Assembly: GCF_903866365.1 (NCBI RefSeq)
Contig: NZ_CAIPNF010000027.1
Span: forward strand, 1 to 64,000
Reading direction: 5' to 3'
Source: an uncultured Thiocystis sp.
GTDB lineage: Bacteria; Pseudomonadota; Gammaproteobacteria; Chromatiales; Chromatiaceae
Length of the DNA stretch: 64,000 bases
Made by a program: the position numbers and the translations under genes. How positions within the stretch are numbered: the first letter of the stretch is position 1; each line of letters opens with the position of its first letter. The notes beneath the pieces were generated by a model, which had not been told where the DNA came from, did not search any database, and saw only the letters and a program-made list of their open reading frames with translations. Positions 1-64,000 of this stretch are shown here, in pieces.

Positions 1-1
1 C

Positions 2-421
2 GCGCAGGTCGCCGAATGCGTCGAGATGACCGCCCTCGACACCCTCCAGCGCCACGGCGAGCACTACATCAACCTGCGCGGCGAAGTGCTGCCCTTCATC
101 CGCCTCACCGACCTCTTCCAGAATGCCGGCGAACGCGCCGCGGGCCAGCGCGAAAGTCTGGTCGTCGTGCGCTTCGGCCATCACAAGATGGGGCTGGTGG
201 TCGACACCCTGCTGGGCGAATTGCAGACCGTCATCAAGCCGCTCGGCAAGCTGTTCGAACGGTTGCGCGGGGTGGCCGGCGCGACCATTCTCGGCACCGG
301 GGACATCGCGCTGATTCTCGACGTGGCGGAACTGGCGGCGATCGGACAGGGCGGGCGTCCATCGATTCATCAAAACTCCGATTATGCTGGACGCCCGGAC
401 GCAACCCATGTGGACACCTGA
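2..421 (+). CDS. cheA: CheA histidine kinase, C-terminal fragment (cut by window start)
   Basis: The reading frame is open from base 2 and ends at a TGA at 419-421. The visible 139 codons form the CheW-like regulatory (P5) domain that ends CheA kinases. Typical elements are NLRGEVLPFIRL, the VVRFGHHKMGLVVDTLLGE segment and a closing GATILGTGDIALILDV. A stand-alone CheW usually lacks the last pattern, so CheA is the better call. The kinase core lies outside the window. cheR, cheD and cheB follow on the same strand, so this is a chemosensory operon separate from the one at 40-46 kb. The stop overlaps the likely cheR start by 38 bases. Confidence 0.85.
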   Translation, partial: AQVAECVEMTALDTLQRHGEHYINLRGEVLPFIRLTDLFQNAGERAAGQRESLVVVRFGHHKMGLVVDTLLGELQTVIKPLGKLFERLRGVAGATILGTGDIALILDVAELAAIGQGGRPSIHQNSDYAGRPDATHVDT

Positions 422-1277
422 CCCGCTCATCAAGCCGCGACCGACCCCGGCGGAGTCCGAGCCACTCGTCGAGGCGGTGCCGCTCTCCGAGGAGGACTTC
501 GATCGCTTTCGTCGCTTCATCCATGATCGGGCCGGGATCAGTCTGACGCCGCATAAGCGTCAGATGGTCAGTTCACGGCTGCAGCGTCGGCTGCGGCACC
601 TGGGTCTGCGGAGTTTCAACGCCTATCTCGAACACGTTTCCGATCCGGCTCAGGACCGCGAGCGTCAGCATCTGGTCGATCTGCTGACGACCAACGAGAC
701 CTATTTCTACCGCGAACCGGCGCACTTCGAGTTTCTGCTGAAAGACCTCCTGCCCGCCTATCGCGGCCGCCCGATGCGGGTCTGGAGCGCGGCCTGTTCC
801 TCGGGCGAGGAGGTCTATACTCTGGCCATGGTGCTGGCGGAAGGCTTGGGGATGGGCGACTGGCGGATCCTGGGATCGGATATCAGCTCACGGATGGTGG
901 AAGCGGCCCGTCAGGGTCTGTATCCGCTGGAGCGGGCCAAGCGCTTGCCGACGGACTGGCTCGGCAAATACTGTCTCAAGGGCGTGCGTTCGCAGGCGGG
1001 CAATCTGCTGATCGATCCGCGTCTGAAGGCGCGGGTCCAACTGGAACAGCGCAATCTCAAGCGTCCCCTTGCCGATGGGGAGCGCTTCGATGTGGTGTTT
1101 CTGCGTAACGTCCTTATCTATTTCGACATTCCCACCAAACAGCAGGTCATCGATGGACTGACCCGCGCGATCCAGCCCGGCGGCTATCTGTTCATCAGTC
1201 ATGTGGAGTCGCTGCATTCGCTCAAGACGAAACTGGAAATGGTCCGGCCTTCGGTGTTTCGTAAGCCGTTTGACTGA
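384..1277 (+). CDS. cheR: CheR chemoreceptor methyltransferase (first copy)
   Basis: Predicted S-adenosylmethionine-dependent methyltransferase that methylates glutamates on chemoreceptors. The N-terminal helical CheR domain begins near residue 33 (LSEEDFDRF) and contains LLTTNETYFYRE. The SAM-binding fold shows RVWSAACSSGEEVYTLAM and later FDVVFLRNVLIYF. Length (297 aa) is normal. ATG 384 lies inside the cheA fragment; ATG 408 is an alternative and neither has a clear ribosome site. It sits between cheA and cheD in a cheA-R-D-B operon. A second cheR is at 52916. Confidence 0.93.
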   Translation: MLDARTQPMWTPDPLIKPRPTPAESEPLVEAVPLSEEDFDRFRRFIHDRAGISLTPHKRQMVSSRLQRRLRHLGLRSFNAYLEHVSDPAQDRERQHLVDLLTTNETYFYREPAHFEFLLKDLLPAYRGRPMRVWSAACSSGEEVYTLAMVLAEGLGMGDWRILGSDISSRMVEAARQGLYPLERAKRLPTDWLGKYCLKGVRSQAGNLLIDPRLKARVQLEQRNLKRPLADGERFDVVFLRNVLIYFDIPTKQQVIDGLTRAIQPGGYLFISHVESLHSLKTKLEMVRPSVFRKPFD

Positions 1278-1313
1278 TCAGGACACCATGGAACACCAGG
1301 CTCCACCGACCCT

Positions 1314-1922
1314 ATGCCGCCAAGCGCCGACAACCAGATCCAGAAGCATTTTCTCCATCCGGGAGACCACTATGTCACCCGTGAGCCGATGGTTCTGTCG
1401 ACCCTCCTGGGTTCCTGCGTCTCGGTCTGTCTGTTCGATCCGGTGGCGCGGGTGATGGGCATGAATCATTTTCTGCTGCCAACGCGCAATCCGGCGGGTC
1501 GCGAGCCGGTCCTCGCGTCGGATGCCGGGCGCTATGGTCTCTGGGCCATGGAACTGCTGATCAACGGGCTATTCAATCTGGGCGCCCGGCGCGAGCGTCT
1601 GCGCGCCAAGGCCTTTGGCGGCGCGAACGTGCTGAATACGTCGGTCAGGAACCTCCCCGATCGCTTTGTCATCGGCACGTCCAATGTCCAATTCGTGCGG
1701 AATTTTTTGGAGAAAGACGGGATTCCGCTGATCGCTCAGGATCTTGGCGGCGACGGTGGACGACAGATCTACTTTCATGGCGCCGATTTTTCGGTCTATC
1801 TCCGCCGCATCCCCAGACGCAACGCGGAATCGATCGCGGCGGAGGAGCGCGCCTATTTGCAGCGCGCCCTGCAGGTCCAGCAGCGTCCTGTTCCGGCCGA
1901 ATTTTTTGTAGAGAAAGGATAA
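1314..1922 (+). CDS. cheD: CheD chemoreceptor glutamine deamidase
   Basis: CheD hydrolyses specific receptor glutamines to glutamates, completing methylation sites. The catalytic cysteine lies in LLGSCVSVCLFD (C35) and the histidine in GMNHFLLP (H52), as expected for the family; T30 is the likely third residue. The C-terminal half contains the GGANVL and AQDLGGDGGRQIYF segments typical of CheD. Length is 202 aa. It lies 36 bases after cheR and 6 bases before cheB, so the three are probably co-transcribed. No cheC is visible. Confidence 0.95.
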   Translation: MPPSADNQIQKHFLHPGDHYVTREPMVLSTLLGSCVSVCLFDPVARVMGMNHFLLPTRNPAGREPVLASDAGRYGLWAMELLINGLFNLGARRERLRAKAFGGANVLNTSVRNLPDRFVIGTSNVQFVRNFLEKDGIPLIAQDLGGDGGRQIYFHGADFSVYLRRIPRRNAESIAAEERAYLQRALQVQQRPVPAEFFVEKG

Positions 1923-1928
1923 CGCGCG

Positions 1929-3041
1929 ATGACGGAAGTCAAAGTCTTTATCGTCGACGACTCGGCGGTTGTCCGCCAGGTGCTTACCGAACAGTTGAAT
2001 GCGATCACTGGCATTCAGGTCATCGGTTCCGCCCGCGACCCCATCTTTGCTCAGAAGATGATGGAAAAGCAGTGGCCCGATGTCATCGTGCTCGACATCG
2101 AGATGCCGCGCATGGATGGGATCACCTTTCTGCGCCAATTGATGAAGGAGCATCCGACGCCCGTCATCATCTGCTCGACGCTCACCGAACGCGGCGCGGA
2201 GGTCACCATGCAGGCGATGCACGCCGGCGCGGTCGACATCATCGCCAAGCCCAAGGTCGGGCTGCGCCAGTTTCTGGAAGAGTCCAGAACCCTGCTCGGC
2301 GATGCCATCAAGGGCGCGAGTCATGCCCGGATGGACAAGATGGGTTCCGCGCGACGCGCGGCTCCTGCGGCGGCACCGGCGCCCAAGCTGACCGCGGAGG
2401 CCGTGGTGGCGGAGCGCGGTTTCAAGCCGCTGGCCGAGACCACCGATCGCGTGGTCGCCATCGGCACCTCCACGGGCGGTACCCAGGCGCTCGAATACGT
2501 CCTCACCCGGTTGCCCCGCACCGCGCCGGGCATCGTCGTGGTCCAGCACATGCCGGGGCAGTTCACGGCGGCCTTTGCCGCGCGTCTGAATAGCTTGTGC
2601 GAGATCGAGGTGCGCGAGGCACGCAATGGCGATCGGGTGATCGCCGGGCTGGCGCTGATCGCGCCGGGGACCGATCACCTGTTGCTACGGCGCAGCGGCG
2701 CCCAGTATCGGGTCGAGGTCAAAAATGGCCCGCTGGTCAGCCGTCACCGTCCCTCGGTGGACGTACTGTTTCGCTCGACCGCGCAATCGGCGGGTCCGAA
2801 CGCGGTCGGCATCATCATGACCGGCATGGGCGACGACGGCGCGCGCGGGATGCTGGAGATGCACGAGGCCGGTGCCTTTACGGTCGCCCAGGACGAGCTG
2901 ACCTGCATCGTTTACGGGATGCCCAAGGAGGCAGTGAAGTTGGGCGGAGTCGATGCCGTTGTCGGCTTGCCGCGCATTCCGGAGATTATCGTGCAGGCAC
3001 CTTCCCGGCAGGGCTACCTTCGGGTTAGCGGGCATTCATAA
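1929..3041 (+). CDS. cheB: CheB protein-glutamate methylesterase/response regulator (first copy)
   Basis: CheB removes methyl groups from chemoreceptors when phosphorylated by CheA. The receiver domain (1-125) has the acidic pocket D10/D11 and phospho-acceptor D56 in [11 protein letters not shown]. After an alanine-rich linker the methylesterase domain shows the catalytic serine S181 in GTSTGGT, histidine in QHMPGQFT and aspartate in [12 protein letters not shown]. Length is 370 aa. It is the last gene of the first che operon. The MCP gene downstream is convergent, separated by a hairpin-forming inverted repeat. Confidence 0.95.
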
Positions 3042-3139
3042 GTCGGGAAAAATCTCCCGCGAGACCGTCAACGGAAGCCTAAACCGCGCATCTCTGGAAA
3101 AAGATAATTCGGCTAAACGTCGAAATATTTTAGCCTTGC

Positions 3140-3205
3140 AGGCTGTACAACCGGCATGTCTCGACCAAGAGTCTCTCGCAAGGTTTGATGCCGGTTGCAC
3201 AGCCT
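3140..3205. terminator. Imperfect inverted repeat between convergent cheB and MCP genes
   Basis: The 18-base arm at 3140-3157 (AGGCTGTACAACCGGCAT) pairs with 3188-3205 with one mismatch across a 30-base loop; three more outer bases can pair after one mismatch. It lies just beyond the stop codons of two genes that face each other, which suits a bidirectional transcription terminator. No clear T tract follows on either strand, so intrinsic termination is unproven. A CTAAACCGCGCATC sequence near 3079 resembles the end of the ~86-bp repeat elements found elsewhere in the window. Confidence 0.5.
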
Positions 3206-3211
3206 ACAATG

Positions 3212-4828
3212 TCAAACCCTGAAATGCCCCACCAACTCCTGGAGTTCCGCCGCCAGTCGTGCCAGTTGTTCGGAGGCGTCGGTGGTCTGACGCGCGCCTT
3301 GGGCGTTCCCCTCGGCGGCATCGGAGATGCTGGTGACATTGCGGTTCATCTCCTCGGCGACCGCGCTCTGTTCCTCGGCGGCACTGGCTACCTGAGTATT
3401 GACGTCGTTGATGGTGGTGACCGCCGCCGTGATGGCGTCCAGCGAATGCTCCGCCTCGATGGCGCTCTTGCGACTGGACTCGGCGTATTGTTGACTCTCC
3501 TCCATCACGTTGACCGCGCGGCGGCTGGCGTTTTGGAGCCGTTCGATCATCGCCTGGATCTCCTGGGTGGAGGTCTGGGTGCGGTTGGCCAGCGAGCGTA
3601 CCTCGTCGGCGACCACCGCGAAGCCGCGACCCGCCTCGCCGGCACGTGCGGCCTCGATGGCCGCGTTGAGCGCCAGGAGATTGGTCTGCTCGGCGATTCC
3701 CCGGATCACGTCCAGCACCTTGCCGATTTCCTGGCTGTCCTTGCCCAGCTCGCGAATCACGTCAGCCGCTTTCTGAACCTCCTGGGCGAGCTGCTCGATC
3801 CGTGCCATGGTGCCGGAAACCACATTTTTACCGGCCATGGCCGCCGTGTTCGCGACATTCGTGGCGTCCGCCCCCTGCTGAGCGCTGTGGGCGACCTCCT
3901 GGGCGGTGGCGCTCATCTCATGCATGGCCGAGGCGAGTTGATCGACTTCGTTGCGCTGGCGGGAGACGCCGGCGTTGGTCCGCTCGGTCACGTCCGCCAG
4001 ATCTCCCGCCGCTTGCGCGAGTTGGGTGGTGGAATCCAGGATCCGTCGGATGAGATCGCGGAAGTTGTCCATCATGGAATTGAAAGCGGTGGAAGCGCGT
4101 CCGATCTCGTCGCGGCCCGCGATCGGCAGCCGGTGTGTCAGATCGCCGTCGCCGTGGGCGATGCCGTCCAGACCAAGCGTCATCTGCTGCATCGGGCGGG
4201 TGACGAAGCGCGAGGTGAAAAAATAGAGAAACAGCAGGACCGGGATGCTGAGAATCGCCGCCAGACCAAAAATTTTCAGGCCGAACAGACGGACATTGGT
4301 GTTCACGTCATCCAGGCTGATCTCCATGCTCACGGCCCCCAACACCCCATCGACCGGGGCGAGCGCATGGCAGGAGGTGCAGTCCTTGCCCAGATAATCC
4401 TTGCGGGCAAAGGCCGGAGCGACCGCGCGCAGGATGGTGCCATCCTTGGACAGACTCAGGTAGGCTTCGCCGGTCTCCAACACGGCACGCTCGATGTCGT
4501 CGCGCGGTTGTTCGTCGTCGGTGCCCGCGCCAAACTGTTTTTTGACGTTCTCGCCGCGCAGTACGCGGAGATCCTTGACGTTTTGCAGCTCAATGATCTG
4601 GCTGAGGAAATCGGCCCGCTTGTTGATGGTTCCGTGGAGCATCAGGGTGGTCAGACCGGCCAGGGTCATTTCGTGCAGCGTCCCGGTGAAGGCTTCGGCC
4701 TGTTCGATGGCGGTCTGTCGCTGCTCCTGCGCGGCCCAGAGGATCAGCCCGGTCCAGGCCGGCATCAGGATCAGCCACATGGCCCCGACCAAGCGCACCC
4801 AGATCGGCAGGTCATTGATACGTCGCAT
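3212..4828 (-). CDS. Methyl-accepting chemotaxis protein with periplasmic c-type heme motif
   Basis: Transmembrane chemoreceptor of 538 aa. TM1 is about residues 10-33, the periplasmic domain 34-180 and TM2 about 182-204. HAMP and a long coiled-coil signalling domain follow, with the hairpin tip sequence [21 protein letters not shown]. The periplasmic domain carries a CTSCH heme c attachment motif (C150, C153, H154) followed by [14 protein letters not shown], a pattern seen in heme-sensing receptors such as DcrA-type proteins. A redox, oxygen or NO stimulus is therefore likely. The C terminus (GHFRV) lacks a CheR-tethering pentapeptide. It converges on the cheA-R-D-B operon. Confidence 0.93.
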
Positions 4829-5052
4829 ATCGGTTCTCGCGTGTCGTCGCCATTGCGGTCAAAAGGAGCCGATCCAGGCTCTCCAGGACACATCCTGGCG
4901 TACCCTGTTGATGGTTGCTTGATGCAGTATTTATTCCACCGGCGTCCGGCCCTGGAACCGCCGGGTTTTCCGCCCGGCTAGTTTGAACTTATTTTAGAGG
5001 TCAGCCAAGGCTGCAAGGCGTCTGATTTTACCCATCGATCATAGGTGGCGAT
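4829..5052. other. Intergenic region upstream of the MCP gene with a small hairpin
   Basis: This stretch separates the start of the MCP gene from the stop of the upstream minus-strand HD-domain gene. It holds a compact hairpin, GCCGGG-N7-CCCGGC, near 4961-4979. On the minus strand TAAA followed 14 bases later by GCCG resembles a FliA-type promoter, but spacing and the rest of the -10 are poor, so I do not call it. No open frame here is convincing. Confidence 0.35.
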
Positions 5053-5649
5053 TCAGGGCGCTCCCTCGAAGAGCAGGCGATTATCCGCCCCGGCCTCGCC
5101 GCGCATCCGGGCGTAGAGATCCTCCGCCTGCGACCAGTCAAGATCGGCGAAACGCCTCCGCGCCTCGGCGATCTTGTCGTGGAGGGCGGCTTCGGATTTT
5201 TCCGCGACCAGGGCGGCATGGCGTCCGATCCCTTCCTCGCGGATGAAGAGACAGCCGTCCATCAGGTCGGCGAGCTTCACGATGAACGCCAGCGCCGATC
5301 CCTGGAGCGCGGTTTTCAGCTCGGCGATCTCCGGGGCGATCTCCCGCTCGATGCGCGCGAGCGGATCGGCTTCGCCGGCGATCTCGGCGATGCGCCGTTT
5401 GAGCGGGGAGGGGAGGTCGCCCATGAGCAACTCGGGGGCATCATGGGTCAAGGCGTATTCGAGGACGCGCAGGCGCGTCTCGGCAGGCAGGCTGTCCCCC
5501 AGGATGCGTCGCATCAATTCGCGGGCGATCATGGTGACCAGATAATGATGTTCGGCCAGGGTCTGGTTGCGCGCGCAGCGCACCGAATGCCAGCGTGTGA
5601 CATGCCCGGAACGGGCAATATCCTGCATGTTGAGGCGCAAATCGTGCAT
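5053..5649 (-). CDS. HD-domain hydrolase, YfbR-like 5'-nucleotidase family
   Basis: A 198-aa protein with the metal-binding HD pattern: AEHHYLV near the N terminus, THDAPELLMGD in the middle and VKLADLMDG later. These are the positions of the H...HD...D ligands in YfbR-type 5'-deoxynucleotidases, which hydrolyse deoxynucleoside monophosphates. I chose ATG 5649 because the upstream start in frame is a TTG without a ribosome site and family members start near this point. It is divergent from the SPOR-domain gene. Substrate is inferred from family only. There is no evident link to motility. Confidence 0.8.
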   Translation of the reverse strand: MHDLRLNMQDIARSGHVTRWHSVRCARNQTLAEHHYLVTMIARELMRRILGDSLPAETRLRVLEYALTHDAPELLMGDLPSPLKRRIAEIAGEADPLARIEREIAPEIAELKTALQGSALAFIVKLADLMDGCLFIREEGIGRHAALVAEKSEAALHDKIAEARRRFADLDWSQAEDLYARMRGEAGADNRLLFEGAP

Positions 5650-5669
5650 GGTATCGACTCTGAGCAAAG

Positions 5670-5681
5670 GTGCCGCGGCAC
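5670..5681. promoter_or_regulatory. 12-bp perfect palindrome between divergent genes
   Basis: GTGCCGCGGCAC is a perfect palindrome sitting between the HD-domain gene (minus) and the AAA/SPOR gene (plus), just upstream of a candidate -35 box. Position and symmetry suit a repressor operator, but GC-rich genomes produce such sites by chance, and no other copy was noticed. Confidence 0.25.
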
Positions 5682-5693
5682 GGGGCGAATGGC

Positions 5694-5722
5694 TTGATGA
5701 GCCTGGTCGCGGAGTGTAGCAT
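5694..5722 (+). promoter_or_regulatory. Candidate sigma-70 promoter for the AAA/SPOR gene
   Basis: TTGATG at 5694-5699 and TAGCAT at 5717-5722 are separated by exactly 17 bases; each matches four of six consensus positions. Transcription would begin about 15 bases before the ATG at 5744. Support is by pattern only. Confidence 0.35.
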
Positions 5723-5743
5723 CAGCCTCCCAACTCTTCCGAA

Positions 5744-7579
5744 ATGCTTGAATCTAATACTGAAATTATGCCTTTGCCTCCTGATTGCCTAGCTCGCCTC
5801 AAGCTGCGTCAGCCGCCATTCGATGCGGTTCCCAGCGAGGAGTTTCTCTACAGCGATCCGCTGCTGGAGAGTCTGATCGAAACGGCGGCCAGGGCCTTGA
5901 TCGCGCCGGGCGCCATCGTCATTCTGGCCGGGGCGAACGGGGCGGGACGCAGTATTCAACTCATGCGCCTGCTCGGCGCCTTGGGGGATAACTTTGAATT
6001 CATTGCCTTCCGCGGCCGCGCCGGCATCCCCTTCGCGGCGGTCGACGCCACCATTCGCGGTCATCTGCGCGCGATCGGTCTGGATCATCCCGCCCGGTCG
6101 GTGAAGGATTTACTGGCGGAACGTAGTCGCGCCGGGGTGGCGCTGGTGCTGGCCATTGACGATGCGCATCTGCTTGGCATGGAGATCGTCGAGCGGTTGT
6201 TGCGGATACGCTCCGAGATTCTCGAATTGAACGGACGGGGATTGCGCCTGATTCTGGTCGGCGATCCCTCCCTGAATCGCGGACGTCTGCCGCTGGGCGA
6301 TCCGGCGGACGAGAATCAGGTCGTGCGTCTGAATCTGCGTCCGCTCAATCTCGAACAGGCCGGCGCCTATCTGCGTCATCGCTTGCGGGTGGCGGGCATC
6401 GAGGATCCGGAGACCTTTCTGACCTCCGGCGATATCGCGGTTCTGCAAACCAGCAGCAAAGGCATCCCCGCGCTCCTGAACGCCAATGCGAATGCCTGGC
6501 TGGCCCGCCGCTGCCGCAGCGTGAATGGCTTTAAACAGGCGATCGCCGGCAAGCTCGGTCATCTGGCCGGCCCGTCCGGCACCGCAGCGGCTCGCGTCGA
6601 GCCGGGCGGCGCGCGGGAGGCGAAGGACGCGGCCGCAGGCCAGTCCGAGCCAGCCTCGATGAATCCAGAGGGAATCCTGGATCTGTATGACGAAGACGAG
6701 CGCTTGACGCCAATGGATACGGAATTGTCCAGGTTTCTTGTCCATGAAGACGCGCGGGAGGAGACCGCCGACTTCGAGCAGGTGCTCCGGCAGATTCGCA
6801 GCCATACGCTACGTTCCGACTCCCAGCCGACAGAGGCGCGCCAGCCGACCCCGGAACGCGGGCCGGGTTCTTCGGGGGGGAAGGCCGCGGTGCCGTACTG
6901 GAGTCAACGCTGGTTTCTCCCCGCCATCCTCGGCAGCGTGGTCGTGTCGATTCTGGTGCCGGTGGTCTTGCAGCTCGAGGATTCCTCGCTCAGGCTCCCC
7001 GTCGAGACGCCGCGGCAAGCCGATTCCGTGGCGGCGGTCGAGCGGGCTTCCGGAGCGGCTGCCGGTTTCGCCATCGCGGCGGATCAGGTCCGGCCGCGGG
7101 TTTCCGAGACTGACGCCCCGACGGTGGCACCGGTGGCGGCCGCGGCCGAATCCGCCGCGGGAGAGATCATGACGCCGAATCCGGCGCCGCCGCCGGTCGA
7201 CGCGCGTCCGGACCTCCCGCGACCGTCGGAGCGGACGCCCGCCTCCGAGCCTGAGCCGACCCCGCTGTTCCAACCGGCGCCGGCGCCGCGATCGGTCGAT
7301 CCCGAAGCCGATCAGGACTGGCTCCTGCGCCAGGATCGCGGCCGTTTCACCATCCAACTGGTTGCGGCCCGCAGTCTGGCGGTCGCGCAGGGGTTTATCG
7401 CTCCGCATGATCTGGAGGGCATTCATTTCATCCAGACGCGCTCCTTCGCGATCGCACTGGCCGGCAGTTATCCGAATCGGGCGGAGGCGGAAAATGCCTT
7501 GCCCAAGTTGCCCGCCGGTGTGCGCGCGAATGGCCCCTGGATCCGGACCATCGGTTCCGTGCTGGATTCTCAACGTTGA
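5744..7579 (+). CDS. ExeA-type AAA ATPase with C-terminal SPOR domain (DamX-like)
   Basis: A 611-aa protein. Residues 20-270 form an ExeA-like AAA module with a Walker A loop GANGAGRS (63-70), where the usual lysine is arginine (R69), and a Walker B LAIDDAH (D139-D140). A single membrane segment lies near 389-410 after a proline/alanine-rich linker. The last ~85 residues match the SPOR fold of DamX (DWLLRQD, FTIQLVAARS, VALAGSY-like and WIRTIGSV segments), which binds denuded septal peptidoglycan. A cell-division or envelope role is likely. The K-to-R change may weaken ATP hydrolysis. ATG 5768 is an alternative start. DamX genes usually sit elsewhere, so the motility context is unusual. Confidence 0.8.
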   Translation: MLESNTEIMPLPPDCLARLKLRQPPFDAVPSEEFLYSDPLLESLIETAARALIAPGAIVILAGANGAGRSIQLMRLLGALGDNFEFIAFRGRAGIPFAAVDATIRGHLRAIGLDHPARSVKDLLAERSRAGVALVLAIDDAHLLGMEIVERLLRIRSEILELNGRGLRLILVGDPSLNRGRLPLGDPADENQVVRLNLRPLNLEQAGAYLRHRLRVAGIEDPETFLTSGDIAVLQTSSKGIPALLNANANAWLARRCRSVNGFKQAIAGKLGHLAGPSGTAAARVEPGGAREAKDAAAGQSEPASMNPEGILDLYDEDERLTPMDTELSRFLVHEDAREETADFEQVLRQIRSHTLRSDSQPTEARQPTPERGPGSSGGKAAVPYWSQRWFLPAILGSVVVSILVPVVLQLEDSSLRLPVETPRQADSVAAVERASGAAAGFAIAADQVRPRVSETDAPTVAPVAAAAESAAGEIMTPNPAPPPVDARPDLPRPSERTPASEPEPTPLFQPAPAPRSVDPEADQDWLLRQDRGRFTIQLVAARSLAVAQGFIAPHDLEGIHFIQTRSFAIALAGSYPNRAEAENALPKLPAGVRANGPWIRTIGSVLDSQR

Positions 7580-7682
7580 CGGCGTTGACTTTCAGGTGTT
7601 TTGTGCGCCATCGCGGACGCATTGGCAGTCTGAAAACGGTTGACAAGCTACACTTGGGTCAGAGCAACGCGAGGTTTGGCTC

Positions 7683-8435
7683 ATGGAGATCCACTCGGCC
7701 ATCAATTCGATGCCATTCGGCATGCCGCGTCCGGCTGTCTCGACGCCGCCAGCGGCGGCCGAACGCACCGCCGATCTCAAGGGCGATGACCTCGCGGCCG
7801 GCGAGGTGTCCACCGCGGAGGAAGATCCGCGTCAGCGCCCGGAAGCGATCGACTCCGCGCTGGAACTCACGACGGAGGAGCAGCAGGATCTGCAACTCCT
7901 GAAACAGCGGGATACGGAAGTCCGCGCCCATGAGCAGGCGCATATCGCCGCAGGCGGTCGCTATGTGACCAGTTCCGCTAGCTACGATTATCAGACCGGT
8001 CCCGATGGACAGCGTTATGCCATCGGCGGCGAAGTGGGAATCGACACCTCAAGCGTGTCGGGAGATCCCTCGGCCACCTTCGAGAAGGCGCGCGCGGTGC
8101 GCCGTGCCGCTCTCGCTCCCGCCGAGCCATCCTCGCAGGATCTGCGGGTGGCGGCTGCGGCGACGACCATGGAGACCAACGCGATTAGCGAACTGCGCGA
8201 ACTGCGCGAACTGGCGCAGATGCAACGCGAGCAGCCGGTCGAGCGGCCGAAGACCGGCGAGGAGGGGGCATTGCAGAGCGAGGAGGCGAAGGCCGGCGCA
8301 CCGTTTGACGGGCGTCAGGCCGGCCGAGAGCAAACCGAGCAACCGAACGGCTCGGGTGCCCGCGAACGTCTCGAACAGAGGGTTGCCGGTTTTTTTGCCG
8401 ACCCGCCGACGGAGATTCTCAGTCAGTTCGCTTGA
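7683..8435 (+). CDS. SprA-related putative metalloprotease (CJM1_0395-like family)
   Basis: A 250-aa protein with no signal peptide and a central block beginning LLKQRDTEVRAHEQAH. HEQAH (83-87) fits the HExxH zinc-metallopeptidase signature, followed by the family-typical AAGGRYVTSSASYDYQTGPDGQRYAIGGEV and GDPSAT segments. This pattern is annotated in many bacteria as the SprA-related family; catalytic activity is inferred, not shown. N and C termini are low-complexity and charged. A TTGACA box lies about 35 bases upstream but no good -10 follows. The next gene is convergent and encodes a YjfB-like motility protein. Confidence 0.75.
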   Translation: MEIHSAINSMPFGMPRPAVSTPPAAAERTADLKGDDLAAGEVSTAEEDPRQRPEAIDSALELTTEEQQDLQLLKQRDTEVRAHEQAHIAAGGRYVTSSASYDYQTGPDGQRYAIGGEVGIDTSSVSGDPSATFEKARAVRRAALAPAEPSSQDLRVAAAATTMETNAISELRELRELAQMQREQPVERPKTGEEGALQSEEAKAGAPFDGRQAGREQTEQPNGSGARERLEQRVAGFFADPPTEILSQFA

Positions 8436-8469
8436 ACAAGCTCGACAGCCGAATCCAGCTCGCCTGGCC

Positions 8470-8679
8470 TCAGGCCGTGATATTTATGTTGCGTCCGACG
8501 TTCTCGGGCAATCCCTGCCCAGGCGTCGCTGCCGGCTCGGTCGGCAACAGGGCGGCGACCGTTTCGGCCTGCATATCGAGCGATTTTTTGAGCACGGAGA
8601 CGGCGCTGGCGCTGGCCGTTTGGTTGGCGAGCATCGCGTTGGCGGCGCTGGGGATACCCGAGGTTGAAGACACGTCCAT
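8470..8679 (-). CDS. YjfB-family putative motility protein
   Basis: A 69-aa protein beginning MDVSSTSGIPSAANAM and continuing with a helical segment (LANQTASASAVSVLKKSLDMQ) and a hydrophobic tail ending NINITA. This composition and length match the small YjfB family, annotated as putative motility proteins and often FliA-controlled. ATG 8679 was chosen over upstream frame extension because a GAAGAGG ribosome site sits just before it. On the minus strand, TAAACTTT upstream resembles a FliA -35, but the spacing to CCGATTT is two bases short. Function is unknown. Confidence 0.75.
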   Translation of the reverse strand: MDVSSTSGIPSAANAMLANQTASASAVSVLKKSLDMQAETVAALLPTEPAATPGQGLPENVGRNINITA

Positions 8680-8975
8680 CGTTTGGCCTCTTCGGTTGGT
8701 CGATGCGGGCGGCTGGATCGCCGTTCCGTCTGAGGGGGAAATCCGCGCCCCGTGCATCCGGTTGGGGGCAGAACAGGCGCGGAAATCGGACCTTGGTTCA
8801 AAGTTTAGACGAATTAGCTGTCGCTGAGCGACGAATGTCGCACAATCCTGAAGATCCATTCGCGGACGCTGCCGGACATGACGCGGGATTCAGGCAGGGG
8901 CGATGGATCCTGGCGCGCTTTAGTTTCCTGTTGCCGGGCCGTTACGGAAGTTGATCCCGAATGGAGGAACCACCG
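8680..8975. other. Intergenic region between yjfB-like gene and small hypothetical gene
   Basis: About 300 bases without a convincing gene. One open frame (8664-8954, plus) has no ribosome site and low-complexity content. A 39-codon tail of it, starting at ATG 8835, cannot be excluded. The region should hold the promoters for the divergent yjfB-like gene and the plus-strand cluster at 8976-10647, but no clear box pair was seen. Confidence 0.3.
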
Positions 8976-9296
8976 ATGATGCTTAACAGTGGCGTTTCTT
9001 TCCCGTCATCCGGCGCGGTTGCGCAGGGCCCGAAATGGCGTCTTTCTCCGGAGTTGGTGGTGGGCTTTCTGCCGGCTTTCCGACATCGGTTGAGTGGTGA
9101 GGTGCGGTTGTGTCAATTAACCGACGGCCGCATTGCCCGTGTGCATCTTCTGGACTCCATGCCGGCCCATTGGGTTGCCGAGCGCGATTGGGATGGTCGT
9201 CCCTCGGCGTTGGTGGCGGCCGTGGAGCCTGGCTATCTGCGCGGCGATGCCTTCTGGCGCCTGGAGGATCTCGCGCATCCCGGTCTGGATGGTTGA
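8976..9296 (+). CDS. Hypothetical protein, 106 aa
   Basis: I do not recognise this family. The start at ATG 8976 is chosen because GGAGGA at 8963-8968 is well spaced; the in-frame ATG 8961 has none. The protein has no membrane segment. It contains tryptophan-rich patches (KWRLSPEL, AHWVAERDWDG, FWRLEDL) and an alternation of beta-prone stretches. It lies 71 bases before a PilZ gene on the same strand and may be co-transcribed with it. Its reality rests on the ribosome site, codon bias and context. Confidence 0.5.
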   Translation: MMLNSGVSFPSSGAVAQGPKWRLSPELVVGFLPAFRHRLSGEVRLCQLTDGRIARVHLLDSMPAHWVAERDWDGRPSALVAAVEPGYLRGDAFWRLEDLAHPGLDG

Positions 9297-9367
9297 TCGG
9301 CATGGCCGGCGATCTGGCCATGATGTCTCCCGTGGACACGGGAATTCTCTGTTGGCAGAGGACGAAC

Positions 9368-9685
9368 ATGGACTCCGACAAACGTCGACATCGGCGTCTT
9401 CCCCTGGAAGTCGAGGTTGAGTTGCATCGCGCCGGCCAACCGATGCGGGTGGTCCAGACCGAGGATCTCAGCGTTGGCGGGGTCTTGTTGCTTCTGGATG
9501 ACGCCGACCGTCCACCGCTGGGAACGCTGGTTCAGGTCCGGGTGGTCGGAACGCTGGGCGAAGGCGAAACCCCGCCCATGGTCGATGCAAGGGTCGTGCG
9601 TCATGCGCCCGCCGGGGTGGCGATTCAATTTTCCGACGACACGTTTTTGTCATCCGCGGACAGCCCTGTCCGTTGCGAGGTGTGA
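9368..9685 (+). CDS. PilZ-domain protein (candidate c-di-GMP receptor)
   Basis: A 105-aa single-domain PilZ protein. Both c-di-GMP-binding elements are present: RRHRR (R6 and R10 of RxxxR) and DLSVGG (D33, S35, G38 of the D/NxSxxG motif). ATG 9368 was chosen because the PilZ fold begins immediately after it and upstream sequence in frame is unrelated. The stop overlaps the next gene's start in a TGATG arrangement, implying translational coupling. It probably senses c-di-GMP and acts through a partner; its coupled neighbour is the first candidate. Confidence 0.85.
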   Translation: MDSDKRRHRRLPLEVEVELHRAGQPMRVVQTEDLSVGGVLLLLDDADRPPLGTLVQVRVVGTLGEGETPPMVDARVVRHAPAGVAIQFSDDTFLSSADSPVRCEV

Positions 9686-10647
9686 TGATGTTGCTTCCAT
9701 CCGTCGTCAGGTTGCCCCCATCCGCGGCGCCGCGGCCGGTTTCCAGCCCACCCCATGAAATCGCTCGGGCCACTGTTCGCCCGCCCGTCGCGTCCTCCGC
9801 GCCGCCCAGTGTGCCGGCGGGGGCCGGCGATCTGGCCGCCCAGATTAAAGCGAGTCTGGAGCAGGATCTTAACTACCAGATTCTGCGTAAATCCTTCCCC
9901 TTGGATGCGCAGGATTCGTCCCACCGAGCCTCGGACGGCGGACGTTCGGCGGTGCTGGAGGCGCGGATAGGCGACGGCTCCATCGCGACGGCAAACGCCG
10001 AGTTGCAGGTCTCCTGGAGTCAGGTATCGAGCGCCCGCTTTGAACTCAGCGCGAGCAGTCTCGATTCCAGCCTTGCGCTCCAATTCCAGAGTGCTCAGCG
10101 CCAGACGTTCCAGATGGACCTGCGCTCAGGAGAAACCGCCGCCGTGCAGATGGGCGATCCGCTGGTGCTGGATCTGTCCGGTCGGGGGATCGCCACCACT
10201 GGCGTCGAGGCCGGCGTCCAGTTCGATCTGACCGGCGACGGCCAGGTGGAGCAGGTGAGCTTCGTGACGGGCGATAGCTGGTTCCTGGCTCTGGATCGCA
10301 ATGGCAACGGTCAAATCGACAACGGCCTGGAGTTGTTCGGCGATCAAGGCGGCGCGGCCCATGGCTTTGCCGAACTGGCCCGCTATGACGGCAATGCCGA
10401 TGGCGTCATCGACGCTGGCGACGAGGTGTTCTCGCAACTGCGTCTGTTCCAGATCGGGAGCGATGGCGCCCAGACGCTCAAACCCCTGGAGGCGGCCGAG
10501 GTCACGGCGATCGAATTGGGCTATCAGAATACCCGCAAGGCGCTGAACGTCTACGACAGCGTGGCCCAGGTCGGTCAGTTCCAGCGTGCCGACGGGAGCA
10601 CCGGCGAGGCGTCCGACGTGTTGCTGGGATACCGCGCGCTCGCCTGA
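9685..10647 (+). CDS. Calcium-loop (EF-hand-like) hypothetical protein
   Basis: A 320-aa protein translated from ATG 9685, which overlaps the PilZ stop codon. The N-terminal 60 residues are proline/alanine-rich and disordered. The C-terminal half holds D-x-N-x-D-G type loops: FDLTGDGQVEQ, LDRNGNGQIDNG (from residue 203) and YDGNADGVIDAGDE (from residue 234). These occur within a module starting GDPLVLDLSGRGI that resembles the calcium-binding block seen in RTX-like proteins. No signal peptide or RTX nonapeptides are visible. The role is unknown. Coupling to a PilZ gene suggests a shared c-di-GMP or motility function. Confidence 0.65.
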   Translation: MMLLPSVVRLPPSAAPRPVSSPPHEIARATVRPPVASSAPPSVPAGAGDLAAQIKASLEQDLNYQILRKSFPLDAQDSSHRASDGGRSAVLEARIGDGSIATANAELQVSWSQVSSARFELSASSLDSSLALQFQSAQRQTFQMDLRSGETAAVQMGDPLVLDLSGRGIATTGVEAGVQFDLTGDGQVEQVSFVTGDSWFLALDRNGNGQIDNGLELFGDQGGAAHGFAELARYDGNADGVIDAGDEVFSQLRLFQIGSDGAQTLKPLEAAEVTAIELGYQNTRKALNVYDSVAQVGQFQRADGSTGEASDVLLGYRALA

Positions 10648-10755
10648 CAGAGTCTGCGTTTCCGCCTGGATACAAGTGACGACAAGGCATCGGTTTGCGC
10701 GCCGATGCTGCTAGACTAGGGATGACACCAGATTTGTCCATCCAGGAATCCAGCG

Positions 10756-11967
10756 ATGCAGCAGACATCAGAGGTTCTGTCGCTACTGACGGAAATCGAC
10801 CTGATTCGGGATCTTTCGGACACCGCCCGAGAGGCATTGTCCAAGCAGTGCAGTGTTGGCGAACTCGCCCCGAAAAAGCGGATTCGTCTGACCGATATCG
10901 AGGGCAACCGGCTGTTTCTGGTCGATGGCCATGCGGTGCGGCTGACGAATGGCGTCGGCGAGCGCCTGGAGAGTTATCAGGGTCTCAGCGACCCGATCGA
11001 TCTCTTCAGCGATGCCAGCGGGGCAGGGGATTTCGTCATCACGGAGACGCCCTGCATCGTGCTCAGGATCCCGGTCTCGGCCATGGAGTCGGCGTTCAAC
11101 TCCAGCCTCCAAGTCAGCGACATCGAACTCGATCCAGCCGAGGGCGAGTTTCTCGCGGAACTCTATGAACTCATTACGAGCAACCGGCTGGAGCTTCCGG
11201 CACGCCCCGAGGTGGCCCTGAAGATTCAGGAACTCACCAATGATCCGGATGCCGGGGCAGCGGAACTCACCGAGGTGATTCAACGCGATGGCACCATCGC
11301 CGGCGCGCTGCTCCATGCGACCAACAGTCCGCTGTTTCGCGGCGCGAAAGAGATCCAGTCGGTGCGCGATGCCGTGATGCGCCTGGGCTTTCGCAATACC
11401 CGGATGCTGACGACCAACCTGGCCTTGCGACAGGCCTTCAAAGCCCGGAACGAGGTCACCCGAGATGCCATGAAGGCGGTCTGGACCGATGGCGTGCTGT
11501 GTTCGGCCTACAGCTACCTTCTGTCCGACACGCTCAAGATTCTCAATCGAGAACGGGCGCTGCTGGCGGGACTGGTGGCGGGGATCGGCGCGGTACCGAT
11601 CATCCAGTTCATCGAGATGCGGGATCGCCATCCGCAACTGGACCGCATCGAGTCGCTGATTGCCAAGCTGCGCAGTATTACCGGCGTGCTGGTGATCAAC
11701 TACTGGGGGCTGGGCGAGGATCTGGTGACGGTCGCGGAGCAGTCCGGTACCTGGGAGTATCGAGCCGATGAGCCCGATTACGCGAGCGTGACCACGGTGG
11801 CGCGCTGGGCCTTTCTGCAAAGCGAAGGCCGACCGCACCCGGATGCCGCGGACGTTCCGGCGTTCGAGACCCTGGGTCTGCCGGCCCCGCCGCCTGGAGA
11901 GCCGATCGCCCAACTGGCGGGTACCGAGAAGACGCTGGCGTCCCTGAAATCGATGTTCGCCATGTGA
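10756..11967 (+). CDS. HDOD-domain protein with N-terminal cyclic-nucleotide-like domain
   Basis: A 403-aa soluble protein. Residues ~15-115 resemble a cNMP-binding beta-barrel (NRLFLVDGHAVRL, TETPCIVLRIP). Residues ~150-350 form an HDOD domain, a non-catalytic relative of HD hydrolases, with LPARPEVALKIQELT, VIQRDGTIAGALLHATNS and SVRDAVMRLGFRNTR. HDOD proteins often act in motility, c-di-GMP and stress signalling. It lies 81 bases before a second HDOD gene. A CATCGG-N8-CCGATG hairpin occurs upstream at about 10688-10707. Confidence 0.85.
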   Translation: MQQTSEVLSLLTEIDLIRDLSDTAREALSKQCSVGELAPKKRIRLTDIEGNRLFLVDGHAVRLTNGVGERLESYQGLSDPIDLFSDASGAGDFVITETPCIVLRIPVSAMESAFNSSLQVSDIELDPAEGEFLAELYELITSNRLELPARPEVALKIQELTNDPDAGAAELTEVIQRDGTIAGALLHATNSPLFRGAKEIQSVRDAVMRLGFRNTRMLTTNLALRQAFKARNEVTRDAMKAVWTDGVLCSAYSYLLSDTLKILNRERALLAGLVAGIGAVPIIQFIEMRDRHPQLDRIESLIAKLRSITGVLVINYWGLGEDLVTVAEQSGTWEYRADEPDYASVTTVARWAFLQSEGRPHPDAADVPAFETLGLPAPPPGEPIAQLAGTEKTLASLKSMFAM

Positions 11968-12047
11968 GTCCGGTGACTCGCCACAACGCCTATCATTCTG
12001 GACGCGGTTTAGTCTCGACCCCGTCAGTTTTTCCGGAGCATTCACGC

Positions 12048-12926
12048 GTGTCATCAATGACCATCGAAGCCCTTGTCAAACGGACCGGCCGGCTGCTGGC
12101 CATCCCCAAGGTGGTCGGCGACGTTCTCAAGCTGCTGGACGATCCCAACAGTCGCCAGCCGGTGATCGCCAACGTGTTGGCTCAGGATCCGGCGTTGGTC
12201 GTGATCGTGCTGCGCCTGGCCAACAGCCCCGCCTTCGCGCCCGCTCGCACCGTGGACTCCGTGGAGCGCGCGGTCATGCTCCTGGGCCGCGATCATCTCC
12301 GTCGACTGGTGATCGCGGGCGCCGTGACGCAAGCGTCGGAACGGTTGCCAGCGCAGACGCTGCTGCCGCTGGAGATGTTTTGGCACCATTCGGCCTATTG
12401 TGCGGTCATCGCGCGACTGCTGGCCGAATTGGAGTCGCCCGCCCTGGCGGGAACCGTCTTTCTGGGTGGCTTGCTGCACGATCTGGGACAATTGATTCTC
12501 TTCTCCCAGGAGCCGGAGGCCGCTCACCTGGCCTTTTTGCGCAGTCTGGGCGAGCCGGACGCCGTCACGCCACAGGACGCCGAGCGCGCCGAACTGGGTT
12601 TCGATCACGCCCAGCTTGGGGGGGCGCTGGCCGAGCACTGGGGATTGCCCGACATCCTGTGCGCCTGCCTGCGGTTTCATCATGACCCGCTGAAGGCGCC
12701 CGACGCCTTCAGGCTCCCGGTGATTCTGGTGCATCTGGCCAATACCGCCGCGCATCTCGCCGAACTCGATTCCCGGGACTGGCGCGACGCCCCTCCGGTG
12801 GATCCCGGCGTCTGGCCGTTGGTCGGCATCCGCCCCGAGGCCGTCCTGGAACTGCTGGAGAAAGCGCAGTTTCAGGTGCTGGCCGTAGAAGCCCTGCGCA
12901 ATCCTCGCTTGAACGATGAAGCCTGA
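12048..12926 (+). CDS. HDOD-domain protein
   Basis: A 292-aa protein that is essentially one HDOD domain. Typical segments are LLAIPKVVGDVLKLLDDPN, VLAQDPALVVIVLRLANS, DSVERAVMLLGRDHLRRLVI, LGGLLHDLGQLILF and LCACLRFHHDP. The HD-like LLHDLG is preserved here, unlike many HDOD proteins, so some metal binding cannot be excluded. GTG 12048 is preferred because GGAG at 12035-12038 is correctly spaced; ATG 12057 is an alternative and GTG 11964 overlaps the previous stop. Just upstream, GGACGCGGTTTAG at about 12000 matches one end of the ~86-bp repeat family. Confidence 0.85.
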   Translation: MSSMTIEALVKRTGRLLAIPKVVGDVLKLLDDPNSRQPVIANVLAQDPALVVIVLRLANSPAFAPARTVDSVERAVMLLGRDHLRRLVIAGAVTQASERLPAQTLLPLEMFWHHSAYCAVIARLLAELESPALAGTVFLGGLLHDLGQLILFSQEPEAAHLAFLRSLGEPDAVTPQDAERAELGFDHAQLGGALAEHWGLPDILCACLRFHHDPLKAPDAFRLPVILVHLANTAAHLAELDSRDWRDAPPVDPGVWPLVGIRPEAVLELLEKAQFQVLAVEALRNPRLNDEA

Positions 12927-12955
12927 ACCGCGTCTCGGCTAGTGCTTCACTGCTC

Positions 12956-13074
<119 letters not shown>

Positions 13075-13095
13075 TCGCACCGTTGCGCTAGCTCG

Positions 13096-13866
13096 TTAAC
13101 TCGACCCGTTCGGGGCGGAGGACGGATGGTCCGCTCCCTTCCCGTCCGCTGGCGCCCCTTCCAGCTTGATCGGTTCCAGCAAGCGGGCCTCGAAATCGGT
13201 TAGCACACTGAACTCGACCCGCCGTGACGCCCGCGGATCTTCCCGTCCGCTCGCATCCCGCACCGGGCGCGACGAGGAAAGTCCCACCGCCGCGATCCGC
13301 TCACGAAACCATTGCTCCTGTTGCAGGCTGTCCAGGCCATAGGCGAAACGCAGTACCGCCTGGGTCCGCTGCTGACTCAGGTCCATGTTGGCGAAATAGG
13401 CATCGAGCGGATTGGTGTTGGGGTTCCATTCGCTGGAGGTATGCCCTTCGACGCGGATCTCGCGGATGACCTCGCGGAAGGGGCGCAGTTGGGCGACATA
13501 GCGTGGCAGGAAGTCGCGCAGGATGGTGTCGAACTCGGGCTTGATGCGCGCCGAGTTACGATCGAACAGCACGTCCGGCTCGCGAAAGCGCAGGGTCAGC
13601 GTGGGCCGGTCGAATTCGGCGTTCCAACGCACCAGATCCTCCCGGAATTCTTCATCGAGCGCCCGGTAAATCGCCTGGCGGGACTCGACCGCGGTCATTC
13701 GCACCTCGGTTTCCACCGCATGGGTGCGTGTGACCTGGACCATGTACAGCAGGGCCAGAAACAGGAAGATCATCATCAGTGAGGACATGAGGTCGGACAG
13801 GGCGATCCAATGGAAATCGTCTTCCTGATGGGATGTTTTCGCGCTTGAGGTCGATATGCCGTTCAT
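13096..13866 (-). CDS. ZorB-like OmpA-domain stator protein
   Basis: A 256-aa MotB-like inner-membrane protein. A short cytoplasmic tail leads to one membrane helix carrying the proton-channel-type aspartate (D25 in ALSDLMSSLMMIFLFLALLYM). A periplasmic linker and an OmpA-like peptidoglycan-binding domain follow (VLFDRNSARIKPEFD, RVEGHTSSEW, DLSQQRTQAVLRF, RRVEFSV). Size and layout resemble ZorB of Zorya anti-phage systems more than flagellar MotB, which is separately encoded at 15261. Its ATG overlaps the zorA-like stop by four bases. No zorC, zorD or zorE neighbour is present. It could instead power another envelope process. Confidence 0.75.
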   Translation of the reverse strand: MNGISTSSAKTSHQEDDFHWIALSDLMSSLMMIFLFLALLYMVQVTRTHAVETEVRMTAVESRQAIYRALDEEFREDLVRWNAEFDRPTLTLRFREPDVLFDRNSARIKPEFDTILRDFLPRYVAQLRPFREVIREIRVEGHTSSEWNPNTNPLDAYFANMDLSQQRTQAVLRFAYGLDSLQQEQWFRERIAAVGLSSSRPVRDASGREDPRASRRVEFSVLTDFEARLLEPIKLEGAPADGKGADHPSSAPNGSS

Positions 13867-14960
13867 GAGCGCCCCACCACCGAGAGTTCGGGATGCGTCA
13901 CGTCGTGATGCCGACCGGTGACTCCAACCTGGCCGAGACGCTGCTGCGCGTGCAAGGCCGAGAGAACCGCGTTTTCGATGCTTTCCAGCATGGCTTTCAG
14001 ACGGGTATCGATGGCGGGGAAGGCGTCCCTGGCGCGGTCGCGCAGGTCGGCGATGCTGCCGAGCAGCGATTCCAGCTCAATGCTTTCGCGCCGCAGACCG
14101 GTCATGGTCGCGTCCTGATCCTCGATATAGCTTGAGATCTGCCGCGCCTGCTGAGTCAGTGCCTGGAGGCTCGCCTCGGACTGAGCCACACCTTCGCTGG
14201 CGCGATCGAGTTGCTGGCCCAGCGTCTCCATGTGGTCGCGGTATTGATCCTGCCAGCGCACCAGTTTTTCCACCGAGGCATCCAGACGACGGAAGTTTTC
14301 GCCGAACTGCTCGCCCAGATTGGCGTTGAAGTCGCGGATCACCGACTCCAGCGCGGCGATCAGTTGGCGCGAGCCCATTTCGCTGAGTTGCTGGGCGAAT
14401 TCGCCAAATGCCGCGAGTTGTTGCGCGTGCTGCCGCTCCAGGGTCTCGACCAGACGACTGTCCAGTTGTGCGATCCGGTCGACCAGTTGTCGGGTCGCCG
14501 CTAGTTGCGCGTCGGCGACCTGAGTCTGGTGCTGGATGAATGTCGTGGGCGTGAGGTTGTCGGTGAGTGTCAGAGCCGTCTGCGACGGTTCCGACTCCCC
14601 CGCGGCATCGACGCTCAGAACCAGCACGAGACGCAGACAAACCGCCAGCAGAATACCGCTGATGCTGGTGATGAAGGCGAGCTTGAGTCCATCGAGCAGC
14701 ATCGGAATGCTCGCTTCGATGTTCGCGACATCGAAATGCAGCAGGCCGGTGGAAATCCCGAGAAAAGTTCCCAGGATACCGAAGGTCGTCAGCAGGGTCG
14801 GGACGCTGCGGTAAAAGGCCGGTGCGCGGCGCAGCGCGATCAGGATCAGCGCGCTCGCGAACAAGCCCAACAAGAGAATGCTGAAGACGCCGATTACCAG
14901 CATGGCGTCATCCAGATGATTCAGCGTGGCAAGCAGACCGCCTGCAATCGATTCGATCAT
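13863..14960 (-). CDS. ZorA-like MotA/TolQ/ExbB-family stator protein with coiled-coil tail
   Basis: A 365-aa protein. Three membrane segments are visible near residues 18-42, 53-72 and 93-115. The conserved channel stretch is SVPTLLTTFGILGTFLGIS then SIPMLLDGLKLAFITSISG, the pattern of ZorA and related MotA/ExbB proteins. Residues ~140-330 are a long cytoplasmic coiled coil rich in Q, E, R and L. Zorya ZorA has such a tail, usually longer; MotA does not. It is translated just before the zorB-like gene. The pair would form a 5:2-type ion-driven motor by family analogy. Function here is unknown. Confidence 0.75.
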   Translation of the reverse strand: MIESIAGGLLATLNHLDDAMLVIGVFSILLLGLFASALILIALRRAPAFYRSVPTLLTTFGILGTFLGISTGLLHFDVANIEASIPMLLDGLKLAFITSISGILLAVCLRLVLVLSVDAAGESEPSQTALTLTDNLTPTTFIQHQTQVADAQLAATRQLVDRIAQLDSRLVETLERQHAQQLAAFGEFAQQLSEMGSRQLIAALESVIRDFNANLGEQFGENFRRLDASVEKLVRWQDQYRDHMETLGQQLDRASEGVAQSEASLQALTQQARQISSYIEDQDATMTGLRRESIELESLLGSIADLRDRARDAFPAIDTRLKAMLESIENAVLSALHAQQRLGQVGVTGRHHDVTHPELSVVGRS

Positions 14961-15260
14961 GACGACAACCTTCCGCTCGTTCGTCTGTCTTGGGATGCCC
15001 CAGCGGGTGACTGGAGGCGCTTACGTCAAACGAAAGCAGAATTCAAGCCAAAGTTCTTTTGGCATGACGATTATTTGATGGAACAATGGGTTGCAATCTT
15101 TGCCTGGGCTACTGAAGCACGCTTGCAACCAAGGCTGGCGCCGACTCGTCAAGATCCCGACTCTGGCAAGGCCGCTGCCGGAAACCAGGGCGACGGCGCC
15201 GATGGGGTCAGGCGAGGCGAAAGCGAGATGCAAGGCATGCGCGGTATGTCAGACGCGGCT
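14961..15260. other. 300-base gap between the zorA-like gene and motB
   Basis: No open frame here looks real; the longest (15021-15233, minus) lacks a ribosome site and any recognisable motif. The region must contain the promoter of the zorAB-like pair and the 3' end of the motAB transcript. On the minus strand TTGCAA and TAATCG lie 17 bases apart, which is too weak to call. Base composition is somewhat more AT-rich than in flanking genes. Confidence 0.4.
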
Positions 15261-16154
15261 TCAGGGGGATGTTGGCTCAACCAATTCCTTGATCGTGGTC
15301 GTCTCTTGATGGATTGCCTCATCGGTCTTTTGATTCATGACGATGATGCTGATGCGCCGATTGATGGGGCTATTGGGGGCGGCCTGGTCGAAGGGAACGG
15401 TGTCCGCGAATCCCACCACGCGGCCAACCTTTTCCGCCTGCATCCCGCCCGCGACGAGCGCGCGCCGGGCCGTATTCGCGCGTTCCGTGGAAAGCTCCCA
15501 ATTGCTGAAGTCACCGCGCGCGAGCGGGCGCGCGTCGGTGTGACCGGTGATACTGATCCGATTGGGAACCTGATTGATCATGGTGCCCAGCTCCTTGAGG
15601 ATGTCATCCGTATAGCTCTTGAGCTGCGCGCTCCCTGAATCGAACATGGAGCGATTTTCCTTGTCGACGATCTGAATGCGCAGACCTTCTGACACGATGT
15701 CGATCAGGAGCTGCTCCTTGTAAGGGATCAGCGTTTCGCTTTGCTCCAGGGCTTCCTCCAGCAGCTCCTTCAGCGATTCCAGACGTTCCTGGTCCTGAGC
15801 GGCGGCCATCTCCTCGATCCGTTGCTGATCCATGATCTCCGATGGCGACGATTCCGGGGCCATGTCGACGGCGCCTTCAAAGGCGATGATGGACGGCGTG
15901 GAGCCGGTTCCCTCGCCCTGCGCCTGGGATGGCGAGGTGCTGACACCCTCGAATGCGGAGGGATTGTTGAAATACTCCGAGATGGCCGCTTTCTGCTCCT
16001 TGGTGGTGGAACCCATGAGCCAGAGCAACATGAAGAACGCCATCATCGCGGTGGCGAAATCGGCAAAGGCGATCTTCCAGGCACCACCATGATGGCCGCC
16101 CGATTTGAACACCTTTTTGATGATGATGGGTTGTTTGTTGGTGTCAATGGCCAT
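15261..16154 (-). CDS. motB: Flagellar motor stator protein MotB
   Basis: A 297-aa stator subunit. The single membrane helix WKIAFADFATAMMAFFMLLWLMG carries the proton-relay aspartate D32. The periplasmic half has an OmpA-like peptidoglycan-binding domain (MFDSGSAQLKSY, ISITGHTDARP, NWELSTERANTARRALV, NRRISIIVMN). It follows motA after 15 bases. The basic N terminus with IIIKK and GGHHGGAWK is typical of gammaproteobacterial MotB. A second stator (motCD) is at 44.1-45.8 kb, so two exchangeable flagellar stators are expected. Confidence 0.95.
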   Translation of the reverse strand: MAIDTNKQPIIIKKVFKSGGHHGGAWKIAFADFATAMMAFFMLLWLMGSTTKEQKAAISEYFNNPSAFEGVSTSPSQAQGEGTGSTPSIIAFEGAVDMAPESSPSEIMDQQRIEEMAAAQDQERLESLKELLEEALEQSETLIPYKEQLLIDIVSEGLRIQIVDKENRSMFDSGSAQLKSYTDDILKELGTMINQVPNRISITGHTDARPLARGDFSNWELSTERANTARRALVAGGMQAEKVGRVVGFADTVPFDQAAPNSPINRRISIIVMNQKTDEAIHQETTTIKELVEPTSP

Positions 16155-16169
16155 GCAGAGTCACTCTTG

Positions 16170-17024
16170 TTATTTGCCGCCGCGCAGATGTTTTTCCAGC
16201 TCGCTGAAACTGGGTCGAAGGTCGGAAGCCATGGTTTTGCGACCAAACTCCACCGCCACCTGCGGGCTGTAACCCTGAACGTTGGCCAGAATGCAGGCCT
16301 TGATGCAGGAGAGGAAGCGCGTCTCATCGGCCGCATATCGGGCCAGCATGGTGGCGATCGGGCCGACGAAACCGTAGGCGATCAAAATACCGCTGAGGGT
16401 GCCGACCAGTGCCGCGGCGACCAGGGCGCCAACCTCCGCCATCGGACCGCCCAAGGCACCCATGGTATGCACGATGCCGAGGACAGCCGCCACAATACCG
16501 AAGGCGGGCAGGCCGTCGGCGACCTGCTGCACGGCATGCGATGCCTCTTCGGCTTCGTGGTGATGGGTGTTCAGCTCGATGTCCATGAGGTTATCCAGCT
16601 CGAACGGGTTCATGTTGCCGCTGACGACGAGCCGCATGTAGTCGGAGATGAATTCCACGGCGTGATGGTCTTTCAGGGTTCGGGGATATTTCTGGAACAG
16701 GGCACTGCTGGCTGGCTCCTCGATGTCCGGCTCGATCCCCATGAGACCTTCCTTGCGGGCCTTGGTGAAGAGGTCGTACATGAACCCCAGTGCGTCCAGA
16801 TAATCGGCCTTCTTGTACTTGGATCCGGTGAACAGGGAAGGGATGGATTTCAGCGACTTCATGACGACGCCCATGGAATTGGCGATGATGAAGCCGCCCA
16901 GGGATGCGCCCAGGATAATCACCAGTTCAAAAGGTTGCCAGATGGCCGCGATGTGACCGCCTCCCGCGGCGAATCCGCCAAGGACGGACGCAAAGACGAT
17001 GATGGAACCAAGGATCAGATTCAC
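16170..17024 (-). CDS. motA: Flagellar motor stator protein MotA
   Basis: A 284-aa four-helix membrane protein forming the ion channel with MotB. It starts MNLILGSIIVFASVLGGFAAGGG from a GTG codon, has a cytoplasmic loop with charged residues that contact FliG (YKKADYLDALGFMYDL, DHHAVEFISDYMRL) and ends with the TM3-TM4 block VADGLPAFGIVAAVLGIVHTMGALGG...LVGTLSGILIAYGFVGPI. It is the first gene of a motAB unit transcribed away from the HDOD-GAF gene. A TTATTGG-N3-CCAATAA palindrome lies in the shared upstream region. Confidence 0.96.
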   Translation of the reverse strand: MNLILGSIIVFASVLGGFAAGGGHIAAIWQPFELVIILGASLGGFIIANSMGVVMKSLKSIPSLFTGSKYKKADYLDALGFMYDLFTKARKEGLMGIEPDIEEPASSALFQKYPRTLKDHHAVEFISDYMRLVVSGNMNPFELDNLMDIELNTHHHEAEEASHAVQQVADGLPAFGIVAAVLGIVHTMGALGGPMAEVGALVAAALVGTLSGILIAYGFVGPIATMLARYAADETRFLSCIKACILANVQGYSPQVAVEFGRKTMASDLRPSFSELEKHLRGGK

Positions 17025-17085
17025 GCGGTGGAGTCCTCAAGGGCGTTTTGCGGGGGCTGACTAACCCGCTTGCTTGTGACGAAGG

Positions 17086-17102
17086 TTATTGGCGGCCAAT
17101 AA
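17086..17102. promoter_or_regulatory. 17-bp palindrome between motA and the HDOD-GAF gene
   Basis: TTATTGG-CGG-CCAATAA is a perfect 7+3+7 dyad about 60 bases before the motA start. Both half-sites resemble a FliA -10 box (GCCAATAA against GCCGATAA), but neither strand has a matching -35. An operator for a dimeric regulator is the alternative. No second copy was noticed. Confidence 0.35.
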
Positions 17103-17166
17103 TAGCGAAACGGGGCATCTTGTGCTTGACGCCAAGATCGATACCTGGGGATATCCGCTTCGCGAC

Positions 17167-17190
17167 ATTGAATTGAATTGAATTGAATTG
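17167..17190 (+). repeat. AATTG pentamer microsatellite directly before a ribosome site
   Basis: ATTG followed by four perfect AATTG units runs straight into GGAGG (17191-17195), the ribosome site of the HDOD-GAF gene whose GTG is at 17203. Slippage here would change the untranslated leader or promoter spacing by five bases, a layout known from phase-variable genes. Whether the promoter lies close enough to matter is unknown. Confidence 0.7.
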
Positions 17191-17202
17191 GGAGGCGCTA
17201 CT

Positions 17203-18627
17203 GTGAGTTTAGGCTGGTTGACGGCGGTGACGGCCGATGCTTCGCCGGAGCAACTCCCGGTGTTGGCGTGGACACGACGGGAATTGGCGAGTCTGTTGAC
17301 GGATGAACTCGTACCGCTGCGAAAACTGTCCGCGGCGATCATGGCCGATCCGGCCATGGCCTTGCGCGTGATGCAACGGGCCAACGCGGTTCCGCACCGG
17401 CATTTCAGCGCCGAAGTCGTCATGCTGGAAGATGCGGCGCACATGCTGGGGACTCAGTCGCTTCTGCGTCTGGAATCCGAGGCCAGCGTCGCCGAGGAGG
17501 TGCTGGACGCGGAGCGGCTCGCATCCTATCGTCGGAGCGCGGGGCGGGCGGTTCTGGCCGGCTTGCTGGCTCAGGACTGGGCCGAGCTGGATCGCGACCG
17601 CTTTCCGTCCGAGGTGAGTCTGGCGGCCTTGCTGAACAATCTGGGCGAGCTGTTTCTGCTCGCGCACGGGGATGCCCGAATCAACCGCTATCTGGAACTG
17701 GTGGAGGTCAGTCATGTGCTTCCGCATGAGGCCGAATACGTCTCGCTGGGAGAGAGCCTGGAGGAATTGGGGCACGTCCTGGCCGTCCGATGGAAGCTGC
17801 CGGAGATGGTGCGGGAGGCCATGCGCGCCCGCAATGCGCGGTATCTAAGAACGCTGTGCGTGATGCTGGCGACCCAGATTGCCCGCGATGCCTTTTCCGC
17901 CTGGCGTCATCCGATGCGCCTGCGTGACCTGCGTCTGGCGGCCGAGTTGCTCAATCTCGACCTGCCGTCTTTGATTCAGCGTATCAACCGCGTGTTGGGC
18001 GCCTTCAATCCGACGGCCGCCCGCTATGGACTCGGTTCGCTGGCATTGCTGCCCCTGGAACGCGACGGCCGGCTGTCGGCGACGACGCATGCGCCTTGGA
18101 CGCCTGCTTTTTGTCTGGCACCGAGAGAGGACGATTATCTAGCCTGTCTGGCGGCGCTGAGCGATCGCTCGCTGTCCGATCGCGAGTCGGTGTTCGCGAC
18201 GTTGCTGCGTGGCCTGCATCGCGGTCTGGGGCTGAATCGCGCGGTGTTCGCGGTGTATTGTCCCCGTCGGCGGACCTTGATGGCGGAGTTTCTGGTCGGC
18301 ACGGATTTTGAGCCGACCTTCAATCGTTTCAGTCTGTCGCTCGATTCCGGAGGGCTTTTTGGCGAGTTGCTAGACGCGCCGTCCGCCCTCTGGCTGAACG
18401 AGGAAACGCAAGCCGATCTTCTGCCGCGGATCCCGCTGGAAATCGTCGAACTGATCGGCGACACGCGCTTTTTCGTCATGTCGATGTGGGTCAGTGGGCA
18501 GCCGGTGGGAGTGGTTTACGCGGATCGCCGCAGCGCGAGCTGCCGTCTGGATGCGCGCAGTTACGCCTCGTTTCTGCGTCTGGTCAGTCAGGCGGGCCTG
18601 AGACTGGAGGGCTTGGAACGGGGGTGA
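17203..18627 (+). CDS. HDOD-domain protein with C-terminal GAF-like domain
   Basis: A 474-aa soluble protein. The first ~270 residues are an HDOD domain (ELVPLRKLSAAIMADPAMALRVMQRAN, LEDAAHMLGTQSLLRLE, LAALLNNLGELFLLAHG). The catalytic HD is replaced by NN, as usual for HDOD. The C-terminal ~160 residues resemble a GAF domain (LNRAVFAVYCPRRRTLMAEFLVG, FFVMSMWVSGQPVGVVYADRR). GTG 17203 is chosen for the adjacent GGAGG. It is divergent from motAB and is the third HDOD protein in the window, so a regulatory role in motility is plausible. Confidence 0.82.
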   Translation: MSLGWLTAVTADASPEQLPVLAWTRRELASLLTDELVPLRKLSAAIMADPAMALRVMQRANAVPHRHFSAEVVMLEDAAHMLGTQSLLRLESEASVAEEVLDAERLASYRRSAGRAVLAGLLAQDWAELDRDRFPSEVSLAALLNNLGELFLLAHGDARINRYLELVEVSHVLPHEAEYVSLGESLEELGHVLAVRWKLPEMVREAMRARNARYLRTLCVMLATQIARDAFSAWRHPMRLRDLRLAAELLNLDLPSLIQRINRVLGAFNPTAARYGLGSLALLPLERDGRLSATTHAPWTPAFCLAPREDDYLACLAALSDRSLSDRESVFATLLRGLHRGLGLNRAVFAVYCPRRRTLMAEFLVGTDFEPTFNRFSLSLDSGGLFGELLDAPSALWLNEETQADLLPRIPLEIVELIGDTRFFVMSMWVSGQPVGVVYADRRSASCRLDARSYASFLRLVSQAGLRLEGLERG

Positions 18628-18645
18628 TCGACCACCGCCCGTGCA

Positions 18646-18930
18646 TCATCCCAGATCCAGGTTACGGACCTTCTGACGCCGGCGCGTGGTCGCGAGCGCG
18701 AAGTTGACGGCATCCGACACCTCTTCCAGCAGGTTTCTTTGGTCGGCATCGCTGAGATGCGATGCCAGATCGACCGAATGACGCACATACCGCGGAGGCA
18801 GGTAATTCAATGCGACGCAGGCAAGGTCTTCGGCGTACTCGGCATCCAGGGGGTTGCCGTTCTCGTCCAGAGTGTCATGGAGCCGTTCCATGACGAGGCG
18901 TTCGAAATAATTGCCGATACTCGATAGCAT
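18646..18930 (-). CDS. ComFB-family protein (candidate c-di-GMP receptor)
   Basis: A 94-aa protein starting MLSSIGNYFERLVMERLHD and containing EDLACVALNYLPPRYVRHSVDLASHL, the hallmark of the late-competence ComFB family. ComFB-domain proteins have been reported as cyclic dinucleotide receptors in cyanobacteria, so c-di-GMP sensing is a reasonable hypothesis here. ATG 18930 is preferred over an upstream TTG because AAGG lies just before it and the family starts there. It is convergent with the HDOD-GAF gene and divergent from the PilZ-like/fleQ unit. Confidence 0.8.
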   Translation of the reverse strand: MLSSIGNYFERLVMERLHDTLDENGNPLDAEYAEDLACVALNYLPPRYVRHSVDLASHLSDADQRNLLEEVSDAVNFALATTRRRQKVRNLDLG

Positions 18931-19099
18931 GTTTCTGACCTTGTCGAGGCGAACTTGAAGGGAAGGTGACGTCAATGCAAGGATGTCGATGCGCGCATTT
19001 TAGCAAGTCGGAGCGGCCAGGGTACGAACGGCTTTCCCATCGATCCTGAAGCGGTTAGCATCACGGCAATTCCTAAAGTTAGACAGTATCAGGTGAATC

Positions 19100-19681
19100 A
19101 TGGAGATCGATGACTGGCGGGACGTGTTGGGCGATGGCCTCGCGGTGACCCTGGAATTGCCAGTCGTGCCAAGCGACCGGATGCCATCGACCAGCGACGC
19201 GGCGGCGCATCTTCTGGAGGCGATCGCCGTGCTTGAGGCTGAAGCGCAGGGTCGCGCGAACGAGGAGCCGCTGCCGCCCGAATTGATCCGCCTGGAACTC
19301 AAGATCGATTTGCTCATGGATCTTGTGACCACGCTGCTGGCGGATAAAATACCGAAGCGTTCGAAGGTCAGGATCAGCAGCGATGGACTGGTGCTTCCCG
19401 CAGATTTACTGACGCCCGACTGCGACCGCATCGAATTGTACCCCTGCCATTGGCTGGCGCAGCCTCTGGTTCTGGAGTTGGGCAGGATCGAGTGTCGCGA
19501 TCACGTCTGCGGCGCCACCTGGCGCTCCCCCGATCACGGACTTCGAGAGGTCTTGCGGCGCTGGGTCTTTCGCCTGCATCGCCGCGAGGTCGCGCGTCGA
19601 CGGCACCAGTCCGGCGAGGCCCGGACAGCGGCCGCGTGGTCTTCCTCCAGCACGCCCATGTACGCCGACAAGACGGTTTGA
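19100..19681 (+). CDS. Atypical PilZ-like protein upstream of fleQ
   Basis: A 193-aa protein. A helical segment ([21 protein letters not shown], about residues 62-82) precedes a short beta-rich region starting [15 protein letters not shown], which resembles the second PilZ motif in weakened form. No RxxxR is present before it. The C terminus is arginine- then serine-rich. Proteins with this arrangement are annotated as PilZ-domain proteins in related genomes; c-di-GMP binding is doubtful from sequence. It ends 56 bases before fleQ on the same strand, so it may act as a partner of FleQ. Confidence 0.55.
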
Positions 19682-19737
19682 ACAGCGAGTCGAAGGACAG
19701 CGTCTACGGTCCCGGACAAGGGGAATCCGCACAGGTG

Positions 19738-21090
19738 ATGAAAATTGGTCTGTCCGGTCAAGCGGAGGTGCGCGCCGAGACGCGCTGTATCCTGGAATTT
19801 CTGGGCTGCGAGGTCCGCGATTTCGTCAGCCTGGCGGCCGTGCATGACGACGATTTGAACGCGCTCTGGCTCTGCGAACCGTCCGCGCGTCTCGCCGCTC
19901 TGCTCGACGCTTTGCCATCGTCGCGCCGGATACCGGTCGTCTGTCAACCTACGGACGGTGTCATGAGCGCTGTCCCGCCGCGAACCTTGACCGTGTCGTC
20001 TCCTCTATCGCCGGGCAAGGTGATTCAGATCCTGCAATGGTTGCGGTGCGAAGCCGAATCCGATCCGGTGCCCGATGTCGATCTGGTCGGACGCCATCCG
20101 GCCATGCTGGCGGTCAAACGTCTGATTGGCCAGGTCGCGAAGAGCGATGCGACCGTGCTCATCCTCGGCGAGACCGGCTCCGGCAAGGAGGTGGTCGCGC
20201 GCGCCATCCACGATGCATCGAGTCGCCGCGGCAAACCCTTCGTGGCCGTCAACTGTGGCGCGATCCCGGCCGACTTGTTGGAAAGCGAACTCTTCGGTCA
20301 TGAGAAAGGCGCTTTCACGGGCGCTTTCACGGCCCGCGCCGGGCGTTTCGAACTGGCCGAGGATGGCGTGCTCTTTCTCGACGAGATCGGCGATATGCCG
20401 TTGCCCATGCAGGTCAAGCTCTTGCGTGTGTTGCAGGAACGTACCTTCGAGCGGGTGGGCTCGAACAAGCCGCTCCAGACCAAGGCCCGCATCATTTCGG
20501 CGACACACCGCAATCTTGAAGAGGCCGTCGCGGTCGGAAACTTCCGGCAGGATCTGTTTTTTCGTCTCAATGTCTTTCCGATCGAGCTGCCCTCTCTGCG
20601 GGAACGCCAGAGCGATATTCCACTGCTGATCGCGACCCTCGAAGCGCGTCTGAGAGAGCATGGGGTGGAACCGGCCTATCTGACCCCGGCCGTTCTGACG
20701 CATCTGGAGCAACAGGACTGGCCTGGTAATATTCGGGAGTTGGCAAATCTACTCGAACAGCTCTCGATCATGTATCCCGGTCTGCTGGTGGATCTGCCAC
20801 AATTGCCAACCCGGTTCCGACCGGCGCACCTGGAGTCGCTACCGGTCATGGATGCGCGCGACCGTCGGGTCGCTGAAGCCGATACCGACTTGTTGCATCC
20901 GTTGCCCCCGGAAGGTCGCGAATTACGCGAATACCTCAACGAGCTGGAGCGCGGCATGATTGTCGCGGCGCTTGAGCAGAACGATCAGGTCGTCGCGCGG
21001 GCCGCCAGGCGTTTGGGGATGCGGCGCACGACCCTGGTCGAGCGCATGCGCAAGTTCGGTCTCGAACGGGATGCGGCCGACACAACATAA
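19738..21090 (+). CDS. fleQ: FleQ, sigma-54-dependent flagellar master activator
   Basis: A 450-aa enhancer-binding protein. Residues 1-105 are a degenerate receiver-like FleQ domain without a phosphorylatable aspartate pattern. The AAA+ domain has Walker A GETGSGKE (144-151), the sigma-54 contact loop GAFTGA (191-196) and Walker [13 protein letters not shown] Fis-type helix-turn-helix closes the protein ([25 protein letters not shown]). ATG 19738 is preceded by AAGGGGA; nearby GTG codons are alternatives. The LFRS c-di-GMP contact motif of Pseudomonas FleQ is replaced by PDVD. No fleSR pair follows. Confidence 0.93.
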
Positions 21091-21483
21091 CGCCAATGCC
21101 CTGGTTGACCGATGGGGTATGCCGGCACAAAGCGGCGGCGTCCGAACCACTTATTAGTGGTTGGGGCAGTCACACCGGATCCCGGTCGCGCAGGAGCGTC
21201 AAGAAAATGTCGTTTTGCCAGCCGCGCAAGAATGCCGGTTGCCCGTCTATCTGATCCCGTTCCCATGACCGAAATCCCCTCCCGCCTGCACCCATCGGCG
21301 TTGCCGCCGACACCGCGCGCCGCCGGTCATTGCCCTGGCTCGACGGCCGTTTGCGATCTCGGGCATTAAAGTTGCAGGAGATCGGCAACCGTCGCCTGCC
21401 CGCTCTTGATCGTTCGCATCCATTGCCGGGTCGTCAGGCGCCATGATTTGGATCTCGTGCGGCAAAGCCGGAGTTGATTGGAC
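21091..21483. other. 393-base intergenic region between fleQ and fliE
   Basis: No convincing gene. FleQ-type regulation predicts a sigma-54 promoter here, but the only GG-N10-GC match of note (21450-21463) is poor outside the dinucleotides and would start transcription after the fliE ribosome site. TAAAGTT at 21367 resembles a FliA -35 without a -10. ACCACT-TATT-AGTGGT at about 21146-21161 is a small perfect hairpin. The promoter of the large fli operon therefore remains unassigned. Confidence 0.4.
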
Positions 21484-21822
21484 ATGAGCGAAATGCAGAT
21501 CCAGAGCGTGTTGCAGCAGATGCGCGCGCTCTCCCAGTCGGGGCGGATCGAGGGCGCCAGGCCAGTCGAAACGGTGCAGGCCGCGCGCGGATCCGAGGGA
21601 CAGGATTTTGCCGCCAAGCTGAAGGAGGCGGTTCGTTCCGTCAACGATGTGCAACAGGAATCCACCGCGATGCAAACCAAATTCGAACTGGGTGACGCCA
21701 ATACCAGTCTGCCCCAGGTGATGCTGGCCATGAACCGCTCAAGCATTGCTTTCGAGGCGACCAATCAGGTCCGCAATCGCTTGCTGTCGGCCTATCAGGA
21801 AGTCATGAGCATGCAGGTCTGA
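21484..21822 (+). CDS. fliE: FliE, hook-basal body complex protein
   Basis: A 112-aa protein linking the MS-ring to the rod and gating early type III export. Family features are the N-terminal helix after MSEMQIQSVLQQMRAL, the DFAAKLKEAVRSVNDVQQES core and the conserved end SLPQVMLAMNRSSIAFEATNQVRNRLLSAYQEVM. ATG 21484 is used because it is preceded by GGAG and the in-frame TTG two codons earlier adds nothing. It starts the fliEFGHIJK unit, with fliF 36 bases downstream. Confidence 0.95.
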   Translation: MSEMQIQSVLQQMRALSQSGRIEGARPVETVQAARGSEGQDFAAKLKEAVRSVNDVQQESTAMQTKFELGDANTSLPQVMLAMNRSSIAFEATNQVRNRLLSAYQEVMSMQV

Positions 21823-21858
21823 GCCTGACGCACGAGCGGGTAACGGAGAAATTCAGCC

Positions 21859-23547
21859 ATGGCGTCTTCACTGACCGCCGCGCTTTCGACGAGTCTGCAG
21901 TCGTTCAACGCGATGCCGGCCGGGCGACAGATCGCCCTGATCGGGATGATCGCCGGCGGTCTTGTCGCCGTGGTCGCCATTCTGTACTGGGCGCTGCGGC
22001 CCACCTATGCCCCACTGTTCGCGCAGATCGAGGCCGCCGAGGCTGCCGAGATGATGCAGGCGCTGACCTCGATGGGCGTGCCGTACAAGGTCGACAGCGC
22101 CACCGGGCGCATCGAAATTCCCCAGCAACGGATCGCCGAGACCCGCTTGCTGCTGGCCGGCCAGGGATTTCCGAAGTCGACCGATGTTGGCTTCGAGTTG
22201 CTGCAGGAAAATGCCGGTTTCGGAAGCAGTCGCTTGATCGAGGGCGCCCGCTTCCAGCGCGCGCTGGAAGGCGAGCTGGGCCGTTCCGTGGCCTCCCTGG
22301 AACCGGTCGAGCAGGCGCGGGTGCATATCGCCCAGGCCGAGCGCTCGGTCTTCGTGCGCGAGCGCACGCCGCCGAGCGCCTCGGTGGTCGTCCACCTGCG
22401 CGGGAATCGCTCCTTGACCGAGGCCCAGGTTGGGGCCATCGTGCATCTGGTGTCGGCGAGCGTTCCGGATCTGTTGCCGGAGCGCGTGACCGTGGTGGAC
22501 CAGACCGGGCGACTGCTCACCGTTGACGATGACAAGAACTCGGCGAATCTGTCGCTCGATCATCTGGATTATACGAACCGTGTCGAGGCGGGTTTCGTGG
22601 AGCGCGTGCAGTCGCTGCTGATCCCGATTATCGGACGCGATCGGGTGCGGGTGCAGGTCGCGGCCGATCTGGATTTTTCACAGGTCGAGCGAACCGAGGA
22701 GTCTTTCGATCCGGACCGCACGGCGGTGCGTTCGGAGCAGAGCAATGAAGAGGAAAAAATCGGCGCCGACCCTGGCGTGGGCGGCATCCCGGGCGCCTTG
22801 ACCAACCAACCGCCGGCGGGCGGGGCGGGCGGGGCGGTCGGCGGGCCGGCGGCTGGCGCGGCGGCGAATCCCCAACTGCCCAGCAGCCGCAGTCAACAGA
22901 CGACGCGCAATTATGAAGTGGATCGAACCATCTCCCACGTCCAGGAAACGCCTGGCGGCATTCGCCGTTTGTCCGCGGCGGTGGTTGTCGATTATCAGGA
23001 CCAAACCAACGATGCCGGCGAGGTCGTGCGTGTCCCGCGCTCGGATGCCGAGCTGGAGAGTATCCGCGCGCTGGTCCGCGGGGCGGTCGGTTTCGATGAG
23101 AAGCGCGGCGATTTGATTAACGTAAGTTCGGCCTCTTTCGTCCCGGATACCCGCGTGGAAGATGCGATCCCTTTCTGGTCCGAGATCTGGTTTCTTGAGC
23201 TGGTCAAGGTCGTCGGCGGCCTCATCCTGGCCCTGTTGGTTCTGCTGACCGTCGTCAAGCCGGGCCTGCGGCAGCTCATGCCCAAGCCGCCCGAGCCCGA
23301 GCCCGAGCCCGAGCTGCCAGCACTGGGCGCCGATGGTGAAGAACTTCGTGCCTTGACCGACGAATCGCAGTCCGACGATGAACTGGTCGCCTTGAGTCAT
23401 CAAGGTTCGGCGCACCCCTCGCTGACGGGGCCCAAGGGAATCGACCAGCAGCAACTCGATCTGGAGGCCATCCGCGAGATGGTGCGAGAGGATCCCAAGC
23501 GGGTCGCGCAAGTCATGAAGTCATGGTTGGCGGAAGATGGCAACTGA
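21859..23547 (+). CDS. fliF: FliF, flagellar MS-ring protein
   Basis: A 562-aa integral membrane protein that assembles the MS-ring and houses the export gate. TM1 is about residues 25-48 and TM2 about 440-462. Ring-building motifs between them include VPYKVDSATGRIEIP, GFELLQEN and FQRALEGELGRSV. A glycine/alanine-rich insertion (near residue 315) and a PEPEPEP hexamer repeat after TM2 (near residue 478) are low-complexity. The C-terminal tail (IREMVREDPKRVAQVMKSWL) is the FliG-binding segment. The gene overlaps fliG by 11 bases. Confidence 0.97.
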   Translation: MASSLTAALSTSLQSFNAMPAGRQIALIGMIAGGLVAVVAILYWALRPTYAPLFAQIEAAEAAEMMQALTSMGVPYKVDSATGRIEIPQQRIAETRLLLAGQGFPKSTDVGFELLQENAGFGSSRLIEGARFQRALEGELGRSVASLEPVEQARVHIAQAERSVFVRERTPPSASVVVHLRGNRSLTEAQVGAIVHLVSASVPDLLPERVTVVDQTGRLLTVDDDKNSANLSLDHLDYTNRVEAGFVERVQSLLIPIIGRDRVRVQVAADLDFSQVERTEESFDPDRTAVRSEQSNEEEKIGADPGVGGIPGALTNQPPAGGAGGAVGGPAAGAAANPQLPSSRSQQTTRNYEVDRTISHVQETPGGIRRLSAAVVVDYQDQTNDAGEVVRVPRSDAELESIRALVRGAVGFDEKRGDLINVSSASFVPDTRVEDAIPFWSEIWFLELVKVVGGLILALLVLLTVVKPGLRQLMPKPPEPEPEPELPALGADGEELRALTDESQSDDELVALSHQGSAHPSLTGPKGIDQQQLDLEAIREMVREDPKRVAQVMKSWLAEDGN

Positions 23548-24547
23548 TCCTACGAGATTCTCCGGCGCCGAGCGTGCAGCCATCTTGATGATGAGCCTGG
23601 GCGAGGTCGCGGCGGCTGAAATCCTCCGGCACATGGGGCCCAAAGAGGTTCAGAAGATCGGCACCGCGATGGCCAACCTGGATCGGGTATCGCGGGGCGA
23701 TATCGATTATGTGGTGCAGGAATTTTCGAGCGTCGTCCACGATCAGACTTCGCTTGGCATCGGCGCCGACGATTATGTCCGCAATGTGCTGCGCTCGGCC
23801 CTGGGCGAGGACAAGGCGGCGGGCCTGATCGATCGTATCCTGCTGGGGCGCAACTCCAAGGGGCTGGAGGCGCTGAAGTGGCTCGATCCCCGCGCGATCG
23901 CCGAAATGATCCGCAACGAGCATCCGCAGATCGTCGCGATCGTGCTCTCGCATCTGGATCCGGATCAATCGGCCGAGACGCTGTCCTATCTTCCGGAGCG
24001 GGTGCAGTCCGATCTGATTTTGCGCATCGCCACGCTCGACGGCGTACAGCCGGCGGCCCTGCAGGAGTTGGACGAGATTCTCGAACGTCAGCTTTCGGGC
24101 AAGAACACCGCCAAGTCATCCATGATCGGCGGTGTCAAGACGGCGGCCAGCATTTTGAATTTCATGGAGTCCTCCAAGGAGTCCGTGGTGATGGAGGGCG
24201 TCACGCAGGTCGACGAGGATCTGGCTACGCGGATTCAGGAATTGATGTTCGTCTTCGCGAGTCTGATCGATGTCGACGATCGCGGAATCCAGACCCTGCT
24301 GCGCGAGATCTCGACCGAGTCGCTGGTGCTGGCGTTAAAGGGGGCAGAGGACGATCTGAGGGACAAGATCTTCAAGAACATGTCCAAGCGTGCCGCCGAG
24401 ATGCTGCGCGACGATCTCGAAACCAAAGGCCCCGTGCGCGTGAGCGATGTCGAGGGCGCGCAGAAGGAGATTCTCGCCGTGGCGCGCCGTCTCGCGGACA
24501 GTGGCGAAATCATCCTGGGCGGTAAAGGCGGGGAGGCCATGCTGTGA
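23537..24547 (+). CDS. fliG: FliG, rotor switch protein
   Basis: A 336-aa C-ring protein that receives torque from the stators. The N-terminal domain (FSGAERAAILMMSLGE) binds FliF. The middle domain carries the EHPQ motif (NEHPQIVAIVLSHL). The C-terminal torque helix has the alternating charges of ALKGAEDDLRDKIFKNMSKRAAEMLRDDLE, which meet MotA. The end overlaps the GTG of fliH by four bases. Length and order are standard. Confidence 0.97.
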   Translation: MATDPTRFSGAERAAILMMSLGEVAAAEILRHMGPKEVQKIGTAMANLDRVSRGDIDYVVQEFSSVVHDQTSLGIGADDYVRNVLRSALGEDKAAGLIDRILLGRNSKGLEALKWLDPRAIAEMIRNEHPQIVAIVLSHLDPDQSAETLSYLPERVQSDLILRIATLDGVQPAALQELDEILERQLSGKNTAKSSMIGGVKTAASILNFMESSKESVVMEGVTQVDEDLATRIQELMFVFASLIDVDDRGIQTLLREISTESLVLALKGAEDDLRDKIFKNMSKRAAEMLRDDLETKGPVRVSDVEGAQKEILAVARRLADSGEIILGGKGGEAML

Positions 24548-25341
24548 ACCGGTTTCGGTCAGGGTTGGCGGAACAGACATTTCCGGACGCGCAGCGCTGG
24601 ATGCCGCCGAATGTGGGTGCTGCACCCTTGCACGGGAGCGAACCCGAACCCGAACCCGAACCCCTCGTCCATCAGCCGACGGCAGTCGAACTCGCGGCCA
24701 TCGAGGAGGCCGCGCGTGCGGCCGGCGCCGCGGCCGGTTTTCAGGCGGGCTATCAGGAGGGGCTCGAACAGGCGTTGGCACAAGCCGGAGCAGAGCGCGA
24801 TGCGCGCCTGGCGCGCGAGACGGAACTGCGGGCAATCCAGGACGCGACCTTGCAGGAAACGATCGCGGCGCTGGAGGGGATCGCGGCTGATCTTGCCGAT
24901 CCACTGGCCCGCTCCGCGGACGACCTGGAGCCAGAATTGCTGATGCTGGTGGAGACGCTGGCCAAACGGGTCATCATGGATGAATTGAGTCAACGTCCCG
25001 ACCTCATTGCGCGGGTTCTCCGACAGGCGCTGGTGCAGTTGCCGTCGCGCAATCATCCGCTGCGGGTGCATGTGCATCCTGACGACCAGGCCATTCTGGA
25101 TGCCTATGCCAACTCCATTGGCGAGTCGCTGACCTGGCTTGCGGATCCCGCCATCGAGCGTGGCGGTTGTCTTGTCGAAAGCGGTGCCAGTCGCATCGAC
25201 GCCAGACTGGAGACGCGGCTGCGGCAGTCCATCGAGGCGATCTGGGGGGAACTGGCGCCGCCGGTGGAATCCGCCCCTACCGAACCGCCGGAAGTTCCGC
25301 CAGAAGCCCCGCCGGAAGCGCCGCTGGAGAACGATGTATGA
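24544..25341 (+). CDS. fliH: FliH, negative regulator of the export ATPase
   Basis: A 265-aa peripheral-stalk protein that binds FliI and docks it to the C-ring. GTG 24544 overlaps the fliG stop. A repeated GAACCC hexamer encodes EPEPEPEP at about residues 36-43. The middle shows the GxxxG-type helix [20 protein letters not shown] typical of FliH, then [25 protein letters not shown] and a VHVHPDD segment. The C-terminal tail is proline/glutamate-rich. The stop overlaps the fliI start (ATGA). Confidence 0.93.
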
Positions 25342-26720
25342 CCGATGTCATCCGAGATCTACGCGAGCAGGGTTCGCGTCAATTGGTTCATGGGTTGCGC
25401 GAACGCCTTGAGCAATCGCGTCAGCGGATCGAGAAGACGCCCGATCCGCAGCCGGAAGGTCGACTCTCGCGCATGGTGGGCATGACCCTGGAGGCCGAGG
25501 GCATTCGCCTGCCGGTGGGCGGACGGGCCGCGATCCATACCGTCAACGGAACCCAACTGGCCGCCGAGGTGGTGGGTTTCCAGGGCGAGCGGACCTTTCT
25601 GATGCCCGAGGGCAAGCTGGAAGGTCTGATTCCGGGCGCCCGGATCGAACCGCTGGAGCAGAGCCGCCGCATCCCGGTCGGTCCCGAACTGCTCGGGCGC
25701 GTGATCGACGCGCTTGGCCGGCCCCTGGACGGCGGCGGGCCGCTGCGCACTCAGGAGCTGGTGCCGCTCGAAGGTCGCCCGATCAACCCGCTGACCCGCG
25801 CGCCGGTCAGACAGCCGCTGGACGTGGGGATTCGCACGCTCAACGGACTGCTCTCGGTCGGTCGCGGTCAGCGGCTCGGACTCTTCGCCGGTAGCGGCGT
25901 CGGCAAGAGCGTCCTGCTGGGCATGATGACCAAGCACACCGAGGCGGACGTGATCGTCGTCGGTCTGATCGGCGAGCGCGGTCGCGAGGTCAACGAATTC
26001 ATTCAGGATATTCTCGACGACGAATCGCGCCGGCGGACCGTGGTGGTGGCGGTGCCCGCCGACCAGTCGCCGCTGCTGCGTCAGCATGGCGCCTGGGTGT
26101 CGACCACCGTGGCCGAGTATTTTCGCGACCGCGGGCTCAACGTGCTGCTGTTGATGGACTCGCTGACCCGCTTTGCCCAGGGCGCGCGCGAGATCGCCAT
26201 GGCGATCGGCGAACCGCCGGCCACCAAGGGCTATTCGGCCTCGGTGTTCGCCCGTCTGCCGCAACTCGTCGAGCGTGCCGGCAACGGGGATCATGGCGGC
26301 GGCTCGATCACGGCCTTTTACACCGTGTTGGCCGAGGGCGACGATCAGAACGATCCGATCGTCGATTCGGCGCGCGCCATCCTGGACGGCCATGTGGTGC
26401 TGTCGCGCGAGATTGCCGAAAGCGGCCGCTATCCCGCCATCGATGTCAGCGCCTCGGTGTCGCGTGTCATGAGTGCCGTGGTGACCCCCGAGCATCAACG
26501 CGCGGCCCATCGTTTTCGGAGTCTGATGTCGACCTATGCGCGTAACCGCGATCTGATCGCCGTCGGCGCCTATCGCAAGGGTTCCGATCCGCAGTTGGAC
26601 GAGGCGGTCGCGATGAACCCGCGGCTGGAGTCGTATCTTGGACAAAACCGGACCGAGGCGGCCAGCTTTGAACAGTCGCGGCGCGAGTTGTTCGACCTGC
26701 TGGGCATGCCGAGCGGATAG
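25338..26720 (+). CDS. fliI: FliI, flagellum-specific export ATPase
   Basis: A 460-aa homologue of F1 beta that energises export-substrate unfolding. The P-loop is AGSGVGKS (184-191); other ATPase signatures are [39 protein letters not shown] and [19 protein letters not shown]. The N-terminal extension ([21 protein letters not shown]) would bind FliH. ATG 25338 overlaps the fliH stop; an upstream open extension exists but is a continuation in another gene. fliJ follows after 17 bases. Confidence 0.97.
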
Positions 26721-26737
26721 AAGCAAAGAGAGAACCC

Positions 26738-27175
26738 ATGAGCGTGAAACGCTTCGAGCGCCTGCGCAAGATCCGCGAGGCGCAGGAAAACGAGGTGGCG
26801 GTCGTCCTGGCCAGCCGTCTGGCGGAATTGAGCCGTGCCGAGCAGCAGCGTGACCAGTTGTCCGAGTATCAGAGCCAATATTTTCATTCCGGCTTGCCGA
26901 GCGATGCCCGGATGTTGAAGCAGATGGCCCAGATGCAGCAGCAGTTGCGCGAGGCATTGCAACAGCAGGCGTTGCGCGTCGCCGCCGCCGAGTCGCAGGT
27001 GGAGCAGGCCCGGTCGATCTGGATGGAAAAGCATCAGGCAACCTTGTCGCTGGCAAAACTCATCGAGCGTCGTCGCCGGACCGAGAGCGTTCTGGATGGC
27101 CGCAAGCAACAGCGCGAGCAGGATCTCTGGGCGACCCGACAGGCGTTCCAGAAACACGCGAACGCGGATGCTTGA
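26738..27175 (+). CDS. fliJ: FliJ, export chaperone/stalk protein
   Basis: A 145-aa all-helical coiled-coil protein. It starts VKRFERLRKIREAQENEV after methionine-serine, as FliJ proteins do, and continues with long Q/E/R-rich heptads. FliJ acts as the central stalk of the FliI hexamer and escorts chaperones. Low sequence conservation makes position the strongest evidence: it lies between fliI and fliK with an AAGAGAG ribosome site. Confidence 0.9.
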   Translation: MSVKRFERLRKIREAQENEVAVVLASRLAELSRAEQQRDQLSEYQSQYFHSGLPSDARMLKQMAQMQQQLREALQQQALRVAAAESQVEQARSIWMEKHQATLSLAKLIERRRRTESVLDGRKQQREQDLWATRQAFQKHANADA

Positions 27176-27212
27176 AAGGGCGTTGTCATGATCATGCACG
27201 CGAGGGCTTGAG

Positions 27213-28994
27213 ATGATTCAACTCAATCATTGCACCGACCTCCTGTCTCAAGTGTACGGAGGCGCGGGCGGCGAGACGGGTTCCCTGGAGATGTCGGAAG
27301 ACGGCGGCTTCATGGGCGCCCTTGGCACCCAATTGCAAGACATCCTGGTCGACTGGGGGGAGGATCCGGCCGAGATCGCGGCGCTTGACGGTCAGGCGCT
27401 CCTGGCGCAATTCCTGACGCTCGCGCAAGATCGTCTGCCGCCCGCCGATGGACCGCGAATGGCGGGCGATCAAACCCCGGCGTCGCTCTCCGCGACGGCA
27501 TCGAGCCCGCTGGAGACGCCTACGGATCTGCTGAATAAATTGCTGGAATCGTCGATTTCCGGTGCCTTGCCGGCGACCGCGCAAGGCACCGACGCGCTGT
27601 CGGAGATGCGATCCGAAAACGCCGGCCAGGCCGTGTCGCCGACCGCGATTCCCGCGGACCTGCTCCGGCGGCTGTTGCAGCCGACGTCGGCGGATGGTCT
27701 GGAAAGCGCCAATCCGCCGCCCGCCGCCCTCGCGACTCCAGTGGAGTCAGGAGACACCGCGCCGGCGACGGCGATTTCTGCGGACTTGCTCCGGCGGTTG
27801 TTGCAGCCGGCACCGGCGGGTGGCGTGGCTCTTCCCCCGACGCCCACCGCCCTCGCGACTCCAGTGGAGTCAGGAGACACCGCGCCGGCGACGGCGATTT
27901 CTGCGGACTTGCTCCGGCGGTTGTTGCAGCCGACGTCGGCGGGTGGTCTGGAAAGCGCCGATCCGCCGCCCGCCGCCCTCGCGCATTCCCTGGAGTCAGG
28001 AGATGCAGCGCCGCCGACGGCGATTCCCGCAGACCGGCTTCGGCGTTTATTGCAGTCGGTACCAGGGGATGGCGTGGAGAAGGCTAACCCAGCGACCGCC
28101 GTTGCGTTGACAAAACCTGGAGAGTTCGGGCCGCCGTCCCTGCCGCAGGCGCTTCCCGCGGAGGCATTAAAGCCGTGGTTGCCGTCGATTCCGGCGGATG
28201 ACGTTGCGGCCATCCCAACGACCGCCGTCCTGGCGGATTCCGATGAGTCCGATCAGACACTGATCCTGAGAGCAACCGCTCCGAACTGGTTGAGCCAATT
28301 TCTGCCGGGACCGACCGATGCTGGAATCGGTGCGATGCAGCCCGGCGGCCCGCTGGCGGGCGAGGGGCAGGGCTTGCCGGCTGTCTTTTCGACCCGGGGC
28401 GCCCTGCTCGATCTGGCGCTGAAGGCGACGGACGAAACGCAGCGCCTTGCGGTCCGCGACGCTTCCGACGCAGCGGCCGAGTTGCCCGAGACGGGATTGC
28501 CCGCGACGGGCGCGCCCTCGGTCGGCACGCCAATCGGCTCCGGGCCGGCGCGGATATTCGACCTGTCCGATGTGTTCCGGCCCGGTGGCGAGACACGCCT
28601 GGCGGAGCAGGTGAAATGGGTCATGCGATCCGGCCTGGGGACGGCCGAGTTCACCCTGCATCCGCGGAGTCTGGGTGCCATGGAGGTGCGGGTGACCATG
28701 GAGGCCGATCAGGCGCATGTCCAGTTTCTGTCGCCTCATCCGATCGTGCGCGAGGTGCTAGAAGCGGCCTTGCCGCGGCTGCGGGATGCGCTGGCCCAGG
28801 ATGGTTTGTCGTTGGGCAACGTGTCGATTTCCGAGCAGGCCCCCGAAAGACGCGGCGAAGCGGATCGGGAGCAGGCTGGAACCGCGCAAGCCCGCCAGAA
28901 TTTTGACGGCCGTCTCGGGGAGGACGTCGAGTCTCCGGATCTCGCCGGCAGCACCCTGTCCGTCTTGTCCGGGAGACTAGATTATTTTATTTGA
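27213..28994 (+). CDS. fliK: FliK, hook-length control protein with ruler repeats
   Basis: A 593-aa secreted molecular ruler that sets hook length and triggers the FlhB substrate switch. The N-terminal ~140 residues are export-type and disordered. Residues ~142-300 consist of near-identical 40-43-residue repeats around PADLLRRLLQP. The C-terminal Flg_hook domain is clear: EQVKWVMRSGLGTAEFTLHPRSLGAMEVRV, QFLSPHPIVREVLEAALPRLRDAL, LGNVSIS. A second FliK-like protein is at 47567. Confidence 0.93.
   Translation: MIQLNHCTDLLSQVYGGAGGETGSLEMSEDGGFMGALGTQLQDILVDWGEDPAEIAALDGQALLAQFLTLAQDRLPPADGPRMAGDQTPASLSATASSPLETPTDLLNKLLESSISGALPATAQGTDALSEMRSENAGQAVSPTAIPADLLRRLLQPTSADGLESANPPPAALATPVESGDTAPATAISADLLRRLLQPAPAGGVALPPTPTALATPVESGDTAPATAISADLLRRLLQPTSAGGLESADPPPAALAHSLESGDAAPPTAIPADRLRRLLQSVPGDGVEKANPATAVALTKPGEFGPPSLPQALPAEALKPWLPSIPADDVAAIPTTAVLADSDESDQTLILRATAPNWLSQFLPGPTDAGIGAMQPGGPLAGEGQGLPAVFSTRGALLDLALKATDETQRLAVRDASDAAAELPETGLPATGAPSVGTPIGSGPARIFDLSDVFRPGGETRLAEQVKWVMRSGLGTAEFTLHPRSLGAMEVRVTMEADQAHVQFLSPHPIVREVLEAALPRLRDALAQDGLSLGNVSISEQAPERRGEADREQAGTAQARQNFDGRLGEDVESPDLAGSTLSVLSGRLDYFI
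27637..28110 (+). repeat. Tandem 120-129-bp coding repeats in fliK
   Basis: Repeat anchors CTCCGGCGG-TGTTGCAGCC begin near 27663, 27789, 27909 and, more diverged, 28038, giving periods of 126, 120 and 129 bases. The two central units share long identical stretches including the ATTTCTGCGGACTTG block. All periods are multiples of three, so copy-number change would lengthen or shorten the ruler without a frameshift. Confidence 0.85.
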
Positions 28995-29125
28995 TTTCAA
29001 ATGGTTACTTTTGCGATGATCGTCAGCCACCAGAGGCCGGGCGCGCGGTCCGGACGGATCGATGCGTTTTCGGTATCTGGTATGCTGGTCTGCCTACATT
29101 CGAGGATGATCCGTTAGGGTGAAAC
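28995..29125. other. Intergenic region before fliL
   Basis: 131 bases between fliK and fliL, a likely operon boundary. A TGGTATGCT near 29079 resembles an extended -10 box, and CTGG-N11-TGCC overlaps it but misses sigma-54 spacing by one base. No gene is present. Confidence 0.3.
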
Positions 29126-29680
29126 ATGGCCGAGAAAGTGACTGAATCGAAACCGAGCAAGGGCTCCAGCAGCAAGCTCAAGCTGATGATCCTGATCCTT
29201 ATTGTCTTGTTGATTCTCGCCGCGGGAGGTGGTGCCGCCTATTATTTCCTGTTCCGGGATGCCGCCGAGCCGGCCGAGGGCGCGGAAGAGCCGCATGGAT
29301 CCGCGTCCGAACCTGCTTCAGAACCGGTTACCGAACATGCGCCGGCCAAGCCATCGGAAGAGGCGCCGTTGATCTACCATGCGCTCGAACCGGTGACGGT
29401 CAATATCACGGCGCCCGGTCCGGTGCGTTTTCTTCGTCTCAATCTCACCATCGTCACGCGCGATCCGAATGTCGTTGCCGCCGTGGATAAACACCTGCCA
29501 TTGATCCGCAACGATCTGCTCGCGCATCTCTCGGGACAGAACTATGGCACGGTCAATACACCGGAAGGCAAGGACGCCTTGCGCGGAGACTTGAAGAACA
29601 TGCTGATCAAGATATTGACCCGAGCCAGGGAGCCCGTGGGAGTCGAGGATATTCTGTTCACCGATCTGGTCATGCAGTAG
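29126..29680 (+). CDS. fliL: FliL, stator-associated basal body protein
   Basis: A 184-aa single-pass membrane protein. The basic tail is followed by TM helix LMILILIVLLILAAGGGAAYYFL (about 20-42), an acidic periplasmic linker and the FliL domain with YHALEPVTVNI, RFLRLNLTIVTRDPNVVAAVDKHLPLIRNDLLAHL and the end DILFTDLVMQ. FliL forms rings around stators and raises torque. fliM starts 12 bases later. Confidence 0.95.
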   Translation: MAEKVTESKPSKGSSSKLKLMILILIVLLILAAGGGAAYYFLFRDAAEPAEGAEEPHGSASEPASEPVTEHAPAKPSEEAPLIYHALEPVTVNITAPGPVRFLRLNLTIVTRDPNVVAAVDKHLPLIRNDLLAHLSGQNYGTVNTPEGKDALRGDLKNMLIKILTRAREPVGVEDILFTDLVMQ

Positions 29681-29692
29681 GAGCGACGCGGT

Positions 29693-30670
29693 ATGGCGCA
29701 GCAGACCGACATTCTCAGCCAGGATGAAATTGATGCGCTACTGCATGGCGTCGACGATGGCGATATCGATACCGATACCAATCCCTTTCCGGCGGACGGA
29801 AGTGCGCGACCCTTCGACTTCGCCACCCAGGAGCGTATCGTCCGCGGGCGCATGCCCACGCTCGACATGATCAACGAGCGTTTTGCGCGATATCTGCGCA
29901 TCCATCTCTTCAATCTTCTGCGCCGCTCCTCCGAAATCTCCGTGATCGGCGCCCGGGTCACGAAATTCTCGGAATATCTCCACGGGCTCTATGTCCCGAC
30001 CAGCCTGAATCTGGTGCGGGTGATTCCGCTACATGGAACCGGACTGTTCGTGTTCGATCCGAAGCTGGTTTTCAGTCTGGTCGACAACTTTTTCGGCGGC
30101 GACGGACGTTATTATTCGCGTATCGAGGGACGCGACTTCACGCCCATGGAACTGCGGGTGATCAAGAATCTGCTCGATGCCGCCTTCGAGGACATGCAGA
30201 AGGCGTGGGAGCCGGTCATGCATCTGAAATTCGAGTTCATCAACTCGGAAGTCAATCCGCAGTTCGCCAATATCGTCAGTCCGACCGAGATCGTGGTCAT
30301 CAACGATTTTCATATCGAGCTCGATGGCGGGGGCGGCAATCTGCATGTGACCCTGCCGTATTCGATGATCGAGCCGATTCGCGAGGTCTTGGACACGGGT
30401 TTGCAATCCGATCGCTCCGGCGTCGACGAACGCTGGCTGCGCGCGCTTCAGGATGAAATCCCCTCGGCCCAGGTCGAGATCAGCTCGGTCCTCACCGAGG
30501 CCACGCTGACGGTCCAACAATTGCTTGATATGCGTCCAGGCGACATCATTCCGATCAACCTGCCCGAATCCGTGATTCTCAACGTCGAGGATATCCCGCT
30601 GTTTCGGGGTAAGTTTGGCGTCGCCAACGGCGCCAATGCAATCAAGATCGCTGAATATATCAAGCACTAG
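29693..30670 (+). CDS. fliM: FliM, rotor switch protein
   Basis: A 325-aa C-ring protein. The N-terminal CheY-P-binding peptide is present as ILSQDEIDALLHG (residues 7-19). The middle domain contains LDMINERFARYLRIHLFNLLRRSSEI and the FliG-contact loop FGGDGRYYSRIEGRDFTPMELRV. The C-terminal SpoA domain ends PVFRGKFG-like PLFRGKFGVANGANAIKI. It switches rotation on CheY-P binding. Confidence 0.97.
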   Translation: MAQQTDILSQDEIDALLHGVDDGDIDTDTNPFPADGSARPFDFATQERIVRGRMPTLDMINERFARYLRIHLFNLLRRSSEISVIGARVTKFSEYLHGLYVPTSLNLVRVIPLHGTGLFVFDPKLVFSLVDNFFGGDGRYYSRIEGRDFTPMELRVIKNLLDAAFEDMQKAWEPVMHLKFEFINSEVNPQFANIVSPTEIVVINDFHIELDGGGGNLHVTLPYSMIEPIREVLDTGLQSDRSGVDERWLRALQDEIPSAQVEISSVLTEATLTVQQLLDMRPGDIIPINLPESVILNVEDIPLFRGKFGVANGANAIKIAEYIKH

Positions 30671-30681
30671 CGGATGCTGAC

Positions 30682-31182
30682 ATGAGTACCGATACCGACC
30701 TCGATCCGAACGACGCCATTGCCGACGACTGGGCCGCGGCGCTGGAAGAACAGAAAGACGCCACGGTGTCGGTGCCCCCGGCGCGGGATGCCGCGCCCAA
30801 GCGAGGCACCGAGGAGCGGGCGTCCGCCAACCGCGGCGTTGGCGGGGGATCCATGGACGCGCTGCAGGCGCAGCCGATGAATCCCGAGGATTTCTCCGGC
30901 TGGCAGTCACCCGCCCATGAAGACGTCAACCTCAACATGCTGCTGGATGTGCCGGTGACCATTGCGATGGAAATCGGCCGCTCCAGGATCACGATTCGCA
31001 ATCTTTTGCAGTTGAATCAGGGCTCCGTGGTGGAACTGGATCGGCTCGCCGGCGAACCGCTGGATGTCCTGGTCAATGGAACCCTGATCGCCCATGGCGA
31101 GGTGGTGGTGGTCAACGAAAAATTCGGTATTCGCCTGACCGATGTCATCAGTCCCAGCGAACGGGTCCGCAAGCTCCGGTAA
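30682..31182 (+). CDS. fliN: FliN, rotor switch/export docking protein
   Basis: A 166-aa protein. The first ~80 residues are an acidic, disordered extension beginning with a DDWAAALEEQ motif. The SpoA core is canonical: NMLLDVPVTIAMEIGRSRITIRNLLQLNQGSVVELDRLAGEPLDVLVNGTLIAHGEVVVVNEKFGIRLTDV. FliN forms the base of the C-ring and binds FliH. fliO starts 4 bases after its stop. Confidence 0.96.
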   Translation: MSTDTDLDPNDAIADDWAAALEEQKDATVSVPPARDAAPKRGTEERASANRGVGGGSMDALQAQPMNPEDFSGWQSPAHEDVNLNMLLDVPVTIAMEIGRSRITIRNLLQLNQGSVVELDRLAGEPLDVLVNGTLIAHGEVVVVNEKFGIRLTDVISPSERVRKLR

Positions 31183-31186
31183 TCCC

Positions 31187-31630
31187 ATGACGTTCCGTCG
31201 GCCTCGTTTCCGTCATTCGGTCGTGCTCGCTCTGGGCGCGTTGATCGCCCTGGCCGCGCCGGCGTTACTGGCGGATCCCGCGGCGGCGTCCGCGCGGGTG
31301 GCGTCCGGGTATCTGGCCCAGATGGTGGGCGGTCTGGTGCTCGTCATCCTGATCATTCTGGCGCTGGCCTGGATCCTCCGCCGCCTGCCGGGCATGGCGG
31401 GCCAGGGACAGCAAGTCATCGAGATTCTGGCGGTGCGCGCGGTGGGAACGCGCGAACGCCTGATGCTCGTGCAGGTTGGAGAAGAGCAGATTCTGGTCGG
31501 GTTGACGCCGACCGGCATGCGCCATCTCCATACCCTGCGCACGCCGGTCGTCGTCGCGCCAGTGGAGCCGCGGGCGGGCGAGTTCGCGAGCCTGTTGCAG
31601 CGCGCCAGATCCCAGGGGGCGGGACAATGA
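31187..31630 (+). CDS. fliO: FliO, export gate assembly protein
   Basis: A 147-aa membrane protein that helps FliP oligomerise. An N-terminal signal-like helix ([18 protein letters not shown]) precedes TM helix [22 protein letters not shown]. The cytoplasmic domain has [31 protein letters not shown], the FliO signature. ATG 31187 follows fliN directly. Its stop overlaps the fliP ATG. Confidence 0.93.
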
Positions 31631-32376
31631 AGGGCGCCATGCGCCTGGGGCTGATGCTGGCGTTCGCGCTGGCGCCGGAACTTGTCCTGGCCCAGATCGG
31701 GGGGATGAATGCGGTCACCGTCACTAGCGCGCCGGATGGCGGGCAGGTCTACTCGGTGACCCTGCAGATCCTGCTGTTCATGACCCTGCTGACGTTGCTG
31801 CCGTCGGCGCTCATCATGCTGACCTCGTTCACGCGCATCATCATCGTGCTGGGCATTCTGCGCCAGGGGTTGGGCACCTCCCAAACGCCCTCGAACCAGA
31901 TCCTGCTTGGATTGGCGTTGTTTTTGACCCTCTTTGTCATGGCGCCGGTGTTCCAGGAAATTTATGACACGGCCGCCATTCCCTACATGGAGGAAAAACT
32001 CGGCACCGAGGAGGCGCTCGGCAAGGCGATCAAGCCGCTGCGCACCTTCATGCTGGCGCAAACCCGGGAAACCGATCTGTCGCTCTTCGCCGAGATCCGG
32101 GGGCTCGACGGTTTCGACTCGCCCGACGCCATTCCGCTCAACCTGCTGGTGCCGGCCTTTGTGATCAGCGAATTGAAAACCGCCTTCCAGATCGGCTTCC
32201 TGATCCTGATTCCCTTTTTGATCATCGACCTGGTGGTGGCGAGCGTGCTGATGTCCATGGGCATGATGATGCTGTCGCCGATGATCATCTCGCTGCCTTT
32301 CAAGATCATGCTGTTCGTGCTGGTCGATGGCTGGTCGCTGGTGATGGGCACCTTGGCCCAGAGTTTCTTTACCTGA
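31627..32376 (+). CDS. fliP: FliP, export gate protein
   Basis: A 249-aa membrane protein with a cleavable signal peptide (ending near LAQI). It shows the canonical [35 protein letters not shown] and the C-terminal [32 protein letters not shown] block. Five FliP subunits form the core of the export pore with FliQ and FliR. Spacing to fliQ is 11 bases. Confidence 0.97.
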
Positions 32377-32387
32377 GGTGATGCGCG

Positions 32388-32657
32388 ATGACGCCCGAAA
32401 TGGTGATGGATATTGGCAAAGAGGCCGGTCAGATAATCATCCTGCTGGCGGCGCCGCCCCTGCTGGCCGGATTGACCATCGGTCTGATCGTCAGCATGAT
32501 CCAGGCCGCGACCCAGATTCAGGAGATGACCCTCAGCTTTATCCCCAAGCTGCTGGGTGTCGGGGCCTCGCTGATCTTCGCGGGCCACTGGATGCTGTCG
32601 CTGATCACCGATTACATCACCCGTCTCTATCACAGTATTCCGAACCTGATCGGGTGA
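32388..32657 (+). CDS. fliQ: FliQ, export gate protein
   Basis: An 89-aa protein with two membrane helices. Family features are MTPEMVMDIGKEA, PPLLAGLTIGLIVSMIQAATQIQEMTLSFIPK and FAGHWMLSLITDYITRLYHSIPNLIG. It packs around the FliP-FliR core of the export gate. Confidence 0.97.
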   Translation: MTPEMVMDIGKEAGQIIILLAAPPLLAGLTIGLIVSMIQAATQIQEMTLSFIPKLLGVGASLIFAGHWMLSLITDYITRLYHSIPNLIG

Positions 32658-32678
32658 CCCGAGCGGTCGCCATCCGTC

Positions 32679-33452
32679 ATGAATTTTGCCGCCGAGGAGA
32701 TCGTGCTCTGGGTCGGCGCGCTGATGTGGCCATTCGTGCGCATCAGCGCCGCGCTGCTGGTCGCGCCGCTCTTCGGTGCCCGCAATGTCAATGTGCGTGC
32801 CCGGCTGGCCTTGGGGCTGCTGCTGGCGCTGGTCGTGGCGCCGCAGTTGACCGCTCAACCGACGGTCGATCCGCTTAGTCTGGGCGGGTTGGTGGTGGCC
32901 ATGCGGCAGATCCTGATCGGGGTCGCCATGGGCTTTATCCTGCAGATGGTCTTTTCGGCCTTGAATCAGGCGGGCGAATACATCGCGCTCTCGATGGGGC
33001 TGGGTTTCGCGTCGGCCGTCGATCCGGTCGGCGGGGTCCAGGTGCCGATGATCTCGCAGTTTCTCACGATCCTGGCGACCCTGATCTTTCTGGCCTTGAA
33101 CGGTCATCTGGTGCTGATCGAGTTGTTGCTCCGCAGCTTCGAGACCTTGCCGGTGGCGGGCGCCGGATTGACCTCCGACGATCTGTGGGCGGTCATCGCC
33201 TTTGGCAGCCAGATGTTCTCCGGCGCCGTCCTGATTGCCTTGCCCGCGATGGCCTCGTTGTTGCTGGTCAATCTCGCGATGGGCGTGGTCACGCGGGCGG
33301 CGCCCCAGCTGAATATTTTCGCCGTGGGTTTTCCCGTGACCATTCTGGCCGGTTTTCTCATTTTGATCCTGACGCTGCCGGCCTTGTCCGCGCGGATCGG
33401 CGAATTGCTCCTGGCCGCGTTCGCGCTGATCCAGCAGATCACGAGGGCATGA
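32679..33452 (+). CDS. fliR: FliR, export gate protein
   Basis: A 257-aa protein with about six membrane segments. Diagnostic parts are FVRISAALLVAPLFGARNVNVRARLALGLLLALVVAP, GFILQMVFSALNQAGEYIALSMGLGFASAVDP and NLAMGVVTRAAPQLNIFAVGFPVTI. One FliR completes the FliP5-FliR core. flhB begins two bases after the stop. Confidence 0.97.
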   Translation: MNFAAEEIVLWVGALMWPFVRISAALLVAPLFGARNVNVRARLALGLLLALVVAPQLTAQPTVDPLSLGGLVVAMRQILIGVAMGFILQMVFSALNQAGEYIALSMGLGFASAVDPVGGVQVPMISQFLTILATLIFLALNGHLVLIELLLRSFETLPVAGAGLTSDDLWAVIAFGSQMFSGAVLIALPAMASLLLVNLAMGVVTRAAPQLNIFAVGFPVTILAGFLILILTLPALSARIGELLLAAFALIQQITRA

Positions 33453-33453
33453 G

Positions 33454-34608
33454 ATGGCCGAAAACGAAAATGGTCAGGAACAAACCGAACAGCCGACCGC
33501 GAAGCGTCTGCGCGATGCCCGCGAAAAGGGGCAGGTCGCCCGCTCGCGCGAGTTCAATACTCTGGTGATCCTGCTCGCGGGCGGTGCCTTCTTGCTGTTT
33601 CTTGGGGGCGATCTGGCCGGGAGTCTGATGGCGCTGTTGACGGATGGGCTGACGCTCGAACGGAGCCTGATTTTCGATCCGGGCCTGCTGCTGCCGTATC
33701 TGCGCGATCTGATGACCCGCGCCCTGCTCATTGTCGCGCCGCTCTTGGTGGTCATGATGGCGATTGCGATCCTGGGCCCCATCCTGATCGGCGGGGCGAA
33801 TTTCTCCGCGAAGGCATTCGCGCCGAAGTTCTCGAAACTCAATCCAATCACGGGGATGAAGCGTCTTTTTTCGGTTCAGGGATTGATGGAACTGGTCAAG
33901 TCGCTTGGCAAGTTCATCCTGGTGGGCGTGGTCGCCGGCCTGGCGATCAGCGGCATCTGGGAATCGTTGATGAATCTGGGCGAGCTGCCGGTGGAGGTCG
34001 CGATCGCGCGAACGGGAGAGATGGCGGTCAACATTTTTCTGATCGCGTCGGCCGCCTTGATCCTGGTGGCCATCATCGATGTGCCGTTCCAACTCTACAA
34101 TCACAATAAGCAGTTGAAGATGACGCTCCAGGAGATCAAGGATGAGTTCAAGGAGAGCGAAGGCAAGCCCGAGGTCAAGGGACGGATCCGCCAGATGCAG
34201 ATGGAAATGTCGCGGCGCCGGATGATGTCCGAGGTGCCCAATGCGGATGTCATCATCACCAATCCCACCCACTATGCCGTGGCCATCGCCTATGAGGCCG
34301 CGACCATGCGCGCCCCGCGCATGCTGGCGAAAGGCGCCGATGACGTCGCGGCGGCCATTCGCGAACTGGCCGAGGCGCATGGCATCCCGCGGATCGAGGC
34401 GCCCCGGGTGGCGCGCGCGATCTATTTCACCACCGAGATCGGTCAGGAAATCCCCAACGGGCTCTTCGTGGCCGTGGCCCGTCTGCTGGCCTATGTCTAC
34501 CAGCTCAAACGCGAGGATCCCGAGGTCGAGATGCCCGAGGATCTGCCGGTTCCCGAGGAGTATCTCGATCCGCGGGCCGCGCGCCAGGCGCGGAGAGAAT
34601 CCCGATGA
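33454..34608 (+). CDS. flhB: FlhB, export substrate-specificity switch
   Basis: A 384-aa protein: basic N terminus, four membrane helices and a cytoplasmic autocleavage domain. The NPTH site is intact (VIITNPTHYAVAI, N270), so self-cleavage and the switch from hook to filament export should operate with FliK. The C-terminal tail is acidic then arginine-rich. It overlaps flhA by four bases. A shorter FlhB C-terminal-like protein is encoded at 47253. Confidence 0.97.
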   Translation: MAENENGQEQTEQPTAKRLRDAREKGQVARSREFNTLVILLAGGAFLLFLGGDLAGSLMALLTDGLTLERSLIFDPGLLLPYLRDLMTRALLIVAPLLVVMMAIAILGPILIGGANFSAKAFAPKFSKLNPITGMKRLFSVQGLMELVKSLGKFILVGVVAGLAISGIWESLMNLGELPVEVAIARTGEMAVNIFLIASAALILVAIIDVPFQLYNHNKQLKMTLQEIKDEFKESEGKPEVKGRIRQMQMEMSRRRMMSEVPNADVIITNPTHYAVAIAYEAATMRAPRMLAKGADDVAAAIRELAEAHGIPRIEAPRVARAIYFTTEIGQEIPNGLFVAVARLLAYVYQLKREDPEVEMPEDLPVPEEYLDPRAARQARRESR

Positions 34609-36713
34609 CGACCATGAGTGCACGTCTCGGCGGGATTGGCCGGCTGGGTCTCGGCGTGCCCGTGATTTTGATGGCGTTGCTCGCCATGCTGGTGCTGCCG
34701 CTGCCGCCATTTGCGCTCGATCTGCTCTTCACCTTCAATATCGCTTTGTCGCTGATCGTGGTCATGGTGGCGGTTTATACGCCAAAACCCATGGATTTTG
34801 CCGCCTTTCCCACGGTCCTGCTGCTGGCCACTCTACTGCGTCTGGCGCTGAACGTAGCCTCGACCCGGGTGATCCTGCTCTACGGCGGCGAGGGGACGGG
34901 TGCCGCGGGCCAGGTCATCGAGGCCTTCGGCGAGTTCGTCCTGGGAGGGAATTTCGCCATCGGTCTGGTGGTGTTCGCGATCCTGGTGATCATCAATTTC
35001 GTGGTGGTGACCAAGGGCGCGGGGCGGGTATCCGAAGTCAGCGCCCGCTTTACCCTGGACGCCATGCCGGGCAAGCAGATGGCGATCGACGCCGATCTGA
35101 ATGCCGGTCTGATTTCGCAGGAGGAAGCGCGCACGCGGCGCGTGGACGTGGCCCAGGAGGCGGATTTCTATGGCTCCATGGACGGTGCCAGCAAATTCGT
35201 ACGGGGCGACGCGGTGGCGGGGATCCTGATCCTCTTCATCAACATCCTGGGTGGCATCATCATCGGGACCACCCAGCACGGCCTGTCGTTCGCCGATGCC
35301 GCGAACAACTATATTTTGCTGAGTATCGGCGACGGACTGGTCGCGCAGATTCCGGCGTTGCTGCTGTCGTCCGCCACCGCCATCGTCGTCACCCGCGCTA
35401 ACACCGCCCAGGACATGGGCCAGCAGCTGACCAAGCAGTTGCTCTCCAATCCCCGCGTGCTCTACGTGACGTCGGGTGTCATCGGTATCCTCGGGGTGAT
35501 CCCGGGAATGCCGAATCTGGTCTTCCTCGGATTGGCCGCGATGCTGGCCGGTGGCGCCTACCTACAGGGTCGCAAACCGCCCGAATCCAGTCGCGATGAG
35601 GTGGAACAACTGCCCCCTGGCATGGAACTCCCCGCGCCGGAGGATCGGGATCTGTCCTGGGACGATGTCCCGCCGGTCGATCTGGTCTCGCTGGAGGTCG
35701 GTTATCGCCTGATCCCACTGGTCGATCGCAGCCAGGATGGGCAGCTCATGGGCCGGATCAAGGGCATTCGACGCAAGCTCTCGCAGGAATTCGGATTTCT
35801 CATTCAGCCGGTGCATATCCGCGACAATCTGGAGCTGGGCCCCAATCACTATCGTATCGCGCTGCTGGGGGTGAATGCCGCCGAGGCCGAGGTCTTCCCG
35901 GATCGGGAACTGGCGATCAACCCCGGACAGGTCTTCGGGACCGTGGCGGGGACGCCGACCAAGGATCCAACCTTCAATCTGGACGCGCTCTGGATCGACC
36001 CGGCCGATCGGGAATCCGCGCAGGGCGCCGGTTATACCGTGGTAGATGCCGCGACGGTGATCGCCACCCATCTGTCACAGGTGTTTCGGGATAACGCGCA
36101 TCGTCTGATCGGTTACGAGGAGGTCCAGCACCTGCTCGACCAGCTGGCGCGCCGCTCGCCCAAGCTGGTCGAGAATCTGATTTCTTCCAAGGCCCTGCCG
36201 CTTGGGATTGTTCTGAAGGTGCTGCAGAATCTGCTGGCGGAACAGGTGTCCATCCGGGATTTACGGACCATCGCCGAGATTTTGGCGGAACGCGCGATCA
36301 AGAGTCAGGATCCCGCCACCTTGACGGCGGCGGTGCGGGTCGCGCTCTCCCGCTCCATCGTGCAGGATCTCATCGGCCCGGAGGACGAATTGCCGCTGAT
36401 CGCCTTGGATCCGGCATTGGAGCAGATTTTGCATAAGTCGCTGCAAGGCAGTCAGGGCGAAACCATCGGTATCGAACCTGGGCTGGCGGAGCGGGTCCAA
36501 CGGTCGGTGACCGATGCCGCGCGACGCCAGGAAACGGAAGGAGCGCCCGCGGTGCTGGTGGTGGCTCCGGAGATTCGTTCCTGGATCGCGAGTTGGCTTC
36601 GCGGCGCGGTGCGCAATCTGACAGTCATGGCCTTTACCGAAATCCCGGACAACCGGCGTATCCGGGTCGTCGCCACCGTGGGCAAGGGCGATACCGCGCA
36701 GGCGCGGGCATGA
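34605..36713 (+). CDS. flhA: FlhA, export gate ring protein
   Basis: A 702-aa protein. The N-terminal half has eight membrane segments and the conserved cytoplasmic loop ARFTLDAMPGKQMAIDADLNAGLISQEEA. The C-terminal half (from ~350) is the nonameric docking ring for chaperone-substrate complexes, with VHIRDNLELGPNHYRIALLG and VENLISSKALPLGIVLKVLQNLL. FlhA also couples export to proton flow. flhF follows after 22 bases. Confidence 0.97.
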   Translation: MTTMSARLGGIGRLGLGVPVILMALLAMLVLPLPPFALDLLFTFNIALSLIVVMVAVYTPKPMDFAAFPTVLLLATLLRLALNVASTRVILLYGGEGTGAAGQVIEAFGEFVLGGNFAIGLVVFAILVIINFVVVTKGAGRVSEVSARFTLDAMPGKQMAIDADLNAGLISQEEARTRRVDVAQEADFYGSMDGASKFVRGDAVAGILILFINILGGIIIGTTQHGLSFADAANNYILLSIGDGLVAQIPALLLSSATAIVVTRANTAQDMGQQLTKQLLSNPRVLYVTSGVIGILGVIPGMPNLVFLGLAAMLAGGAYLQGRKPPESSRDEVEQLPPGMELPAPEDRDLSWDDVPPVDLVSLEVGYRLIPLVDRSQDGQLMGRIKGIRRKLSQEFGFLIQPVHIRDNLELGPNHYRIALLGVNAAEAEVFPDRELAINPGQVFGTVAGTPTKDPTFNLDALWIDPADRESAQGAGYTVVDAATVIATHLSQVFRDNAHRLIGYEEVQHLLDQLARRSPKLVENLISSKALPLGIVLKVLQNLLAEQVSIRDLRTIAEILAERAIKSQDPATLTAAVRVALSRSIVQDLIGPEDELPLIALDPALEQILHKSLQGSQGETIGIEPGLAERVQRSVTDAARRQETEGAPAVLVVAPEIRSWIASWLRGAVRNLTVMAFTEIPDNRRIRVVATVGKGDTAQARA

Positions 36714-36735
36714 GCGAGCGAACAGGAGCAGACAG

Positions 36736-37956
36736 ATGAATGTAAGGCGATATCGGGCACGGGACATGCGGGATGCGATGCGGCAGGTGCGCGAGCAGCA
36801 GGGCGCGGACGCGGTCATTCTCTCCAGCCGCCGGGTCGATGGGATGCTGGAAGTGGTGGCCGCGCTGGAACCCGCTCCGGCTGCCAGTGCGACCGGGTCC
36901 GATTCAGCCATGCGTTCCGCCCACACCCTCCCAGTCGATCCCGAACTGGCCGCCATGCGCCGGGAATTATCCGATTTGCGCACGCTCCTGATGCAACAGA
37001 GCGTCTGGAGCGAGCGCGATCAATGGGCGGTTCGCCATCCCCTGGCCGCCGAGTTTGTCGAGCGTCTGCAGAAATGCGGCTTCAGCGACAAACTGGCGCG
37101 CAGCCTCACGGGCAGCATTCATGAAGATTCGACGGCCGAGACCGCCTGGTCGCGTCTGCGCACCCGCCTTTCGGCCTCCATCGCCACGGCCATGCCCACC
37201 GTGCTCGAACAGGGTGGTATGCTTGCGCTGGTGGGATCGACCGGCGTTGGCAAGACCACGACCCTGAACCGTCTCGCGCTGCGTCAGATCCGGCGGATGG
37301 GTCGCGATTCGGTGATCCTCGTCACACTCGATCGGCAGCGCATCGGCGCGTACAAACAATTACAGGCGTTTGGTCAGATGGCCGGGATCCCCGTCACGCT
37401 GTTGGAAAGCGAACGGGATCTGGTCGCCTTGTCGAACCGGGCGGGAGACGGCAAACTGGTGTTGATCGATACCGAGGGACAGGCCGCGCGCGAGGCGGCC
37501 GAGCGAAATCTGTTCGCCAAGGTGCGCCACCAGATCCCGCTCGAGACCTGGTTGGTGATCCCGGCAACCCATCAGGCGATGGTGTTGCGGCAAGTGTTGC
37601 AATCGTTTCAGGGCAGCGAGCCATCGGCGCTGGTCCTGACGAAAGTTGACGAAGCGGAACAATTGGGCGAAACCTTGTCCGTCCTCCTCGAACAGCGTCT
37701 GGGTCTGGTGTTTTACAGCGATGGCCAGCGGATCGACGAGGATTTCCACAAGGCGGATACCACTTATCTCACACGTCTCGCGCTCCAGGAGCCGGCCCGA
37801 CCCGCGGAGATCGTCTTCGAGGACCACGCCGCTCCCGCCGCGTCCGCGCCGCTGAACCGAGCGCCCTTTGCCTCGCCGCCTCGGAATCCGCGCGAAACCA
37901 TGGTTTTGGAGTCGGTGTTGCCTTTCAGGAAAACCGTGCATGCAGTCCCCCATTAG
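36736..37956 (+). CDS. flhF: FlhF, SRP-type GTPase for polar flagellum placement
   Basis: A 406-aa protein. It starts MNVRRYRARDMRDAMRQVREQQGADAVILSSRRV, the FlhF B-domain entry. The G domain has the P-loop GSTGVGKT (167-174) and later LIDTEGQ and LTKVDEAEQLG motifs. FlhF fixes site and early assembly of polar flagella, opposed by FleN/FlhG. The gene overlaps flhG by 17 bases. Confidence 0.96.
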   Translation: MNVRRYRARDMRDAMRQVREQQGADAVILSSRRVDGMLEVVAALEPAPAASATGSDSAMRSAHTLPVDPELAAMRRELSDLRTLLMQQSVWSERDQWAVRHPLAAEFVERLQKCGFSDKLARSLTGSIHEDSTAETAWSRLRTRLSASIATAMPTVLEQGGMLALVGSTGVGKTTTLNRLALRQIRRMGRDSVILVTLDRQRIGAYKQLQAFGQMAGIPVTLLESERDLVALSNRAGDGKLVLIDTEGQAAREAAERNLFAKVRHQIPLETWLVIPATHQAMVLRQVLQSFQGSEPSALVLTKVDEAEQLGETLSVLLEQRLGLVFYSDGQRIDEDFHKADTTYLTRLALQEPARPAEIVFEDHAAPAASAPLNRAPFASPPRNPRETMVLESVLPFRKTVHAVPH

Positions 37957-38770
37957 GCACCGGCCGCTCTTGAGCATCGCGATTGCCAGCGGGAAGGGCG
38001 GCGTTGGCAAGACAAATGTCGCGGTCAATCTGGCCGTGTCGCTGGCCCGGCTGGGGCGGCGGGTGATGCTCTTCGACGCCGATCTCGGTCTGGCCAACGC
38101 GGATCTTCTGCTCGGACTGCGCCCCACGAAAAGCTTGCACGATCTGGTGGCGGGGACGGTGGACACCCTTGAAGAGATCCTGGTCGAGGGGCCGGATGGC
38201 CTGCTGCTGGTGCCGTCCGCCTCCGGTATCGGCACCATGGCGAATCTCACGCCGGTCGAGCATGCCGGGCTGATCCGCGCATTCAGCACCTATGACAAGC
38301 CGCTCGATGTCCTGATCGTCGATACGGCCGCGGGCGTGCAGGATTCGGTCACCAGTTTTTGCAAAGCGGTTCAACATGTGTTCGTGGTGGTCTGCGACGA
38401 GCCGGCCTCCTTGACGGATGCCTATGCCTTGATCAAGGTGCTGCGCCAGGAGCATGGCCTGCTGCGCTTTCGGGTGATCTGCAATATGCTGCGCACCCCC
38501 GAATCCGGACGGCGCCTGATGCGTAAATTATCCTCCGTGTGCGCGCAATATCTCCCTGACGTGATCTTGGATGCATCGGGTATGATTCCCATGGATGAAC
38601 ACCTGCGGCGCGCCGTGCAGAAACGCGAGCCAGTCGTGACGCTCTATCCCGGGAGTCTGTCGGGACAGGCGCTGATCGAGCTGGCCAGACAAGCCAATCG
38701 CTTGACGGTGTCCGAGACCGGCATGGGCGGGATCGGCTTTTTTGTCGAGCGGATGCTGCAACGTGCCTGA
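37940..38770 (+). CDS. flhG: FleN/FlhG, MinD-like ATPase controlling flagellar number
   Basis: A 276-aa ParA/MinD-family ATPase. The deviant Walker A is SGKGGVGKT (17-25), followed by VMLFDADLGLANADLLLGL and VLIVDTAAGVQDSV. The C terminus ends GFFVERMLQRA, a likely membrane-targeting helix. The N terminus is short and lacks the DQAxxLR activation motif of some FlhG proteins, like Pseudomonas FleN. FleN restrains FleQ and limits flagellar number. Its TGA overlaps the fliA ATG. Confidence 0.95.
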   Translation: MQSPIRHRPLLSIAIASGKGGVGKTNVAVNLAVSLARLGRRVMLFDADLGLANADLLLGLRPTKSLHDLVAGTVDTLEEILVEGPDGLLLVPSASGIGTMANLTPVEHAGLIRAFSTYDKPLDVLIVDTAAGVQDSVTSFCKAVQHVFVVVCDEPASLTDAYALIKVLRQEHGLLRFRVICNMLRTPESGRRLMRKLSSVCAQYLPDVILDASGMIPMDEHLRRAVQKREPVVTLYPGSLSGQALIELARQANRLTVSETGMGGIGFFVERMLQRA

Positions 38771-39516
38771 TGACTGCGAATCGCTCCTTGCCAGGTTATT
38801 CGGGTACCGCCGATCATTCGGAACAATTGGTGACGGCAAACCTCGATCTTGTGAGACGCATCGCCCACCATCTGGCGGCGCGTCTTCCCGCGTCGGTCCA
38901 AATCGAGGATTTGGTCCAATCCGGCATGATCGGCTTGATCGAGGCATCCCGTCAGTTTCAATGCGGGCAGGGGGCGACCTTTGCCACCTATGCGGGCATC
39001 CGCATCCGTGGCGCCATGATCGACGAACTGCGGCGTTCCGATTGGACGCCGCGTTCGGTGCATCGGAACAGCCGCCGGATTGCCGAGGCGATCCGGCAGG
39101 TGGAGGCGCGCGTGGGACGGGCGGCAACGGATCGCGAGATTGCCGGCGAACTCGGGGTCGCGATCGACGACTATCATGCGATGCTGCAGGATTCCGCCAG
39201 TGCGCAGATTCTTGGATTGGAAGATCTTTTCGGCGAGGATACTGACCCAGATCGCTGGTTGCCGGGCGGCGGTCCGGGACCGGGCGAACACTTCGAGCTG
39301 GATCGGTTGCGGACCTCGCTGGCGCAGGCTCTCGCGGGTTTGCCTGAAAAGGAACGCCTGGTGCTTGCCCTGTATTACGACGAGGAACTGAATCTCCGAG
39401 AAATCGGCGCCATTCTTGGCGTCACTGAATCGCGTGTGAGCCAGATTCGCAGCCAGGCACTCCACCGTTTGCGCGTCCGCCTGAGCGAGTGGATCCAGGA
39501 AGAAACTGGTTCATAA
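38770..39516 (+). CDS. fliA: FliA, flagellar sigma factor 28
   Basis: A 248-aa sigma factor. Region 2 shows VRRIAHHLAARLPASVQIEDLVQSGMIGLIEASRQF and FATYAGIRIRGAMIDELRRSDW; region 4 shows LPEKERLVLALYYDEELNLREIGAILGVTESRVSQIRSQAL. It drives late flagellar, chemotaxis and motor genes and is inhibited by FlgM, encoded at 50538. A matching FliA-type promoter lies before flgM. Start and previous stop overlap as TGATG. Confidence 0.97.
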   Translation: MTANRSLPGYSGTADHSEQLVTANLDLVRRIAHHLAARLPASVQIEDLVQSGMIGLIEASRQFQCGQGATFATYAGIRIRGAMIDELRRSDWTPRSVHRNSRRIAEAIRQVEARVGRAATDREIAGELGVAIDDYHAMLQDSASAQILGLEDLFGEDTDPDRWLPGGGPGPGEHFELDRLRTSLAQALAGLPEKERLVLALYYDEELNLREIGAILGVTESRVSQIRSQALHRLRVRLSEWIQEETGS

Positions 39517-39550
39517 TCGTCAACCCGGCTAATGCCATTGGGGGCTCCGT

Positions 39551-39937
39551 GTGGATAAAGGCATGAAAATTCTCATCGTGGACGACTTTTCCACGATGAG
39601 GCGCATTATCAAGAATCTGCTTCGCGAACTGGGGTTTAATAACACCATGGAAGCGGACGATGGCAGTACCGCGCTGCCGATGTTGAAGAATGGCGGTTTC
39701 GATTTTCTGGTGACGGACTGGAACATGCCGAATATGGAGGGGATCGATCTGCTGCGAGCGGTTCGCGCCGATCCGGCCCTGAAGACGCTTCCGGTCCTGA
39801 TGGTGACGGCCGAGGCCAAGCGGGATCAGATCGTCGAGGCGGCGCAGGCCGGCGTCAACGGCTACATTGTCAAGCCGTTTACCGCCGAGACGCTCAAGGA
39901 GAAGATCGACAAAATTTTCGAGCGCCTTGAAGCCTAG
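39551..39937 (+). CDS. cheY: CheY, chemotaxis response regulator
   Basis: A 128-aa stand-alone receiver. Acidic pocket residues sit in [12 protein letters not shown] (D11, D12), phospho-acceptor D56 in LVTDWNMP, and the switch threonine and lysine in MVTAEAK and YIVKPFT. GTG 39551 gives the family-typical MDKGMKI start with GGGGG upstream; ATG 39563 is possible. CheY-P binds the FliM N terminus. cheZ follows. Confidence 0.96.
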
Positions 39938-40112
39938 GGACGCTGATGAGGATCGCGAGCGTGGCGGATGACCGGCCGATTGCGTTGCATCGACCGCAAA
40001 ATCTGGTACAGACCACCGTCGGTTCCAGCTCTCCCGCGCAAAGTTTCAAGATCCGAACTGTTGGTTATTGCGGCCAATCAAGCATCTATTGATGCCCGGC
40101 AAGGAATCATCG

Positions 40113-40883
40113 ATGGACAATGACGAAGAAAGCAAGGCATTCGAATTGAGCCTGGCGAGGCAATTGGTCGAGCATCTGGAAGCGGGCCATGGAGACCAAG
40201 CCGCCGAGGTGGTCCGCCAGCTGAGGATTCCCTATGAACGGGAACTCTTCGAGGAACTCGGCAAGCTGACACGCGATTTGCACGAGGCGCTGAACAGCTT
40301 TCGTGGCGATTCCCGCTTGGTGGAGCTCACGCGCGACGAGATTCCGGATGCGAAGGAACGCCTCAATTATGTCGTCACCATGACGGAGCAGGCGACCCAC
40401 CGGACGCTCAACGCGCTCGACGAGGGAATGCCGATCGCGGAATCGCTCCATGCGCGCTCGCTGGAACTCACGGACACCTGGAACCGGTTTCGCCAGCGCG
40501 AACTGTCGGTCGACGAATTCCGCGAATTTGCCCGTGCCCTGGATGTCTTTTTTGCCGCGAGCGGCGAAGAGACCGAGCGTTTGCGGTCGTTGATGTCCGA
40601 AGTCATGATGGCCCAGGATTTTCAGGATCTCACGGGGCAAATCATCCGCCGCGTCATCCGCCTGGTGCACGAGGTCGAAGAAAATCTGGTCGGACTGATT
40701 CGCTTGTCCAGCGCCCGCATGGAGCCTGGCAAGGCGGCGAAGCAGGCGGCGTCGGCGAAGGACGCGGAACCAGCCGGTCCGCAGAGTCACGGTCCCATCG
40801 TGCCCAATACTCGGGATACGGCTTCGAATGTCGTCAGTGGGCAGGACGACGTGGATGATTTGCTTTCCAGCCTGGGCTTCTAG
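40113..40883 (+). CDS. cheZ: CheZ, CheY-P phosphatase
   Basis: A 256-aa helical protein. The catalytic region contains VMMAQDFQDLTGQIIRRVI, with the glutamine that attacks the aspartyl phosphate of CheY. The C-terminal peptide DDVDDLLSSLGF is the CheY-tethering tail. ATG 40113 is chosen since AAGGAA is spaced six bases before it; ATG 40092 is upstream in frame. The 176-base gap before it shows no clear promoter. Confidence 0.95.
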   Translation: MDNDEESKAFELSLARQLVEHLEAGHGDQAAEVVRQLRIPYERELFEELGKLTRDLHEALNSFRGDSRLVELTRDEIPDAKERLNYVVTMTEQATHRTLNALDEGMPIAESLHARSLELTDTWNRFRQRELSVDEFREFARALDVFFAASGEETERLRSLMSEVMMAQDFQDLTGQIIRRVIRLVHEVEENLVGLIRLSSARMEPGKAAKQAASAKDAEPAGPQSHGPIVPNTRDTASNVVSGQDDVDDLLSSLGF

Positions 40884-40907
40884 CCCGCTGACATCAGGTG
40901 ATTTTGC

Positions 40908-43037
40908 ATGGCAATCGATCCGCAAGACGAGATTCTTCAGGATTTCCTGGTCGAGGCGGGGGAACTGCTCGAAGCGCTGAATGAGCAGCTGATCGATCTG
41001 GAGCAGAACCCCGAGGATCGAGATCTTCTGAACGCGGTCTTTCGCAGCTTCCACACGATCAAGGGTGGCGCGGGTTTTCTGAACCTCAACTCGATGGTGA
41101 TCATTTGTCACCATGCCGAGGACGTCTTCAATCTTCTGCGCAACAATCAGCGCAAGATCGAGCCCTTCCTGATGGATACCGTCCTGCGTGTCCTCGATGT
41201 GCTCAATGTCATGTTCGGCGATCTGAAGTCAGGCAACGAACCGGAACCCGCGCCCGATCAGCTGATCGAGGCCCTGGCGAAACTGGCGGTTCCGGGCGAA
41301 CAGTCGCGCGCGCCGGCGGAGACGCCCGAGTCCCTGCCGCCATCCCCGGCCAAACGGCCAGAGACGCCCGCGCGCGAAGCGATTCCAGTACCTGCCGCGC
41401 CGACGGCGACCTCCGAACGCACTCCCGCCAACGAGGAGGCTGAACGCGCGAATTCGAATGCCTCGGACGACATCACGGAAGCTGAGTTCGAGGCGCTGCT
41501 CAACATTATGTCTGGAACCGGCCAATCCGTCGCCGATACGCCTGCCGCGTCAGCGCCCACGCCCGAATCCTCATCCAGCGATCTGATTACAGCCGAGGAG
41601 TTCGATGCCCTGCTCGATCAGTTGCAGGGGCAGGGGGCGACGGAATCCAGCACGGCTCCAGCCGCTTCCCAGCCATCCGCGCCAGAGGTTCTGGCGCCGC
41701 GTCCGCCCGTTGAGGATCGGTCGGTCAGCGTCGTCGATGCCGCCGCGTTCGGCGAGAAAGAGGATGCCGGGGCATCTTCTTCAGCGAAGAGCCCGCGCGG
41801 GACCGCGGCCGGTGCCAGTGCCGAAACCTCGGTGCGGGTCGACACTCAGCGCCTGGACGAGATCATGAACCTGGTGGGCGAGCTGGTGCTGGTGCGCAAC
41901 CGCATGAGCATGCTGCGCACCCGCACCATGGACGAAGAGTTGGGCAAGGCGATTGGCGCGCTGGCGCTGGTCACGGCCGACCTGCAAACGGCGGTGATGA
42001 AGACCCGGATGCAGCCGATCAAGAAGGTCTTCAGCCGTTTCCCGCGCGTCGTGCGCGACCTGGCGCGCAGCCTGGGGAAGGAAATCGATCTGGAGATTTT
42101 CGGCGAAGAGACCGACCTGGACAAAAATCTGGTCGAGGCGCTGGCCGATCCGCTGGTCCATCTGATCCGCAATGCCGTCGATCATGGGGTCGAAATGCCC
42201 GAGGTGCGCGAGGCGCATGGCAAGTCGCGCAAGGGAACCATCGTGCTGGGCGCCGCCCAGGAAGGCGATCATATTTCACTGATCATCCAGGATGACGGAC
42301 GTGGTATGGACCCGGTGGTGTTGCGTCGCAAGGCCGTCGAGAAAGGGTTGTTGGAACCCACGATGGCCGAGCGCCTGAGCGATCGGGATTCGTTCAATCT
42401 GATTTTTCTGGCAGGACTCTCGACCAAGGACGAGATCTCCGACGTCTCCGGGCGCGGGGTCGGCATGGATGTCGTCAAGACACGCATCGCCCAACTTAAC
42501 GGCACGGTCGAAATCGACTCGGAAATCGGACGCGGGACCAAGCTGCTGGTCAAGTTGCCCTTGACCCTGGCCATTCTGCCGGCGTTGATGGTGATTCTGG
42601 ATGGACGCCGGTTCGCGATTCCGCTGGCGTCGGTCTCGGAGATTCTCGATCTCGATCTGACCCGTAGCCATTTTGTCGACGATCAGGAAGCCATCATGGT
42701 GCGCAGCCATGCCCTGCCGCTCTATTACATTGGGCGCTGGCTGCATCCCAACCGGCTGATCGAACCCAAGACCGAGGCGCATGTGGTTGTGGTGCATGTC
42801 GCGCAGCGCAAGGTCGGATTGGTCGTGGATGGACTGGTCGGTCAGGAGGAAGTAGTGATCAAACCGCTTGGCCGGGGGTTGCAGGGCGTCCCTGGGTTGG
42901 CGGGCGCGACCATCACGGGCGATGGCGGAATTGCCTTGATTATCGATGTCCCCGAGCTCCTGCGGCTCATGGGCCGTCCAGGGTATGGCGGACGCGGTTC
43001 GCGCGCCGTGCGTCAGATGGCGCAAGCGGGAGCCTGA
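40908..43037 (+). CDS. cheA: CheA chemotaxis histidine kinase
   Basis: A 709-aa kinase. The HPt domain has the phosphorylated histidine H49 in FHTIKGGAGF. Residues ~110-305 form a proline/alanine-rich linker with no evident P2 fold. It carries two short motifs, DDITEAEFEALLNIMSG (187-203) and DLITAEEFDALLDQLQG (225-241). The P3 dimerisation helix starts near 312 (RLDEIMNLVGELVLVRNRM). P4 has N- and G-box residues in LIRNAVDHG, DDGRGM and GRGVGMDV. The P5 CheW-like domain closes the protein. It is the kinase of the main motility array. Confidence 0.97.
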   Translation: MAIDPQDEILQDFLVEAGELLEALNEQLIDLEQNPEDRDLLNAVFRSFHTIKGGAGFLNLNSMVIICHHAEDVFNLLRNNQRKIEPFLMDTVLRVLDVLNVMFGDLKSGNEPEPAPDQLIEALAKLAVPGEQSRAPAETPESLPPSPAKRPETPAREAIPVPAAPTATSERTPANEEAERANSNASDDITEAEFEALLNIMSGTGQSVADTPAASAPTPESSSSDLITAEEFDALLDQLQGQGATESSTAPAASQPSAPEVLAPRPPVEDRSVSVVDAAAFGEKEDAGASSSAKSPRGTAAGASAETSVRVDTQRLDEIMNLVGELVLVRNRMSMLRTRTMDEELGKAIGALALVTADLQTAVMKTRMQPIKKVFSRFPRVVRDLARSLGKEIDLEIFGEETDLDKNLVEALADPLVHLIRNAVDHGVEMPEVREAHGKSRKGTIVLGAAQEGDHISLIIQDDGRGMDPVVLRRKAVEKGLLEPTMAERLSDRDSFNLIFLAGLSTKDEISDVSGRGVGMDVVKTRIAQLNGTVEIDSEIGRGTKLLVKLPLTLAILPALMVILDGRRFAIPLASVSEILDLDLTRSHFVDDQEAIMVRSHALPLYYIGRWLHPNRLIEPKTEAHVVVVHVAQRKVGLVVDGLVGQEEVVIKPLGRGLQGVPGLAGATITGDGGIALIIDVPELLRLMGRPGYGGRGSRAVRQMAQAGA

Positions 43038-43040
43038 CCG

Positions 43041-44111
43041 ATGGCGCTACGAGTCGTCGTGGTCGATGATTCCGGGTTTTTTCGGAGACGGATCGTCGAG
43101 ATTCTCAACGCCGACATCGGGATCGAAGTGGTCGGAACCGCCGCCAACGGTCTGGAGGGGATCGAGGTCGTCAAGCGTCTGAATCCGGACGTGGTGACCA
43201 TGGATATCGAGATGCCCGTGATGGATGGAATTACCGCGGTCCGTCGCATCATGGCGGAATCCCCAAGACCGGTTCTGATGTTCTCGACGCTGACGACCGA
43301 AGGCGCCAAGGCCACCCTGGATGCGCTGGACGCGGGCGCGATGGATTTTCTGCCCAAGCGATTCAGCGAAATCGCCAAGGACGAGGATGCCGCCAAGGTG
43401 ATGCTGCGCCGTCGTGTCCGCGCCTTGGCCCGCACTCGGCATCAGGCGCTCAGCCGCCCCGTGACCCGGGAGCGGCTGTCGACGCAAGAGCCTGAGCCAA
43501 TGGCTGCCGCGCGGCGGGCGCCGGTCAGCGCCATCCCGCTGCATGCATTGCGCGCCGTGCTCATCGGCACTTCGACCGGTGGCCCGGTCGCCCTTCAGGA
43601 AGTGTTGAAGGTACTGCCGAAAAGCTTTCCGTTGCCGATCATCCTGGTCCAGCACATGCCCGCGAGCTTCACCCCGGCCTTTGCGGAGCGTCTGAACAAT
43701 CTCTGCCAGATCGAGGTTCGCGAGGCGGTCTCGGGCGATGTGCTGAAGCCCGGCTGCGCGCTTCTGGCGCCCGGCGGTCAGCAGATGGTGCTGGAAGGGG
43801 GGGCGCAGACCCGTGTCAGGATCCAGGATAATCCGCCGGGCACCATTTACAAGCCGAGCGTCGATATCACCTTCCACTCGGCGGTCGCGGCATTGAAATC
43901 CCAGGTGCTCGCCGTGGTGCTGACCGGCATGGGGGCCGATGGCCGCGAAGGGACACGGGCACTGCAAGGGCAGGGCGCCCATGTCTGGGCACAGGATGCG
44001 GCCAGTTCGGTCGTGTTCGGCATGCCGGCGGCGGTGATCGAGGCCGGTCTCGCGGACCATGTTCTGGCGCTGAAGGATGTGGGGCCGGCACTGGTAAAGG
44101 GTTTCTGCTGA
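43041..44111 (+). CDS. cheB: CheB methylesterase/response regulator (second copy)
   Basis: A 356-aa protein with receiver domain (D9, D10, phospho-acceptor D55 in VTMDIEMPVMDG) and methylesterase domain (S178 in GTSTGGP, histidine in QHMPASFT, aspartate in TGMGADGREG). It is paired with cheA in the main operon, while its partner cheR is distant at 52916. It differs clearly from the first CheB at 1929. Confidence 0.96.
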   Translation: MALRVVVVDDSGFFRRRIVEILNADIGIEVVGTAANGLEGIEVVKRLNPDVVTMDIEMPVMDGITAVRRIMAESPRPVLMFSTLTTEGAKATLDALDAGAMDFLPKRFSEIAKDEDAAKVMLRRRVRALARTRHQALSRPVTRERLSTQEPEPMAAARRAPVSAIPLHALRAVLIGTSTGGPVALQEVLKVLPKSFPLPIILVQHMPASFTPAFAERLNNLCQIEVREAVSGDVLKPGCALLAPGGQQMVLEGGAQTRVRIQDNPPGTIYKPSVDITFHSAVAALKSQVLAVVLTGMGADGREGTRALQGQGAHVWAQDAASSVVFGMPAAVIEAGLADHVLALKDVGPALVKGFC

Positions 44112-44855
44112 ATGGATATCCTGAGCATGGCCGGGATCCTGCTGGGTCTCGTCGCCATCCTGGGGGGCGCGGTCGCGAAAGGTAGCAGTCTGGGGGCGCT
44201 CTGGAATCTGGCCGCCTTTGTCATTGTGATCATCGGCACCCTGGGCGCCACGCTGGTGCAGACGCGTGCCCCGATCTTTTTGCATGCCTTCAAGATCGTG
44301 CCCTGGGTGTTCATGCCGCCCAGTCTCAACCCGCGATCCATGATCGTGCGTATCGTCGAATGGTCCCATCTGTCGCGCAAGGAAGGTCTGCTGGGCCTGG
44401 AGGATCAGTCGGAAGTGGAAACCGATCCCTTTGTTCGCAAGGGACTTCAACTGCTGGTTGACGGGACCGAGCCGCTGGCGTTGCGGCAAATTCTGGAAGC
44501 GGATCTGGACAACCGCGAAGCCTTCGATCTGCAGGGCGCCAAGGTGTTCGAGAGCATGGGAATCTATTCGCCGACGCTGGGGATCATTGGCGCCGTTATG
44601 GGACTGATGGCGGTCATGCAGAATCTGGCCGATCCCAGCAAGCTTGGACATGGCATCGCGGCGGCTTTCGTCGCGACCATCTACGGCGTTGGCCTGGCCA
44701 ATTTGCTTTTTCTACCCATGTACAACAAACTCAAGGGAATCGTTCAGGCACGGACAAATTATCAGACGATGCTGCTTGAAGGCTTGATTGCGATTGCCGA
44801 GGGTGAAAATCCGCGTCATATCGAAAACAAGCTGAACGGCTTTATCCAGGGCTGA
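44112..44855 (+). CDS. motC: MotC/PomA-type flagellar stator protein
   Basis: A 247-aa MotA-family protein with four membrane helices. Features are GLVAILGGAVAKGSSLGALWN, the cytoplasmic HLSRKEGLLGLEDQ and the channel block ESMGIYSPTLGIIGAVMGLMAVMQNL with HGIAAAFVATIYGVGLANLLFLP. It begins directly after the cheB stop, as motCD does in Pseudomonas. It forms the second flagellar stator with MotD. Confidence 0.93.
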   Translation: MDILSMAGILLGLVAILGGAVAKGSSLGALWNLAAFVIVIIGTLGATLVQTRAPIFLHAFKIVPWVFMPPSLNPRSMIVRIVEWSHLSRKEGLLGLEDQSEVETDPFVRKGLQLLVDGTEPLALRQILEADLDNREAFDLQGAKVFESMGIYSPTLGIIGAVMGLMAVMQNLADPSKLGHGIAAAFVATIYGVGLANLLFLPMYNKLKGIVQARTNYQTMLLEGLIAIAEGENPRHIENKLNGFIQG

Positions 44856-44864
44856 CAACCGGTC

Positions 44865-45779
44865 ATGGCGAGGCGAAAAAAGCAGGAAGAGCACGGGAAC
44901 CATGAGGCATGGGCGATCCCTTATGGCGATCTGGTCACCCTCCTGATGGCCTTTTTTGTCGTGATGTACGCCGTGTCCGTGGTCGACGCCGGCAAATACC
45001 GTGTCTTGTCCAACTCGCTGGTCGAGGCCTTCGGCTCGCAGGTGCCGGTGGATCCTATCCAGATCGGGGAACCGAGTCTTGCACTGAATCTAATGAGCGA
45101 CGATGTGCATCGTTCGCTTGTACCGATCGAGATTGAGAGCGGCGCTACGTCCCGGCAAGGCGAGATGACCATCCAGGATCTGTTATCGCCGTCGGATGTC
45201 GCCATCGAAAACACACTTGAGTTGCTCGAAGGCGAGGAACGCGCTCGCATTCTCAACGAAATCGGAGAACTGTCCGAGGAGATCGAGTCATCGCTCGGAT
45301 CGCTGATCCAGGATGACGAGATCCAGGTGACGCGCAAACCCTACTGGCTTGAGATTGCGATCAACTCCAACCTCCTGTTTTCGAGCGGATCCGCGACGCT
45401 GGAACCAGTTGCGCGTCCCGTGCTTGAGAACGTGGCCGCGATCCTTGCCAAGCGGGACGCGCGGATCCATGTCGAGGGCCACACCGATAATTTACCGATC
45501 AGCAATTCGACCTATCCGTCCAATTGGGAGCTGTCGTCCGGTCGCGCCGCGACGGTCGTCAACCTCTTCGCTCAGAATGGGGTCGATCCGGAGCGGATGG
45601 TCGCGATCGGATATGCCGAATTTCAGCCACTGGCCAGCAACGCGGCGGATAAAGGGCGGGCGCGGAATCGTCGTGTCGCGGTGATCGTGCTGCCGGGCCC
45701 GCCGCCGCGTTCGGGTAAGGCCATCGAGCCCGAGCGGCTGCGCAGCGACTACGAAGCCGAGATCGGGCGAATTCAATAA
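44865..45779 (+). CDS. motD: MotD-type flagellar stator protein
   Basis: A 304-aa MotB-family protein. The TM helix GDLVTLLMAFFVVMYAVS carries the ion-relay aspartate D22. The OmpA-like domain shows LLFSSGSATLEPVARPVLENVA, HVEGHTDNLPI and NWELSSGRAATVVNLF. It lies 9 bases after motC. Ion choice (proton or sodium) cannot be told from sequence alone. Confidence 0.94.
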   Translation: MARRKKQEEHGNHEAWAIPYGDLVTLLMAFFVVMYAVSVVDAGKYRVLSNSLVEAFGSQVPVDPIQIGEPSLALNLMSDDVHRSLVPIEIESGATSRQGEMTIQDLLSPSDVAIENTLELLEGEERARILNEIGELSEEIESSLGSLIQDDEIQVTRKPYWLEIAINSNLLFSSGSATLEPVARPVLENVAAILAKRDARIHVEGHTDNLPISNSTYPSNWELSSGRAATVVNLFAQNGVDPERMVAIGYAEFQPLASNAADKGRARNRRVAVIVLPGPPPRSGKAIEPERLRSDYEAEIGRIQ

Positions 45780-45813
45780 TGATGGGTTTTGCAATGAACC
45801 GCGCGAGGATGTA

Positions 45814-46296
45814 ATGACTGCAGAAGACACGAGCGTGAATGCCAGGGGAACTTCTTCGTCGTATGTGACGTTCAGTCTGGAGGACGAGACTTACGCCATC
45901 GATGTATTACAGGTTCAGGAAGTCCTGAAACTCACCGAAATCGCACCGGTTCCCGGTGTGCCCGATTACATTCTCGGCATCATCAATCTGCGTGGCGATG
46001 TGGTCACCGTCATCGATGCCCGCCGGCGCATGCTGCTTCCCGAGCGCGTGCCCGACGATGCCTCCCGGATCGTGATCATCGATGTCGATAATCAGAATGT
46101 CGGCATCCTGGTCGATTCGGTTGCGGAGGTCGTGCGGATACCGCCGGATGCGGTCGATCCCGCGCCCGCGGTCGGTAACGATCAGACGAGCCGCTTTATC
46201 CTGGGCGTCAGCAGTACCGAGGAGGGACTAACGATCCTGATCGATCTCAATAAATTGTTGTCCGACGATGAATGGGCGGCGATTCGCGAACGTTAG
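45814..46296 (+). CDS. cheW: CheW, chemoreceptor-kinase coupling protein
   Basis: A 160-aa single CheW domain: YVTFSLEDETYAIDVLQVQEVLKL, VPDYILGIINLRGDVVTVIDAR and GILVDSVAEVVRIPPDAV. It couples CheA to receptors in polar arrays. The Pseudomonas-type parC and parP genes that often precede cheW here are absent. It lies 34 bases after motD. Confidence 0.96.
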   Translation: MTAEDTSVNARGTSSSYVTFSLEDETYAIDVLQVQEVLKLTEIAPVPGVPDYILGIINLRGDVVTVIDARRRMLLPERVPDDASRIVIIDVDNQNVGILVDSVAEVVRIPPDAVDPAPAVGNDQTSRFILGVSSTEEGLTILIDLNKLLSDDEWAAIRER

Positions 46297-46374
46297 CCGT
46301 CCCTCCGCGGCAGTTGCACTGGCGTCATCGTTGTGTTGTCCGCCCCGGCGATGCGGAACGCTCAGGAGATTTCC

Positions 46375-46776
46375 ATGCGCGATTTGATCGAGCCGATTCA
46401 GCCAGTCCAGCCGCAAACCCCCTCGCGGCCATTGGGCGACGAGCAGGATCGGCGTTTTGCGCGGCAGAATACCGTGGCTCGCCCGCGAAAGGATCGGGGC
46501 GACCTGCGCGATCGACTGCGTCGTTCGGGCGAACGCCGTCAATTCGAGCGTCGCGCGGGCAAGCGTCGTGCGGACGAGCGCCGTCTGGACTCGCGTCTCT
46601 CGGACGAACGGCGCCTGCAAGAGCGGCGCTCGGACGAACGGCGGGCCGGAGAGCGACGCGCGGCGGAGCGGCGTTCGCTCAAGGGCCGAGTGGGTCGCGG
46701 CAATGGAAAAGGGGAAGCCGGGTCGCCATCCTCGCCGACTGGAAGACGCCGAGGCTTGATCGATGACTATGCCTGA
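46375..46776 (+). CDS. Arginine-rich repetitive protein of unknown function
   Basis: A 133-aa protein I do not recognise. ATG 46375 has a well-placed AGGAGA site. After a proline/glutamine start (DLIEPIQPVQPQTPSRP) about 60 residues repeat an ERR-x-x-E/S pattern (SDERRLQERRSDERRAGERR), which predicts a long charged single helix or RNA/DNA-binding tract. It sits between cheW and the DUF2802 gene on the same strand and is probably co-expressed with them. The opposite strand is also open here but less gene-like. Confidence 0.6.
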   Translation: MRDLIEPIQPVQPQTPSRPLGDEQDRRFARQNTVARPRKDRGDLRDRLRRSGERRQFERRAGKRRADERRLDSRLSDERRLQERRSDERRAGERRAAERRSLKGRVGRGNGKGEAGSPSSPTGRRRGLIDDYA

Positions 46777-46791
46777 ACGAACGCGCGTTGA

Positions 46792-47244
46792 ATGAACGAA
46801 ACTCTGCTGTTTGGTGTGGCCCTGGCGCTGTTTGTCCTGACCCTCCTCGTCATGCTGCTGGCTGGCGTTGCCCTGAAATCCATCTCGACTCTGCGGCGTC
46901 AGATCCGGGAGATCCGGCAGGATCATCAACGTCAAAATACCTCCCTTCTCGCATTGCATGGGGCCATGAAGATGATCTCCGAGGACGTGATCAGTCACGG
47001 TCAGGCGCAGTCTTCGGTCAGGCGAACCCTCGAACATCTGGCCGATCGGCAGAACGAGATGCGTCTGCGCGATGTCGACGATGGACTCTACCCCCAGGCC
47101 ATCCAGTTGATCCAAGCGGGCCGCGCCCGCGAAGAGGTCCGTAAACTCTGTGGCTTGACGGACTCCGAGGTGGATCTATTGTTCAGTCTGCATGGTCGGG
47201 GGCTCGGTGTCGGAGCGAGTTCGGTGGCTTCGACGCGACCCTGA
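46792..47244 (+). CDS. DUF2802 membrane protein at the end of the che operon
   Basis: A 150-aa protein with an N-terminal membrane anchor (LLFGVALALFVLTLLVMLLAGVAL), a coiled coil and a C-terminal DUF2802 block, YPQAIQLIQAGRAREEVRKLCGLTDSEVDLLFSLHG. This is the gene found directly after cheW in Pseudomonas-type clusters. Its end resembles a helix-turn-helix; function is not established. Two minus-strand genes converge on it with 8 bases between. Confidence 0.88.
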   Translation: MNETLLFGVALALFVLTLLVMLLAGVALKSISTLRRQIREIRQDHQRQNTSLLALHGAMKMISEDVISHGQAQSSVRRTLEHLADRQNEMRLRDVDDGLYPQAIQLIQAGRAREEVRKLCGLTDSEVDLLFSLHGRGLGVGASSVASTRP

Positions 47245-47252
47245 GCGGTGCC

Positions 47253-47570
47253 TCAATCCTGTTGCGCCGGTTCGCGATCAAGAAGTGTCGGTTTTCGCGG
47301 GTCAATCCCTTCCAGCATGAAGATAAAGGCGAGGACTTCGGCAACCGCGACGTAGAGGTTTCTGGGGATCTCGTCGCCGATCGGAATTTGCGCCAGTGCT
47401 TCGACCAGCATCGGATCGGATTGCAAGGGAATCCCCTGTTCCCCGGCGATGCGCAGTATTTCCTCGGCGGTGAGTCCCTTGCCCGCGGCGGTGATTCGAG
47501 GTGCGTTGAGACGATCCCACTGGAGCGCAATGGCCTGTGGGACAGCATCTTGCCGCCGGTGTTTCGTCAT
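47253..47570 (-). CDS. FlhB C-terminal-like protein (FhlB-type)
   Basis: A 105-aa protein equivalent to the cytoplasmic end of FlhB after the cleavage site. ALQWDRLNAPRITAAGKGLTAEEILRIA and GDEIPRNLYVAVAEVLAFIFML align with the FlhB segments around APRMLAKGADD and IPNGLFVAVARLLAYVY. It has no membrane helices and no NPTH. Such FhlB-type proteins can partly replace the FlhB C-terminal fragment in the export switch. ATG 47570 overlaps the stop of the FliK-like gene, so both are translated together. Confidence 0.88.
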   Translation of the reverse strand: MTKHRRQDAVPQAIALQWDRLNAPRITAAGKGLTAEEILRIAGEQGIPLQSDPMLVEALAQIPIGDEIPRNLYVAVAEVLAFIFMLEGIDPRKPTLLDREPAQQD

Positions 47571-49135
47571 GCCCGCTCGCTCACCATGGGCGGGCGCCGC
47601 GCGGGTTGCGCGCTGCCGCCGGGCCGATGGCTTGCGTGCAGGCTGGCGACCTCGATTTTTCGGTCCACCAATTGTTGGCGCAAGGTCTCCAGATGCTGTC
47701 GCAGAATGTTGGCGCCGGTCTCGTTCTCTGCCTGAAGACCCGCATTCAGCCGATCCGACCGGAGGCTCAGATTGATCGACAAGGGACCTAAGCGGGGTAA
47801 ATTCAGCCTGATCCGCATGCTCCAACGGTCATCCTCGGATGGGTCACCGCGGTTCTCTCGTCGAATATCGGCTTCCAGGGCCATTAATCCCGACGGGGTC
47901 TTGAAGGGTAACTCCAGGATCCATTGCGGCTGATCGGTGCCCGCTTCCAGACTTCGCAACTGCTGAGTCACCACATGTTTAATCATGCCGTCGACCTCCT
48001 TGGCCAGGACGTCGGGCGCGGACGGGCGCGCGTGAGGCGTCTCGCCGTGAGGGCGATGCGAGGCTGAATGCGGCTCCGGCGCGACGGACCGGGCTTGAGG
48101 GGGATCGGGCTCTGGAAGCCGCTGCGGATGGTTCGCACGGTCTGGCTCCGTCGATGCTGGCGGTAGGGCGTGCGGCGAGGTTCTCGCTGGAGCGACGGTC
48201 TGCGCCTGTGGCGTCGGTCCCGCGGGCGACGGCGACGGCGACGGATCGGCGGTGCGGATCTGCTCGGCGAGGCGTAGCAATTGCGCCTTGAGATCGAGCG
48301 AGCGATCGCAGGCGCGGGCGGGGTTCGATGCTATCTGCGCCATCAGTGCTTCAAGCCAGATACCGGATTGCGCGATGGCGGAGGACAGGCGCTCCGGGTC
48401 GACCAGATCCTTCGTCGTGGTCAACCTGCCTACGAGTGTTTCGATCATGCGTTGGGTTGTGCCAATCGTGGTGGTTGGCTCGACCGTTCGCTGGGTTGCG
48501 CCAATCGTGGTGGTTGGCTCGACCGTTCGCTGGGTTGTGCCAATCGTGGTGGTTGGCTCGACCGTTCGCTGGGTTGTGCCAATCGTTGGAGACGCCTCCG
48601 CCGACGATGGGGCGGGGCAGCCATCGGGACCCTTCTGTCGGGTGATCCAACTCTGAAGCGTGGTCGTGAGCGACCGGGATTGAGGAAGGTTTTGGCGGAG
48701 CTGAACGCCCAGCCATTCGCGCAAACCAGCGGCAGGGGATGCAACCTTTGAAGCTGTGGCCTGTTCGGTTCGCGGTGTGATGCGCAGGGTCAGCGTTGGG
48801 CTGATGGAGAGAACCTCCGCCTTCGCGCGGAAGGCGTCGACGGACATCGAGCGCGTTTCGGTCAGCGATACCGCTTGGCGCGCTGACAGATCCGGCAAGG
48901 GTGCGGTCAACTGGACACGCATGGTCGCCGACCAAGTCGCGTTGCCTTCCAGTGGACGCAGGCGGGCCTCGATGAGCGTTGAGGAAAGTCTTTGCGCCAG
49001 TTGGAGTTCAAGCTGCATTCCAACCTTGAGCGCGAGCGGGGTGCTGGATGCTCTGGTCTCGGCAACGCCCGCGCCGCCGGTCGGGCCAGAACCGTTGATC
49101 AGTCGAGACAATGCCAGCGGGATAGACTCGCTCAT
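47567..49135 (-). CDS. FliK-like protein with 13-residue tandem repeats
   Basis: A 522-aa protein. The N-terminal half resembles FliK-type export regions (MSESIPLALSRLINGSG) and includes a beta-rich stretch (LALKVGMQLELQLAQRL, TLTLRITPRTEQA). Next come 13-residue repeats around TIGTTQRTVEPTT. The C-terminal region, QWILELPFKTPSGLMALEADIRRE with WSMRIRLNLPRLGPLSINLSLRSDRLNAGLQAENETGANILRQHLETLRQQLVDRKIEVASL, follows the Flg_hook plan. ATG 49135 is chosen over open upstream frame because FliK-like sequence starts there. Overlap with the FlhB-like gene suggests one functional pair. Confidence 0.8.
   Translation of the reverse strand: MSESIPLALSRLINGSGPTGGAGVAETRASSTPLALKVGMQLELQLAQRLSSTLIEARLRPLEGNATWSATMRVQLTAPLPDLSARQAVSLTETRSMSVDAFRAKAEVLSISPTLTLRITPRTEQATASKVASPAAGLREWLGVQLRQNLPQSRSLTTTLQSWITRQKGPDGCPAPSSAEASPTIGTTQRTVEPTTTIGTTQRTVEPTTTIGATQRTVEPTTTIGTTQRMIETLVGRLTTTKDLVDPERLSSAIAQSGIWLEALMAQIASNPARACDRSLDLKAQLLRLAEQIRTADPSPSPSPAGPTPQAQTVAPARTSPHALPPASTEPDRANHPQRLPEPDPPQARSVAPEPHSASHRPHGETPHARPSAPDVLAKEVDGMIKHVVTQQLRSLEAGTDQPQWILELPFKTPSGLMALEADIRRENRGDPSEDDRWSMRIRLNLPRLGPLSINLSLRSDRLNAGLQAENETGANILRQHLETLRQQLVDRKIEVASLHASHRPGGSAQPARRPPMVSERA
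48449..48590 (-). repeat. 39-bp minisatellite inside the FliK-like gene
   Basis: Between three and four near-identical 39-base units (core GTGCCAATCGTGGTGGTTGG on the plus strand) are arranged head to tail. Units differ by single substitutions such as GTGCC against GCGCC. Each unit encodes 13 residues, so expansion or loss keeps the frame. There are no spacers, so this is not a CRISPR array. Confidence 0.9.
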
Positions 49136-49191
49136 GGACCTCTGCCGCTGTTGCGAAGCGAGGAAAATTGATCCAACAAAACGAGGCGGTT

Positions 49192-49950
49192 TTATGCCCT
49201 CAGTCTTCTCGCTTCGCGCTGATAGTAGAGTGATGCGCGCATCAGGGACTGCTCGGTTTGAGGGTCGAGATTGGCGATGGCAAAGCCAGCGGAGAGCGCG
49301 CCGGGCCTTGCTGATGGCCGCAGGTTGACCAGTACCGCTTCGCCGGACAGAGTTATTCTGCGATCGGGCAACTCCATTCCGCTGTACTCGAATCGTGATC
49401 CAAGTTGCTCTTGATCGATATCGGCTTCGTTTAATTCCAGGCAAAATCCCTTGACCGAGAGGTCGACGATTTGGGCGCTGAACTCGGTATTCGATTCCTT
49501 GCGCTGAAGTCTGACGTGGCGTCGTTGCGAGAGCGGCAGATGGACACGGAAGACGTCGCGTCGCCTCAGGTCACTGATTTCAGATGGATATCGGACGAGA
49601 TAAAGGCGGGATTCAGCGTCGAGCAGAACCTCGTCGACGCTCGTCGAAAAGCGAATCGCATGGCCGCGCAGATTGGCATACACGCCGATTTTCTGGCCAG
49701 GGCAAAGTTTTGCGCGATCCTCGTCCGGAGTCAGTCGGTCCAGATAGAGTCGTTTTTGGATTGCGTCGAGACGCGCTAGCAGGGAATTGTACAGGGCCCC
49801 GTCAGGCTCCAGGCGCACTCCTAGCGGAACCAAGTGACGATGAATGTCGGCGAGCGTTGCTGAAATACGCGCGGGCGATGTCACCCGTTCTTCGTCGGCC
49901 AGAAGCGTATCTTCAACCTTGATGTCCTGACCCGCTCGCGTTTTCTTCAA
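49192..49950 (-). CDS. YcgR/FlgZ-type c-di-GMP-binding flagellar brake
   Basis: A 252-aa protein with an N-terminal YcgR domain (residues ~25-125) and a C-terminal PilZ domain. Both ligand motifs are intact: R131 and R135 in RRRDVFR, and D163, S165 and G168 in DLSVKG. With c-di-GMP it should bind stator or rotor and slow or bias rotation. The start is a TTG at 49950, preceded by GGATGGGG; no in-frame ATG precedes the domain. It follows flgN, as flgZ does in pseudomonads. Confidence 0.92.
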   Translation of the reverse strand: MKKTRAGQDIKVEDTLLADEERVTSPARISATLADIHRHLVPLGVRLEPDGALYNSLLARLDAIQKRLYLDRLTPDEDRAKLCPGQKIGVYANLRGHAIRFSTSVDEVLLDAESRLYLVRYPSEISDLRRRDVFRVHLPLSQRRHVRLQRKESNTEFSAQIVDLSVKGFCLELNEADIDQEQLGSRFEYSGMELPDRRITLSGEAVLVNLRPSARPGALSAGFAIANLDPQTEQSLMRASLYYQREARRLRA

Positions 49951-49973
49951 GATACCCCATCCTGTCGTCTGTC

Positions 49974-50480
49974 TTATGCCTGGCTGAAGGTGCGGCTGCG
50001 TGGACTCGCCGATTCGGTGCGTCCGCGTGGAGTATAGGTCGCCGAGGTGCCATCGTCACCGCTCAGAATGCGCAGCGACGTGGCGATGCGTTTGCGGTTG
50101 CGCTCGATCAGGCGCGCATTGGAGCGATTCATGCGATCGCAGCGGGTACTGGATTCCCGCAGAATCGACCACAGACCGAGCAACTGACCGTCGTCGCTCA
50201 CTCCGGCGAAGAACTTCATCATACCGGCCGGCGTGAAGGGATGCCGAGCGAGTGCAACCCATTGCTTTTGCCGGAGCGTCTCTTCTTCGAGTTGCGCGAC
50301 CAAGTCCTTTTTGCTGGCGAGAATCCTTAGCAGCGAATCGGTATCCCGCGTCTCGATCGCGTGGGTTTCCTCCAGCATCGCCGTTTCCAGGTCACCCATC
50401 AGTTGAATCGACAGCTTCAGCGATTGGGCAAACTGGGCCGAGGGATTGGGGGGCGTAAGGCTGGGGCTTTTACGATCCAT
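49974..50480 (-). CDS. flgN: FlgN, export chaperone for hook-filament junction proteins
   Basis: A 168-aa helical protein in flgM-flgN order. Residues LSIQLMGDLETAMLEETHAIETRDTDSLLRILASKKDLVAQLEEE and the later SNARLIERNRKRIATSLRIL match the FlgN pattern. FlgN binds FlgK and FlgL before export. ATG 50480 is used; a TTG three codons upstream is the alternative. Its client FlgK is encoded at 61886. Confidence 0.88.
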   Translation of the reverse strand: MDRKSPSLTPPNPSAQFAQSLKLSIQLMGDLETAMLEETHAIETRDTDSLLRILASKKDLVAQLEEETLRQKQWVALARHPFTPAGMMKFFAGVSDDGQLLGLWSILRESSTRCDRMNRSNARLIERNRKRIATSLRILSGDDGTSATYTPRGRTESASPRSRTFSQA

Positions 50481-50537
50481 TTCATGCAATCTCTAAGTAA
50501 TAGCGACGGTCGATCGGAAACGCCCGGCGCATCGATG

Positions 50538-50843
50538 TCACGCCAGCAGGCGTTCGAATCCGAGCATTCGATCCGCCAGCCGCTGATTGTCGATAGGATA
50601 GCGCCCCTCGGCAATGGCGAACTTGATTTCCGCGACCTTTGCTTCGTTGAAAGGAACATTGCCTGCGTTATCGCGCGCGGCGCTCATGGTTCGGGCGGTT
50701 TGCGTGAGTGTCACGGATTCGCCAATCGCGTCGGGCGTATTCGGGGTGGACGGCCTGTCGGCGGTTGCCGCCGCACGCGGTTTGACCCCCGAGGGCGTGC
50801 CTTCGGTGCGGAGGTTGCCGCCAGTCAGGTTTTTAATGTCCAT
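50538..50843 (-). CDS. flgM: FlgM, anti-sigma-28 factor
   Basis: A 101-aa protein. The N-terminal half is disordered and export-competent; the C-terminal half carries the FliA-binding helices VTLTQTARTM and NEAKVAEIKFAIAEGRYPIDNQRLADRMLGFE. ATG 50843 starts the family-typical MDIKNLTGG. Export of FlgM through the finished hook frees FliA. A FliA-type promoter lies just upstream. Confidence 0.95.
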   Translation of the reverse strand: MDIKNLTGGNLRTEGTPSGVKPRAAATADRPSTPNTPDAIGESVTLTQTARTMSAARDNAGNVPFNEAKVAEIKFAIAEGRYPIDNQRLADRMLGFERLLA

Positions 50844-50877
50844 GAGCTTGATCCAGGTCGGTTCGGGTTTGCCTTGT

Positions 50878-50904
50878 TTAACGGCTGGATGAAAGAGAAC
50901 TGTA
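50878..50904 (-). promoter_or_regulatory. FliA (sigma-28) promoter for flgM
   Basis: Read on the minus strand: TACAGTTC, 11 bases, GCCGTTAA. The consensus TAAAGTTT-N11-GCCGATAA differs at two -35 and one -10 positions, with exact spacing. Transcription would start about 25 bases before the flgM ATG. Late-class control of flgM is standard in this regulatory scheme. Confidence 0.65.
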
Positions 50905-50948
50905 GAGGCATTCCCGCGGCGGATCAAATGTCCCGCACCGAAAATCAC

Positions 50949-51695
50949 CTAAAAAGCGGTTCTGATCGCTCCCGAGGGTTCCACATAGCCTTCCACGATG
51001 CGCTTGGAGGAGCTGTTGCGCACCCGAATGCGCTGCCCAACCGTCCCGCCTTCCAGCGCCTCGCCTTTCATTCTGACCGTCAGTCCGGGTCTGGCCGAAA
51101 ACAGGGTGACTTGTTGGCCACGCTCGATCAATGTCCGCTGGCTCACATGGGCGCCAATCAGCACCTGCTCCGGAACCAGCGCGCGTCGCGCCTCCAGGCC
51201 AATGACTGGGGCCAGTTCCTGGAAATACCCTTTCGCGAGTTGCGAGGTCTCCAGGCGCGTCAGTCGCACGTCGGCGGGTTGAATGACCTGTTGGCGGGAG
51301 AGCGGTCGCGCGACGGTCACCACCTCCGTATAGCGCTCCACGCGAAACGGCACAAAGATGGACCAGCCGACAGGTTCCGTGCAACGGACATTGACCGTGC
51401 CGTTTCCTCCCGCGCGGGCGCCAGGCGCAAGCTCGGCGGTTGGCGCGCGGGCGCAGCGCGCCAGGCGGAGCCGGCTATCCAACTGACCGATCTCGATGCT
51501 CGTCTCGACGCCGGCAGCCGTTTTCAGTGAATCGGCCAGAAACGAACGCGCCGTCTCCAGGATACGCTCCAGCGGTTCGATCGGCTCTTCTGCCGCGCGG
51601 ATGGCGCCGGTCGTCAGTGTCGCCAAGAGAATGACGGTCAAAGAAAGCCGCTGGCGCAAGGCATGATTGATCTGCGGCGATCGGGCGTGAGACAT
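50949..51695 (-). CDS. flgA: FlgA, P-ring assembly chaperone
   Basis: A 248-aa periplasmic protein with signal peptide (SLTVILLATLTTGAIRAAEE). The SAF domain shows VVTVARPLSRQQVIQPADVRL, ALVPEQVLIGAHVSQRTLIERGQQVTL and the end GEALEGGTVGQRIRVRNSSSKRIVEGYVEPSG. FlgA chaperones FlgI (59559) to the rod. flgM is 105 bases downstream with its own promoter. Confidence 0.95.
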   Translation of the reverse strand: MSHARSPQINHALRQRLSLTVILLATLTTGAIRAAEEPIEPLERILETARSFLADSLKTAAGVETSIEIGQLDSRLRLARCARAPTAELAPGARAGGNGTVNVRCTEPVGWSIFVPFRVERYTEVVTVARPLSRQQVIQPADVRLTRLETSQLAKGYFQELAPVIGLEARRALVPEQVLIGAHVSQRTLIERGQQVTLFSARPGLTVRMKGEALEGGTVGQRIRVRNSSSKRIVEGYVEPSGAIRTAF

Positions 51696-51817
51696 GGCAA
51701 GTATCCTGCGTGATGTGTTTGAGAATCGACAAGCAGGAAATGCGCCTTGCCTTGAGGAAGCCTGGATTCATGACTGATACAATCCAGTCCACCCGCTAAG
51801 CGATCATGCTGTTAGAC

Positions 51818-51903
51818 TTAAACCTCGTCTAGCATGAAATGCGCTGTTTTCGAGTTGGATCGGCCTTGCATGAGCCAACCGGCGCTGCGGCGGACGCGGT
51901 TTA
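51818..51903. repeat. 86-bp inverted-terminus element, copy 1
   Basis: The left end TTAAACCTCGTC (51818-51829) and right end GACGCGGTTTA (51893-51903) are inverted copies with one mismatch. The interior shares TAGCATGA-ATGC and GGCGCT-GCGG blocks with the copy after flgF. It occupies the divergent gap between flgA and cheV. Its right end lies 33 bases before the cheV ATG. Confidence 0.7.
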
Positions 51904-51935
51904 CGTGATGGTCAATTTCGATCTGGAGACGTTGG

Positions 51936-52859
51936 ATGAGTCAGTTTATTGACGATATCGATCAGCGCACCCGCATGGTCGGGCAGAATCGTATGGAATT
52001 GCTGCTGTTTCATCTGGGCAGCAAGCAGATGTTCGGCATCAATGTCTTCAAGGTTCGAGAGGTGATCGCCAAACCCACGCTGCGACACCTTCCCGGCTCC
52101 AGCCCGACGGTTCGCGGCGTGGCGAACATTCGCGGCCGGACGGTCTCCGTGATCGATCTGGCGCTGGCGATCGGCTTTGCCGCGCAACCGATCGACGATG
52201 ACTGCGACGCTAAGGTCATCGTCACCGAGTTCAACCGTTCGGTCCAGGGTTTCTGGGTGTCCGCAGTGGATCGTATCGTCAATGTGAATTGGGAAACGGT
52301 CAAGCCGCCGCCACACGGAACCGAGCGTGAAAGTTATCTGGTCGCGGTCACCGAGGTGGACGGCCGGCTGGTCGAAATCATCGACGTCGAGCGCGTGTTT
52401 GCGCAGATCAATCCGCTCAAGTCCGATGTCTCCGAGGCGGTGCAGAAACAGGCCGCCATCCTGCCCCATGATCGTCGGATCCTGATCGTCGACGATTCGC
52501 TGGTCGCGCGCAAGCAGATTGAACGCGCCATCCTGGAACTGGGCTTTCGCACCGAAACCCGATCCGATGGCCGAGCGGCGCTTGATTATCTGGAAGAGCT
52601 TGCCGCCGCGGACATGGTGGAGTCGTCGATCGAAATGGTCATCGCGGACATTGAGATGCCGCGCATGGACGGGTACACCCTGACTCGCAAGATTCGCGAA
52701 CATGGCAAGCTGAAGGCTCTGCGGGTGATCCTGCACTCGTCCTTGAGCGGTCAGTTTAATCACGACATGGTTAAGCGGGCTGGCGCCGACGATTTTCTGG
52801 CGAAGTTCGACCCGGACGAGTTGGCGACGACGGTGCTCAAGTATGCGAAGCAATCCTGA
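51936..52859 (+). CDS. cheV: CheV, CheW-receiver coupling protein
   Basis: A 307-aa protein. Residues 1-165 are a CheW-like domain (MELLLFHLGSKQMFGINVFKVREVI, VRGVANIRGRTVSVIDLALAIG). Residues 175-305 are a receiver (ILIVDDSLVARKQIERAI, phospho-acceptor in [13 protein letters not shown]). CheV adapts receptor coupling through phosphorylation. GGAG lies eight bases before the ATG. cheR follows as in Pseudomonas. Confidence 0.96.
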   Translation: MSQFIDDIDQRTRMVGQNRMELLLFHLGSKQMFGINVFKVREVIAKPTLRHLPGSSPTVRGVANIRGRTVSVIDLALAIGFAAQPIDDDCDAKVIVTEFNRSVQGFWVSAVDRIVNVNWETVKPPPHGTERESYLVAVTEVDGRLVEIIDVERVFAQINPLKSDVSEAVQKQAAILPHDRRILIVDDSLVARKQIERAILELGFRTETRSDGRAALDYLEELAAADMVESSIEMVIADIEMPRMDGYTLTRKIREHGKLKALRVILHSSLSGQFNHDMVKRAGADDFLAKFDPDELATTVLKYAKQS

Positions 52860-52915
52860 TGGACGCAGGCTGTCGCAATCAACCTCGATTTCCAGATCAT
52901 TCCTAAGGTTTAGCC

Positions 52916-53728
52916 GTGATTGATGCGCAGGATTACGCCGAGTTTTCCCGATTTCTCTCTGACTGTTGTGGCCTGGTGCTCGGCGAGAACCGCCAATATC
53001 TCGTCTCCAGCCGCCTGTCGCGCCTGCTCGATGAATTTTCGTTCGCGAAAGTCGAGGATCTGCTGAAGGCACTGCGTCGTTCCGCCGATCCCACGCTGAA
53101 ATCGCGCGTGATCGATGCGATGACGACGAACGAAACGTCCTGGTTTCGCGATAACTATCCCTTCGAAATTCTCCGCCAAGTTGTGTTGCCGGAGCTGGTG
53201 GCCAAGCAAAAGCCGATCAGGATCTGGTCGGCGGCCTGCTCAAGCGGCCAAGAGCCCTACAGTATTTCAATGGTCGTCGCGGAATGGGAGGGAGCGTATC
53301 CGCCCAAGACCGCGAGCGTCAGTATTTTGGCGACGGATCTTTCGGAAAGCGTGCTGGCCGATGCCCGCGCCGGCTTCTATGACGGACTGAGCATCGTCCG
53401 TGGACTCAGCCCCGAGCGCCGGCAGCGTTTTTTCGAGTCGGTCGAGAACGGCCATCGGATCAAGCCGGAGATTCAGCGCCGGGTGCGTTTTCAGAAGCTC
53501 AATCTGATGGAATCCTACGCGACGCTCGGCAAATTCGACATCGTCTTCTGTCGCAACGTCCTCATCTATTTTTCGGCCGAAACCAAGCGTCGGATTTTTG
53601 ACGGAATCGCCCGTCAGATGGATTCCGGCGGCTATCTTTTCGTTGGCGCGTCCGAAGCGGTTGGCTCCTACACCGAAGCCTTCGAAATTCTGCGCACGCC
53701 GCAAGGCTCCATGCTGCGTCGGCGGTAA
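52916..53728 (+). CDS. cheR: CheR chemoreceptor methyltransferase (second copy)
   Basis: A 270-aa methyltransferase starting at GTG 52916 after AAGG. N-terminal CheR domain: YLVSSRLSRLLDEFSF and AMTTNETSWFRDNYPF. SAM-binding core: IRIWSAACSSGQEPYSISMVVAEW, ILATDLSESVLADARAGFY, FDIVFCRNVLIYFSAETKRRIF. It is shorter than the first CheR and belongs with CheV and the main array. An inverted repeat and the flgB promoter follow. Confidence 0.96.
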   Translation: MIDAQDYAEFSRFLSDCCGLVLGENRQYLVSSRLSRLLDEFSFAKVEDLLKALRRSADPTLKSRVIDAMTTNETSWFRDNYPFEILRQVVLPELVAKQKPIRIWSAACSSGQEPYSISMVVAEWEGAYPPKTASVSILATDLSESVLADARAGFYDGLSIVRGLSPERRQRFFESVENGHRIKPEIQRRVRFQKLNLMESYATLGKFDIVFCRNVLIYFSAETKRRIFDGIARQMDSGGYLFVGASEAVGSYTEAFEILRTPQGSMLRRR

Positions 53729-53735
53729 TCATCGT

Positions 53736-53809
53736 AACCGCAAAGGCGCCAAGGACGCGAAGGAAGATATTTGATTGATATCCTTCGCGTTCTTCGCGCC
53801 TTTGCGGTT
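53736..53809. terminator. Long inverted repeat after cheR
   Basis: The arms at 53736-53770 (starting AACCGCAAAGGCGCC) and 53778-53809 (ending GCCTTTGCGGTT) pair over ~32 bases with few mismatches across a 7-base loop. This AACCGCAAAG(G/A)CGC-type hairpin is a recurrent extragenic palindrome in proteobacteria. Placed between cheR and the flgB promoter, it would fold as a terminator, though no T tract follows. Confidence 0.7.
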
Positions 53810-53844
53810 CAAACGCATTCTCTCGTCCACCCTCTCCCTGGCAA

Positions 53845-53861
53845 CTGGCGCATAGCTTGCA
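53845..53861 (+). promoter_or_regulatory. Sigma-54 (-24/-12) promoter for flgB
   Basis: CTGGCGCATAGCTTGCA matches the sigma-54 consensus YTGGCACGNNNNTTGCW at 11 of 13 defined positions, with GG at 53847-53848 and GC at 53859-53860, ten bases apart. Transcription would start about 40 bases before the flgB ATG. FleQ is the expected activator; its upstream site is not identifiable by eye. Confidence 0.8.
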
Positions 53862-53912
53862 TCATCTCCCGCAAAGAGATTGACGGGTTTTTGCAACCCA
53901 TGAGCCGCATCC

Positions 53913-54320
53913 ATGAGCCTTTCACTCGATAAAGCCTTTGGCATTCTGCCTGCGTCGGTCAAGCTCCAGGATCGGCGCAGCGAATTGCTGGCCTCCAATC
54001 TGGCCAATGCCGATACCCCGAACTACAAATCACGCGATTACGATTTCAGGGGCGCCCTGGCGGCGATCGAAGGCCGGGGCAAGGGTTTGGCATTGGCCCA
54101 GACGCAATCCAATCACCTGCCGCTGCCCGGTCAGCCGGACGCCAATACCGTACCCGATATGCTCTATCGCATTCCCGCGCAGCCAGCGCTCGACGGCAAT
54201 ACCGTCGACCCGCAATTGGAGCGGGCGGCCTTTGCCGAAAATGCCCTGCACTATCAGAGCACCCTTGAATTCCTCAATCGACGCGTGTCGGGTATCCGCG
54301 CCGCCCTGCGAAAAGAGTAA
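53913..54320 (+). CDS. flgB: FlgB, proximal rod protein
   Basis: A 135-aa rod protein. MSLSLDKAFGILPASVKLQDRRSELLASNLANADTPNYKSRDYDF is the family start with the rod-type LASNLANADTPNYKSRD signature. The C terminus ENALHYQSTLEFLNRRVSGIRAAL matches. It begins the rod-hook operon behind a sigma-54 promoter. An out-of-frame ATG at 53900 is ignored. Confidence 0.96.
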   Translation: MSLSLDKAFGILPASVKLQDRRSELLASNLANADTPNYKSRDYDFRGALAAIEGRGKGLALAQTQSNHLPLPGQPDANTVPDMLYRIPAQPALDGNTVDPQLERAAFAENALHYQSTLEFLNRRVSGIRAALRKE

Positions 54321-54324
54321 CGCC

Positions 54325-54744
54325 ATGAGCAATCTGTTCAGCATTTTCAATACCTCGGCCTCGGCGCTCACGGCGCAATCGATCCGGCTCAATACCGTGG
54401 CCTCCAATCTGGCTAACGCCAGTACCGCCGCTAAGACGCCGGAAGAGACCTACAAGTCGAAACAGGTTCTGTTCCAGACGGTTCTGGACCGAGAGGATCC
54501 CGATCGGGCCGCCATGCCGGTGCGGGTTGCGGACATCGTCGATTCTCCGGCGCTCCCCATCCCGACCTATGAACCGAACCATCCACAGGCCAATGAGGAT
54601 GGCTATGTCTTTCGGCCCGCGATCAGCGTGGTCGAGGAAATGGCCAACATGATGTCGGCCTCGCGCAGTTACGAGGCCAATGTGGAGGTCATGAATACCA
54701 CGCGACAATTATTGGAACGCACGCTGCGGGTCGGCCAGAGTTAA
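54325..54744 (+). CDS. flgC: FlgC, proximal rod protein
   Basis: A 139-aa rod protein: SIFNTSASALTAQSIRLNTVASNLANAST at the start and RPAISVVEEMANMMSASRSYEANVEVMNTTRQLLERTLRVGQS at the end. ATG 54325 lies 4 bases after flgB. The TAA stop overlaps the left end of a ~86-bp-family repeat (TTAAACCGCGTGCAGC). Confidence 0.96.
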   Translation: MSNLFSIFNTSASALTAQSIRLNTVASNLANASTAAKTPEETYKSKQVLFQTVLDREDPDRAAMPVRVADIVDSPALPIPTYEPNHPQANEDGYVFRPAISVVEEMANMMSASRSYEANVEVMNTTRQLLERTLRVGQS

Positions 54745-54770
54745 ACCGCGTGCAGCGTGAATCAACCGCG
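54741..54770 (+). repeat. Partial copy of the inverted-terminus element at the flgC stop
   Basis: TTAAACCGCGTGCAGCGTGA resembles the left end of the complete copy after flgF (TTAAACCGCGTTCAGCATGA) with two differences. No right end was found before flgD. The flgC stop codon TAA lies inside the repeat terminus. Confidence 0.5.
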
Positions 54771-54849
54771 ACGTGCGTCGGGCGATGCCGGACGACCGTC
54801 AATGCGCAAATAGCACGCGCCTATTGGATACAGTGTCGGAGAACAGACC

Positions 54850-55527
54850 ATGGCAGAAATATCCTCGGATGTCTTGAACGGACTTGGGCTGACCAGCTAT
54901 GGCGCTCAATCCACCAAAGAGAATCGTGACAAGCTCGGACAGTCGGATTTTCTCAAACTGATGACCACGCAACTGGCCACTCAGGATCCGATGAAGCCGA
55001 TGGAAAACGGCGACTTTCTCGGGCAGATGGCGCAGTTCTCGACCGTCACCGGCATCGAGGCGCTGACCGAGAAATTCGGCGCTTTGTCGCTGTCGCTCAA
55101 TCAGGGGCAGGCGTTACAGGCGGCCGCGCTGGTGGGTAAAAATGTTCTCGCGCCGGGGACCACGGCGCAACTGGATGCGGGGCAGGGCATGACCGGGGCG
55201 ATCGGATTAACGGCGCCAGCGGATCAGTTAACGGTTGGTGTCTACGATTCCAACGGTCAACTGATGCAAACCCTGGATCTGGGCGCCAAGGGATCGGGCA
55301 TGGCCGATTTCACCTGGGATGGGCTCATGTCCGATGGCCAACCGGCACCGGAAGGCGTCTATGAGTTTCGCGCCAACGCTTCAAGTGGAGGCGCTTCACA
55401 GGCGGTCGAGACCCTGCTTAGCGGCCAGGTTCAAAGCGTGACGGCTGACAATACGGGCGGCGGCCTGATCCTCAATGTACGGGGTCTGGGCGAGGTCACA
55501 TTCGGCGATGTCGCCCGGATTGGCTGA
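54850..55527 (+). CDS. flgD: FlgD, hook capping protein
   Basis: A 225-aa scaffold for hook polymerisation. The N terminus shows GQSDFLKLMTTQLATQDPMKPMENGDFLGQMAQFSTVTGIE, the export and cap motif of FlgD. The C-terminal Ig/tudor part includes VGVYDSNGQLMQTLDLG and FTWDGLMSDGQPAPEGVYEFRA. It precedes flgE by 74 bases. Confidence 0.96.
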   Translation: MAEISSDVLNGLGLTSYGAQSTKENRDKLGQSDFLKLMTTQLATQDPMKPMENGDFLGQMAQFSTVTGIEALTEKFGALSLSLNQGQALQAAALVGKNVLAPGTTAQLDAGQGMTGAIGLTAPADQLTVGVYDSNGQLMQTLDLGAKGSGMADFTWDGLMSDGQPAPEGVYEFRANASSGGASQAVETLLSGQVQSVTADNTGGGLILNVRGLGEVTFGDVARIG

Positions 55528-55601
55528 GGCCGGAGATCCTCGCGTGGCGCTCCGGCGCCCATTGAGCATCAACCACCCAATACTCACGAAGGAGCACCCT
55601 C

Positions 55602-56990
55602 ATGGCGTTTAACATCGGATTAAGCGGATTGAACGCGGCGGCGGCCGATCTCAAGGTGACCGGCAACAATATCGCGAATGTCGGTACCAATGGCTTCAAG
55701 CAGTCGCGCGCCGAATTCGGCGATATCTTCACCCGTTCTTATGGCACCATCAGTAAGACCAATATCGGCGCTGGAGTGCGACTGATTGCATCCGCTCAGC
55801 AGTTCACCCAGGGGACGCTCGAATTCACCGGCAACAGTCTCGATCTGTCTATCACCGGACGCGGGTTTTTTGTCCTGAACAGCGAAGGGAACGATGATAA
55901 TACCTATACCCGCGCCGGTGCCTTTCAGGTGGATGACGAGGGATACATCGTCAACAACGGTTCGCCGCCGCTGCGTCTTCAAGGGTTTCCGCCGACCGAT
56001 CCGACCGATCCGAAAAGCCCCTTTCGTACCGGACTGCGGTCCGACATGCAGATCAATCTGGGCGACTCGCCGCCGAATGCGACGGCCGACATTGCCGCGC
56101 AGATCAATCTGCGTTCGGATGCGACGACACCGGTCGATGGGACGGTGCCAGCTACGGACCCCCCCACACTCATCAATCCAACGACCATCGGGCCGGGTGG
56201 ATTCGAAATCGATAATCCTGACACCTACAATTTTTCGACCTCGACCACGGTTTACGATTCGCTTGGTACGCCACGTCCAGTCACCATGTATTTCATTAAG
56301 GACGACGCCACGGGTCCCGGTGCATGGCAAGTCCATGTGCAGATGGATGGCGCGATCGATCCCACCATCTTTCCCGCTGGATCGCCGATCGCCCTTGAAT
56401 TCGATACGAACGGTGTCCTGGACACTACGGCTACCCCTGCGATCAACAATCTTGATTTCTCGACCGTCATGGCAAACTATAATCCGGTGAATGGCGCAAC
56501 GCTGGGTGTGGACGATCCGACCCAACCGATCCCCAGCACACCCGGCGATGGCATAATCCACCTCGATCTCACCGGCACGACCCAGTATGGGCAGTCCTTT
56601 GCGGTGACCAGCCTTGAACAGGACGGCTACACCACAGGCCGCATCACGGGCGTCGATGCCGACGAGGCGGGTGTGCTCTTCGTCCGCTATTCCAACGGTC
56701 GGGCATTGCCGCTCGGTCAGGTGGCACTGGCCGATTTCGACAATCCGCAGGGACTGCAACAGATCGGCAATAATTCCTGGGCCGAAACCACGTCCTCCGG
56801 CGGTCCGGTGATCTTCTCGCCCGGCACCGGTAGCCTGGGCACCATCCAGGGCGGCGCGCTGGAGACCTCGAACGTGGATCTGGCGACCGAACTGGTCAAC
56901 CTGATCACCGCCCAGCGCAACTATCAGGCGAATTCGCAGACCATCAGCGCGGCCAACACCATCACCCAGACGATTCTGAACATCCAGTAA
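55602..56990 (+). CDS. flgE: FlgE, flagellar hook protein
   Basis: A 462-aa hook subunit. Start: FNIGLSGLNAAAADLKVTGNNIANVGTNGFKQSRAEFGD; end: [46 protein letters not shown]. These coiled-coil ends flank the exposed D1/D2 domains. AAGGAG precedes the ATG. The middle is threonine/proline-rich and likely variable. Confidence 0.97.
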   Translation: MAFNIGLSGLNAAAADLKVTGNNIANVGTNGFKQSRAEFGDIFTRSYGTISKTNIGAGVRLIASAQQFTQGTLEFTGNSLDLSITGRGFFVLNSEGNDDNTYTRAGAFQVDDEGYIVNNGSPPLRLQGFPPTDPTDPKSPFRTGLRSDMQINLGDSPPNATADIAAQINLRSDATTPVDGTVPATDPPTLINPTTIGPGGFEIDNPDTYNFSTSTTVYDSLGTPRPVTMYFIKDDATGPGAWQVHVQMDGAIDPTIFPAGSPIALEFDTNGVLDTTATPAINNLDFSTVMANYNPVNGATLGVDDPTQPIPSTPGDGIIHLDLTGTTQYGQSFAVTSLEQDGYTTGRITGVDADEAGVLFVRYSNGRALPLGQVALADFDNPQGLQQIGNNSWAETTSSGGPVIFSPGTGSLGTIQGGALETSNVDLATELVNLITAQRNYQANSQTISAANTITQTILNIQ

Positions 56991-56997
56991 CGTCAAT

Positions 56998-57030
56998 GCG
57001 CGCCGGACGCCGCGGGCGCGTCCGGTGCGC
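56998..57030. terminator. GC-rich hairpin between flgE and flgF
   Basis: CCGGACGC (57003-57010) pairs with GCGTCCGG (57018-57025), extended by outer GCGC/GCGC bases with a small bulge. It lies 8 bases after the flgE stop. No T tract follows, so it may attenuate rather than end transcription into flgF. Confidence 0.45.
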
Positions 57031-57069
57031 CAGAACCGCCCGCGCCGGCCTGACCGCCAGGAGTCAATC

Positions 57070-57810
57070 GTGGATCGCTTTCTCTATCTCGCGATGTCCG
57101 GCGCCAAGGAAAATCTCTATGCGCAGGCCATCAACAATCACAACCTGGCGAACGCCAACACCCACGGCTTTCGTCAGGCGCTGGGAGATGCCTACACCGC
57201 GCCGGTGCGCGGTCCGGTCTACGATTCGCGCGATTACGTCCAGACTCGGGACGAGGCTATCGACTTCACCCACGGCGCGTTGCAAAGCACGGGGCGCGAT
57301 CTGGATATCGCTATCGAGGGCGAGGGCTTTATCGCCGTCCAGGCGCCCGATGGTGGCGAGGCCTATACCCGCGCCGGCAATCTGCACATCGATGCGCTGG
57401 GCGTGCTGCGCAACGAGCGCGGTCTGCCGGTACTCGGGGATGGCGGCCCGATCGCTATCCCGCCCAACGAGACGCTGCTGATCGGCACCGATGGAACCAT
57501 CACCGTGCGGCCAGTGGGATCGGCGCCGAACGCGCTGGCGGCGGTCGAACGTATCCGTCTGGTGAATCCGGATGTCAAAAGCCTAAAACGCACCGAGGAT
57601 GGCCTGATTCGTGCTGGAGATGGTCAAGCCCCGCCTGCGGACGCCAACGTGCGGGTGGTGACCGGGATGCTGGAGACCAGCAACGTGAACACAGTGGCGG
57701 CGCTGACCAAGATGATCGAACTCTCCCGCCATTTCGAGATGCAGGTGAAGATGATGGAAAGCGCCAACAATGTGGAACAGAACCACAATCGCCTGCTGGC
57801 GATCGGTTAA
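57070..57810 (+). CDS. flgF: FlgF, proximal rod protein
   Basis: A 246-aa rod protein: VDRFLYLAMSGAKENLYAQAINNHNLANANTHGFRQALGDAY at the start and GMLETSNVNTVAALTKMIELSRHFEMQVKMMESANNVEQ near the end. GTG 57070 is chosen for the AGGAG six bases before it. Its TAA stop lies within the left terminus of an 85-bp repeat element. Confidence 0.96.
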   Translation: MDRFLYLAMSGAKENLYAQAINNHNLANANTHGFRQALGDAYTAPVRGPVYDSRDYVQTRDEAIDFTHGALQSTGRDLDIAIEGEGFIAVQAPDGGEAYTRAGNLHIDALGVLRNERGLPVLGDGGPIAIPPNETLLIGTDGTITVRPVGSAPNALAAVERIRLVNPDVKSLKRTEDGLIRAGDGQAPPADANVRVVTGMLETSNVNTVAALTKMIELSRHFEMQVKMMESANNVEQNHNRLLAIG

Positions 57811-57891
57811 ACCGCGTTCAGCATGACATGCCTGGTGGCGAGTGAGCTTCGTCTAGCGGACACTTGCGGCGCTCGGCGGGACGCGGTTTAA
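57807..57891. repeat. 85-bp inverted-terminus element, copy 2
   Basis: TTAAACCGCGT (57807-57817) and ACGCGGTTTAA (57881-57891) are perfect 11-base inverted ends. The left end supplies the flgF stop codon. The interior shares AGCATGA-ATGC and GGCGCT blocks with copy 1. No coding capacity. Confidence 0.8.
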
Positions 57892-57909
57892 AGCTTAAAA
57901 ATTCAATAT

Positions 57910-57996
57910 TTAAACTGCGTCAGCTCCGGCTTTTGCAGGTTCCGACGAGACCGAATCGAGCGACGAATCATCGTTGCCGTGCCGGACGCAGTTTAA
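57910..57996. repeat. 87-bp inverted-terminus element, copy 3
   Basis: TTAAACTGCGTC (57910-57921) and GACGCAGTTTAA (57985-57996) are perfect 12-base inverted ends with compensating changes relative to copy 2 (T for C on the left, A for G on the right). It lies 18 bases after copy 2 and ends 12 bases before flgG, overlapping its leader. Confidence 0.8.
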
Positions 57997-58008
57997 CGGA
58001 GACAGACC

Positions 58009-58800
58009 ATGAACCAATCGCTCTGGGTCGCCAAGACCGGGCTCGACGCGCAACAGACCCGCATGACCGTGGTCGCCAACAATCTGGCCAACGTCAACAC
58101 CAATGGCTTCAAGAAGGGGCGGGCGGTGTTCGAGGATCTGATCTATCAGACCATCCGTCAGCCGGGCGCTCAGGCCACCCAGGAGGCGCAACTGCCCTCC
58201 GGACTCACGCTCGGGATGGGCGTGCGCACGGTCGCGACCGAAAAGCTGTTCGGGCAGGGCGGGTTCGTGCAGACCGAAAACTCGCTGGACATGGCCATCG
58301 AGGGCCGGGGTTTCTTCCAGATCCTCATGCCCAATGGCGACATGGGCTACACCCGCGACGGTACCTTCCAGCTCAATGCCGACGGCGAGGTGGTCATGTC
58401 CAATGGCTATGCCTTGCAGCCGGGCATCGTGGTGCCCGAAAACGCCCTCTCGGTCTCCATCGGCAAGGACGGCACCGTGTCGGCGCAACTGCCCGGCGAA
58501 GCCGCGCCACAGGAATTGGGCAACATTCAGCTCGCCGACTTCGTCAATCCCGCCGGGCTTCAGGCGATGGGCGAGAACCTCTATCTGGAGAGCGGCGCAT
58601 CCGGCGCGGCGCAGATCTCCGCCCCTGGAGAGAATGGCGTCGGCACCGTGATGCAGGGCGCCCTGGAGACCAGCAACGTCAACATGGCGGAAGAATTGGT
58701 CAACATGATCGAAACCCAGCGCGCCTATGAAGTCAACTCCAAAGCCGTGTCGGCGGCGGACCAGATGTTGCAGTTTGTCAACAACAACCTCGCACGCTAA
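58009..58800 (+). CDS. flgG: FlgG, distal rod protein
   Basis: A 263-aa rod protein: [43 protein letters not shown] and the end [45 protein letters not shown]. The distal rod carries the L and P rings. The ribosome site ACGGAG is partly within the end of repeat copy 3. Confidence 0.97.
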
Positions 58801-58818
58801 GCGCCAGACGCGAACGCC

Positions 58819-59520
58819 ATGAAGATCATCCTTGCTTTTCGTCGTCTGGTTCTGCTGCTGGCGGCGGTGGGACTCACGGCTTGCAGTACGCTCAATCCGC
58901 CGAAACCGGGCGATTCGCCGGAGTATCGTCCCACGCCGCCGATCCTGCCGCTCGCCCCGACCGACAATCACGGCGCGATCTTTCAAGCCACGCAGGGCCA
59001 GGGGCTGTTTGAGGACTACAAGGCGCGTCGGGTCGGCGATCTGGTCATGGTCGAGTTGGCGGAGCAGACCAACGCCAAAAAGTCGGCGGGAACCACGACC
59101 GCCAAGAATTCCGAGCTATCAATGGATGCGGGCAGTCTGAGCGTTGCCGGGCGTGACATCCTTCCCGGCGGGCTGTCGCTTTTTAAAGCATCCGGTACCG
59201 GCGACCGCACCTTTGACGGGTCCGGCGACTCCAGCCAGAGCAACCAGCTTAGCGGCGAGATTACCGTCACCGTCGCCGAGGTGCTGCCGAACGGGAATCT
59301 GGTGGTGCAGGGCGAGAAGTGGCTGGGCATCAATCAGGGCAATGAATTCGTGCGTCTGCGCGGCATCATCCGTCCGGTGGACATCAGTGCGGCCAATACC
59401 GTGAAATCGACTCAGGTCGCCAACGCCCAGCTCTATTACGGGGGCACGGGGGCGATCCCTGACAGCAACGCGCAAGGTTGGCTCTCGCGCTTTTTCAACA
59501 GCCCGATCTGGCCCATCTGA
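58819..59520 (+). CDS. flgH: FlgH, L-ring lipoprotein
   Basis: A 233-aa outer-membrane lipoprotein. The signal peptide ends in the lipobox LTACS (C22). Family motifs: [74 protein letters not shown] and the end [15 protein letters not shown]. It forms the outer bushing for the rod. Confidence 0.97.
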
Positions 59521-59558
59521 GCCGGGTTCGGGATGACACCGAATCACCGAGGTTTGTC

Positions 59559-60725
59559 ATGAACAGGATCAGATTCGTCACAATTATCGCGCTGCTGGCA
59601 GGGATTTGTCTGGGATCGATCGATCTCCTGGCCGGGAACGAATCGGCCTATGACGGTACCGACGACGGCAATTCCATGGGAAGCGAGCGCATCAAGGATC
59701 TGGCCAATATCGCCGGCGTGCGCGATAACCAATTGGTCGGCTATGGCCTGGTGGTCGGTCTCAATGGCACCGGCGACCAAACCACCCAGGCGCCTTTTAC
59801 CGTCCAGAGTCTCAAGAACATGCTGGGTCAGCTTGGCGTGACCATTCCGCCCAATGTCAATCCACAGCTCAAGAACGTGGCAGCGGTCATGATCACCGCC
59901 GATCTCGCGCCCTTCGCCAAGCCTGGGCAGCGCTTGGATATCACTGTCTCCTCGCTCGGGAACGCCAAGAGTCTGCGCGGCGGGACGCTTCTGATGACGC
60001 CGATGAAAGGCGCCGATGGTCAGGTCTACGCCATGGCTCAGGGCAATCTGACCGTGGGCGGTTTCGGTGCGGGAGGCGACGATGGCAGCAGCATTACCGT
60101 GAATGTGCCGAGTGTCGGTCGCATTCCCAACGGCGCCACGGTGGAGCGCGAGGTGCCCAGTAGCTTCGGTCAGGGCGATTCGCTGGTCCTCAATCTCAAG
60201 CGTGCGGATTTCACCACCGCCAACCGGATGTCGGAGGTCATTAACGAACGGTTCGGCGGGGATGTCGCGCAACCGCTCGACGGTTCCTCGGTGCAGGTTC
60301 GCGCGCCGACCGATCGGGGGCAGCGCGTCGCCTTCGTCTCGATGCTTGAAAACCTGTCGGTGGCGACCGGCGATCCTCCGGCGCGCGTCGTTATCAATGC
60401 GCGAACCGGCACGGTGGTCATTGGTGCCGGCGTCAAGGTGACACCGGCCGCGGTCTCCCATGGCAATCTCACGGTCACCATCAGCGAACAACCGTTGGTC
60501 TCGCAGCCACAACCCTTCGCCGGTGGTCAGACTGCTGTCGTGCCAAGCAGCAATATCGAAGTGAAACAGGATGAAAGCCGCATGTTCCTGTTTGCCCCAG
60601 GGACTTCGTTGGGCGAGATCGTCCAGGCCGTGAACGATGTCGGTGCCGCGCCTGGCGACCTGGTCGCCATCCTGGAAGCTCTGCGCGAGGCCGGCGCCCT
60701 GCGCGCCGATCTGGTCGTCATCTGA
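59559..60725 (+). CDS. flgI: FlgI, P-ring protein
   Basis: A 388-aa periplasmic protein with signal peptide ([20 protein letters not shown]). Signatures: [80 protein letters not shown], and the end [24 protein letters not shown]. FlgA assists its assembly. Confidence 0.97.
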
Positions 60726-60731
60726 TCCGTC

Positions 60732-61808
60732 ATGCTGCCCGCCAACACCTCGACCGCGCTTGGAACCAGCGTCAGTACGGGCGGCGGGACCACTCTGTCG
60801 GCTCCGACCGGTTTAGTCAGCGATCCGGCCAGTTTTGGCGCGCTGGCCAAATCCGCCCGCACGGGCGACCGCTCCGGACTGGAGGCTGCCTCGCGGGCCT
60901 TCGAGGCGTTGCTGACCGGTCAGATGCTCAAGCAGATGCGATCGGCATCCACGGGCGGCGGGCTGTTCGATTCCGAGCAGACCAAACTCTACCAGGATCT
61001 CCACGACCAGCAAGTGACGAGCCTGCTGAGCGAAGGCGAGGGATTGGGTATTCGCAAGGCGCTGATGCGGCAACTGGCGCCCGAGTTGACCAACGACTCC
61101 GCCGATTCCGTCGCGCGTGACCCCGCGGAGCTGCGCATCCCCGAACGCAATCGCTGGCTGAGACGCCAACGGTGCCGGGAAATTGACGCTGAGTCCGCAG
61201 ACACCGCCGGGAATGCGGCGGGGACGGTGTCGTCCACCGCCAACACCGGTCAAACGGCCAGAGCCGCCACCGCCCCTCAGGGCAAGTGGCCGCCGAGCAG
61301 TCCCGAGGAATTCCTCGCCTATCTGAAGCCCTACGCCGATCAAGCGGCGGAGACGCTCGGGATGGATACCGATGTCCTGTTGGCGCAAAGCGCGCTGGAA
61401 ACCGGTTGGGGCAGGCATGTCCCGCGCCGCGCGGACGGCGGTTCGAGTTTCAACCTGTTCGGCATCAAGGCCGACCGGAGCTGGGAGGGCGATAAGGTCG
61501 CGGTCGGCACGCTGGAATATCGTAACGGTGTGGCCCAGCGCGAGCAGGCGAAGTTTCGCGCCTATGCCAGCCCGGCGGATTCGTTCGTCGATTATGTTGC
61601 CTTTCTGCGTCGTAACCCACGCTATCGGAGCGCCCTGGCCAGCACCAACGGCGAGGATTTCATCCGCGGTCTGCAAAAGGCCGGCTATGCGACCGACCCG
61701 CGTTACGCCGCCAAGATTCTGGGGATCCGTGACCGACTCGAACGCCTGAGCGCCAATCTCGACACTCAAGTCTTTGCCGGCCAAGCCGATAACACCACGA
61801 AGAGTTGA
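60732..61808 (+). CDS. flgJ: FlgJ, rod cap and peptidoglycan hydrolase
   Basis: A 358-aa two-domain protein. The N-terminal rod-binding domain has ASRAFEALLTGQMLKQMRSA and LYQDLHDQQVTSLLSEGEGLGI. The C-terminal glucosaminidase domain has DVLLAQSALETGWGRHVPR (catalytic glutamate), FNLFGIKADRSWEGD and FRAYASPADSFVDYVAFL. It opens the cell wall for the rod. flgK begins 77 bases later. Confidence 0.96.
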   Translation: MLPANTSTALGTSVSTGGGTTLSAPTGLVSDPASFGALAKSARTGDRSGLEAASRAFEALLTGQMLKQMRSASTGGGLFDSEQTKLYQDLHDQQVTSLLSEGEGLGIRKALMRQLAPELTNDSADSVARDPAELRIPERNRWLRRQRCREIDAESADTAGNAAGTVSSTANTGQTARAATAPQGKWPPSSPEEFLAYLKPYADQAAETLGMDTDVLLAQSALETGWGRHVPRRADGGSSFNLFGIKADRSWEGDKVAVGTLEYRNGVAQREQAKFRAYASPADSFVDYVAFLRRNPRYRSALASTNGEDFIRGLQKAGYATDPRYAAKILGIRDRLERLSANLDTQVFAGQADNTTKS

Positions 61809-61885
61809 GCGATGAGCGCGCGAAGGCGAGAGGCGTCCGGATTGGCGGCAGGGCTTCGTGAATTGTCGACGAACAGGTTGATGCA

Positions 61886-64000
61886 ATGAGCATATTAGGC
61901 ACCGGCGTTTCAGGCTTGCTGGCCTTCCAGCGGGCCTTGGCGACGACCAGTCACAACATCGCCAATGCGGCGACCGAGGGCTATAGCCGCCAGCGGGTCG
62001 ACTTGTCGGCGCGCGCCCCGCAGTACCTGGGCGGCAGCTATCTCGGTACCGGGGTGCAGGTCTCCAGCGTCCGGCGGATGCAGGACGATCTGGTGAGCGC
62101 CCAACTGCGTGGCAGCCTGACCAACAACGCCAATAGCGAGGTGCGCGCCGCCTTCGCCGAGCGGGTGGACCGTCTGCTCGCGGATGAGAGCACTGGCCTG
62201 ACACCGAGCCTGCAGAACTATTTTGCCGCGGTCCAGGACGTGGCCGACGATCCGACCGCGATCCCCGGCCGCACCGTGTTCTTGAAGGAGGCCGAGACAT
62301 TGGCGGCGCGCTTCGGCGCGGTCAACGGTCAGCTTGAGGAACAGCGCTCGCTGGTCAACGGGCAGATCAAGGCCACCGTCGAGGAGATCAACCAATACGC
62401 GCAATCCCTGGCCGATCTCAATCGCAAGATCGTTTCGGGGTCCACCAGCGGGTCGCCAGCCAACGATCTGCTCGATCAGCGCGACAATCTGCTGAACAAG
62501 CTGGCTGAAAAGATCGACCTCAGCACCAGTAAACAGGATGACGGCGCCATCAATGTGTTCATTGGCAATGGTCAGGCGCTGGTGATGGGTGGGGGCACCC
62601 GCCAATTGACAACCGGTTATCTGTCGGGCGACCCGAGCAATCTGGACATTGGCTTCACGTCCAGCAGCGGCCAACCCGTCGACGTCACCCGCTTTATGAG
62701 CGGGGGCGAGATCGGCGGCTTGTTGGAGACCCGCGCCAGCGTACTCGATACCGCCCAGAACGAGCTGGGGCTGATCGGGTTAACCCTGGCGACCAGCTTT
62801 AACGAGCAGAACCGGCTTGGTCTGGACCTGAATGGCGAATTGGGCGGGGATCTTTTCGAGCTACCAGCCGTGGATGTCTATGCGAGGTCGGGTAATACGG
62901 CGACCGCATCGCCGGGGGTCACGATCGATAATGTCAGCCAACTCACTCCGAGCGATTATCGCCTGAGTTATAGCAGCGCGGGATTTCAATTAACGCGCCA
63001 GCCCGACAACCAATCCGTCACCCTCGTGCCCGATGCAACGGATCCCAATATCCTTGTCGGCGATGGTCTTCGCATCGACACCAACAGCCTGTCGACTGCC
63101 GCGTCAGGCGATAGCTGGCTGATCCAGCCAACTCGTTCCGTTGCCAACGATATCAAGGTCGCGATCACGGATCCGGCCGGGATTGCCGCGGCGTCCGGCG
63201 CCCTGGCGGAGGCGGCCAACACGGGCGATGCCCGCCCGACCGGACTGCGTGTCACTGCCGATCCACCCACGCCCGATACCTATCTGCCAGCTGCGGTGGT
63301 GGTCAACGACGCAGGCGATGAATTTAATCTATTGAGTCCTCGCCATGGCGCGGATGCGGGCAGCGCGACCGTGGAGGCGTTCCGCGTTCTCGATCCTAAA
63401 AACAGCAATCTGCTCGTTCCTGCATCCGTGACGTTCGATGCGACAAAAAATCAATTTGATGTGGATGGCGAGCGTTTTTCGCTCGATCCTTCCGGTACCA
63501 CCACGATCACGGCGAATGGTTGGGAGCTAAAGGTCAAGGGAGCTCCTGACGATGGGGCCGCCTTCGAGATTGACGTTGCCTCCTTCCCGCTGGAGACGCC
63601 TCAACCCGCGACCACGACGATCGACTCGGTCAATGGTTGGGAACTGGATATCCGTGGAACGCCTGGGCCTTACGATACCTTCACGGTCGATCTCGGCAAG
63701 GGCCGCGAAGGCGACAACCGCAATATGCTCGCCATGACCGACTTGCAGGATGCCCGCATCGTGGAAGGGCACACCACCTTTCAGGGCGGTTACAACAGCA
63801 TCCTGTCCGACGTGGGCACCGAGACGCGCCAGGTGCAGATTGCGCGCGATTCCAGCGCCGTTCTGCTCGCGGACGCCCAGGCCCAGCGCGAGTCGATCTC
63901 GGGCGTGAACCTGGATGAAGAGGCGGCTAACCTGATCCGTTTTCAGCAAGCCTACCAAGCCGCCGCGCAGGTGATCGCCGTCAGTAGCACCCTGTTCGAC
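61886..64000 (+). CDS. flgK: FlgK, first hook-filament junction protein (cut by window end)
   Basis: The frame from ATG 61886 stays open for 705 codons to the last base. Start: ILGTGVSGLLAFQRALATTSHNIANAATEGYSRQRVDL. The visible end, EEAANLIRFQQAYQAAAQVIAVSSTLFD, is the family C terminus, so only a few residues are missing. At >700 aa it is longer than the ~550-aa enteric form; the extra length lies in the variable central domain (about 330-620). Its chaperone FlgN is at 49974. Confidence 0.95.
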   Translation, partial: MSILGTGVSGLLAFQRALATTSHNIANAATEGYSRQRVDLSARAPQYLGGSYLGTGVQVSSVRRMQDDLVSAQLRGSLTNNANSEVRAAFAERVDRLLADESTGLTPSLQNYFAAVQDVADDPTAIPGRTVFLKEAETLAARFGAVNGQLEEQRSLVNGQIKATVEEINQYAQSLADLNRKIVSGSTSGSPANDLLDQRDNLLNKLAEKIDLSTSKQDDGAINVFIGNGQALVMGGGTRQLTTGYLSGDPSNLDIGFTSSSGQPVDVTRFMSGGEIGGLLETRASVLDTAQNELGLIGLTLATSFNEQNRLGLDLNGELGGDLFELPAVDVYARSGNTATASPGVTIDNVSQLTPSDYRLSYSSAGFQLTRQPDNQSVTLVPDATDPNILVGDGLRIDTNSLSTAASGDSWLIQPTRSVANDIKVAITDPAGIAAASGALAEAANTGDARPTGLRVTADPPTPDTYLPAAVVVNDAGDEFNLLSPRHGADAGSATVEAFRVLDPKNSNLLVPASVTFDATKNQFDVDGERFSLDPSGTTTITANGWELKVKGAPDDGAAFEIDVASFPLETPQPATTTIDSVNGWELDIRGTPGPYDTFTVDLGKGREGDNRNMLAMTDLQDARIVEGHTTFQGGYNSILSDVGTETRQVQIARDSSAVLLADAQAQRESISGVNLDEEAANLIRFQQAYQAAAQVIAVSSTLFD

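What the first reader, a model, noticed from the sequence alone, without database searches (positions are those of the whole stretch)
13096..14960. Orphan ZorAB-like stator pair beside motAB
Seen: overlapping genes for a three-helix MotA/ExbB-type protein with a ~190-residue coiled-coil tail and an OmpA-domain partner with channel aspartate D25. Known: in Zorya anti-phage defence, ZorA/ZorB form an ion-driven motor and ZorC/ZorD act as effectors. Here neither effector is nearby; neighbours are an HDOD gene and motAB. Inference: a two-gene stator that either works with unlinked effectors, has another envelope role, or modulates motility. A third stator-like unit in a flagellar cluster is unusual.
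Basis: partly seen in the sequence, partly recalled or inferred. Interest (0 to 1): 0.75.

Follow-up and report, generated by a model that had tools for sequence, protein, structure and literature searches.

The report
Zorya-type motor under flagellar control
Two overlapping genes in this purple sulfur bacterium encode a rotary motor closely related to the motor of the Zorya anti-phage system, but the DNA-cutting partner is missing and the genes carry the DNA switches of the flagellar master regulator, which suggests that a defence-type motor has been taken over for motility.

Summary
In detail: zorA-like 14960-13863 (365 aa) and zorB-like 13866-13096 (256 aa, Asp25 invariant) overlap by 4 bases. 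They are relatives of type II Zorya ZorAB, not of MotAB or ExbBD. They belong to a distinct clade (100% and 98% support) of flagellated purple sulfur bacteria (Chromatiaceae) and Thioalkalivibrio. ZorE lies beside none of 36 loci of this clade but beside 43 of 44 next-nearest relatives; the ZorA tail is uniformly shorter. The pair occurs in several unrelated chromosomal settings with no constant third gene. New result: 33 of 36 upstream regions have a sigma-54 promoter (0.5 expected) and 29 of 36 a FleQ box, GTCAA-N4-TTGAC (1.6 expected); ZorE-bearing loci have these in 1/38 and 0/39. All 23 family genomes with the pair have flagella; none of the 41 non-flagellated ones has it. The window encodes FleQ, MotAB, MotCD and this third unit. 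Best reading: a Zorya-type motor recruited into the FleQ/sigma-54 motility regulon, probably an accessory motor of the motile state. Lineage and regulatory sites are shown by sequence; function is inferred. A flagellum-linked defence role is not excluded.

The parts
13863..14960 (-). zorA-like gene, 365 aa: three membrane helices and a roughly 207-residue cytoplasmic helical tail
13096..13866 (-). zorB-like gene, 256 aa: one membrane helix with ion-channel Asp25, then OmpA-type peptidoglycan-binding domain; overlaps zorA by 4 bases
15035..15050 (-). sigma-54 promoter-like site TGGCTTGAATTCTGCT, 74 bp upstream of the zorA start
15148..15161 (-). FleQ-box-like site GTCGGGATCTTGAC (8 of 10 consensus positions), 97 bp upstream of the sigma-54 site
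   Evidence: FleQ consensus from PMC8125075 and PMC10723142
15261..16154 (-). motB, flagellar stator subunit (separate unit, own family)
16170..17024 (-). motA, flagellar stator subunit (separate unit, own family)
19450..21090 (+). fleQ/flrA-type flagellar master regulator (sigma-54 activator), next to fliE; the true start is probably downstream of 19450
44112..45779 (+). motC-motD, the second flagellar stator pair of the window
53846..53861 (+). sigma-54 promoter-like site TGGCGCATAGCTTGCA, 51 bp upstream of flgB: the same promoter class on flagellar rod genes

Best explanation
The pair is a Zorya-II-type ZorA5B2 ion-driven rotary motor that is not part of a Zorya defence locus but has been recruited into the flagellar (FleQ/sigma-54) regulon of purple sulfur bacteria and Thioalkalivibrio. 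Proposed working: FleQ with sigma-54 turns the operon on together with flagellar genes; ZorB anchors to peptidoglycan through its OmpA domain; protonation of Asp25 drives rotation of five ZorA subunits around the ZorB dimer; the five ZorA tails form a roughly 30-nm cytoplasmic rod that turns or rearranges and acts on a partner present in motile cells (basal body, pole or chemoreceptor array). It is therefore an accessory motor of the motile state rather than a torque-generating flagellar stator, because ZorA lacks the cytoplasmic FliG-contact domain of MotA. Shown by sequence: lineage, absence of ZorE, shorter tail, promoter architecture, co-occurrence with flagella. Inferred: rotation, rod, partner and physiological role.
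For: Lineage: the best solved relative is type II ZorAB 8VVI for both subunits; orphan clade monophyletic, ZorB 100% and ZorA 98%. ZorE beside 0/36 orphan loci and 43/44 next relatives; tail after the FN..QFG motif 146-171 aa against 199-539 aa. Regulation: sigma-54 site upstream of zorA in 33/36 loci, shuffles 0.45 (max 3), random stretches of the same loci 0.9 (max 5), ZorE-bearing loci 1/38. FleQ box at 8/10 or better in 29/36, shuffles 1.6 (max 6), random stretches 2.4 (max 6), ZorE-bearing loci 0/39; four loci have perfect inverted repeats. The sites persist where the pair lies far from flagellar genes, for example beside glnD in Thioalkalivibrio. fleQ in the window, rpoN in 24/24 genomes. 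Flagella: 23/23 carriers in 116 family genomes have FliF while 0/41 FliF-less genomes carry the pair; among 41 phototrophs 23/5/0/13, Fisher p 5e-7, Pagel test p 5e-4; 18/18 further loci's genomes are FliF-positive. Inheritance: ZorB distances track GyrB (Spearman 0.49, 0 of 2000 permutations as high); no orthologue on PLSDB plasmids.
Against: No experiment links the pair to motility. Many flagellated family members lack it (52 of 75), so it is not needed for a flagellum. The independent-pairs test agrees in direction but has only about two informative pairs and no power. FleQ also controls biofilm genes, so FleQ control means a motile/sessile switch, not necessarily the flagellar machine. FleQ binding is predicted from a consensus defined in Pseudomonas; the window's own box matches 8 of 10 positions. 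The tail helix is predicted from a shallow alignment (mean pLDDT 68).
Confidence: 0.6

Rival explanations
1. A stand-alone or flagellum-linked phage defence: ZorAB still senses phage entry, is made with the flagellum because flagellated cells are exposed to flagellum-binding phages, and acts without a dedicated effector or with an unknown one.
For: Both subunits are nearest to Zorya type II; Asp25, the GHTSS motif of the peptidoglycan-binding domain and the ZorA tail motif shared with ZorE-bearing systems are conserved. Co-expression with flagella would fit a defence against flagellotropic phages (inference).
Against: In the tested Zorya II every component is needed for protection against T7 (PMC11890865). 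ZorE is missing beside all 36 loci and from most carrier genomes. Conserved chromosomal, mostly vertical inheritance with a flagellar-type promoter is unlike a defence island.
Confidence: 0.2
2. A true third flagellar stator: ZorAB is inserted around the rotor and drives or brakes FliG like MotAB and MotCD.
For: Third stator-like unit in a flagellar cluster, a few hundred bp from motAB in several genera, FleQ/sigma-54 promoter.
Against: Three-helix ZorA with loops of only a few residues lacks the cytoplasmic torque-generating domain of MotA; both subunits are outside the Mot groups; the MotB plug domain PF13677 is found in motB but not in zorB.
Confidence: 0.1
3. ZorAB works with effectors encoded elsewhere in the genome (unlinked Zorya).
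For: G025, G037 and G160 also hold a second ZorB, and G025 and G037 carry a complete ZorA-ZorB-ZorE locus.
Against: Complete ZorE in only 2 of the 21 carrier genomes searched, where it has its own ZorAB; in this genome only an 84-position fragment on contig C472; ZorC domain in 2 of 26 and ZorF in none (the ZorF search had no positive control). ZorD was not searched.
Confidence: 0.1

Closest known systems
Zorya type II ZorAB (e.g. Sulfuricurvum kujiense 8VVI; E. coli ATCC 8739)
   Same: Three-helix ZorA with conserved Thr65 and Ser99 and a cytoplasmic helical tail; ZorB with channel Asp and OmpA peptidoglycan-binding domain; adjacent, often overlapping gene pair; tail motif FN..L..QFG.NF
   Different: No ZorE; shorter tail after the conserved motif than in the ZorE-bearing loci compared here; FleQ box and sigma-54 promoter; conserved chromosomal gene of flagellated lineages; below the NCBIfam equivalog cut-offs (160/700 and 209/400 bits)
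Flagellar stators MotAB and MotCD
   Same: Ion-driven motor superfamily, peptidoglycan-binding B subunit, present in the same flagellar cluster and apparently under flagellar regulation
   Different: No torque-generating cytoplasmic domain, no MotB plug match, separate in trees
ExbBD / TolQR
   Same: Three-helix A subunit of the MotA/TolQ/ExbB superfamily
   Different: B subunit is OmpA type, not ExbD type; A subunit has a long helical tail; PF01618 only 19 bits, below its cut-off of 22.9

Membership tests
Zorya type II defence system | ZorA: MotA/ExbB-type three-helix subunit with long cytoplasmic tail, related to ZorA2 | tested here: met
   PADLOC ZorA2 218 bits, 8VVI E 1e-34, long helix 140-346
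Zorya type II defence system | ZorB: channel aspartate plus peptidoglycan-binding domain, related to ZorB2 | tested here: met
   ZorB2 267 bits, 8VVI E 1e-46, Asp25 invariant, GHTSS in all
Zorya type II defence system | ZorE nuclease encoded in the locus | tested here: not met
   0 of 36 orphan loci against 43 of 44 relatives; only a fragment in this genome
Zorya type II defence system | NCBIfam equivalog cut-offs for ZorA2 and ZorB2 | tested here: not met
   159.9 of 700 and 209.4 of 400 bits
Zorya type II defence system | Protection against phage | not testable with these tools
   needs plating assays
Zorya types I and III | ZorC/ZorD or ZorF/ZorG partners | tested here: not met
   PF15611 absent from this genome and 24 of 26 carriers; PF11828 absent from all 26, without positive control; ZorD and ZorG not searched
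Flagellar stator (MotAB type) | A subunit with cytoplasmic FliG-contact domain and a MotA family score over cut-off | tested here: not met
   Short loops between helices; no MotA model among the hits for zorA, PF01618 below cut-off
Flagellar stator (MotAB type) | Placement within the Mot clade | tested here: not met
ExbBD/TolQR | ExbD-type B subunit and placement with ExbB/TolQ | tested here: not met
   OmpA domain in B subunit; A subunit placed apart
FleQ/sigma-54 flagellar regulon | FleQ box and sigma-54 promoter upstream | tested here: met
   28 of 36 loci have both
FleQ/sigma-54 flagellar regulon | Transcription depends on FleQ and RpoN | not testable with these tools
   needs mutants and transcript measurement

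The most novel reading that the evidence does not exclude
This clade is the first case of a Zorya-type motor with a non-defence function: a ZorAB that lost or never had its nuclease and became a FleQ-controlled third rotary motor of motile cells, acting on the flagellar pole or on an unknown cytoplasmic partner through its rod.
Probability: 0.5. Interest if true: 0.85.

Novelty: new variant of a known kind. Interest (0 to 1): 0.72.

Why it matters
ZorAB appears in the literature read here only as a defence motor. A ZorAB lineage wired into the flagellar regulon would show that such motors move between immunity and motility, would offer a natural motor-and-rod without a nuclease in which to ask what the rod does, and would warn defence catalogues that high-scoring ZorAB hits are not always Zorya systems.

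Tried and rejected
Sigma-28 (FliA) and sigma-70 sites upstream of zorA: no consistent excess over shuffles. NtrC sites: no excess, so nitrogen control through NtrC is not supported although the pair sits beside glnD in Thioalkalivibrio. Constant neighbouring third gene: none; HDOD genes and motAB are frequent in Chromatiaceae but not constant. Order of events: trees place the orphan clade among ZorE-bearing lineages, but an AU test does not reject ZorE-bearing rows as one side of a branch (p 0.43), so loss of ZorE is not proved. Read-through from motB only: unlikely, because zorA has its own sites in a 300-bp gap and there is no motB beside it in many genomes. The first gyrB tree misplaced rows translated in the wrong frame and was redone. 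Literature search for a non-defence ZorAB found none; the main Nature paper on ZorAB is not held.

Full report
What is there. Family scans give ZorA2 (218 bits) and ZorB2 (267 bits) as best PADLOC models, but both fall well below NCBIfam's equivalog cut-offs for type II Zorya. The nearest solved structures are the type II ZorAB of Sulfuricurvum kujiense, 8VVI, by sequence and by fold. The ZorA model has three membrane helices joined by short loops and a single long helix 140-346; ZorB has one long N-terminal helix carrying Asp25 and an OmpA fold. The same window holds flagellar motAB and motCD, so this is the third stator-like unit of the cluster.

A separate clade. In a search of 141 relatives, one set of orthologues, 69-93% identical in ZorB and all in one family, is clearly apart from relatives of 48% identity or less. 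Named genomes show the close set in Thiocystis, Chromatium, Thiobaca, Allochromatium, Imhoffiella, Thiorhodococcus, Rhabdochromatium, Marichromatium, Thiospirillum and Thiorhodovibrio, and at 60-67% identity in 13 Thioalkalivibrio. Trees of ZorB and of the ZorA core make it one clade with 100% and 98% support, apart from Mot and ExbB proteins of the same genome. Of these 36 loci none encodes ZorE within the flank held, while 43 of 44 next relatives have ZorE directly after zorB; two orphan loci, L069 and L081, have under 400 bases of downstream sequence. True Zorya II with ZorA of 713-963 aa and ZorE occurs in the same bacterial family, twice in a genome that also holds the orphan pair. The orphan ZorA tail after the conserved FN..L..QFG.NF motif is 146-171 aa, against 199-539 aa in the ZorE-bearing loci where the motif was found.

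Setting. In several genera the pair lies between motAB and two HDOD genes in a flagellar cluster; elsewhere it lies beside HDOD genes only, or in places with no flagellar gene near, for example beside glmS, gpmI, rapA, nhaD or glnD (gene names from the translations). No third gene is constant. ZorB distances between genomes follow GyrB distances, and no orthologue is on a PLSDB plasmid.

Regulation. Upstream of zorA a sigma-54 type site, TGG[C/T]-N8-TGC[A/T/G], occurs 30-130 bp before the start codon in 33 of 36 loci; base-shuffled regions give 0.45 (maximum 3), random stretches of the same loci 0.9 (maximum 5), and ZorE-bearing loci 1 of 38. Further upstream lies an inverted repeat, GTCAA-N4-TTGAC, at 8 of 10 positions or better in 29 of 36 loci; shuffles give 1.6 (maximum 6), random stretches 2.4 (maximum 6), ZorE-bearing loci 0 of 39. 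This is the published FleQ consensus, GTCaNTAAAtTGAC (PMC8125075; PMC10723142). Twenty-eight loci have both sites. The window encodes a regulator whose best solved relatives are FleQ and FlrA, all 24 genomes tested have rpoN, and flgB in the window has a sigma-54 site too; in polar flagellates sigma-54 drives rod and hook genes (PMC7064773). The loci are related by descent, so the shuffles overstate independence, but the sites persist while the sequence around them and the neighbouring genes change.

Flagella. Of 116 family genomes, 75 have FliF and 23 carry the pair; all 23 are among the 75. Among the 41 phototrophs the table is 23 with both, 5 with flagella only, 0 with the pair only, 13 with neither (Fisher p 5e-7). 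On a gyrB tree a Pagel test gives p 5e-4; independent pairs agree in direction but are too few. Eighteen genomes reached through named loci, 13 of them Thioalkalivibrio, are all FliF-positive; some of these may repeat genomes already counted.

How it most likely works. From the family (PMC11890865): five ZorA around two ZorB, ion flow past the ZorB aspartate, peptidoglycan anchoring, and a cytoplasmic rod of five ZorA tails. The parts needed for this are conserved here. Without ZorE, and with FleQ control, the motor most likely serves the motile state. It is probably not a MotAB-like stator because it lacks the FliG-contact domain. The partner of the rod is unknown; this step is inference.

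Exceptions. Thioalkalivibrio L099, Chromatium okenii L073 and Thiospirillum L089 lack a sigma-54 match in the scanned interval; the start chosen for L096 and L099 is unsure. Chromatium okenii LaCa zorA is split in two frames and a Thiorhodovibrio MAG has zorB without zorA. Five flagellated phototrophs and 47 other flagellated family members lack the pair.

Noticed in passing
L224 (G000:C472) 3763-4014: Fragment of the C-terminal part of a ZorE (80 bits, about 84 positions, with a stop) on another contig of this genome, between two large helicase-like genes; no ZorA or ZorB beside it. Probably a decayed Zorya II remnant.
   Followed up: partly
L045 and L072 (Chromatium okenii LaCa): zorA is split into two overlapping frames; could be a long-read assembly error or a pseudogene.
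   Followed up: no
window 10756-12926 and 17188-18627: Three HDOD-domain genes flank the motAB-zorAB block and travel with it in many Chromatiaceae; role unknown.
   Followed up: no
window 18646-19681: A ComFB-domain gene (65 bits) and an atypical PilZ gene sit between an HDOD gene and fleQ: possible c-di-GMP-related genes in the flagellar cluster.
   Followed up: no
L063 (G136) 8610-11197: A short-tailed ZorA (335 aa) with ZorB and a divergent ZorE-like third protein (52 bits), so short ZorA also occurs with ZorE.
   Followed up: no
G078:C1:2941164-2942648 and G032:C44:119633-121117: The gyrB match stops at model position 496 inside frames of 1432 and 1274 residues, which suggests an intein in GyrB.
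   Followed up: no
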